Source: Armatimonadota bacterium
Lineage (GTDB): Bacteria > Armatimonadota > Fimbriimonadia > Fimbriimonadales > ATM1
NCBI GenBank assembly: GCA_021324165.1
Contig: JAJPJR010000066.1
Location: 1 to 38,039 of the forward strand
Direction: 5' to 3'
Length of the DNA stretch: 38,039 nucleotides
Below the pieces are notes generated by a model. It saw only the letters and a program-made list of their open reading frames with translations. It did not search any database and was not told the origin of the DNA. This document shows, piece by piece, positions 1 through 38,039 of the stretch; the stretch's first letter is position 1, and the number at the start of each line of letters is the position of its first letter. The position numbers were made by a program, and so were the translations under genes.

Positions 1-1175
1 ATCTTGTCGAGCCCTTCTTCGATCGCCTTTTGCCGGACGGCCTCGCTTCCTGGCACAACCATTGCGCGGACGCCTTCGTGCACTTTTCTACCGCGGACAA
101 TTGCGGCCGCTTCGCGCAGATCTTCGATGCGGCTGTTGGTGCAGCTTCCGATGAACACGTTGTCTATTTTTAAATCCTGAATTGCCGTTCCGGGCGTCAC
201 TCCCATGTACATTTGGGCTCTTCTTTCGGTGTCGTTCGAAGGTTCGGGAATCGTTTCGTCAATCCCTATGGTGAGCGCCGGATTGGTTCCCCAACTTACC
301 TGCGGCACGAGGCTGCTCGCATCCAGCGAAACCGATTTATCGAATCGAGCATCTGTGTCGGTTTTCAACGTTTTCCATTCTTCCGCCAATCGTTCGAGGT
401 CTTTTCCTTTGGGCGCAAACGGCCGATTGTCTTGCGCGATGAATTCGAAGGTTGTGTCATCCGGCGCGATCATTCCGGCTTTCGCTCCCATTTCGATGCT
501 CATGTTGCACAATGTCATTCGTCCGCTCATACCCATGGATTCAATCGCCGGCCCGCGATATTCGGCGACGAAACCCGATCCGCCCGCCGCACCGAGTTTT
601 CGAATGATTGCCAGAATAAGATCTTTAGGCGTAACTCCCGGCTGCAGCAGCCCGTTGGCTTTGATCTCCAACGATTTCGGTTTGGATGCGGCGCGCAAAG
701 TTTGCGTGGCAAGAACGTGTTCGACTTCGGTGGTGCCGATGCCGAATGCCAGCGCACCAAACGCGCCGTGCGTGCTTGTGTGACTGTCGCCGCACACAAT
801 TGTCAATCCTGGCAGTGTGATGCCCAGCTGGGGGCCGATCACATGCACAATTCCCTGCCAGCTTGACAAGTAACCGTAAAGTGGAATGTCGAACTGCTCG
901 GCATTGCGGCTTAATGCCGCGATCTGTTTGCCGCTTAGTGTTGACTCGTCGATCGGCCTGCCGTCGGTTGGAACGTTGTGATCTACGGTCGCAAACGTAA
1001 GATCAGGCCTTCGCACGCGGCGGTTCGTCGCGCGAAGTCCATCGAACGCCTGAGGCGAAGTAACTTCGTGCACCAAGTGCCGATCAACATAAAGCAGCAA
1101 GCCGCCGCCGGGAAGTTCGGTTACGACGTGCGAATCCCACACTTTATCAAAAACTGTTTTTGGTGAATGGCTCAT
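1..1175 (-). CDS. leuC: 3-isopropylmalate dehydratase large subunit, C-terminus cut by window edge
   Basis: Isomerises 2-isopropylmalate to 3-isopropylmalate in leucine biosynthesis, working with the small subunit LeuD in the cytoplasm. About 391 residues are visible of the usual 465-470. It begins [16 protein letters not shown], carries the aconitase-family segment VCGDSHTSTHGAFG, and contains VFIGSCTNSRIEDLR near residue 345, which holds the first of three cysteines that bind the [4Fe-4S] cluster. The paired CxxC cysteines should lie just beyond the left edge. The start ATG (1175-1173) overlaps the TGA of the amidohydrolase gene as ATGA, so translation is probably coupled. LeuD should follow to the left. 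I saw no internal stop in the stretches I translated. The identification is secure. Confidence 0.96.
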   Translation of the reverse strand, partial: MSHSPKTVFDKVWDSHVVTELPGGGLLLYVDRHLVHEVTSPQAFDGLRATNRRVRRPDLTFATVDHNVPTDGRPIDESTLSGKQIAALSRNAEQFDIPLYGYLSSWQGIVHVIGPQLGITLPGLTIVCGDSHTSTHGAFGALAFGIGTTEVEHVLATQTLRAASKPKSLEIKANGLLQPGVTPKDLILAIIRKLGAAGGSGFVAEYRGPAIESMGMSGRMTLCNMSIEMGAKAGMIAPDDTTFEFIAQDNRPFAPKGKDLERLAEEWKTLKTDTDARFDKSVSLDASSLVPQVSWGTNPALTIGIDETIPEPSNDTERRAQMYMGVTPGTAIQDLKIDNVFIGSCTNSRIEDLREAAAIVRGRKVHEGVRAMVVPGSEAVRQKAIEEGLDK

Positions 1176-2614
1176 TGCAGCGGGTTGGTTTCCAAAAGTC
1201 GAAAATGTGCGAACTGTCCGGGCTCCAAACAACCAAAACGCTCTTCCTCGCCCAGCAGTTCCGAAGCGCCGCGTGTATAAAGACTATATGCAGTTTTGAT
1301 GTCCACGTTTTCCGTGGGGTCGAATCCTTCGGGGCAGTTTACGGCTGTTCGAATCCCTTCCATAGGATCGCAGGGCACGATCGGCGCGTCGCTGGAAAAA
1401 GCGATCCTGATTCGTTTTTTCAGCATGGTTGCAACTGGTTTGAGGGTTGCAAATCTTTCTCCAAGGCGTTTTTTATATGCGTGGGCGAAATATTTTAGAA
1501 ACGCGGGTTGAACACACACCTTAATTCCAAGCGTTGAGATTCTGTCCATCTGTTGTTCCGATAGCATCATGGCGTGTTCGATTCGGTGCCGGCTGGGATT
1601 TTGACACCGGCTTAGGCAGTCCAAAACCACGTCAGTCGAGCGATCTCCGATGGAATGAATCGCCACACGATAGCCCGCTTGTTCGGCGATGCGAATCCTT
1701 CTGAACAGTTCATCGGGTTCATAAATCAGGTTTCCCGATTGACCATCGTTATACGTGCCGTGAATTGCGGCAGTTGCGGGGCCGATCGCTCCATCGGCAA
1801 ACAGTTTGATTCCGCTGATTCTCAGCCGGTCATCCTCGCGCAAATGAGATTTTACGCCCTTATCTTCGAAAGCATGTTCCCAATCCAAATAAAGCCGCAT
1901 CCATATTTTGCAGCCTTCATCAGCCGCCGACCGGTAAGCGTCGAGTTCCTCTTGCAGATCGCCGTGCCCTGTCTGCATATCGGCGGCCACCGCGATGCCG
2001 AACCGGTGCATCTCTTCTCCTGCCGCAAGGATCGCATCACGCATTTTCGATTTCGATGCCCGCGGCAGCCGGCGATACGCGAAAGCCATCGCTGATTCAA
2101 GCAGAACTCCGGTCGGCCGTCCGCGTTCATCCCGCACAACGGTTCCGCCCGGAGGATCTTGCTGCGTTGCAATTTCGGCATAACGCAACACAACCGAATT
2201 CACCACGCACGCATGCCCGCTTGCATGACGAAGAATCACCGGCCTTTCGGGGGCGGCGCGATCCAGATCGGCTGCTGTAACGTCCTGCCCATCATCAAAC
2301 TTGTTCGCATCGTATTGCGATGCAAGCAGCCATTCACCATCGGGCAAACGCAGATTCTCATTTCGCACCACATCGAGCAGTTGGTGCTTGCTTTTGCAAT
2401 CACGCAAACTCACTGTTTTCAAATCGAATCCCAACGGCAGAATGTGCGCATGGGGCTCGACGAAACTCGGCATCAAGTATCTTCCTTCGGCATCCACCGT
2501 CTCATCGGCTTGTGCTGGTTCGGTTCCTTTTTGCCGCACGATTCCGTTTTCGATCAGAAGGTTGACAGGCGAGCCGTCTTCCCACCATTTTGCGTTGGCA
2601 ATGAGCGTGGTCAT
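1172..2614 (-). CDS. YtcJ-like amidohydrolase (Amidohydro_3 family)
   Basis: A 480-residue metal-dependent hydrolase of the amidohydrolase superfamily. What is visible: the early strand motif PHAH (about residue 55) for the first metal ligands, KLFADGAIG in the position of the family's KxFADG segment, [10 protein letters not shown] and HRIEHAMM supplying further histidines, and FSSDAPI supplying the catalytic aspartate. Members of this family (COG1574) hydrolyse amide or related C-N bonds, but substrates are mostly unknown, and none can be named here. The start ATG overlaps the uvrB stop (ATGA), and its own TGA overlaps the leuC start, so the gene is locked between a DNA repair gene and a leucine gene in one transcript. 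The family call is firm; the substrate is open. Confidence 0.9.
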
Positions 2615-4680
2615 CGTCGCGCTTTTGCGTCCTTTCCTCTTTTCGGCGCTTTGAAAAGCGCTTTGGCGGGGTCGGCGAAGCCGGCAAGTTTTCGCAACTG
2701 AAAGATCTCATCGCGAATTTTTGCGGCGTCTTCGAACCGCATCTCTTTGGCCGCGGCAAACATCTCTTTCTCCATTCGCGATATCTCCTTCGGGACATCT
2801 TCGATGAGCAGCGCTCCTTCCTTTGTGTACCGCGCTTCGGCATCGTATCCGGCGGTTTCTTCGTTAATCACGTTGTAACTTCGCACCGTTTCGCGCACCG
2901 CTTTCGTTACGGTGGCGGGAGCGGTGTTGTGTTCGCGGTTGTACGTTTCTTGAATCGCCCGTCTACGCTCTGTTTCATCAATCGCTCTTTGCATCGAACC
3001 CGTGATGGTGTCGGCATACATGATCACCGTTCCGCCTACATTTCGCGCCGCGCGGCCGATCGTTTGAATGAGCGAAGTTTCCGAGCGCAGGAAACCTTCC
3101 TTGTCGGCATCCAAAATCGCTACGAGTGTTACTTCCGGAAGGTCGAGTCCTTCGCGAAGGAGGTTAACGCCGACAATCACATCATAAACCCCCAGGCGCA
3201 AATCGCGCAGAATCTCGGGCCGCTCCAACGAGTGCACATCGCTGTGAATGTATTGAACGCGAACTCCAAGGTCGTGCAAATACCCCGTCAAATCCTCCGC
3301 CATTCTTTTGGTGAGCGTTGTCACGAGCGCGCGCTCTTTTTTGTCTACGCGGGTTTTGATTTCGTGCAGCAGGTCGTCAATTTGACCTTTTGTCGGGCGG
3401 ATTTGAATCACCGGATCGAGAAGATAGGTCGGACGGATGATCTGTTCAACGATCTGCCCGCTGACTTCTCTTTCGAACGGGCCGGGCGTTGCGCTCACGA
3501 AAATCACCTGGCCCACACGTTCGCGAAACTCTTCGAATTTCAGCGGACGGTTGTCCAGTGCGGCCGGAAGCCGAAACCCGTATTCCACCAAAACGGTTTT
3601 TCGCTGCACGTCGCCGTTATACATAGCATGAAGCTGAGGCACCGTTTGATGACTTTCATCTATGAACACGATCGTATCAGGCGACAAAAAATCGAGCAGC
3701 GTGTATGGAGCAGTGCCCGGCTCGCGGCCCTCGAAATACCTCGCATAGTTTTCGATTCCGTTGCAATACCCCATCTCCCGCATCATTTCGAGGTCATAAC
3801 TCGTGCGCTGCTTCAGCCGTTGTTCTTCAAGCAGTTTTCCCTGCGCGCGAAACGTCGCACATTGAGCCTCTAAATCCTGTTGAATCTGCTCGGTTACCTC
3901 GGCCATCTTGTCCCACGGCGTCACATAGTGCGTGGCCGGAAAAATGCTCACTCTTTCGGGCTCATCCAACACTTCCTGCGTCAACGGGTCAATCAATCGA
4001 ATTCTTTCAATCTCTTCGCCAAAAAACTCCACACGTGTGGTGATCTCTTCATCTTTTGGTTGAATTTCCAGCGTGTCGCCGCGCATACGAAACGTGCCTC
4101 TTTGCAGCACCAGTTCGTTGCGCGTGAACTGCATTTGCACAAGGGATCGAAGAAGTTCCTGTCGCGATACCGTTTCTCCGCGCTCAAGAGTCAACACGCG
4201 TTCACGATATGCCTGCGGATCGCCCAATCCATAAATCGCCGAAACCGACGCAACCACAACCACGTCTCTGCGTTCCAAAACGGCCTGCGTCGCAGCGTGC
4301 CGCAAACGATCAATCTCCTCGTTGACGCTTGCATCCTTCTCGATGTACAAATCCGACGACGGAACGTACGCTTCCGGCTGATAATAATCGTAATAACTAA
4401 TGAAATACTCAACGGCGTTTTCGGGAAAGAATGCGCGGAACTCTTGACACAACTGCGCCGCCAACGTTTTGTTGTGCGCAATCACCAGCGCCGGCCGCTT
4501 CGCCTTGGCGATGACGCTCGCCATGGTGTACGTCTTGCCGGTACCGGTCGCTCCCAACAACGTTTGAAACCTTTCACCGGAATCCAGCCCGCGCAAAAGC
4601 CCCTCGATCGCCGACTGCTGATCGCCGCGAGGAACAAAGTCTGGACTCAGCCGAAAATCTGCGTTGGATTTCAGAAGCAC
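2611..4680 (-). CDS. uvrB: Excinuclease ABC subunit B
   Basis: The damage-verification helicase of nucleotide excision repair. It receives damaged DNA from UvrA and recruits UvrC. The 689 residues match the family's usual length. Walker A GATGTGKT is at residues 43-50, followed by the tyrosine-rich beta-hairpin region ([12 protein letters not shown]) that is inserted between strands at lesions. Helicase motifs FIDESHQT and QTIGRAARN are present, and the C-terminal UVR domain (about 650-680, [19 protein letters not shown]) contacts UvrC. It starts with GTG. There is no Shine-Dalgarno, but a TATAAT box sits nine bases upstream, so the gene may be read from a nearly leaderless transcript as well as from the upstream usp transcript. 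Confidence 0.97.
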
Positions 4681-4689
4681 GCGATGCCA

Positions 4690-4695
4690 ATTATA
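4690..4695 (-). promoter_or_regulatory. Candidate -10 box for uvrB
   Basis: On the minus strand a perfect TATAAT lies in the 15-base gap between usp and uvrB, nine bases before the uvrB GTG. No convincing -35 is visible at 16-18 bases, so this is a tentative promoter that would give a leader of only a few bases. Confidence 0.4.
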
Positions 4696-5595
4696 CTACT
4701 TTGGCCGCAAAACCAGTACAGAATATCGCTCATTGGCCACCTGATGATGCGCCGTGCTGCCCAGCACCAAACGGTCTCGCGCGCCGTGGCCCTGCGCCGC
4801 TATGATCAAAAGTTCCGATTCGGTGGCTTCCATCACTTTGGCAATCTGCTCGATCGGCGAGCCTTGCACTTCCATCGTTGAAAACTCGCACTGCAGCGGC
4901 GCCAACTTTTCGCACAACTGCTTGTTTTCATGATGAATTGCACGTTCGAGTTTCTCTTTTTCCAGAGCAAACGTTTCGGGGGCTGCCAAAACAGTTCCCA
5001 AAGGCAGCCTCATTTCAAGATCGTAGCAGCTCAAAATGGTGAGTTTGGAAAAACCTAATGGCCCAAAACGCAGAAGTTCGTCTGCACCTTTGCGCGCATA
5101 CGCTGAATGATCCGTTGCAAAAACCGCTTTGATCGGGCCGTGTGTCTTCGGTTCCCCCCTGCCGATCAACACCGAAAGGTCGGAGTGCACGGAAAGCTCG
5201 CGCGTAACGCTTCCGAAAAACATCGCCGCTACAGCGCCTTTGTTTCCCCCTCCAACGGCGATCAAATCGGCATTCACCTGGTGCGCAAGCTGCTGAATTT
5301 CATCCGAGGCTCTTCCGTTTGCGACGTGCGCGGTGCAGCGGATCCGTTTTTCGTGGAACTCCTGCACAATCTCTTCGCCCAGAGTTTCGCAATGCTGCCG
5401 CACCGCCTCTTCGATTCTTCCAAAATCCACACCCACGGTCATTCCGAGCCCAGGCGCAACCGGCGGAGTGTAAGGATAAAACGGCTCGATAACGCCAAGG
5501 GTATGAACTTCCACATTAGGAAAACCCAGGCGCGCAATCAAGCGAATCACCGGTTCCGCCGATTCTTTCTGATTCGCTCCCAAAACGATTCGCAT
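4696..5595 (-). CDS. Tandem-domain universal stress protein
   Basis: A 299-residue protein with two UspA-type alpha/beta domains. The first domain ends with GGGNKGAVAAMFFGSV and the second with GHGARDRLVLGSTAHH, both resembling the ATP-binding G-2x-G-9x-G(S/T) loop; the first has a shortened spacing. Each is followed by a typical final strand (DLSVLIGRG and YSVLVLRPK). Start: I chose the ATG beginning MRIVLGANQK because the Usp fold starts there; an in-frame start nine codons upstream would add residues with no homologous look. No Shine-Dalgarno is visible. The gene is divergent from gpmA (52-bp gap) and 15 bp upstream of uvrB, so it is probably the first gene of the uvrB run. Stress function is inferred from the family only. 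Confidence 0.88.
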   Translation of the reverse strand: MRIVLGANQKESAEPVIRLIARLGFPNVEVHTLGVIEPFYPYTPPVAPGLGMTVGVDFGRIEEAVRQHCETLGEEIVQEFHEKRIRCTAHVANGRASDEIQQLAHQVNADLIAVGGGNKGAVAAMFFGSVTRELSVHSDLSVLIGRGEPKTHGPIKAVFATDHSAYARKGADELLRFGPLGFSKLTILSCYDLEMRLPLGTVLAAPETFALEKEKLERAIHHENKQLCEKLAPLQCEFSTMEVQGSPIEQIAKVMEATESELLIIAAQGHGARDRLVLGSTAHHQVANERYSVLVLRPK

Positions 5596-5647
5596 GATCT
5601 GTGTGCAAAGATACCCCCACACCTTAGCCGGTAAACTGCCGTCAGGT

Positions 5648-6253
5648 ATGCCGATATTGGTACTTGTTCGTCATGGAGAGTCGCTTTGGAACGCCCAAGA
5701 CCGCTTTACGGGATGGATTGACGTCCCCTTGACCGAAAAAGGAAAGGATGAGGCCCGCGCGGCCGGTGAAAAATTGAGAAGTTTTTCATTCGATGTGGCC
5801 TATACCAGCGCCCTTTCCCGCGCGCAAGAAAGCCTCGCAATCATGCTGCAAACGATGAACGTCGAAATCCCCATCATCCGCGATCAGGCTTTGAATGAAA
5901 GAATGTACGGCGAGCTGCAAGGCATGAACAAACAGAGCATGCGCGATAAATACGGAGACGCCATCGTTCACTTGTGGAGAAGAAGTTTTGACATTCCTCC
6001 GCCCGGCGGAGAAGCCCTGAAAGACACCGCTGCCCGCACTCTGCCGTTTTTCGAAAGGGCGATTATGGGAGATATCCGCGACGGGCGGAACGTTTTGGTG
6101 GTCGCACACGGAAACAGCAACCGCGCAATCATCATGCGTCTCGATAACCTTTCAAAAGAACAGATTTTGGAACTGAATCTTGAAACGGGCTTGCCTTATG
6201 TTTATGAGTTCGATTCGCAATGCCGCCTCACGACACGGCAAGTTCTGAAGTAG
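5648..6253 (+). CDS. gpmA: 2,3-bisphosphoglycerate-dependent phosphoglycerate mutase
   Basis: Interconverts 3- and 2-phosphoglycerate in glycolysis and gluconeogenesis. The 201 residues are the short bacterial form. The phosphohistidine motif LVRHGES is at residues 6-12, followed by the dPGM signature FTGWIDVPLTEKG, then LNERMYGELQGMNK, the PPGGEAL loop, and the second histidine in VVAHGNSNR. The FTGW and ERxYGxLQG signatures point to dPGM proper rather than a generic histidine phosphatase. The start MPILVLVRHGE places the strand at the expected position. A TAAACT box ends ten bases before the ATG, giving a very short leader without a Shine-Dalgarno. tRNA-Sec follows after 18 bp and is probably co-transcribed. 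Confidence 0.94.
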   Translation: MPILVLVRHGESLWNAQDRFTGWIDVPLTEKGKDEARAAGEKLRSFSFDVAYTSALSRAQESLAIMLQTMNVEIPIIRDQALNERMYGELQGMNKQSMRDKYGDAIVHLWRRSFDIPPPGGEALKDTAARTLPFFERAIMGDIRDGRNVLVVAHGNSNRAIIMRLDNLSKEQILELNLETGLPYVYEFDSQCRLTTRQVLK

Positions 6254-6271
6254 ACTCGCCGCCTGCCAAAC

Positions 6272-6365
6272 GGGAGCGGATGAGCGCTGGTGTGCTTTCC
6301 GGTCTTCAAAACCGGTGCGACGCTGCAAGGCGTTGGGTGGGTTCGATTCCTACACGCTCCCGCCA
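6272..6365 (+). tRNA. selC: tRNA-Sec (anticodon TCA), CCA encoded
   Basis: A 94-nt tRNA for selenocysteine. The 7-bp acceptor stem is 6272-6278 with 6355-6361; the eighth position found in other bacterial tRNA-Sec is a G-A mismatch here. The D stem is six base pairs with a four-base loop (6282-6287 with 6292-6297), a hallmark of tRNA-Sec. The anticodon stem is 6299-6303 with 6311-6315, with loop CTTCAAA and anticodon TCA at 6306-6308. A long variable arm follows (ACGC...GCGT), then a T arm with loop TTCGATT, a discriminator G and encoded CCA. It reads UGA with SelB. No selA, selB, selD or selenoprotein gene is visible in the window. Confidence 0.95.
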
Positions 6366-6370
6366 CGCTC

Positions 6371-7801
6371 TTATGATGACGGCGGAGGCACGCCGCCTCC
6401 GCTTTTGGCCGGAAACTTGGTTTTCACAATCAAAACAAGCCGCGGCGGCTGGCCGCCTTCTTTTGAAACATAAGTTTGACTTCCCGAAGGCGCCGCCAGC
6501 GCGAACGTAACGATTTTATCGCTGTCGGCATTAACCGCTGCGGCGGTTTCCGCGCAGATCGTACTCTCGCGCGATGCCATCGGGATTTGCGTGATCGTCC
6601 CACCGTCAATCGGCGGCGCGTTGTTCCATGTGATCGTGTTTTCCTGCCAGTTGCTGTTGTTCACCAAACCCAAAATCCCACCGCCGCCGTTTCCAACGCG
6701 CAGCGAAAGTTTCGCGCTCACAATCTGTCCAACGATCCCCCGCAAATCAAACTTCAGATACGTTCTTGCCGAATACGATCCTTCCGCCGTGATCAACGAA
6801 TCGGCGCTTCCAAAATTCGCATTGGGCTGATCGGATCGAACCGATGCATCGGCGGCGGCATTCACCGCTGTCAATCTGAATCCCGGCTGAGGCTTGAACC
6901 AAACTTGACAGGTTGAATCGGTTGAAAAAAACTGCGTCAACAGATCGGCAACATGGTTTTCTCCCAGCGTCGAAGGATGGGTTCCATCCGATTCGAATTC
7001 GTTGGCCATCCAGATCAGCCCGTCGCTTCGGGGCGTCAAACCGTCCGCCCACATATACGGCCCCCACAACAGAAGCGGAGCGTTGGGGGGATTTGCAAAC
7101 GACAATCGGCTGTCGCCCGATATCTGCGCTTCTACCAGCCACTTTACCGAGAAACCCGATTCATAGGCCTGAGGTTCGGGATTCAACTGCGTGTTGGCAT
7201 ATCCGCCATATATCCTGCTCGAAACATAACACAACGTCAAATTCGGAAACTTTTGTCGCAGATTGCGCACCACTTGAATCAAATCGTCGCGAAGAACTTG
7301 TGCATGTCCAGGAAAATCGTTCGGCGGATTGGCGTTTGCTTCTTTCAGCCACGCAATCTGAATCTGGTTTGCGTTCAAGCCCATCGCCGCGATGCGCTGC
7401 GCCACGATTGTCCAATAGTTTGCGCTCGGATCGGCGATGATGTGGGCGGTCTGACCACCAACCGCGCAGTTCAGAATCTCAACGCGAGCGTTGCGATATC
7501 CGTTGAGATCTTCGTTGCGTTCGAACGGCGCCGATTCCTGCGTGGTGTTCGACATGCCGATGGTAATCATCCCAATTTTGCCGGTCTGCGCGTTGGGCAT
7601 TCCGGCTGCGTCACGGGGCACGATTCCTGCCGCAAGTGCCAGCGCGGCGGACATGTGCGAGGCAGGCACAACGTTCGATCCGCCCGGATATAAGCCTCCT
7701 TGAAAACCTTTATAAAAGCCGGCGCCAAGGTCGTTCAGCGGAACGTTTCCTGTATCGGGCCGCAGCAAAATCGCAACGAAAGGCAATAAAGCGTGCACCA
7801 T
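6371..7801 (-). CDS. Secreted SGNH-hydrolase-like protein with C-terminal DNRLRE domain
   Basis: About 476 residues. A hydrophobic N-terminus (MVHALLPFVAILL) suggests export. An SGNH/GDSL-like region follows: ITIGMSNTTQ holds the candidate nucleophile serine, NCAVGGQTAH the second block, and SDGTHPS the Asp/His block. Roughly residues 310-465 match a DNRLRE (CBM96-like) beta-sandwich: ADASVRSDQPNANFGSAD, then TYLKFDLRG and TITWNNAPP. The family would be an extracellular esterase or deacetylase acting on a polysaccharide; this is inferred. Start: ATG 7801 is five bases from a strong GGAGG on the minus strand; the GTG one codon earlier would sit too close. The gene ends 5 bp from tRNA-Sec, in convergent orientation. 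Confidence 0.8.
   Translation of the reverse strand: MVHALLPFVAILLRPDTGNVPLNDLGAGFYKGFQGGLYPGGSNVVPASHMSAALALAAGIVPRDAAGMPNAQTGKIGMITIGMSNTTQESAPFERNEDLNGYRNARVEILNCAVGGQTAHIIADPSANYWTIVAQRIAAMGLNANQIQIAWLKEANANPPNDFPGHAQVLRDDLIQVVRNLRQKFPNLTLCYVSSRIYGGYANTQLNPEPQAYESGFSVKWLVEAQISGDSRLSFANPPNAPLLLWGPYMWADGLTPRSDGLIWMANEFESDGTHPSTLGENHVADLLTQFFSTDSTCQVWFKPQPGFRLTAVNAAADASVRSDQPNANFGSADSLITAEGSYSARTYLKFDLRGIVGQIVSAKLSLRVGNGGGGILGLVNNSNWQENTITWNNAPPIDGGTITQIPMASRESTICAETAAAVNADSDKIVTFALAAPSGSQTYVSKEGGQPPRLVLIVKTKFPAKSGGGVPPPSS
6382..6406 (+). terminator. Rho-independent terminator after gpmA/tRNA-Sec
   Basis: Perfect 8-bp stem GCGGAGGC/GCCTCCGC (6382-6389 with 6395-6402), a five-base loop, and a TTTT run. 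It lies 16 bases after tRNA-Sec, inside the last codons of the opposing SGNH gene, where it encodes the low-complexity GGGVPPP tail. Confidence 0.85.
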
Positions 7802-7858
7802 CACTCTCCTCCTCGTCTATCAGTTAAACGGCTCGGCGCTCGATTTGTTCAACCACGC

Positions 7859-9508
<1,650 letters not shown>

Positions 9509-9529
9509 TTACTCCATAGCCCAAGCGGA

Positions 9530-9560
9530 ATTATACAACGAGTCCACCCATCCAAGTCAA
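9530..9560 (-). promoter_or_regulatory. Promoter of pyrG
   Basis: On the minus strand: TTGACT (9560-9555), a 19-base spacer, then TATAAT (9535-9530). Transcription would start near 9523, about 15 bases before the GTG start. Both hexamers are close to consensus; the spacer is slightly long. Confidence 0.65.
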
Positions 9561-9712
9561 AAAAACCGGTTTTGTCCAAACTCCCGGCATTCCCACCATC
9601 AGCACACGCTCCAGGTCTTTCAAAAGTCACGCACCATTGACAGCTAAAGAACCTCAAATGTCCGCCCCGCAAGCGGAACAACTCCCCTGTAACACGGCAA
9701 GAGGAGTAGAGA

Positions 9713-9805
9713 ATGATCTATACGATCGTAGCAATTGGAGTGGCGGGAGCGGCGCTTTATGGGGCTTATAGTCTGCTCAAGGACTCTCTCGCAGACCTTT
9801 GGTAA
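9713..9805 (+). CDS. 30-residue putative membrane microprotein
   Basis: ATG to TAA gives MIYTIVAIGVAGAALYGAY followed by SLLKDSLADLW: one hydrophobic, small-residue-rich helix (residues 2-22) and a short charged C-terminal tail. It has one of the strongest ribosome sites in the window, AAGAGGAG (9699-9706), six bases before the ATG. An independent terminator follows 21 bases after the stop, so it is a self-contained gene between pyrG and uppS rather than part of either. I do not recognise a family. The glycine/alanine-rich helix resembles small regulatory membrane peptides or type I toxins, but nothing proves either. Confidence 0.65.
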   Translation: MIYTIVAIGVAGAALYGAYSLLKDSLADLW

Positions 9806-9826
9806 TACGTCCGTCACCTCCAAGCC

Positions 9827-9859
9827 AAGGCGGAGTTCCGATCCCGGACTCCGCCTTTT
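9827..9859 (+). terminator. Rho-independent terminator of the microprotein gene
   Basis: 10-bp stem AAGGCGGAGT (9827-9836) with ACTCCGCCTT (9848-9857), an 11-base loop, and T run through 9859. It separates the 30-residue ORF from uppS 40 bases further on. Confidence 0.85.
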
Positions 9860-9899
9860 AGTTTCTTTGGCCGCGGCTTGCCGGTAACCTCTGCAGGCT

Positions 9900-10598
9900 G
9901 TGTCCGAAAACGAATCGCTTCCCAAGCACATCGGCATCATTATGGATGGCAACGGCCGCTGGGCAGAACAGCGATCCCTGCCGCGCATCATGGGCCACCG
10001 CGAAGGATACAAAACTTTGCGGAATATCCTGCTCTTCGCAAGCGATGTCGGAATCAAATTCCTTTCGGTTTACGCGTTCAGCACCGAAAACTGGAAGCGC
10101 CCGAAAGACGAAGTAGACGGCTTGATGTCGCTCATAACTCAAGCCGCCATTGATGAACTGCGCGTGATGCACCAAAACAACGTTCGCGTACGAACCGCCG
10201 GAAGAATTCACGAACTGCCCGAATCGCTTCAGATTGCGCTCGAACGAGGCGTTGAAACAACCAAAAACAACAGCGGGATCGGGTTCACACTCTGCATAAA
10301 CTATGGCGGCAGAGCCGAAATCGTTGATGCCGTAAAGAGCATCTTGCACGACGGCGTGCAGCCCGATGAAAACGCCATATCGCAGCGGCTTTATAACCCC
10401 GACCTGCCCGAACCCGATCTTCTGATTCGAACCGCAGGAGAAATGCGTTTGAGCAACTTTCTGTTGTGGCAGGGAGCCTATGCCGAGCTTGTCGTCAGCC
10501 AAAAATTATGGCCGGACTTTACAAAGGAAGATCTGCTCGATGCGATTCAACAGTATCGGCTTCGCATTCGGAAGTTAGGTGCGCTCGCAAACGGATGA
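9900..10598 (+). CDS. uppS: Isoprenyl transferase (undecaprenyl diphosphate synthase)
   Basis: Condenses isopentenyl diphosphate units with cis geometry to make the C55 lipid carrier for cell-wall precursors. The 232 residues fit the family. The catalytic aspartate is in HIGIIMDGNGRWAEQ; VYAFSTENWKRP and DLLIRTAGEMRLSNFLLWQ are the other signature blocks; AELVVSQKLWPDF closes the domain. The usual second glycine in RTGGE is alanine here, a mild change. The start is GTG with a TAACCT box nine bases upstream and only a weak AGG, consistent with a nearly leaderless start. The stop overlaps the dxr start (ATGA), so the two isoprenoid genes are coupled. Confidence 0.95.
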   Translation: MSENESLPKHIGIIMDGNGRWAEQRSLPRIMGHREGYKTLRNILLFASDVGIKFLSVYAFSTENWKRPKDEVDGLMSLITQAAIDELRVMHQNNVRVRTAGRIHELPESLQIALERGVETTKNNSGIGFTLCINYGGRAEIVDAVKSILHDGVQPDENAISQRLYNPDLPEPDLLIRTAGEMRLSNFLLWQGAYAELVVSQKLWPDFTKEDLLDAIQQYRLRIRKLGALANG

Positions 10599-11710
10599 TT
10601 CGAGTCGCCATCCTCGGCAGCACGGGCAGCATCGGCACGCAGACGCTCGATGTGATCCGCATGCACCCCGATCGGATTCGAGCTACTGCCCTTGCCGCAC
10701 ATTCCAACGAGGCAGCGTTGGAACGCCAGGCGGCAGAGTTCGATGCAAAAACCACAACGCTGTTTTCGAAGGGCGGCGTGCAAAGCCTCATCGAACTCGC
10801 AACCCGCGATGATGTTGATCTTGTCGTCGTAAGCGTCGCGGGCATGATTGGGCTCGAACCGACAATCGCCGCACTGCAATCCGGGAAACGGATCGCGCTC
10901 GCATCAAAAGAAGTGTTGGTTGCGGGCGGTGCGGTCGTGATGCCGATCGTGAAGGAGGCAGGCGCCGTTCTGCTTCCGATTGATTCCGAACATTCGGCCA
11001 TTCTGCAATGTTTGTGGGGTGATCGGGATTCGCCTTCTCTGCCTTCGTGCCGCGGAGTTGAAAAACTGATTCTCACCGCGTCGGGCGGCCCGTTTCGCGG
11101 AAAGCGTCTTGCCGAACTCGAAACGGTCACGCTGAGCGATGCCCTGAATCATCCCACCTGGAGGATGGGAGGCAAAATCACCATTGACAGCGCAACCATG
11201 ATGAACAAAGGCCTCGAAATTATTGAAGCCTGCTGGCTATATGATCTGCCGCCCAAAAAGATTGACGTGGTGGTGCATCCTCAAAGCGTCATTCATTCGA
11301 TGGTCAAGTTCAACGACGGCAGCGTTCTTGCGCAGATGGGGCATCCCGATATGAAACTTCCGATTCAGTTCGCGCTTTTCGGTCCCAAGCGGCTGCCCTC
11401 GCCAGCGAAGAATTGGGAACCGGCGCACACACCTTCGCTCACATTCGAGCCGCTGGATGAATCGGTGTTCATCTGTCCCGGCATTGCGCGCGAAGCGTTC
11501 GCGATGGGAGGCGTTACCGCTGCGTTTATGAACGCGGTGAACGAAGTCGCAGCCAACGCGTTCCTTTCCCAAAAAATCGGCTTTCTAACGATCCAGCGGA
11601 TTAATGAACAAAGCCTGAGCGCGGCTCCCAAAGCCGAACCCACGCTCAATAACATTCTTGCCGCCGATGAGGAAGCCAGAAAATGGGCCGCCGCGAAACT
11701 TAGGCTCTAA
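10595..11710 (+). CDS. dxr: 1-deoxy-D-xylulose 5-phosphate reductoisomerase
   Basis: Makes 2-C-methyl-D-erythritol 4-phosphate with NADPH, the committed step of the MEP isoprenoid pathway. 371 residues from the ATG overlapping the uppS stop (MIRVAILGSTGSIGTQTLDV). NADPH loop GSTGSIG at residues 8-14, then ASKEVLVAGG, the metal/substrate block PIDSEHSAI, the flexible loop with TASGGPFRG and HPTWRMGGKITID, and SATMMNKGLE. The product feeds isopentenyl diphosphate to the upstream UppS. The stop overlaps that of the opposing Y-family polymerase gene tail to tail. Longer in-frame starts lie inside uppS and are unlikely. Confidence 0.96.
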   Translation: MIRVAILGSTGSIGTQTLDVIRMHPDRIRATALAAHSNEAALERQAAEFDAKTTTLFSKGGVQSLIELATRDDVDLVVVSVAGMIGLEPTIAALQSGKRIALASKEVLVAGGAVVMPIVKEAGAVLLPIDSEHSAILQCLWGDRDSPSLPSCRGVEKLILTASGGPFRGKRLAELETVTLSDALNHPTWRMGGKITIDSATMMNKGLEIIEACWLYDLPPKKIDVVVHPQSVIHSMVKFNDGSVLAQMGHPDMKLPIQFALFGPKRLPSPAKNWEPAHTPSLTFEPLDESVFICPGIAREAFAMGGVTAAFMNAVNEVAANAFLSQKIGFLTIQRINEQSLSAAPKAEPTLNNILAADEEARKWAAAKLRL

Positions 11711-12939
11711 CTGCCGCCCTCGTTGAACAGTTGCGTCTTTTGAAACGCGATCTTCTCTTCGGCTGTGTGCTTCGCGCCAGAAACGACCGCGGGCAGCACG
11801 GTGTGTTTGCCGAACCTGCCGTTCAGTTTGTCCACCATATCGTGAAGCGCTTCCTGCCGGTTTTCGTTTTCGAAGAGTGACGGGGTTTGAAGAATCTTCC
11901 GTCCCAATTCGCCCAACACGACTCCCACTTGAATCGGCTGCTCGATCACGTTTTTCCGCCACGCACGGCGCAGCGCTTCGATCATCGCAAGCGTCGAACG
12001 TGTGGGCCGCATCCTTTCGGTTTCCTCCCACTTTTCATCGCGCGAACGAATGAAAAACGAGATCAATCCTGCGGTGAGCCCTTCTCTACGCATCCGCGCG
12101 CTCGCCTTTTCGATCAAACGCATCAGCACCTGATAACTGCCATCGCGCGTGCGAAACTCCGGCGCCAAAACATGACTGTGACTGATCGTTCGCCTTTTCG
12201 TTTCCACTTCCGGCAGATCGTCGCCGCGCAAAAGATGCCACCATCGCGCACCGATCACGCTGCCAAACGCCTCACGCAGTTTCATCCGGTCGGCGCGCAA
12301 AAGATCAATCATCGTGTAAATGCCCGCAAGGTTCAGCCTCACCGTCATGCGCCGGTTGATCCCAGGCAGTGCGGCAAGTCTCCACCAGCCGATGCGCGCC
12401 TCGAGTTCCGATGGCAGCAGAAAAACCAAGCCGTCCGGCTTTTCCATTTCCGTGGCGATTTTTGCAAGAAACGCGTTCGGCGCCAAACCGATTGAACACG
12501 TGACCAGCTCGCCCACCTTCTCGCGGACAGCAGCCTTGATCTCGTGCGCGATCCGCCCCGCCGACTCCCTGTCAGCCTCCGCAGGAGTCAAACGGATCAC
12601 CATCTCATCAACCGAGCAGACCCGCTCGATAGGCCGAACACCCGCAACCGCTTCTGCAATCTTCTCGTGATACTCGACGTACAACGGGTGCCTTGCCTCG
12701 ACCAAAACCAGGTCAGGGCATGTCCGTTTCGCCTCGCCGATCAAGCTCCCCGTGTGAAGGCCGTGCCGTTTTGCCTCGATGCTCGCGGCCAGCAGCACCG
12801 ATGAGTCGGTCATCACCGCAACCACGCCAACCGGCCGGCCCCTAAGTTCGGGCCGATCCTGCTGCTCCACCGACGCAAAAAACGAGTTGAAGTCCAAAAA
12901 CAGGCTTCGAAACGGGCGGGCGGGCTCAAACGACATCAT
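11707..12939 (-). CDS. Y-family translesion DNA polymerase (DinB/ImuB-like)
   Basis: A 410-residue lesion-bypass polymerase. Catalytic carboxylates appear in FLDFNSFFASVEQ and CSVDEMVI (Asp-Glu); the thumb-type helix-hairpin segment LAALPGINRRM and a little-finger region with SHSHVLAPEFRT follow. SVDE supports an active polymerase rather than an inactive ImuB. I leave the symbol empty because Pol IV and other Y-family branches cannot be separated by eye. The start is one of two adjacent ATGs; there is no Shine-Dalgarno. A perfect palindrome covering the -10 box sits 7 bp before the ATG and implies tight repression, fitting a DNA-damage-induced gene. Confidence 0.88.
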   Translation of the reverse strand: MMSFEPARPFRSLFLDFNSFFASVEQQDRPELRGRPVGVVAVMTDSSVLLAASIEAKRHGLHTGSLIGEAKRTCPDLVLVEARHPLYVEYHEKIAEAVAGVRPIERVCSVDEMVIRLTPAEADRESAGRIAHEIKAAVREKVGELVTCSIGLAPNAFLAKIATEMEKPDGLVFLLPSELEARIGWWRLAALPGINRRMTVRLNLAGIYTMIDLLRADRMKLREAFGSVIGARWWHLLRGDDLPEVETKRRTISHSHVLAPEFRTRDGSYQVLMRLIEKASARMRREGLTAGLISFFIRSRDEKWEETERMRPTRSTLAMIEALRRAWRKNVIEQPIQVGVVLGELGRKILQTPSLFENENRQEALHDMVDKLNGRFGKHTVLPAVVSGAKHTAEEKIAFQKTQLFNEGGS

Positions 12940-12946
12940 CGTTTTT

Positions 12947-12982
12947 GTCTACTATTATAGTAGACGGATGAGAACGCTCCAA
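12947..12982 (-). promoter_or_regulatory. Polymerase promoter with palindromic operator over the -10
   Basis: Perfect inverted repeat GTCTACTA-TTA-TAGTAGAC at 12947-12965. Read on the minus strand its centre contains TATAAT (12959-12954). A weak -35, TTGGAG (12982-12977), lies 17 bases upstream. A protein bound to the palindrome would block RNA polymerase. The gene's function makes a LexA-type repressor the obvious guess, but the arms do not match the LexA boxes I know (CTGT-N8-ACAG, GAAC-N4-GTTC). Confidence 0.7.
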
Positions 12983-13076
12983 GGTTCCCTCCCACCCGTA
13001 GTTTTTACAGAAATCCGCTTGCGGATGAGGCCGCCATGCTCCATACTGGTAATTGTCTGATAAAGGAGACCTGACG

Positions 13077-14327
13077 ATGCCTGCAATGTACGACTATCTG
13101 CTTTTGGGAGGCGGCACCTCGTGCGCCTACGCCGCCGCTGCGATCCGCGAAACGGATCAAAACGGCTCGATCGGCATTGTTGGCGCAAGCAGCGAGCCGC
13201 CCTACGATCGGCCGCCGTTTTCAAAATACTATTTGACCGACGCATCCAAACAGATCAGCGATTTTCACAGCAAAGACGAATCGTTCTATCCTGACAATCG
13301 GATTGATCTTGTTCTGAACCATCGCGCTGTGAACATTGACCGCACGGCAAAGCAGGTGGAGTTTGAAGACGGCAGCAAGATCGCCTACGGCAAACTGCTG
13401 TACGCGCTCGGATGTACGCCTCGAGAGTTTCACGATCACACCGACCAAGAGCCGATGTATTTGCGGACCGCCGAAGACAGCAAGGCGATTCGAGACCGCA
13501 TCGCCTCTTCCAAATCGTGCGTGATCATCGGCGGCGGCTACATCGGCACCGAACTTGCGGCTTCGCTCACTGCACGAGGATTGAAAGTCGCGCTCATCGA
13601 ACAAGCCGACCGTTTGCAGCCAGGATTTCCATCCAGACCGGTTGCCGATGCCGTGCGCCGCGAACTGGAGAACATGGGGGTTACGGTCGTAACCGGCGAA
13701 CCGGTGAGTCACGTTTATGCAGGAAGGCGGGTAATCACCGCTTCTGACCACGAGTATTCCGGAGATTTTGTGGTTGCAGGTCTGGGCCACGTTCATCAAC
13801 GCGATCTCGCAAAACACTGCGGACTGGAAATGGGAATGCGCGGAGTCCGCGCCAACATGAAACTGCGCACTTCCGATCCCAATATCTGGGTTTCGGGCGA
13901 CGTCGCCGAATTCGATGACACGGTGCTTGGCGATGTGTACATTGCCGAACACCATCTGCACGCAAAAGCGAGCGCCGAACACGCGGGCCGCGTTATGGCC
14001 GGGCTCGATGAGCCGTTCAAAAACGTTCCGTACTTTTTCAGCGACGTGGGGCCGCTTTCGATCATTCTGCGCGGCTACCCCGAACGCGGAGCACAATCTT
14101 TCGTGTTCGGAAACCCAACCTCGCCCGCACTCACCGAAATCTTTTTATCATCCACCGGCAGACTCATGGGAATGGTAGACGTTCGAAAAGATTACAAGCA
14201 GCAAGATCCGATCTCCGAACTGTTTGAAAACCTGATCAAAAACCGCGTCAATCTCTCTTCGCACGTCGAAAGGCTCAACAATCCGAACTTTAATCTGATG
14301 AGCCTGAATGAGTTGGTGTCGGTTTAG
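13077..14327 (+). CDS. FAD-dependent pyridine nucleotide-disulfide-type reductase (ferredoxin/rubredoxin reductase-like)
   Basis: 416 residues with two Rossmann folds. The FAD loop near the N-terminus is LLLGGGTSCAYAA, and the NAD(P)H loop is VIIGGGYIGTELA (about residues 148-160). EPPYDRPPFSKYYL is the segment typical of ferredoxin and rubredoxin reductases, and WVSGDVAEF is the second FAD-binding motif. There is no CxxxxC redox pair, so it should pass electrons from NAD(P)H through FAD to an external acceptor. The start is fixed by AAGGAG (13062-13067), nine bases before the ATG. A weak promoter (TTGCGG, 17 bases, CATACT) lies upstream. The partner ferredoxin or oxygenase is not in the window. 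The C-terminal domain resembles the dimerisation domain of this family. Confidence 0.85.
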   Translation: MPAMYDYLLLGGGTSCAYAAAAIRETDQNGSIGIVGASSEPPYDRPPFSKYYLTDASKQISDFHSKDESFYPDNRIDLVLNHRAVNIDRTAKQVEFEDGSKIAYGKLLYALGCTPREFHDHTDQEPMYLRTAEDSKAIRDRIASSKSCVIIGGGYIGTELAASLTARGLKVALIEQADRLQPGFPSRPVADAVRRELENMGVTVVTGEPVSHVYAGRRVITASDHEYSGDFVVAGLGHVHQRDLAKHCGLEMGMRGVRANMKLRTSDPNIWVSGDVAEFDDTVLGDVYIAEHHLHAKASAEHAGRVMAGLDEPFKNVPYFFSDVGPLSIILRGYPERGAQSFVFGNPTSPALTEIFLSSTGRLMGMVDVRKDYKQQDPISELFENLIKNRVNLSSHVERLNNPNFNLMSLNELVSV

Positions 14328-14330
14328 GCG

Positions 14331-14870
14331 CTAATAATCGGGCAGTTCTCGGCAGTGCAGGGCGATGTCGTCGGCTGACGATGCCGGAATCAAGCCCGTT
14401 TGCACTCCTGCATATCGAACGGCGGCAATCTGCCCCGCATGATACGCATCGTGCCGAATTATGATGTCAATCAACCGCCAGCATGGGATCATTCTGCCAC
14501 GGAAATGTTTGACCTCTTTTTCCAAGTCCCCATCATTCAGATCGCGCCAACACTCCAGCCAGTAAGCGTGCGCACCTCGCAGATAATCAAGCGCCGGCTG
14601 CCATTCGGGTTCGAATGCACGAAGTTCGGCTTCGCAATCGCGCCATCGAATTTCCGAAGAGCGGAAAGCCACGCTGCCATACATCTTTTTGCACACCGCC
14701 ACGTGCAGCACGATTCCATAAATTGTGCCGTCGCTGTGAAGGTAATCGTCAGTATTATGAGGAAGCGATAAGCGCGAGATCGCCTCATCCACCCCTTCGA
14801 TCGAGGCCATGAATTCCTCGAACGCGGCATCCGCTTGTCGTCGCAGCAGCAGACTTCCTGCGCCGCTCAT
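14331..14870 (-). CDS. DinB-superfamily four-helix metal-binding protein
   Basis: 179 residues, all helical in appearance. The DinB/YfiT-type metal ligands are visible: a histidine in IVLHVAVCKK and the pair in IIRHDAYHAGQIAAV near residue 140. These enzymes include thiol-dependent transferases and isomerases; the substrate cannot be told. Not to be confused with DinB polymerase. The ATG overlaps the stop of the upstream small gene (ATGA), so it is coupled to it in the mgtE transcript. It ends 3 bp from the stop of the convergent FAD reductase. Confidence 0.75.
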   Translation of the reverse strand: MSGAGSLLLRRQADAAFEEFMASIEGVDEAISRLSLPHNTDDYLHSDGTIYGIVLHVAVCKKMYGSVAFRSSEIRWRDCEAELRAFEPEWQPALDYLRGAHAYWLECWRDLNDGDLEKEVKHFRGRMIPCWRLIDIIIRHDAYHAGQIAAVRYAGVQTGLIPASSADDIALHCRELPDY

Positions 14871-15172
14871 TGAACGATGTGCGGAGTTACGCCAGGGTAC
14901 GCCGTAACGACATGGGTGCTCAAAATCCGCGCAGCGGGAATCGGCAGCCCGCGCTTTTGCAGCTCGGGCGCCAAACGGTCGCGCAGAAACGTTTCCAACT
15001 GCTCCTGCGATTCCCAAACATCCACCACGACCAGTTTGCCGCCCTCGTCAAAGCTCGCAACATGCGAAATCACCCCGGCGGGAGGGTTTTTCTCCCAATC
15101 CACGGCACGTCTCAGGGCCTCGTACACCTCCTTTTGAATCGCATCGCTTTCGAAAATCGCAAGGATCGGCAT
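14867..15172 (-). CDS. Small ABM-like (ferredoxin-fold) protein of unknown function
   Basis: 101 residues. The pattern (MPILAIFES, then a helix, GVISHVASFDEGGKLVVVDVWESQEQLETFL) is that of the antibiotic-biosynthesis-monooxygenase dimeric alpha/beta-barrel family: short strands, the phrase VxDVWES followed by a helix. No cofactor residue can be assigned, and many members of this fold have unknown roles. It lies 36 bp after mgtE on the same strand and is translationally coupled to the DinB-fold gene; both may be stress or detoxification genes. Confidence 0.65.
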   Translation of the reverse strand: MPILAIFESDAIQKEVYEALRRAVDWEKNPPAGVISHVASFDEGGKLVVVDVWESQEQLETFLRDRLAPELQKRGLPIPAARILSTHVVTAYPGVTPHIVQ

Positions 15173-15208
15173 ATGGATTCTGACGCCCTGGCACTCGGTT
15201 TTGTGCCC

Positions 15209-16567
15209 CTATCGCAATAAAGGCAGCATCAACGTCGCCAATCCCAAGAAGATCGAAATGCCGATCACATCTTGAAACGCAGTTTCGAACGGGCCCGCCG
15301 TGAGTGCGGGGTCAAACCCCATCCGCTTAGAAAGAAACGGAATGAGCGTTCCAACCACTCCGGCGATGTTCACCGCCGCAAACATTCCGATGCCCACAAC
15401 GATCCCGAAGCCGATCGTTTTGTCCCAAATGCCGCCGACCAATCCAAGCGTCAAACCGCACGCCGCTCCAATCAATGCCGTCGTGTGAATCTGACGGCTG
15501 AGTGCATGCCGCCAACGATCTAAGTTAACGTGACCGGTGGAAAGTCCCCGAATGATGATCGCTGCCGATTGCAGCCCTGTGTTCCCACTGATTGCCGAAA
15601 TGATCGGCATGAACGAAGCCAGCAGAATCACTTTTGTCAGCGTTTGATCAAAAGCGTGGATTACCATGCCCGCAAACAACTCGATCGTCATCGTGGCCAA
15701 AATCCACGGCAGGCGGAGCTTGGCGATCTGAGTTGGTGATTTGCGATCCAGCTCTTCCGCATCGGTGCCCGCCAGCCGCATATACATCTCTTCGAACTCT
15801 TCGGTCAAAAAGTCAATGATGTCGTCAACGGTAACGATTCCAAGCATTCTGTTCCCGCCATCCACCACCGGGAGCGCCAAAAAGTCGTGCTCAGAAATCA
15901 GGTTTGCCACATCGCGCGCAGGAGTCAAGCCGGTTACCGAAACCACATCGGTCTGCATAATCTCGCCGATCAGTGTGCTTGCATCCGTGGTAACCACCTG
16001 CCGCAGTGAACACACTCCGATCAGGTGTCCATCGGCCGAAAGCACATAAAGGTCGTGAACGGTTTCGATATCTTCCGGCATGGTGCCCACATAGGCAAGC
16101 GTCTGGCCAACGGTCATCTCTCTTCGAATCGCTGCGAACTTTTCGGTCATCATTCGGCCCGCAGTGTTTTCGGGATACGCGAGCAGTTCGCGAACTTCGC
16201 GCGCATCCACCGCGGGCAGGCTGCCCAAAATAGATTCCAACTCGTGCGGACGAAGTTCTGCAACCAGCATCGCGGCGTCGTCCATCGGAAGTTCATCCAG
16301 AATCTGGCAGATCAAACTTCGATTCGCGTTTCGCAGAAGACTGTTTCGCGTATCGGCGCCCGCTTCTCCCAGCGCGTCGGCGGCAACGATGATCGGAAGG
16401 GATTCGAAAACTTTGCACGCGGCCTCGGGCTCAAGTTCATCCAAAACGCGCGCGGCTTCGACGGCAGTGAACCCTTCGAGCATCGAGCGATACGTTTCTG
16501 TGCCCGCGCCGGCCTCGTATGCCGCGGTCAGTTCTTCGACAAGCGAATCAAGATTTGTGAGTCTCAT
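15209..16567 (-). CDS. mgtE: Magnesium transporter MgtE
   Basis: A dimeric Mg2+ channel of the inner membrane, 452 residues as usual. In order: an N-terminal superhelical domain (about 1-130), two CBS domains (about 135-255, including LPVVDGGNRMLGIVTVDD) that sense cytosolic Mg2+, a linking helix, and a five-helix membrane domain from about 285. That domain has FMPIISAISGNTGLQSAA, the conserved pore-lining signature, and ends ISIFLGLATLMLPLLR. The start ATG has AAGGATGATGG before it. The 166-bp gap to trpA holds a G/C hairpin (16684-16703) but no recognisable Mg2+ riboswitch. It heads a run with the ABM-like and DinB-fold genes. Confidence 0.96.
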   Translation of the reverse strand: MRLTNLDSLVEELTAAYEAGAGTETYRSMLEGFTAVEAARVLDELEPEAACKVFESLPIIVAADALGEAGADTRNSLLRNANRSLICQILDELPMDDAAMLVAELRPHELESILGSLPAVDAREVRELLAYPENTAGRMMTEKFAAIRREMTVGQTLAYVGTMPEDIETVHDLYVLSADGHLIGVCSLRQVVTTDASTLIGEIMQTDVVSVTGLTPARDVANLISEHDFLALPVVDGGNRMLGIVTVDDIIDFLTEEFEEMYMRLAGTDAEELDRKSPTQIAKLRLPWILATMTIELFAGMVIHAFDQTLTKVILLASFMPIISAISGNTGLQSAAIIIRGLSTGHVNLDRWRHALSRQIHTTALIGAACGLTLGLVGGIWDKTIGFGIVVGIGMFAAVNIAGVVGTLIPFLSKRMGFDPALTAGPFETAFQDVIGISIFLGLATLMLPLLR

Positions 16568-16733
16568 CCATCATCCTTCCGCGAGCCGCACGCGAAAGGA
16601 TTGCCGACTCGGCCGGTTTTATCAAATCGCCGTCAGGCCAGTTCGCAGATCAGTTCCGCGCGCGCTGCTGAGATCGTTCATATGCGGGAGCCGCGAAGGC
16701 AGCCCGATGCAAAGTTTAGCACCTAAACACACT

Positions 16734-17513
16734 CTACGAACGCAAAGCAGCCACTGCCTGCGAAACCATGCCCGCGCTCTGCACGCCCTTCCATTCGCGG
16801 TGCAGCAGATCCACCAGATAACTCCCCACTACCGCACCGTCCGCGCATTCCCAAACCGCGTGAACCTGCGCCGCCGTCGAGATGCCAAATCCAACCAGCG
16901 CCGAAAGTTCGGTGTGCCGTTTCACGCGCCGCACCAGCTCCCCAACTTCGAGTGGCACGGCGTTCTCGGCGCCCGTGACCCCGGTTCTTGAAACGCAATA
17001 CACAAACCCGGTGGAAGCGGCGCACGCCGCAGCGATCCTCGCATCGGTGCTTGTGGGGGCCGTAAGAAACACGGTGTCCAAACCCGCCGCTTCCGCCGCC
17101 GATCGCCACTCTCCGGCCTCTTCCGGAATCATGTCGCTGATCAACGCTCCCGAAATCCCCGCCGCCTTCAAACTTTCGGCAAATCTCCCATAGCCGTTCC
17201 GCAGTGCCGCATTCGCATATCCCATGGTGATGATCGGCACACGAACCTGCGCCTCCCGCACCGCTTCCAGTATTTGCGAAAGCCGCACCCCACGATCCAG
17301 AGCGCGCTGACTCGATGCCTGAATCGTGGGCCCGTCGGCGATCGGATCGCTGAACGGCAGCCCCAATTCGATCAAGTCGGCGCCTCCAGCCTCTAAGGCG
17401 CCCAAGATCGTGGGAAGGTGTTCAAGAGGCTGGTCGCCCGCAGTGACAAAGCAGGCAAGCGCCTTCTTCCCTTCTTGACGCAACGCGAAAAGGCGTTCGG
17501 AAACGAAGGGCAT
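16734..17513 (-). CDS. trpA: Tryptophan synthase alpha subunit
   Basis: Cleaves indole-3-glycerol phosphate to indole, which is channelled to TrpB. 259 residues from the ATG at 17513 (MPFVSERLFALRQEGKKALA). With this start the catalytic residues fall at Glu49 (DLIELGLPF) and Asp60 (DPIADGP), the same numbers as in enterobacterial TrpA, which supports the choice over a start 20 codons upstream. Phosphate-binding GFGIST and DGAVVGSYLV are present. A TACACT box stands exactly seven bases before the ATG and there is no Shine-Dalgarno, the pattern of a leaderless mRNA. trpB is not adjacent: trpA stands alone here, divergent from a secreted hydrolase gene. Confidence 0.95.
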   Translation of the reverse strand: MPFVSERLFALRQEGKKALACFVTAGDQPLEHLPTILGALEAGGADLIELGLPFSDPIADGPTIQASSQRALDRGVRLSQILEAVREAQVRVPIITMGYANAALRNGYGRFAESLKAAGISGALISDMIPEEAGEWRSAAEAAGLDTVFLTAPTSTDARIAAACAASTGFVYCVSRTGVTGAENAVPLEVGELVRRVKRHTELSALVGFGISTAAQVHAVWECADGAVVGSYLVDLLHREWKGVQSAGMVSQAVAALRS

Positions 17514-17592
17514 AGCAAAAAGTGTACCGTCGGCCTTGCGGGGCTGGTACTCTTGCAGGCAACGGGCCTTCATTCAGGCTAAGGAGTGCCGC

Positions 17593-19236
17593 ATGCATAT
17601 CGCTATCGCTTTTCTCGCCCTCGCCCAAGCCTCGGCGTTCGATCAGGGAACGTACACCACGTACATTGATGGAAAAGCCGTCGCCCGCGAAGGATTCAAA
17701 ATCACTTCCGACGGCAAAAGCAGCTCACTGATCTCCAACGTCAACGGCGATTTGATCACGCTCAAACGAAAAACCCAGCTCACAACGCACGACAACGCGC
17801 TTGGAGTGGCCGTGGTAAACGTGGTTGCAGAGAAAACGATCACCGTTTCCATTAAAGGCGGGAACGCGGTGTTCGAAGCCGAATGGCAGACCGCGCCGGG
17901 CGGCAAAAAACCCCAAAAAGAGATCACAAAAATCCCTGTTCACGCTTCCAAAGTTTTCTGCTCCGAGCCGTATGCATGGCACAACCTTTCATTCATTCTG
18001 CGCGCCTATGACAAAGCCGCGGGCGGCCATCAACTGTTCGAAGTCGTGATGCCCTCGCAAGTGCGCACGCGCGAGTTTCTGGTAACGCGCGTCGCCGAAC
18101 GTGAACGCAATAACCAAAAAATCGTTGACTGGACATTCGGCTCTTCCACCGATCCCGATGCGATTCAAGTCATCTCAGATGCCGAAGGCAGAGTGCTGTA
18201 TCTGAAAGACACGAGGGTCGGAGCCGAAGTCATCCGAACCGGATGGGAATCGCTCGGACGTCCGAACGAGCCCGTAACTCCGCCCGCCAACCCTCCGAGC
18301 AACCCGCCCGACGTCGCTTCGCTTCAGCCTAACAAGGACAAATACGACGAGCGCGAAGTGAAAATCTGGGTGGGAAGCGTGGTTTACAAGACCGGCACGC
18401 TGCTCGTGCCAAAAAGATCCGGCAAACGCCCCGCAGTGCTCTTGATCAGCGGATACGGCCCTTCGGATCGCGATTGGAACTATCCGCCCGTGATCACGAA
18501 CTCTTGGGCGCGGCTTCTCGCCGATCAGCTTGCGGCCGCAGGCTATGCGGTTCTGCGGACGGACGATCGCGGAGTCGGCGGCACCAACGGAACCAAAAGT
18601 TCCAGTCCGCCCGATGAACTGATGAGCGATGCGTTGATGGAAGCGGACTTTTTGAAAAAGCTTCCCGAAGTTGATCCGTTCAAAATCTACGTTTGCGGTC
18701 ACAGCGAAGGCGCGACGATCGCACTTATGGCGCTCACGACCGACGCGACATTGGCAGGCGGAATTCTTCTGGCTGCGCCATCCAAACCGCTCGATCAAGC
18801 GTTCGTCGAAGCGATGAACGTGCAGCAAGCCGACACGCGCTTAAGCCAATCGGTGCGCGATGCGGCGGCTGCCTCGATTCCAAAAATCAACGAGGTGATT
18901 CAGAAAGCGAAGGCCGGTGAAAAAGGAATCGTAAACGGCATGTATCTTGAATGGATGCGCCAGCACATGCAGATTGATCCTTCGAAACTGATCCTGCGCG
19001 TCAAAGATCCGATCCTCATCGTCCAAGGCCTCGATGACGATTACGTTCCATCAAGAAACGCGAACGAACTGGAGACCGCAGCCAAATCGGCGGGAGTGGA
19101 CGTCACGGTGGAATTCATTCCCGGAGTGGATCACTTCTTCAAGCCGTTTTCAGCGGATATGTCTTCGACAGGTGATCTGAACCCCACTCTGTGGGAAGAC
19201 ATCAACCGGTGGCTGACGGCCAAATCGGGCAGGTGA
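17593..19236 (+). CDS. Secreted alpha/beta hydrolase
   Basis: 547 residues. A short signal peptide (MHIAIAFLALAQASA) precedes an N-terminal beta-rich domain of no recognised family (about 16-235). A proline-rich linker (PVTPPANPPSNPPD) leads to an alpha/beta hydrolase domain. That domain has PAVLLISGYGPSDRDW near the oxyanion strand, the nucleophile elbow CGHSEGAT, an acid in GLDDDYVP and the histidine in PGVDHFF. It resembles periplasmic S33-type esterases or peptidases; the substrate is unknown. AAGGAG six bases before the ATG fixes the start. It is divergent from trpA, and tRNA-His follows on the opposite strand 6 bp after the stop. Confidence 0.85.
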   Translation: MHIAIAFLALAQASAFDQGTYTTYIDGKAVAREGFKITSDGKSSSLISNVNGDLITLKRKTQLTTHDNALGVAVVNVVAEKTITVSIKGGNAVFEAEWQTAPGGKKPQKEITKIPVHASKVFCSEPYAWHNLSFILRAYDKAAGGHQLFEVVMPSQVRTREFLVTRVAERERNNQKIVDWTFGSSTDPDAIQVISDAEGRVLYLKDTRVGAEVIRTGWESLGRPNEPVTPPANPPSNPPDVASLQPNKDKYDEREVKIWVGSVVYKTGTLLVPKRSGKRPAVLLISGYGPSDRDWNYPPVITNSWARLLADQLAAAGYAVLRTDDRGVGGTNGTKSSSPPDELMSDALMEADFLKKLPEVDPFKIYVCGHSEGATIALMALTTDATLAGGILLAAPSKPLDQAFVEAMNVQQADTRLSQSVRDAAAASIPKINEVIQKAKAGEKGIVNGMYLEWMRQHMQIDPSKLILRVKDPILIVQGLDDDYVPSRNANELETAAKSAGVDVTVEFIPGVDHFFKPFSADMSSTGDLNPTLWEDINRWLTAKSGR

Positions 19237-19242
19237 AAAAAA

Positions 19243-19318
19243 TGGGGCGGCGAAAGGGTCTCGAACCCTCGACCTCCTGAGCCACAGTCAGGCGCTCTGA
19301 CCCCTGAGCTACCGCCGC
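19243..19318 (-). tRNA. tRNA-His (anticodon GTG), CCA encoded
   Basis: On the minus strand, GCGGCGGTAGCTCAG opens the acceptor and D arms, the anticodon loop is CTGTGGC (GTG, His), and the T loop is TTCGAGA. The base before position 1 is G and the discriminator is C, giving the extra G-1:C73 pair specific to tRNA-His. CCA is encoded at 19245-19243. A TATGAT box (19336-19331) could be its -10. Confidence 0.96.
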
Positions 19319-19355
19319 CGCGAGCAGAAAATCATACCCCGGTAACATCGGGTGC

Positions 19356-20720
19356 GTGATCGAACGGTTTCGAGAGTTCGCCGCAAAGCACGGGCTGTTC
19401 GCGCGAAATGACAAACTGATCGTCGGTTTTTCAGGCGGAGCGGATTCCACCTGTCTGCTTCACCTTTTGGCTTGCGAACGGTTCGATCTGATCGCCGCGC
19501 ATCTTTCCCACGGCCAGCGCGAATCCGCTGAGAACGACTTGCAGTTTTGCGCAGAATTCGCAGAATCGCTCGGCGTTCCGTTTCGCTTCGAACGCGTGAG
19601 CGTTCCCAACATCGCCGCAGAAAGAAAAATCGGAATTGAAGAAGCGGGCCGTGAGGCGCGCTATGCGTTCTTCAAAAAGATCGCCGCAGAAAACCCAGGT
19701 TCGCTCATCGTTACCGCGCACACCGCCGACGATCTTGTCGAAACCGTGTTTTTGAACCTTGCGCGGGGCGCGGGAACTAACGGAATGATCGGCATTCCGG
19801 TCGTTCGAGGCAGCATCGTTCGGCCGCTGCTGTTCGCCCGCCGATCCGAAACGATCGAGTATTGCGAGCGCCACAACTTGGCTTATCTCTCGGACGAATG
19901 CAACCAAGACAGAACGTTTGCGCGTGTGCGGGCGAGGCTCGAACTGGTTCCTGCTTTCGAATCGCTGCATCCCGGAGCGTTCGAAAGCCTGCTGCGCGCG
20001 GTGAACATCATCCGTTCGGACAACGAGGTTTTGGACGGACTAACACGCTTGTTTTTGGAAGCAGCAAGAATTCGATCGAACAGTCCTCTGGCATTCCTTT
20101 CCGAACGGGTTGAAAACAGATATCATCTGGATCGGCTTGCTTCAACTCCGCTGCCGATTCTCAGGCGCATCATTCGCGCGGCTGCAAAACATTTCGGCGC
20201 CGACTTGAATTACGATCAAACGTTCGCGCTTACTCACGCAATTCAAACATCGTCTCCAATCAGCATCACATCCGAATCGTCGAGGTGTGTCGTGGAGATC
20301 GGCGCACGTTATATGTCGGTGCGCAATCCCGCCCCAGCCGAACCTTTCGATCTTCCTCTCGATCCGCATTCGGGAGCGGCTCACGACGGCTGGCGGATCG
20401 AACCGAACGCAGCGGCTGAAAACGGCCTTCTGTCGGCAAGAATTCATTACCAGCACGGCGAACGCCTTCGTGCGCGGTCATACCGTCCGGGCGACCGAAT
20501 GGTTCCGGTCGGCAAAACCCGCGAAACCAAACTCAAAGACCTTTTCGATGCGAACCGCATCTGTCGGGAAATTCGAAGCCGCGTCCCGGTGATCGCCGAC
20601 GACGCCGGGCCGATTTGGGTGCCCGGAGTGGCGATTGCGGCGCGTTCTCGACACGAATCCGGCCCGGAAAGCGCCGTCTGCCTGCAGTTCCGCCCCGAAT
20701 CAACCGACTCAACGGTATAA
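19356..20720 (+). CDS. tilS: tRNA(Ile)-lysidine synthase
   Basis: Attaches lysine to C34 of the tRNA-Ile CAU anticodon with ATP, so that it reads AUA. 454 residues. The PP-loop GFSGGADST (26-31 core) binds ATP; AAHLSHGQR, TAHTADDLVETVFLNLARG and RPLLFARR are family blocks; the C-terminal TilS domain has RSYRPGDRM and KLKDLFDANRI. The start is GTG with TAACAT exactly seven bases upstream and no Shine-Dalgarno, again a leaderless pattern. It is divergent from tRNA-His with a 37-bp gap. ftsH follows, an arrangement common in bacteria; the hpt gene often found between them is absent. Confidence 0.94.
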   Translation: MIERFREFAAKHGLFARNDKLIVGFSGGADSTCLLHLLACERFDLIAAHLSHGQRESAENDLQFCAEFAESLGVPFRFERVSVPNIAAERKIGIEEAGREARYAFFKKIAAENPGSLIVTAHTADDLVETVFLNLARGAGTNGMIGIPVVRGSIVRPLLFARRSETIEYCERHNLAYLSDECNQDRTFARVRARLELVPAFESLHPGAFESLLRAVNIIRSDNEVLDGLTRLFLEAARIRSNSPLAFLSERVENRYHLDRLASTPLPILRRIIRAAAKHFGADLNYDQTFALTHAIQTSSPISITSESSRCVVEIGARYMSVRNPAPAEPFDLPLDPHSGAAHDGWRIEPNAAAENGLLSARIHYQHGERLRARSYRPGDRMVPVGKTRETKLKDLFDANRICREIRSRVPVIADDAGPIWVPGVAIAARSRHESGPESAVCLQFRPESTDSTV

Positions 20721-20721
20721 T
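20716..20721 (+). promoter_or_regulatory. Candidate -10 box for ftsH
   Basis: Perfect TATAAT overlapping the tilS stop codon. No good -35 is visible. A start near 20728 would give a leader of about 78 bases that holds a hairpin (GCCCC/GGGGC around 20749-20766) and the small upstream ORF. Confidence 0.4.
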
Positions 20722-20737
20722 CTCCCCCACGAACAGA

Positions 20738-20809
20738 ATGATGAAACGGCCCCGCTCTTTGGGGCGTAAGAACAGGTGGGCGCCGCTGGGCGCTCGGAGG
20801 CTTTCTTGA
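20738..20809 (+). CDS. Possible 23-residue basic upstream ORF of ftsH
   Basis: ATG-ATG to TGA encodes MMKRPRSLGRKNRW followed by APLGARRLS, with eight Arg/Lys residues. Its TGA (20807-20809) overlaps the proposed ftsH TTG start (20806-20808) as TTGA, the geometry of translational coupling. It spans the leader hairpin. No Shine-Dalgarno precedes it, so translation is uncertain; it may be chance. Confidence 0.3.
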   Translation: MMKRPRSLGRKNRWAPLGARRLS

Positions 20810-22737
20810 ACAGGCGAATAACTTTCACGATCTTTACTTTGTTCTTCGCCGCCGTCCTTATCTGGTTTCTGAACTCCACGAACCGAGGCGGAATGTTTTC
20901 TGCCGGCCCCAAAAAGGTGGATATCTCCCAAATCGCAAGCGATGCAAAACAAGGGCTCATCACAAACGTCGCTTGGGAAGGCGACACGATTACTGCCGAA
21001 TATCGCGATGGGCAGAAAAAATATGCCGTCGGTTTTTTGAAAGACAGCCCATCCGGCGCGGATTTTAGAAAAGAGTTGGACAATGCGGGCGTAAGCGTTG
21101 ACATTCAAAAGCCGCTGTTGAGCGACGGCATGCAGGCGATTCTCACAACCGTGCTGCTCCCCATCGGCGTGTTCGCATTGTTGTGGTTTCTGCTGATCCG
21201 TCCCGCCCAAAACGCGGGCAACCAGGCGATGAGTTTCGCCCGAAGCAAGGCACGGCGCGTGAGCGAAAGCGTGCCCAAAGTCACCTTCGATGACGTGGCC
21301 GGAGTTGACGAAGCCAAACAGGAACTGTATGAAATCGTTGACTTTCTGAAAAACACCAAGAAATACATGGCGCTCGGCGGCAAGATTCCAAAGGGCGTTC
21401 TTCTCACCGGTCCGCCCGGCTGCGGCAAAACCCACCTTGCAAGAGCCGTCGCAGGCGAAGCGGGCGTTCCGTTCTTTCATATCTCAGGTTCCGACTTCGT
21501 CGAAATGTTCGTCGGCGTGGGAGCTGCCCGTGTCCGCGATCTTTTCGAAACCGCAAAAGCACACCGGCCAAGCCTCGTGTTTGTAGACGAGATTGACGCC
21601 GTGGGCCGCCAACGCGGAGCCGGTCTCGGCGGAGGCCACGACGAGCGGGAGCAGACCCTGAACCAGCTGCTCGTCGAAATGGACGGATTCGACCCCAATT
21701 CCGGCGTCATCGTGATCGCCGCAACCAACCGTCCCGACGTGCTCGATCCTGCGCTTCTTCGTCCCGGCCGATTCGATCGGCACATCGTTGTGGATGCGCC
21801 CGACGCCAAAGGCCGCGAAGCGATTCTTCGCATCCATGCAAAAGGCAAACCGTTTTCCGACGGCGTGGATCTCGGCGTCATTGCGCGAAGAACCGTCGGC
21901 TTCACTGGAGCAGACCTCGCGAACGCATTGAACGAAGCCGCACTCCTCGCCGCTCGTCACGACAAAACGAAAATTGATATGGACGATCTGAACGAAGCGC
22001 TGGATCGCGTGATGGTCGGCCCGCAGCGAAAAAGCCGCGTAGTGGATCTTGAAGAACGCAAAATTATCGCGGTGCACGAGTCGGGACATGCCATCGTCGG
22101 AGAAAAGTTGGAGCACGCCGACCCCGTGCACAAAGTTACGATTCTGCCGCGAGGAATCTCGCTTGGCTCAACCTGGCAGCTTCCCGACAAAGACAAATAC
22201 CTGGTGAGCAAATCCAAACTCCTGGATGACGTTACAACCCTGCTCGGAGGCCGAGTCGCAGAAGAGATCGTGTTCGGCGAAGTAACAACCGGCGCGAGCA
22301 ACGACCTGGAACGCGTAACCGCAACGGTGCGCGCAATGGTCTGCACCTATGGAATGAGCGAAAAGTTGGGCACCTTGGCGCTGGGGCGCCGACACAGCAA
22401 CCCGTTCCTGGGCCGAGACTACATGGAGGATCGAAACTATTCCGAAGACGTGGCCCGCCAGATTGACGCCGAGGTCAAAGAGATCGTAGATATGTGCCAC
22501 AACCGAGCGCGAACCATCCTGCTCGATCATCGAGACCAACTCGACAGGCTCGTGGACGCGCTGCTGGAGGTCGAAACCTTGGATCGCGACGCGTTCCTTG
22601 CCATCCTCTCTGGAGCGCCCGCGCCTGCCGGAAAGGCATCAGAAACTGACCCCGACGGGCAGGAAACCGAAGAAGAGGCAAAAAAGCAGGAAGGAATTCG
22701 GTCTCCCAAGTGGAAACCTGGTACCGCGCAAGCGTAG
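20806..22737 (+). CDS. ftsH: ATP-dependent zinc metalloprotease FtsH
   Basis: A membrane-anchored AAA+ protease for quality control of membrane and short-lived proteins, 643 residues. First transmembrane helix about 4-22 ([16 protein letters not shown]), a periplasmic domain, second helix about 115-135 ([16 protein letters not shown]). AAA domain: Walker [10 protein letters not shown], Walker B VFVDEID, second region of homology [12 protein letters not shown]. Protease domain: zinc motif HESGH. Start: TTG at 20806, five bases after CGGAGG (20795-20800), yields the typical short N-terminus before helix 1. The in-frame GTG at 20776 has no ribosome site. A promoter for the next gene begins 6 bp after the TAG. 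Confidence 0.96.
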
Positions 22738-22742
22738 CGCTG

Positions 22743-22771
22743 TTGTCAGATTCGGCAGTCGGTGTTATACT
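22743..22771 (+). promoter_or_regulatory. Promoter of the TPR gene
   Basis: TTGTCA (22743-22748), exactly 17 bases, TATACT (22766-22771): five of six matches in each hexamer. It lies in the short gap after ftsH, and transcription would start about 17 bases before the ATG at 22795. Confidence 0.7.
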
Positions 22772-22794
22772 GGCTCTTGGTCGGACTTGGGGCG

Positions 22795-23172
22795 ATGTCA
22801 AAAGTGCAGGACAATCAACAGCCTATTACCAGTGAGGACCTCTACGAGCGGGCTTTCGCAGACCGCTGTCAGGGGGACTATGCAAAGGCCAAGGAGGGCT
22901 TTCTGGCCATCCTTCGATCCGACCCGACTCACATTCGGGCAAGGTGGCAGCTCGCGCTGATCAAAGGGTTCGAGGGCGATTTCGACGGCTCCTTGCAAGA
23001 CCTCAAGCAGATCTCCGAAACCGTTCCGGGCAACATCGACATCCGATACGATTACGGCATGACCCTGATGATGCTCGGAATGGTGGACGAGGCCCGCGCT
23101 CAGTTCGAAGCGATTCTCGCCATCGAGCCGGGCCACGAAAAGGCCCGCCAGCAACTCTCCTATTTCACCTAA
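22795..23172 (+). CDS. Small tetratricopeptide-repeat protein
   Basis: 125 residues (MSKVQDNQQPITSEDLYERA). At least three helix-turn-helix TPR units are visible: residues about 15-48 (AKAKEGFLAILRSDPTHIRAR), 49-84 (GSLQDLKQISETVPGNIDIR) and 85-120 (EARAQFEAILAIEPGHEKAR), with the typical alanine/glycine/proline positions. There is no signal peptide, so a cytoplasmic protein-protein adaptor is likely. It has its own near-consensus promoter between ftsH and this gene. The specific partner is unknown. Upstream in-frame starts would overlap the promoter. Confidence 0.8.
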   Translation: MSKVQDNQQPITSEDLYERAFADRCQGDYAKAKEGFLAILRSDPTHIRARWQLALIKGFEGDFDGSLQDLKQISETVPGNIDIRYDYGMTLMMLGMVDEARAQFEAILAIEPGHEKARQQLSYFT

Positions 23173-23190
23173 CCGCCTCCAATCCGGCCT

Positions 23191-23222
23191 CCCGCGAACC
23201 GAAAATCAGTAGGGCTCGCGGG
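23191..23222 (+). promoter_or_regulatory. Hairpin immediately before the next start codon
   Basis: CCCGCGA (23191-23197) pairs perfectly with TCGCGGG (23216-23222). The 3' arm ends one base before the ATG at 23224 and covers the only purine-rich stretch that could bind the ribosome. There is no T run, so this is not a standard terminator. Confidence 0.4.
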
Positions 23223-23223
23223 G

Positions 23224-24144
23224 ATGAAACTCAAACGGACTTTCTATAAGATTCTCATCTTTTCGCCCGCCTATCTTCTGGGCTGGATCGCCGCCATCGC
23301 ACGACTAACCAACGTCGGCTCTTCGCTCATCCCTTCCGACCCCGACGGCTACCGCGACCGTCTTCAGGCGTATGCGCCGATCGTGGCCGCCGGAGACAAG
23401 CTGGCCGAGCTCGACGATACTGCCGCCGGGCCCGAACGCAAAACCGCGGTCGTCCTCGAGCTCGCGCCGATTCTGGACGTTCGATATCCGATTCTCGAAG
23501 GCACAAGGTTTGGAGTCGGTGCGGACTTGGATGCGAGGCGGCCCATCATCCGCTCTTTGGCGCGCATTCGGCACGAAATCGAATCCGCATTTCGAACCGC
23601 TTCGGAAAAGCACGATCTGCGCACCCAGGCCAGGCTGTGCGCCATCGGACTGCGGTTATCTGGAGTCATGCGGTATTCCGACTCCCAATCGCACCTTCAA
23701 AGCACGAACAGTTTTGAAGCCTGGCTGCGAAGAAGTTTAAAAATCGCGCCCCAAGTTCCGATAGAACAACTCGCGCGTATCGCTGCCGCCCTCGACCAGT
23801 TGAAAGCATGGAGCAGGCCCGTTGCGACGATTTTTCGAAACGAATTCGCGCTGTATATCGTTCGCAACCATCGCTGGACAAACGATTGGCAGCGATCCGA
23901 TGCCGCGCAGATCGTTTCAGAGGCGTTCAAGTCGGCCTGCGAAGGCGAAAGCCTAAAACCGGTTTTGGTACGTGTCGCACAATGGCAGACATCCGGCGAA
24001 AAGCAGATCGTTTGGGAGATGCTTTGCGATTGGCAGATCGCGATGAACGAAGAAGCCAAGTTTCAAAAACAGATTCAAACCGCATCTGCCGACCTGCGCG
24101 CCGAACAGCTGCGCAAACACCGGACGGAATCGAACGCCCTGTAA
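23224..24144 (+). CDS. Hypothetical membrane-anchored helical protein
   Basis: 306 residues of no recognised family. A basic N-terminus (MKLKRTFYK) and one hydrophobic segment (ILIFSPAYLLGWIAAIARL, about 10-28) suggest an inner-membrane anchor. The rest is mainly alpha-helical, with repeated Ala/Leu/Arg patterns (ARLCAIGLRLSG, QLARIAAALDQLKAW) and a charged, coiled-coil-like tail (FQKQIQTASADLRAEQLRK). No catalytic motif is visible. It lies 51 bp after the TPR gene and probably shares its transcript; a TPR adaptor and a membrane-anchored helical protein may work together. It converges on the anti-sigma gene. Confidence 0.65.
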   Translation: MKLKRTFYKILIFSPAYLLGWIAAIARLTNVGSSLIPSDPDGYRDRLQAYAPIVAAGDKLAELDDTAAGPERKTAVVLELAPILDVRYPILEGTRFGVGADLDARRPIIRSLARIRHEIESAFRTASEKHDLRTQARLCAIGLRLSGVMRYSDSQSHLQSTNSFEAWLRRSLKIAPQVPIEQLARIAAALDQLKAWSRPVATIFRNEFALYIVRNHRWTNDWQRSDAAQIVSEAFKSACEGESLKPVLVRVAQWQTSGEKQIVWEMLCDWQIAMNEEAKFQKQIQTASADLRAEQLRKHRTESNAL

Positions 24145-24145
24145 C

Positions 24146-24180
24146 AAAAAAACAAGCGCCGAACTTTCGCCGGCGCTTGT
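24146..24180 (-). terminator. Rho-independent terminator of the sigma/anti-sigma operon
   Basis: 10-bp stem ACAAGCGCCG/CGGCGCTTGT (24152-24161 with 24171-24180). On the minus strand it is followed by a run of T (complement of 24146-24152), so it ends the anti-sigma transcript. On the plus strand no T run follows. Confidence 0.88.
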
Positions 24181-24199
24181 CAGGGGGAGAGGATCTTAA

Positions 24200-25048
24200 C
24201 TATCGAATTCGAACGAGTTTTCCTTCGATCACATAATGATACGGAGTGCCTCCGAGCGCGGCTTGCAGATCTTTGTCAAGATCGCTCGAAAGCGCAACGG
24301 CTCTCGACGCGCTGTCAAAACTGCTCACTTTCATCTCGATCACAACTCCATGCCACGTCGAAATGTCGGTCAGCGAACGAAGAAGACCTTCGGGAGCAGT
24401 TTTGGTGCCGGGAAAGATCACTGCAGTAACGCTGTTGTCGTTGTCCGCGCTTGCATACACAATCTCTTTCGGGCCGCCCCGGTCTTCCAGCTGCATTTTC
24501 AATGTGGTTCCCGCCTCGGCGGTTTCACGCCGAACCTGAACCGAATCCTGCGGAGGCATGCCAGGCCCCACGCCGCCCAAACTGATCAAAACGTGGGTCG
24601 CTTTGTCGGCGATCACCTGAAGCATGTACGTGCCATCCTGTTTGATCACCGACGTGGGCTCGACAACTTTTCCGCCTGACACAATGTAGCCGGCCTTCAC
24701 GCCGCCGTCATTCCCGGTACGGTTCAACTCGATCAGCCCGACGACGAGCAGCGCCGCAGCCGTTACACCAACCAGCCCAAGACGCAGCCAGCCGAACGGA
24801 ACCTTTCGGGTCTGTTTGGCTTCCCAATCGGCTTTATCCAGCCGCCGGGCGATCCGCTCGCCGAGGTCGGCTGGGATTTCGATGGGGGGAAGCGACTCGA
24901 ACGAGCCCATCACCGCCTTGAAGGCCTCATACTCGTGGGCGCAGGCGGGGTCTTCGTTCAGGTGGCGCTCCAGCTCGTGGAGCAGCCCGCCCGAAAGCGT
25001 GCCCTCGTAATACTCGCTGAAAAGCTCTTTGGCTTGGGTGCAGGTCAT
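24200..25048 (-). CDS. Membrane-bound anti-sigma factor with degenerate zinc motif
   Basis: 282 residues. The N-terminal ZAS-type helical domain (1-45) has Cys3, His29 and Cys36, but the first Cys of the usual HxxxCxxC is Asp33 (HLNEDPAC). A single transmembrane helix lies at about 90-110 (LGLVGVTAAALLVVGLIEL), followed by an extracytoplasmic domain of about 170 residues that presumably senses the signal. It lies 39 bp after the ECF sigma gene on the same strand, which is the standard pairing: it should hold the sigma factor at the membrane. The altered motif suggests a zinc-free form. A strong terminator follows the gene. Confidence 0.82.
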   Translation of the reverse strand: MTCTQAKELFSEYYEGTLSGGLLHELERHLNEDPACAHEYEAFKAVMGSFESLPPIEIPADLGERIARRLDKADWEAKQTRKVPFGWLRLGLVGVTAAALLVVGLIELNRTGNDGGVKAGYIVSGGKVVEPTSVIKQDGTYMLQVIADKATHVLISLGGVGPGMPPQDSVQVRRETAEAGTTLKMQLEDRGGPKEIVYASADNDNSVTAVIFPGTKTAPEGLLRSLTDISTWHGVVIEMKVSSFDSASRAVALSSDLDKDLQAALGGTPYHYVIEGKLVRIR

Positions 25049-25087
25049 CTGGGTGCTCGTGAAAATCTGTTTACTGGTCTGACCCCT

Positions 25088-25681
25088 TCAGCCGCTGAAA
25101 AGTTCCTGCATCGGGTCTAAAACCTGTTTCAGGGCCAGCCGCGCTCGGTTGAGCCGGCTTTTTACGGTGCCGATCGGCATATCCAAAGTTTGGGCAATCT
25201 CTTCATAACTCAGCATTTCGATGTGATACATCACGATCATTGCGCGCTGGTATTCGGGCAGCCGCTGGATGGCGGCTTCGAGAGCCTTTCCCCGCTCACC
25301 CCGCTCGGCGATCTCCAGCGGGCTTTCGTCTTCCGATCCGAACTGTTTTTTCATTTCGCTGTCGGCTGTGGTGAGAAGTTCTTCGAGCGATTCGTGCTTG
25401 CGCACCTGTTCGCGCTTTCGCAGGTCCAAAAAGCAGTTGGTTACGATTCTGAACACCCACGTTGTAAACTTGCTGTCGAACCGAAATCGGTGCAAGTTTG
25501 TATACACGCGAACAAACGCCTCCGCGGTCAGATCGGAAGCCGTTTCTCCATCGCCCGAAAGCCGATACGCGAACTGATATACGCGCGTTTGATATTTGGC
25601 AACCAGGTCATCAAAAGCGTGCCGATCGCCGCGTTTTGAGCGCTCGATAAGAACGGCGTCCTGCGGTTCGGGATTGCTCAT
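25088..25681 (-). CDS. ECF-family RNA polymerase sigma factor
   Basis: 197 residues, two-domain sigma-70. Region 2 (about 25-95) includes DLVAKYQTRVYQFAYRLSG and DLTAEAFVRVYTNLHRFR followed by FTTWVFRIVTNCFLDLRKRE; region 4 (about 135-190) includes LPEYQRAMIVMYHIEMLSYEE and GTVKSRLNRARLAL, the -35-binding helix-turn-helix. The linker of about 40 residues is acidic. It resembles the RpoE/SigW-type group. The ATG overlaps the stop of the DUF4446 gene (ATGA), so sigma synthesis is coupled to that membrane protein, and the anti-sigma gene follows. No autoregulatory promoter could be identified. Confidence 0.93.
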   Translation of the reverse strand: MSNPEPQDAVLIERSKRGDRHAFDDLVAKYQTRVYQFAYRLSGDGETASDLTAEAFVRVYTNLHRFRFDSKFTTWVFRIVTNCFLDLRKREQVRKHESLEELLTTADSEMKKQFGSEDESPLEIAERGERGKALEAAIQRLPEYQRAMIVMYHIEMLSYEEIAQTLDMPIGTVKSRLNRARLALKQVLDPMQELFSG

Positions 25682-26187
25682 TGTTTGGTTTCAGCGAGAC
25701 GCGCTCTGGCCGCAAGCCGAATCGCCTCCTCTTCTTCCGGCGCCAACGCCTGATCGCATTTTCCGCCGATGATCTGTTTGCAATACAGCCGCGAAGTCTC
25801 CCGGCCGATGATCGAATTCAAAATCACGCCGTCACCCTCTTCGTTTTGAATGGCGATCGCAAACGAGTGCCTGCCGCTGACATCATCGAATGCATCATAG
25901 CGCACAAGTCCGATCCGGCCCTTGGTGGTTAGGGCGTGTTGTTCCAAATCGGCAAGGCGCTGCGCCGATTCGCGCAGTTTCTCTTCCATCCTCTGCCGCC
26001 CCTCCAGGTGCTGCCGCAGAAGCTGTTCCAGGCTTTGACCAGCCGCATCTTTCAAAGCGGATTTCAGCACCCCAATCTCCCGCCGCACCCAAAGCACCAC
26101 CCCAGCCAGAGCCAGAGCGATCACCCCGGCAAAGACGTAGGTCAAGGTTGCGGACGAGGAGCCTGTTTGCGCTAAGATGGAAGGCAT
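25678..26187 (-). CDS. DUF4446 family membrane protein
   Basis: 169 residues. One N-terminal transmembrane helix (about 15-33, TYVFAGVIALALAGVVLWV), a coiled-coil segment (about 40-85, LEQLLRQHLEGRQRMEEKLR), then the DUF4446 core: GLVRYDAFDDVSGRHSFAIAI, GDGVILNSIIGRETSRLYCK. The family's function is unknown. It is the first gene of a three-gene unit with the ECF sigma and anti-sigma, overlapping the sigma start. ATG 26187 is preferred over a TTG one codon upstream. A TAGAAT box lies 11 bases before it. It is divergent from lepB with a 23-bp gap, so the two promoters must overlap. Confidence 0.85.
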   Translation of the reverse strand: MPSILAQTGSSSATLTYVFAGVIALALAGVVLWVRREIGVLKSALKDAAGQSLEQLLRQHLEGRQRMEEKLRESAQRLADLEQHALTTKGRIGLVRYDAFDDVSGRHSFAIAIQNEEGDGVILNSIIGRETSRLYCKQIIGGKCDQALAPEEEEAIRLAARARLAETKQ

Positions 26188-26210
26188 CAACTGTTCCCAT
26201 TCTACCGAGC

Positions 26211-26702
26211 ATGCAGATTGACCTGACCGAACTCACTCCCCCAACCGAGGGAGACCCCGCCCCTGTTCCAAAAAAACCACCTCTTGTCAACGTTTTCAGC
26301 GTTGTTTTGATGCTGGTCCTGCTGTTTTTGGTGTTCTTTTACTTCAACTTTCAAACGGTGGTGGTTACTGGACATTCGATGGAACCGACGTTTCACGACA
26401 AGCAGCGTATCGCCATTTGCAAGGCGCTTTGGCTGGTTGGGGGCATTCAGCGCGGAAACATTGTGGTCATCCGCCGCGATGTGGACAACGAATATCTGGT
26501 AAAGCGGGTCGCCTATCTGGCAGGAGATGAGGTGGACACCCGCAATCAGCCAGTCAATTGGGACACGTTTAAAAACGGCACGTATAAGGTGCCTAAAGAC
26601 TGTGTGTACGTTTTGGGCGACAACGAAGAGATCAGCGAAGACAGCCGCGTGTTTGGGCCTGTTCCAATGAAGGACATTGTTGGGAAGGTGTTCGGCAGCT
26701 GA
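26211..26702 (+). CDS. lepB: Signal peptidase I
   Basis: Removes signal peptides from exported proteins at the outer face of the inner membrane. 163 residues, the short single-anchor form typical of Gram-positive-type enzymes. Transmembrane helix about 27-47 (VFSVVLMLVLLFLVFFYF); nucleophile Ser56 in GHSMEPTF; general base Lys98 in YLVKRVAYLAGD; the GDN motif and SRVFGPVP follow. All catalytic elements are intact. The ATG at 26211 gives the usual short cytoplasmic lead. The stop overlaps the nudix start by one base (TGATG), so the two are coupled. Confidence 0.95.
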   Translation: MQIDLTELTPPTEGDPAPVPKKPPLVNVFSVVLMLVLLFLVFFYFNFQTVVVTGHSMEPTFHDKQRIAICKALWLVGGIQRGNIVVIRRDVDNEYLVKRVAYLAGDEVDTRNQPVNWDTFKNGTYKVPKDCVYVLGDNEEISEDSRVFGPVPMKDIVGKVFGS

Positions 26703-27160
26703 TGCGGTTTCCGTGCGCCAAATGGGATAAGCGGCTTCTTGAGTTTCTTCCGGCTCCTGCCCGACCGCCGTTTCGTCCCTATTTTGCGCTGATGTTTTTG
26801 TGGAAAGATGACAAAGTGCTGCTTGCGCACATCAAGAATCGCGGATGGTGCGTTCCAAGCGGCCGCGTTGAACCCGATGAATCAGGAATGGACGCAGCGC
26901 GGCGCGAGGCGCGGGAAGAAGCAGGGGCGGAAGTGTCCGATGTGCGATACATGGGGTGCTATCGCATTACCGACGGCCGGAACATCCAGTGGGCGGAACT
27001 TTTCGTCGGGCGCGTGGATGCCGTGGGTGAAATCACTGCGTGCACGGAATCTACTGAATGCAGGTTTTTTGGCTGCTGCGATCTGCCTTCAATCTATCAC
27101 TGGTGGAATCCGCTGATCGAGAAACTGTTCACTTATTCAAAGGAAGTGCTGATGCGCTGA
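26702..27160 (+). CDS. NUDIX hydrolase
   Basis: 152 residues. A complete Nudix box GRVEPDESGMDAARREAREE followed by AGA fits G-x5-E-x7-REUXEExGU and binds the divalent metal. Upstream strands (FALMFLWKDDKVLLAHI) and downstream strands (QWAELFVGRVDAVGE) complete the fold. The C-terminus has an unusual cysteine-rich patch (CRFFGCCDLPS). It hydrolyses a nucleoside diphosphate linked to another moiety; the substrate is not predictable. The start overlaps the lepB stop (TGATG). Confidence 0.87.
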   Translation: MRFPCAKWDKRLLEFLPAPARPPFRPYFALMFLWKDDKVLLAHIKNRGWCVPSGRVEPDESGMDAARREAREEAGAEVSDVRYMGCYRITDGRNIQWAELFVGRVDAVGEITACTESTECRFFGCCDLPSIYHWWNPLIEKLFTYSKEVLMR

Positions 27161-27304
27161 TTCGGAGTGCGGTAAAATCGGAGCATCGCTTCGGAATCCG
27201 AGACTAAAGCCGACCCACTCGCCGACACGTTCGACACGAACGACGCCGCCCGCTTCGAAAGAGACAAACGCCGACAAAACTGGCTCGCTCGGCGAAGACG
27301 CGCG

Positions 27305-28813
27305 ATGTTCGGATGGTCTGCGCTTGTTGGAACTTTTGCGGGGCTCGCTGCGGTTGCGTTTCAGTTTACGCTGCACGAAGCTCGAGTCTTGCAGCTCGAT
27401 CTTCGTTCATGGTTCTCGGGAATGCCTTCTCTTGGTTTGATGATTCTGGTTGTGGGCGGCGGGGCGATGTCAGGATTCGCAGGATGGATGACCCGCAAAT
27501 ACTGCCCCAGCGCCGCAGGCAGCGGGATTCCCCATGTCAAGGCCGTGCTGCTGCACCTGCGGCATATGAATTGGAGGCGGATCATTCCGATCAAAGCGGT
27601 CGGCGGCCTCCTTGCGATTGGCGGCGGGATGAGTCTGGGACGTGAGGGACCCACGGTTCAGATGGGTGCGGCGGTTGGACAGGCAGTTACTGAACTTGCA
27701 AAACTCCCCAATTCCGCAAAACGGCAACTGCTGGCGGCCGGAGCCGGCGCAGGGCTGGCAGCGGCGTTCAATGCACCGTTGGCGGGCTTTGTTTTTGTTC
27801 TCGAAGAACTGCAGAGGGAACTTTCGGCGCTCACTTACGGGATGGCGCTGATTGCAGCAGTCGCCGCCGATGTGGTAACGCGGCTGCTGACAGGTCAATT
27901 TCCTTCGTTTCACGTCATCGGTTATCCAACTCCCAGTCTCCGGGCGCTGCCGATCTACGCCGCGCTCGGAGTCGCAACAGGGTTTGTGGCCGTCGCATTC
28001 AATTACTGCATATTCCATTCAGGCGATTGGATGAGGAAGTCTCGATTGCCGAGCTGGTTGATTCCAGTATTGGCGGGCTGCATCGCAGGGGCGGTGCTTT
28101 GGTTCCTTCCGGCAGCAGCCGGCGATGGGCACAACACTGCCGAAGGCATCATTCGCGGCGACTATCTGGGGATTAAATTCCTGTTGGTCGTGCTTCTGGT
28201 GAAGTTCGTTTTGACCACGTTGAGTTACGGGGCAGCCGTGCCGGGCGGCATTTTCGCGCCGATGTTGGTGCTAGGTGCGGTCATCGGTTTGCTCATCGGA
28301 CGGCTTGGAGGTTTTGTCATACCTGAAGCAGCTGCAACGCCTGCGGCATTCGCAGTGGTTGGGATGGCTGCTTTTTTCACCGCCTCGGTTCGCGCACCGC
28401 TTACGGGAATCGTGCTGATCGTCGAAATGACGCACAACTACGATCAACTATTGGCGCTTCTGGTCGCGTGTTTGGCCGCTTATCTTATCGCCGAAGGCAG
28501 AAGCAAACCGATCTACGAAGCCCTGCTGGAAAAAGACCTGCACCAAACGGGCGACGTTGGAAGGCCGCATCTCTCAGAGCCTGTGTTGCACGATTTCGTC
28601 GTTGAAACGGGCTCGCGAATGGACGGCAAAATGATCAAAGATCTTCAACTGCCCGATGGATGTTTGATCGTCAGCATCAAACGGTCGGGCAATGAGTTCA
28701 TTCCAACGGGCAAGTCGAAACTCGTGGCGGGCGATGAGATTATGGTTATCACGACGGGCCCGGCAGCTAAACTTCTTTCGGAAGTTCAGTCTGCAACGCG
28801 TTCTCGTCATTAG
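27305..28813 (+). CDS. CLC-family chloride/proton antiporter with C-terminal RCK_C domain
   Basis: 502 residues from the first ATG. Selectivity-filter motifs GSGIPHVKA, GREGPTVQMGAA (gating Glu) and GAAVPGGIFAPMLVLG are intact. VLEELQRE carries the internal proton-path glutamate pair seen in antiporters, so H+/Cl- exchange is likelier than a passive channel. The last 80 residues or so (LHDFVVETGSRMDGKMIKDL...GDEIMVITTG) form a TrkA-C/RCK_C-type regulatory domain instead of CBS domains. The frame is open and coding-like upstream to 27176 (basic NWLARRRRAM just before helix 1), but no ATG, GTG, TTG or CTG occurs there; an ATC at 27185 follows a TAAAAT box by six bases. The true start may therefore be upstream. 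Confidence 0.9.
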   Translation: MFGWSALVGTFAGLAAVAFQFTLHEARVLQLDLRSWFSGMPSLGLMILVVGGGAMSGFAGWMTRKYCPSAAGSGIPHVKAVLLHLRHMNWRRIIPIKAVGGLLAIGGGMSLGREGPTVQMGAAVGQAVTELAKLPNSAKRQLLAAGAGAGLAAAFNAPLAGFVFVLEELQRELSALTYGMALIAAVAADVVTRLLTGQFPSFHVIGYPTPSLRALPIYAALGVATGFVAVAFNYCIFHSGDWMRKSRLPSWLIPVLAGCIAGAVLWFLPAAAGDGHNTAEGIIRGDYLGIKFLLVVLLVKFVLTTLSYGAAVPGGIFAPMLVLGAVIGLLIGRLGGFVIPEAAATPAAFAVVGMAAFFTASVRAPLTGIVLIVEMTHNYDQLLALLVACLAAYLIAEGRSKPIYEALLEKDLHQTGDVGRPHLSEPVLHDFVVETGSRMDGKMIKDLQLPDGCLIVSIKRSGNEFIPTGKSKLVAGDEIMVITTGPAAKLLSEVQSATRSRH

Positions 28814-28838
28814 GCGGAACTTTTCTGATGCGTTGCGC

Positions 28839-30101
28839 CTAACTCGCCTGCCGCTCTTCGCCCTGCACGAGCACCGGCGCCCGATGCGCCGAAATCACAT
28901 CCGAAGGGATCACCACGCGCTCGATGTCGTGCCTGCTCGGAACTTCGAACATCACATCCATCATGATGTCTTCGACGATCGCGCGCAAAGCGCGCGCACC
29001 GGTGCCGCGCTTCAACGCTTCGCGTGCGATTTCCACCAGCGATCCCTCTTCGAAATCCAGCTCCACTCCATCCATCGCGAAAAGTTTCTGGAACTGCTTG
29101 ACGAGCGAGTTTCGCGGAGTGGTGAGAATTTCGACGAGCGCTTTTTCATCCAGCGCATCGAGGGTCGCTACCACAGGAAGTCTGCCGATGAATTCAGGAA
29201 TCAAACCGAACTTCAACAGATCTTCCGGGAGCACCGATTTCAGCACATCTTTCGAACGATCTTTTTTGGATTGAGGGTTGGCGCGGAAGCCCATCACGGT
29301 ATCCTGCTGCCGCCGCAAAATCATCTGATCCAACCCTTCGAACGCCCCGCCGCAAATGAACAAAATGTTGCGCGTATCCAGCTGAATGTAATCCTGATGC
29401 GGATGCTTGCGGCCCCCGCCCGGTGGAACGTTTGCGATCGTTCCTTCCAAAATCTTGAGGAGCGCCTGTTGAACGCCTTCGCCGCTCACATCGCGCGTGA
29501 TCGAAGGGTTATCGCTTTTCCGGGCGATTTTGTCAATCTCGTCAACATAAATGATTCCGCGCTCGGCGGCCGATAGCGCGCTGCGCCCGTAATCACCGTT
29601 TTCGGCAGCCTGATATAGCCGAAGAAGAATATTCTCGACGTCTTCGCCCACATAACCCGCTTCGGTCAAACTGGTCGCATCCGCAATCGCAAAAGGCACA
29701 TTCAAAATCCGCGCTAACGTTTGCGCAAGAAGCGTTTTTCCCGACCCGGTCGGCCCGATCAACAAAATGTTCGACTTTTGCAAGTCAATCTCGTCGGCGC
29801 TCGAATCGGAACTGATCCGTTTGTAATGGTTGTAAACCGCAACGCTGAGCGCGCGTTTTGCCGCATCTTGGCCCACAACATACTGATCCAGATACCCTAC
29901 AATCTCTTTCGGCCTGGGCACTTGATTGCCGAACGGCTTTTCTACGCTTCGAGGCGCGGCCTCTTCGGGCGTGCCTCCGCGCAAAATCTCCATGCACAGT
30001 TCGATGCACTCTTGGCACACTCCGCCATGAAGGCCTACGATCAATCGTTTGACTTGGGCTTTCGGCTTGCCGCAAAGCGCGCATTTGTCGCGTTGTTCCA
30101 T
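28839..30101 (-). CDS. clpX: ClpX, ATP-dependent unfoldase of ClpXP
   Basis: A hexameric AAA+ unfoldase that feeds substrates to ClpP. 420 residues. N-terminal zinc-binding domain with CALCGKP and CQECIELC (two CxxC pairs); Walker [13 protein letters not shown]; Walker [12 protein letters not shown]; the ClpP-docking loop region is VMGFRANP, with Met in place of the usual Ile of IGF; sensor-2 [24 protein letters not shown] is a family block. It starts 18 bp after the clpP stop on the same strand and converges on the CLC gene. Confidence 0.97.
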
Positions 30102-30119
30102 AAGTTTGTCTCTTGAATT

Positions 30120-30710
30120 CTATTTCTTTCGGTCGCCCGCTTTCAACACAATGTCCACAAGCCCGTATTCTTTAGCCTCCTCGGCGCTCATGAAGTAATC
30201 CCGCTCACAATCTTGCGTTACTTTCTCTACAGGTTGTCCTGTGTGCCTTGCCAGGATTTCATTGAGAATCCTTTTATACCGAAGAATCTCTTCGGCTTGA
30301 ATCTGAATATCGGTGCCCGAGCCCTGGTAGCCGGCACTGAGTTGATGAATCATCACCCGCGCGTTTTCCAGGCAGTGCCGCTTGCCGTGAGCCCCAGCCG
30401 CCAGCAGCAAGGAGCCCATGCTGGCGCATTGGCCAAGACAGAACGTCGCCACATCGCACTTGACAAACTGCATCACGTCGTAGATCGCCAACCCTGCACT
30501 AACCACGCCACCCGGCGAGTGAATGTAAAACTCGATATCTTTATCAGGGTCTTCTTTCTCAAGATACAGCATCTGGGCAACGATCAGGTTGGCGTAATAG
30601 TCGTCCACAGGCGTGCCCAAAAAAACGATCCGATCTTTTAGGAGGCGGGAAAACAGATCGTATGATCGTTCGCCTCGCGCTGTCTGCTCGATGACCCACG
30701 GTATGCCCAT
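30120..30710 (-). CDS. clpP: ClpP, proteolytic subunit
   Basis: A serine protease forming a two-ring barrel with ClpX. 196 residues, beginning [18 protein letters not shown], where processing in other species exposes a similar mature N-terminus. The triad Ser97 (GQCASMGS), His122 (MIHQLS) and Asp171 (ERDYFMS) is at exactly the canonical spacing. [16 protein letters not shown] is the other signature. AGGAGG lies about 15 bases before the ATG, farther than usual, and no nearer start exists. Order tig-clpP-clpX is the widespread conserved cluster. Two direct repeats precede the gene. Confidence 0.97.
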
Positions 30711-30748
30711 AACTTCGATTTTGCCCTCCTGCGGCGACGTTACAATTA

Positions 30749-30774
30749 TCGGCTTAGACTGTGTCGGTTTAGAC
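30749..30774 (-). promoter_or_regulatory. Direct repeats upstream of clpP
   Basis: TCGGCTTAGAC (30749-30759) and TCGGTTTAGAC (30764-30774) are 10/11 identical and 15 bp apart centre to centre, overlapping a GATAAT box read on the minus strand (30750-30745). This could be an operator for a regulator binding tandem half-sites in the tig-clpP gap. Confidence 0.35.
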
Positions 30775-30785
30775 CGGATTTGGGC

Positions 30786-32087
30786 TCACGCAATCTCGGC
30801 CCGTTCGATCTTCGCCTTTTCAACCAAAAGATTCAAGACTTTTTTGCGAAGAGCCCTGAACTGAACCTCATCCAATCTGCGAGCCTTTCGGATCGCTTTC
30901 AGCGCGTCCTGCGCCGTCATGTTCATGTCCCGCGCCATGAGTTCCACTTCGGCGGTCATGTCGGCGGGTTCGATTTTCAGCCCGGCCTTTTGAAAAACCT
31001 CGGTGAGCAGAACGGCGCGCTTTACTTCGGCCTGGGCCTCATCTTTTACCCGCTCATACAACTGTTCTACGGTCATGTCGTTCGCCTGGGCCAACTCCTC
31101 GAGCGTGGCGCCTCGGCGCTCGGCGTCGTAAGCGATCTCCCGCATCCTTTGCTCGGCCACGTCTTCCCACATCGGATCGGGAACGCTCACCGTAGATTTT
31201 TCGAGCAATCCGGTTAATAGTTGTTCGTGGACGTAGTTTTCAACCATCCGAAACTTCGCCCGCTCAATTCCGGCCCGAATTCGGGACTTGAGGTCCTCAA
31301 CGCTCTCCGCCGAAAACTGCTGAGCGAACTCATCGGTAAGTTCAGGAAGTTCGGGAGCCGACAGGGATTTCAGCCTCACGATGCAAGACAACGTCTTCCC
31401 TGCCCAATCTTTCTCTTGAAACTGCTCGGGGAAGGTCAGATCAACGTGCTTGATGTCGTCGAGCCTGAGATCCTGCAGCGCCTGATCGAGCTGAGGAAAC
31501 GTGTTTCCCACCACGGTCATGAAGTTGCGGCCTTCGGGCTCTTGTCCGTCCGCGGCGATGTTCACCACCGCAAAGTCCCCATTTTGGGCCCCGCGGCCCT
31601 CGACCGACCGGCGCTTGGCCTTGCCGGCCTGCAGCTCCCGCACCTGCTCTTCGACCTCCTCGTCAGTGACGGTCACGTCAGGCCGCTTGGCGGTCAGGTT
31701 TTCAAACTCGCCAAGTTCGACCTTTGGGGGGAGGGGCACTTTGGCAACGTACTCACATTCCGGCGGGTCTTCTGAAAGTTTGGACACCTCGACCTTAGGC
31801 ATGGAGTGGGCCTCGATCCCCTTCAGTTTCAGCGCCTCTTTGTAAGAATCCGCAACCACGGCTTCCATCGCCATTTCGCCGACCACCTGCAGATTGGCGT
31901 ACTGCTTGACCATGGCGACCGGCGCCGAGCCCGGCCGAAACCCTGGAACTTTGATGCGCTTCGCCGCCTCGCGGTACGCCTTGGCGTAGCCCGCCTTCAC
32001 CTGCTCGGGCGTGCAGACGACCGACAGTTTCACGGTGCAGGGGTTCAACTCTTCAACGGAGACCTGCATTTCGGTGGTGGTGGACAT
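30786..32087 (-). CDS. tig: Trigger factor
   Basis: A ribosome-bound chaperone and peptidyl-prolyl isomerase that meets nascent chains at the exit tunnel. 433 residues from MSTTTEMQVSVEEL. The N-terminal domain carries the ribosome-docking signature VPGFRPGSAP near residue 47; the FKBP-type domain (about 165-245) includes NGDFAVVNIAADG; the remainder forms the C-terminal helical arms (LTDEFAQQF onward). Met7 (MQVSVEE) is an alternative start that matches many homologues. Neither has a Shine-Dalgarno. It is the first protein gene of the tig-clpP-clpX cluster and lies 203 bp downstream of tRNA-Gly. Confidence 0.95.
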   Translation of the reverse strand: MSTTTEMQVSVEELNPCTVKLSVVCTPEQVKAGYAKAYREAAKRIKVPGFRPGSAPVAMVKQYANLQVVGEMAMEAVVADSYKEALKLKGIEAHSMPKVEVSKLSEDPPECEYVAKVPLPPKVELGEFENLTAKRPDVTVTDEEVEEQVRELQAGKAKRRSVEGRGAQNGDFAVVNIAADGQEPEGRNFMTVVGNTFPQLDQALQDLRLDDIKHVDLTFPEQFQEKDWAGKTLSCIVRLKSLSAPELPELTDEFAQQFSAESVEDLKSRIRAGIERAKFRMVENYVHEQLLTGLLEKSTVSVPDPMWEDVAEQRMREIAYDAERRGATLEELAQANDMTVEQLYERVKDEAQAEVKRAVLLTEVFQKAGLKIEPADMTAEVELMARDMNMTAQDALKAIRKARRLDEVQFRALRKKVLNLLVEKAKIERAEIA

Positions 32088-32263
32088 AAGCGGATAGAGA
32101 CGAAAAGGATACCTTCCGAAGGCCCAGCCGCCTGCTCGTTGAATCACCAGAAGCCGATATGAAAGAGGGTGAAGAGCCGTTCGATCAAGCCGCTGGTGTT
32201 GTTGATATCGGTGCTTTTGGCCGTTTTTTCGGCGGCGAGGCGGAACGAAGTTGCGGGTGAAGG

Positions 32264-32283
32264 CTGGGGGCCTTCCGGCCCCC
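32264..32283 (-). other. Strong hairpin after tRNA-Gly
   Basis: TGGGGGCC (32264-32271) pairs perfectly with GGCCCCCA (32276-32283) around TTCC, seven bases downstream of tRNA-Gly on the minus strand. No T run follows, so it may attenuate transcription or mark processing between the tRNA and tig rather than terminate fully. Confidence 0.5.
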
Positions 32284-32290
32284 ACAAACC

Positions 32291-32365
32291 TGGAGCGGGA
32301 AACGAGATTCGAACTCGCGACCCTCTCGTTGGCAACGAGATGCTCTACCACTGAGCTATTCCCGC
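32291..32365 (-). tRNA. tRNA-Gly (anticodon GCC), CCA encoded
   Basis: On the minus strand: GCGGGAATAGCTCAG, D loop AGTGGTA, anticodon loop TTGCCAA (GCC, Gly), T loop TTCGAAT, acceptor partner TTCCCGC with discriminator T and encoded CCA. All four stems pair. It heads the tig-clpP-clpX region. Confidence 0.97.
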
Positions 32366-32376
32366 GAAGGGTGTTT

Positions 32377-32406
32377 ATTATAGGTCTCTTGTGCCGATTG
32401 TTTCAA
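32377..32406 (-). promoter_or_regulatory. Promoter of tRNA-Gly
   Basis: On the minus strand TTGAAA (32406-32401), an 18-base spacer and TATAAT (32382-32377); transcription would start within about ten bases of the tRNA. The most complete sigma-70-type promoter in the window. Confidence 0.8.
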
Positions 32407-32728
32407 GCACCCGTTCTGCCGGCCGACCCTCAGTGGGGTTCGTGAGTGGCTTTGGCATGAGTCAGCGTCTTCACTTCGCACTCAATGCAGGGGCAAGGAT
32501 GGATTGTTTAACCCCACGCTGGTTCTGAAAACAAGGGGAAGGATGGGTTCTATTCATCCACGCTTCACTTATCCACGCTTCCTTCTGAAAACAGGGGGAA
32601 GGGTGGGTTCTATTTATCCACACTTCATTTATCCACGCTGGCCCTTGGAATCAGGGGGAAGGATGGATTGTTTGACCCACGCTGCCCCCTGGAATCAGGG
32701 GGAAGGATGGATTGTTTGACCCACGCTG

Positions 32729-32849
32729 CCCCCTGGCATCAGGGGGAAGCCCCGTGAGCGAAGCGAACGGTGAAGGGGGTGTGCATAAACTTCTTACCCC
32801 CTTCCGGCGCTTCGCGCCACCTTCCCCCTAAATGCAGGGGGAAGGGTGG
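32729..32849. repeat. 121-bp palindromic element, copy 1
   Basis: Three base differences from copy 2 over 121 bp. The core 32741-32829 (89 bp) is bounded by inverted AGGGGGAAG and CTTCCCCCT. Inside, GAAGGGGGT (32772-32780) pairs with ACCCCCTTC (32796-32804), and GGCGC-TTC-GCGCC (32806-32818) forms a further hairpin, so the element is one large imperfect palindrome. Confidence 0.9.
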
Positions 32850-32929
32850 GCTCTAATTATCCACGCTTCATTTATCCATGCTGCCCGCTGGCATCAGGCG
32901 GAAGCGTAATCTGTTTCACCCCCGCGCTT

Positions 32930-33050
32930 CCCCCTGGCACCAGGGGGAAGCCCCGTGAGCGAAGCGAACGGTGAAGGGGGTGTGCATAAACTCCTAACCC
33001 CCTTCCGGCGCTTCGCGCCACCTTCCCCCTAAATGCAGGGGGAAGGGTGG
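32930..33050. repeat. 121-bp palindromic element, copy 2
   Basis: Same orientation as copy 1, start-to-start distance 201 bp. The core is 32942-33030. The differences lie in the first loop (GCAT to GCAC) and the central loop (TTCTTA to TCCTAA), leaving all stems intact. Confidence 0.9.
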
Positions 33051-33148
33051 AAATCTCTAAAGCCGCCGCGACAAACCCCCATCCGGCGCTCCGCGCAAGT
33101 CAGGACACGCGCCGGAATCAAGATGCAATAGATTCGTTCAGCGCAAGG

Positions 33149-33787
33149 CTATGTGTGCGTGCGTTCCCATTCGTCTATGTATTCAAGGGTTTTTTCTTCA
33201 AATCCCAAAAACATAAACAACGCACCTTTGCCATTCTTCTGACGCTCGCTTTCTTCGTGCACATATTTGCGCGCCTCTTCCACATACCCGCCATGACAAA
33301 TCGCAAGCGCGTGCGACACGGGGTCATAAATGAACGGAACCGGATTGTAATGCGTCAGAGCATGCTCGGCAAAAAGCTTGGGATCTGCCTGCATCTTTTC
33401 CAGCCAAGGAACCGCGTATTCAAAGTACATCGCAAGAATTTCATCAACCGATCTTGGGATTTCCAGAAAGTCTTCGATCGTCCACTGAACCAGGTCGTGC
33501 CGATCGCGAAAGTAACACACACCTAAACATGTTGTCCCCTGCTGGCATCGTTTGTATTTTTCGCCGCGGATGTTCGCTGTCGCAACCTCGATCGCTTTCA
33601 CATGTAAAAATCCGATCGGAAAAGCGACGACTCTTAAGTAAACGGAGTTGCTTAGGGAGATGCCGATGCAATCGCCGTTCTCCAACACCCTGACGAATAG
33701 ACCTCCGCTATTCTTGAAACCCAGGGGCTTGAGCTGCGACGCCATCTCAAGTTCAAGCGCTCTATCAAGTTCTTGACCTCTTCCCAT
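33149..33787 (-). CDS. DUF4304-like protein, candidate orphan immunity protein
   Basis: 212 residues. The opening (LDRALELEMASQLKPLGFKNSGGLFVRVLENG) has the pattern of DUF4304-type proteins: a helix, LKPLGFKK, then strands; WTIEDFLEIPRSVDEILAMYF and a C-terminal helical part (VEEARKYVHEES) follow. Such proteins often sit beside polymorphic toxins and act as immunity proteins. It has no signal peptide, lies 106 bp downstream of the candidate immunity gene on the same strand, and uses a more AT-rich codon mix than the core genes. The family call is by eye and the role is inferred from context. Confidence 0.6.
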   Translation of the reverse strand: MGRGQELDRALELEMASQLKPLGFKNSGGLFVRVLENGDCIGISLSNSVYLRVVAFPIGFLHVKAIEVATANIRGEKYKRCQQGTTCLGVCYFRDRHDLVQWTIEDFLEIPRSVDEILAMYFEYAVPWLEKMQADPKLFAEHALTHYNPVPFIYDPVSHALAICHGGYVEEARKYVHEESERQKNGKGALFMFLGFEEKTLEYIDEWERTHT

Positions 33788-33893
33788 GCCCTATCCTAAA
33801 ATTGCCTCCCACCTTCGTTGCCCTTCTACCCATCTGTCTTGAAGTTTAACTTATTTCTTCTAACACTGTGCCACGTTGATTTGCCTCAATCCC

Positions 33894-34517
33894 CTATCGC
33901 GGGTTTATGTCGGAACGAAGCAAGCCAAGGGTTTCGAGTCGTACCTTTGCTTCGTTGTGAACGTTCTTGCTAAGCAGAAACGGATCCATACCACTTGTTA
34001 GGTACTGACGAACGGTCGGATACGGTTCAATGCCAACCAGCCTCGCGATGGTATCGAACCGGACGGCCGCTTCATTTGCCATGAGTATCTCGGGGAATGT
34101 TTTGGTATCAAAGTCCGACTCTGCTACTTCGCGAAATGTATCGGAGACAACATTATGGAAGTAAAGTTCTGGGCGCCCGGTGTCGAAATCTATCTTGGCG
34201 ATTAGACAATCAGGCAGCGCAAGCGCCTCAGGTATTGTGATTTGGGTTTGGAGGTTCCAGTTGCCGGATTTGAGTATCGGGCGATGGATTCCTCCAAGGA
34301 ATAAGAGTTCTGCCGCCAGGCAGCCGTTTACGAGATCTGAATTCTTCGGCATTTCGTTGAAGGTACCGATGAATGGAACATTGTCATCGAGAACAGCAAA
34401 TACGATTGCCAACACACTCTTCTCTGGTAGTGCGGTGAATTCATAAACATTACCTTCAACGACGGGCAAGCCTGTTACTCCATTTTTCCGCGGGCTATTG
34501 CTCGAATGACATTCCAT
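33894..34517 (-). CDS. Candidate immunity protein for the RHS toxin
   Basis: 207 residues, predicted cytoplasmic. The start is fixed by GGAGGTAA, three bases before the ATG, and lies inside the toxin gene, so the two overlap by 43 bp in different frames. This is the tight coupling expected of a toxin and its immunity protein. The N-terminal part (PVVEGNVYEFTALPEKSVLAIV, then VPFIGTFNEMP) resembles Imm26-type proteins that begin with a G-D/N-V-(Y/F) strand. The C-terminal part (VRFDTIARLVGIEP) is helical. I do not recognise a precise family; the role rests on position and overlap. Confidence 0.7.
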   Translation of the reverse strand: MECHSSNSPRKNGVTGLPVVEGNVYEFTALPEKSVLAIVFAVLDDNVPFIGTFNEMPKNSDLVNGCLAAELLFLGGIHRPILKSGNWNLQTQITIPEALALPDCLIAKIDFDTGRPELYFHNVVSDTFREVAESDFDTKTFPEILMANEAAVRFDTIARLVGIEPYPTVRQYLTSGMDPFLLSKNVHNEAKVRLETLGLLRSDINPR

Positions 34518-37500
34518 AAATTACCTCCGGGACCTCCAAATCTGTCCATAAGCTTTTGCTCTAATACGCGTGCGGTGAACCTCGTGCTTGAGTGGGCGTA
34601 AGCCTCGATCGTCAGCTTTTGCCCTGCGATTCGAGTTACGTTGCGAGCAAGATGTTCAGCGAATCTTGCGGCCAGCCGCCGGCCCGTATGGCCGACGTAG
34701 ACCACATCTCCATCTAGTTTCAAAACGTACGTGATGTATTTCCAAGCGGAATGGGTGCGTTCCGAGCAGGAAACAAATTTGATTGTCTTTGTCGCGGAGG
34801 CTGCACCGTCGAGCATTTTGACGCCCGCCGCAGCCGCACGAATCTTCCCAGCAGGAATTGGAAGAACAGCGAAGCCAAAATCAGCTATTGCAACGGCTTC
34901 GCGAAAACCTGGACGATCCCGATATGAACCGCCATCCCATATGCCGAAACTTAGCGAACTTCCCACAGCAGCAAGCCCAGTTTGCAGTCCGGCCCACCAA
35001 TCGCTGTCGAGGTCCGTCAATGGCGTTCGCGGCGACGGTCCGTCGGGGAGAAACGCAGCGGTCTCTCCATCACATGCTGCGATCATCGGTCGCAACCGGT
35101 GCGCAGGAGGACCTACTGGATTGACCGCAGATGTTCCGCCGTCGAACCCACCGCCGAACAATGCGCCCGTGCCAGGATCGTAAAACTGAGAACTAAGACT
35201 CACAAAAGGCAAGTCGGACTCGCTTTCTAGCCCAAACCCACCGCCAAAAAGAAAGCGCGTCGGCGAAGAGCCCGAAGATGTCAAAGGATTTCCAAACGCA
35301 TCGAACGTGTGCGAATCGGTAACCGCACCGGACGCATCCGTCATCAGTACGTTCGAACCGGATACCCCTTGGTGCATCCATTTCGACGCGCCGTTTCTCC
35401 GTTCGGAGAGAGCGCCGGTGTAAGTGGCGAACCCATCCGAAATCACTCCCGAACCCGGCACGCTTCCGTTTCTAAAAAACGTGTACGATCCAGTTGAATC
35501 TGATTTTCCTACCCGTGAACCTAATCCGTTATAGGTGAACGTGTTGCAGGAAAGGTTTGGATATGTGATCTTTGTGATTCGATCTTCATAGTCATGATCG
35601 AACAGCGTGTCACCGCTTGAATCTGTTCGCTTATAGCACCTGCCTGCCAAGTCATAATGGAACGTTGTAGCGCCGACAGTTTGCAGCTTATCAGCATTGT
35701 CATAGCTGTAATGGGCAGCGATTCCATTGATCAAGGTGTCTTGACGATTACCGTTATCGTCGTACCAATAGAGGGCGTCGAACCCAGGACGTGTTTCCGA
35801 ATGCAGCTGGTTCAGATCGGTGTATCCATAAGCAATGTCAACACCGTTCATATTCACGCCCGTTATGTTGGAGACATCATCATAGGAATAGATTTCCGAC
35901 CACAACGTTTGATCTTGTGGATTTTTGTGAATAAGCGAATGAAGCCGTTCGATCCCGTCATAATCATAGAGGGAGTAGGTACCGTTCGCATTGTTCACTC
36001 GGCGCAGCGCACCACCGTCATCATATTCGAAGCCGGTTGTCTCGTTCAAATAGTTTCGAATCCAATCCAATCGGCCGTAACTGTCGTAGTGATACGTAGT
36101 GCTGCCCATACCGGCCGCTGTCTGCGTGATTAACCGACCTGCCACGTCGTATTCGAAGTGCAGACTTCCTTGGGGCTGAACCAGATCGGTGAGTTGCGAC
36201 AGGGTGTTGTACGTCCAGGTGGTGATGCCCGTGCCGTCAGTCATCTGAGTCAGCCGCGAGGCATCATCATAAGTGAACCCAACGTCAGTGCCAGTCGGAT
36301 AATCGACCAGTGTCAATTGCGAATTGTCGTCGTATGAATATGTCGTAATGTCGCCATTGCCGTTTTGGTATTGGTGAACGTTTCCTGCAGGATCATACGA
36401 CCAACATTCTAAGTACATGCCTGCGACTGAAACTGTCCACGGTTCGCCCCTGTCCGTATACGCAAAATCAACCCAGTTTCCGATAGGCTTGGTGATTCGA
36501 GTTATGAGGGAACGTCCGTCGTAAGTGATTTGCGTGTGATGCTGGAGTGCGTCGTAAACGTCGGTTATTCGACCAGCGTCGTCATAAACGCCATGGAATG
36601 CGTGACGCAACAACTCATCGTACACGTCGGTTATGTTCCCAGTGGGGTCGTAGACTACGTAGGCATACTTCGAATCGGGGCGGGTAACTTTCCAGGGCCG
36701 AAGCCACTCGTCGTATTCCAGGCTATAAGTGTGGTGAAGCGGGTTCGTGACGGAAGTGAGGTTGCCAAGGAGGTCGTGCGTTTCCTCAGTAATGTGGTTT
36801 GCCGGATCGTGAATCTTCCATACATTTCCCCAGCCGTCCCGCTCAATCGAGACTTTTTCGTTGTAGTAGTTCGTCAACGAAGATATGTCTCCATAATCGT
36901 CGCATTCGATTGATAAAACCGTGCGGTTAAGCGGGTCTTCAATGAACTCTAAATTTCCCTTTGCATCATAGTGGTATTCCCACGGCTCAGTCATCGTTGG
37001 ATCTTTCTCGCTCGTTAAATTGTTCGTCGTGTCGTACGTGAACCGCCAAGTGTGATAATAGGGATCTTGGGCTGTCAGCATGTTGCCGCGAGAATCGTAT
37101 GTGAAATGGAAGCACTTGTTGTTTCGATCCCAATATCGGTCTAACGTCTTGTCGGGGAACCACTGATACGCTTCGGAGTAACCCAGTTCAACAACTGAAG
37201 CGATCATCCCGGCAGAATAGTTGTGGGTAACATGTTTTCCGATCGGATCAGTGATGACGGTATTCGTTTGGTTATAGGCAAACGTCGTTGTATTTTGCAG
37301 TGGATCTTTCCACCACATCAGGCGGAACATGCCGTCATGCAACATTTGCCAAACTTTCCCGTTAGCATCGGTTTGGCTCGTCATGCAGTGATTCGGATCG
37401 TACGTAAATGATTCCGAATACTGTTGACCGCTAAGCGTAGGGTAATCAACCCTAACCAGATTTCCGAAAATGTTATATGCAAACGACCACGACCTACCCA

Positions 37501-38039
37501 TCGGATCGGTAATCGAACTTATATGTGTTCCGTCGGAATACGTAATATGGAGCGTTCGTCCGGTGTCGTCTGCTACGTCAGTCACGTGGTTGTAACCGTT
37601 CAGCGTCAGATTGATATGGTTCCCATTGCTGTCCGTAACCCGGCTAAGCGCCCCTGAGGAATTGAAATCAAACTTTGTCTGATTCTTCGAAGTGACCGTC
37701 CACGTTCCATCGGCGTTGTGGTCGAGGGTGTCGTACACTCCCACAGGTGCAACAAACGCACCGTTGTCTTCTTCAAAAGGAACGGTGGTTCCATCTCCCC
37801 ATCGGATGATCGCAGATGAACCTGGCGTGTAGCTCAGTCTGGCGCAATAGGTCCACGACCAATGCCATCCCAACTCATCATGAAAACTGGTTTGGCTGTT
37901 GTGAAAGATCGTGAAATCTACCGACATGCCGCCGCGAACGGGCCAAGCGACAAGGGTTTCGAAGTAACAACGATTTCCTGTGTTCGTATTCACCCAAGAG
38001 CCTTGCGACCCTCCGCCAGACGCGTAGCCGCCGCCGCCC
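34475..38039 (-). CDS. RHS/YD-repeat polymorphic toxin with GIY-YIG-like nuclease tip, N-terminus outside window
   Basis: About 1,187 residues are visible; the frame is open to the right edge (GGGYASGGGSQGSW before VNTNTGNRC), so the true start and export signal are missing. Dozens of YD repeats (YDxxGN...D, for example FTYDSRGNMLTAQD, VYDDAGRITDVYD) form the RHS shell that encloses the toxin. The core ends near SQFYDPGTGALFGG, a variant of the usual YYDPxTGRF. A hydrophobic pretoxin segment follows (LQTGLAAVGSSLSFGIWDGG), then a C-terminal domain of about 90 residues: YVLKLDGDVVYVGHTGRR, RLAARFAEHL, LEQKLMDRF and GGNLWN, matching GIY...YVG, Arg, Glu and Asn of GIY-YIG nucleases. The start of the immunity ORF overlaps its 3' end. 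The region is visibly more AT-rich than the core. Confidence 0.88.
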   Translation of the reverse strand, partial: GGGGYASGGGSQGSWVNTNTGNRCYFETLVAWPVRGGMSVDFTIFHNSQTSFHDELGWHWSWTYCARLSYTPGSSAIIRWGDGTTVPFEEDNGAFVAPVGVYDTLDHNADGTWTVTSKNQTKFDFNSSGALSRVTDSNGNHINLTLNGYNHVTDVADDTGRTLHITYSDGTHISSITDPMGRSWSFAYNIFGNLVRVDYPTLSGQQYSESFTYDPNHCMTSQTDANGKVWQMLHDGMFRLMWWKDPLQNTTTFAYNQTNTVITDPIGKHVTHNYSAGMIASVVELGYSEAYQWFPDKTLDRYWDRNNKCFHFTYDSRGNMLTAQDPYYHTWRFTYDTTNNLTSEKDPTMTEPWEYHYDAKGNLEFIEDPLNRTVLSIECDDYGDISSLTNYYNEKVSIERDGWGNVWKIHDPANHITEETHDLLGNLTSVTNPLHHTYSLEYDEWLRPWKVTRPDSKYAYVVYDPTGNITDVYDELLRHAFHGVYDDAGRITDVYDALQHHTQITYDGRSLITRITKPIGNWVDFAYTDRGEPWTVSVAGMYLECWSYDPAGNVHQYQNGNGDITTYSYDDNSQLTLVDYPTGTDVGFTYDDASRLTQMTDGTGITTWTYNTLSQLTDLVQPQGSLHFEYDVAGRLITQTAAGMGSTTYHYDSYGRLDWIRNYLNETTGFEYDDGGALRRVNNANGTYSLYDYDGIERLHSLIHKNPQDQTLWSEIYSYDDVSNITGVNMNGVDIAYGYTDLNQLHSETRPGFDALYWYDDNGNRQDTLINGIAAHYSYDNADKLQTVGATTFHYDLAGRCYKRTDSSGDTLFDHDYEDRITKITYPNLSCNTFTYNGLGSRVGKSDSTGSYTFFRNGSVPGSGVISDGFATYTGALSERRNGASKWMHQGVSGSNVLMTDASGAVTDSHTFDAFGNPLTSSGSSPTRFLFGGGFGLESESDLPFVSLSSQFYDPGTGALFGGGFDGGTSAVNPVGPPAHRLRPMIAACDGETAAFLPDGPSPRTPLTDLDSDWWAGLQTGLAAVGSSLSFGIWDGGSYRDRPGFREAVAIADFGFAVLPIPAGKIRAAAAGVKMLDGAASATKTIKFVSCSERTHSAWKYITYVLKLDGDVVYVGHTGRRLAARFAEHLARNVTRIAGQKLTIEAYAHSSTRFTARVLEQKLMDRFGGPGGNLWNVIRAIARGKME

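Follow-up and report, generated by a model that had tools for sequence, protein, structure and literature searches.

A tRNA-Sec gene with an unpaired eighth acceptor layer and candidate redox selenoproteins in the order Fimbriimonadales

Does a tRNA-Sec gene whose acceptor stem is interrupted at its eighth position still serve the decoding of selenocysteine? The gene in question lies on the plus strand at 6272-6365 of our window, which is the whole of a 38039 bp contig (C9) from a member of the Fimbriimonadales (Armatimonadota), a little-studied lineage. An earlier note on this DNA had called it a tRNA-Sec gene, and its coordinates, strand and class proved exact: ARAGORN identifies this selC as a complete tRNA-Sec with the anticodon TCA, and the covariance-model scan that the note had proposed gave 80.2 bits for Rfam RF01852 at 6272-6365, above the gathering threshold of 47. 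On RNA folding, the tRNA-Sec cloverleaf was also the minimum-energy structure (z -2.95, with 2/200 shuffles equally good). In this fold, the 5' strand of the acceptor (6272-6278) makes seven pairs with 6355-6361, and the D arm (6282-6297) consists of a 6-bp stem (6282-6287/6292-6297) closed by a 4-nt loop. The anticodon arm (6299-6315) has a 5-bp stem and carries TCA at 6306-6308, the long variable arm (6316-6336) has 7 bp, and the T arm (6337-6353) has a 5-bp stem (6337-6341/6349-6353) with a 7-nt loop. The eighth acceptor position (7a), G6279, stands opposite A6354 at position 66, and both are unpaired. The 3' strand of the acceptor (6355-6365) ends in the discriminator G6362 and an encoded CCA (6363-6365). 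The hallmarks of a bacterial tRNA-Sec are present, namely the UCA anticodon, G73, the long variable arm and the 6-bp D stem with its 4-nt loop; those that the earlier note had read from the letters were borne out by ARAGORN and the fold, as were the seven acceptor pairs followed by a G-A mismatch. What is not matched is the fully paired textbook 8/5 form, in place of which we find 7+5 pairs and one G.A layer. The locus is a genuine tRNA-Sec gene of an already known type. RF01852 also matched a locus on C44 of this genome (51.6 bits), which we rejected as a second tRNA-Sec because it is a tRNA-Ser.

The source genome (G000; 2,326,687 bases in 83 contigs, 97.21% complete) encodes the rest of the selenocysteine machinery. 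We found selA on contig C74 (471.5 bits), selB on C12 (390 bits) and selD on C4 (369.1 bits), each above its NCBIfam cut-off and free of internal stops, and the SelB protein has the GTPase domain, the SelB beta-barrel and the SelB C-terminal winged helix. The absence of these three genes had been set beforehand as grounds for giving up the claim that the lineage uses selenocysteine; all three are present. In this genome, selA is adjoined by a gene for what by eye is an XdhC-like protein (L001 49-960). Across the order, tRNA-Sec confirmed by ARAGORN occurs in 28/61 genomes, and selA above its cut-off occurs in the same 28. Only the 28 confirmed loci were counted, because RF01852 at an E-value of 0.001 cross-matches other tRNAs in 61/61 genomes. 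The remaining 33/61 genomes lack both tRNA-Sec and selA, although some of these assemblies are incomplete, G007 being only 73% complete.

On its contig, the selC gene sits apart from this machinery. As the earlier note had observed, there are no sel genes near it: selA, selB and selD are on other contigs and, since the window is the entire contig, the stretches of about 6 kb before the tRNA and 31 kb after it are free of sel genes. Its neighbour on the same strand, a gpmA-like phosphoglycerate mutase gene (His_Phos_1; 5594-6253, +; Pfam PF00300, 154.9 bits), ends 18 nt upstream and is outside the selenocysteine system. gpmA also adjoins or lies near tRNA-Sec in the relatives G001, G002 and G003. 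We rejected a conserved gpmA-selC operon, as these are the only three of the 27 other loci with gpmA within about 1.5 kb; it was not found within that distance in the other 24 relatives, in some of which the contig ends within the locus. The region is flanked by a Usp-family gene (4696-5622) and a gene for a CBM96 protein (6371-7804), neither of which is conserved beside tRNA-Sec in the relatives. Directly after the tRNA, a hairpin seen by eye (6382-6406, +; stem 6382-6388/6396-6402) is followed by TTTT and could be the terminator of a gpmA-selC unit; it is absent from the output of our terminator scan, which requires five T.

If the tRNA is in use, genes with recoded TGA codons are expected to accompany it. 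We searched 13 genomes (G000-G012) for in-frame stops in matches to the redox families PF00578, PF00085, Rdx and CMD. Among the PF00578 matches listed, at least 24 carried an in-frame TGA, compared with one TAA and no TAG, and the TGA genes were spread over nine genomes (two in G000, one in G001, four in G002, three in G003, five in G005, four in G006, three in G007 and one each in G008 and G009), with none listed in G004 or G010-G012. PF00085 gave 16 rows with TGA and no other stop; six of these are PF00578 genes again and ten are further genes. In Rdx (SELENOW-like), 7/7 carried TGA, none of them in G000, and in CMD, 4/16 rows held TGA and none held another stop. The sel-positive G004 has its TGA gene in Rdx, and G010-G012, which are without sel genes and 96-100% complete, had no TGA in any of the four families among the matches listed. 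G007 counts against this pattern, as it has TGA redox genes yet neither selA nor tRNA-Sec was found in its 73% complete assembly. Formate dehydrogenase, which the earlier note had given as an example of a likely selenoprotein, did not hold up in this role: among the matches listed from the 13 genomes there was no TGA and two TAG, and the match in this genome (C17, 597.1 bits, under the family cut-off) has no internal stop. The TGA genes that we found encode thioredoxin-fold and related redox proteins instead.

We read 23 of the 24 listed PF00578 TGA sites in context, the unread one being in G005. TGA falls at redox positions, either in TlpA-like proteins (WUGPC, UGAC, UGC), in a Bcp-like peroxiredoxin (SGUT), or in SYRUPPF and SYTUPPF, which we take to resemble the motif of iodothyronine deiodinase. 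Two such deiodinase-resembling genes, L079 (G002:C309) and L253 (G008:C6), have TGA in UPPF and, downstream of it, a strong GG-loop hairpin. The known bacterial selenoproteins in the available part of a review (PMC13188914) include a deiodinase-like family. TGA aligned to TGA in 9/9 pairs of relatives compared, and protein conservation continues downstream of the TGA (dN 0.247 and dS 1.2 for L061/L066, several other compared pairs being saturated at synonymous sites).

Used as a stand-alone test, the bare WUGPC DNA pattern separated the genomes weakly (14/28 sel-positive and 9/33 sel-negative), which counts against selenocysteine use, and we rejected the pattern in this form. When the frame was read at 22 of the 27 sites, genuine thioredoxin context appeared in G037, G060, G045 and G006, all sel-positive, and in none of the sel-negative genomes with a site among these 22; several sites in sel-positive genomes likewise had junk context. 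The remaining five sites are genuine (G000 C39, G003 C16, G005 C6, G002 C275 and G007 C3).

Bacterial recoding of UGA also calls for a hairpin after the codon, and we scored these with a rule taken from the available part of PMC13188914, adding a requirement of our own for at least four G-C pairs and leaving out the published energy threshold. SECIS-like hairpins followed 27/43 TGA sites, compared with 1-9/43 when these genes were scored at eight shifted positions, while only 1/10 of the PF00085 members passed. Mean folding energy over positions 10-39 was -8.69 kcal/mol after the TGA, and in six windows shifted downstream it ranged from -3.42 to -6.43 (Wilcoxon p between 0.0029 and 4.4e-7). 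Because the sequences of the TGA genes are related, these hairpin and folding numbers are not independent. The signal was weaker against mononucleotide shuffles (mean z -0.99, with 20/43 below -1), a point against selenocysteine use.

The search for in-frame TGA genes with a hairpin that the earlier note had suggested thus gave many candidates in relatives and, within the families covered, two in this genome, a low number that counts against selenocysteine use here. The first (C39:4195-4551) encodes a TlpA-like protein with TGA in FWUGPC. A close relative of it occurs in G007 and another in G060, and its hairpin is weak by the rule used (three G-C of five pairs), which also counts against it. 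The second (C33:4770-5126) encodes a small AhpC/TSA protein with TGA in FCUGYD. Its homologues are distant (E 2e-7 or worse), belonging to other families of the order and none to its own, a further point against. Where it aligns to a CCINC active site, the selenocysteine position is the first cysteine of CxxC. The hairpin after this TGA is clear, with the loop GGUC, and its 10-base core, GCAGGTCTGC, lies at a distance after the TGA identical to that in E. coli fdhF.

Judged from sequence, by the sel genes, by how they co-occur within the order and by TGA sites that are candidates for recoding, 6272-6365 is almost certainly a functional selC whose product would decode UGA as selenocysteine in thioredoxin-fold and related redox proteins. 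The claim that the lineage uses selenocysteine is supported by the presence of selA, selB and selD, by the joint occurrence of tRNA-Sec and selA, and by the redox genes with in-frame TGA. For charging, conversion and decoding we follow the known bacterial pathway: seryl-tRNA synthetase (SerRS) would charge the tRNA with serine, SelA would convert it to Sec-tRNA using selenophosphate from SelD, and SelB would deliver it to UGA codons that precede a hairpin in the mRNAs of these redox proteins.

Could the G.A mismatch instead be early damage in a decaying or dead selC? One acceptor layer is indeed unpaired and this genome yielded few TGA genes, both as decay would have it. Against this, the genome has intact selA, selB and selD, and throughout the order it is this one layer that is unpaired while the rest of the domain is preserved. 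Pairs one to seven of the acceptor and the five of the T stem, 12 in all, are standard in 28/28 tRNA-Sec of the order, and the eighth layer is unpaired in 28/28 with five base combinations (G.A 14, A.A 8, C.A 4, A.G 1 and G.G 1). Other lineages agree. A pattern scan of named genomes returned at least 118 loci, of which 117 could be scored (L102 is cut by a contig end) and 116 have all seven first pairs (L172, with only 4/7 placeable, was left out). The titles of these records include Gemmatimonadota, Nitrospirae, Bacillota, Planctomycetota, Chloroflexi, Eisenbacteria and Armatimonadota, and a few are the same genomes as among the 28. One record, L090 (JADZEW010000001.1), is titled Methanoregulaceae archaeon SJ84 and has 94% of sampled 25-mers in common with G059:C1; the title looks wrong, since the contig belongs to bacteria of the order Fimbriimonadales. 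Among the matches listed, the eighth position was unpaired in 100/116 (G.A 64, C.A 19, A.A 9, G.G 5 and A.G 3) and paired in 16/116, proportions that are not frequencies for all bacteria because the pattern demanded a purine at 66 and a CGYTCCC acceptor and so excluded C66 and U66 forms. Decay is therefore a very improbable account of the mismatch. Equally improbable is an opal suppressor or other UCA-decoding tRNA (a selC-type tRNA-Cys or an allo-tRNA) that would insert serine or cysteine at UGA without a SECIS, for although such tRNA-Sec-like molecules exist (PMC7609411, available part), it sits badly with the SelA-type D arm (6 bp, 4-nt loop), the G73 discriminator, the full selA/selB/selD set with its exact selA co-occurrence, and the hairpins after TGA.

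The earlier note had described this acceptor as unlike the usual 8-bp form; the mismatch is real, and the implied rarity did not survive, since 28/28 in the order and 100/116 among the matches listed from many phyla show that it is no oddity of this lineage. An unpaired 7a.66 layer within the 13-layer acceptor/T domain is common in bacterial tRNA-Sec and no sign of decay. Bacterial tRNA-Sec with a 12-bp acceptor/T-stem have been described with Secmarker and judged functional (PMC5330540, available part), and together with the 100/116 unpaired among the matches listed, these forms mean that membership of the tRNA-Sec family does not hinge on full pairing. Our literature search on a 7a.66 mismatch returned nothing relevant, and we claim no wider absence from print. 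It is conceivable, though we consider it rather doubtful, that a large class of bacterial tRNA-Sec keeps the eighth layer yet is selected to leave it unpaired, mostly as purine.A or C.A. SerRS has been reported to prefer 12 bp (PMC7609411, available part), and if such a class exists, a domain of 12 pairs that is as long as one of 13 could ease serylation while keeping recognition by SelA and SelB, and much of bacterial diversity would be wrongly described by the 8/5 form of the textbooks. Bacterial tRNA-Sec often break the 8-bp acceptor rule, always at the same layer, which bears on how SerRS, SelA and SelB recognize this tRNA.

These findings add a selenocysteine-using order, the Fimbriimonadales of the Armatimonadota, with several candidate families of redox selenoproteins. 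Judged by title and abstract, we found no literature on selenocysteine or selenoproteins in Armatimonadota or Fimbriimonas. Compared with the bacterial thioredoxin-fold, SELENOW-like, CMD and deiodinase-like selenoproteins in the available part of PMC13188914, the candidates belong to the same families and share the UxxC, CxxU and UGC motifs and the SECIS constraints; they differ in coming from the Fimbriimonadales, the term 'Armatimonad' being absent from that review's text. With the 8/5 tRNA-Sec of E. coli and Aquifex aeolicus, the tRNA has in common the UCA anticodon, the 6-bp D stem with a 4-nt loop, the long variable arm, G73, CCA and eight residues between the T stem and G73. The difference lies in layer 7a.66, which is an unpaired G.A here and a C7a-G66 pair in E. 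coli tRNA-Sec. Like the 12-bp forms (PMC5330540, available part), it has seven paired acceptor layers and five T-stem pairs, but in those only seven residues separate the T stem from G73 and a bulge is usual, whereas here there are eight, the eighth mismatched.
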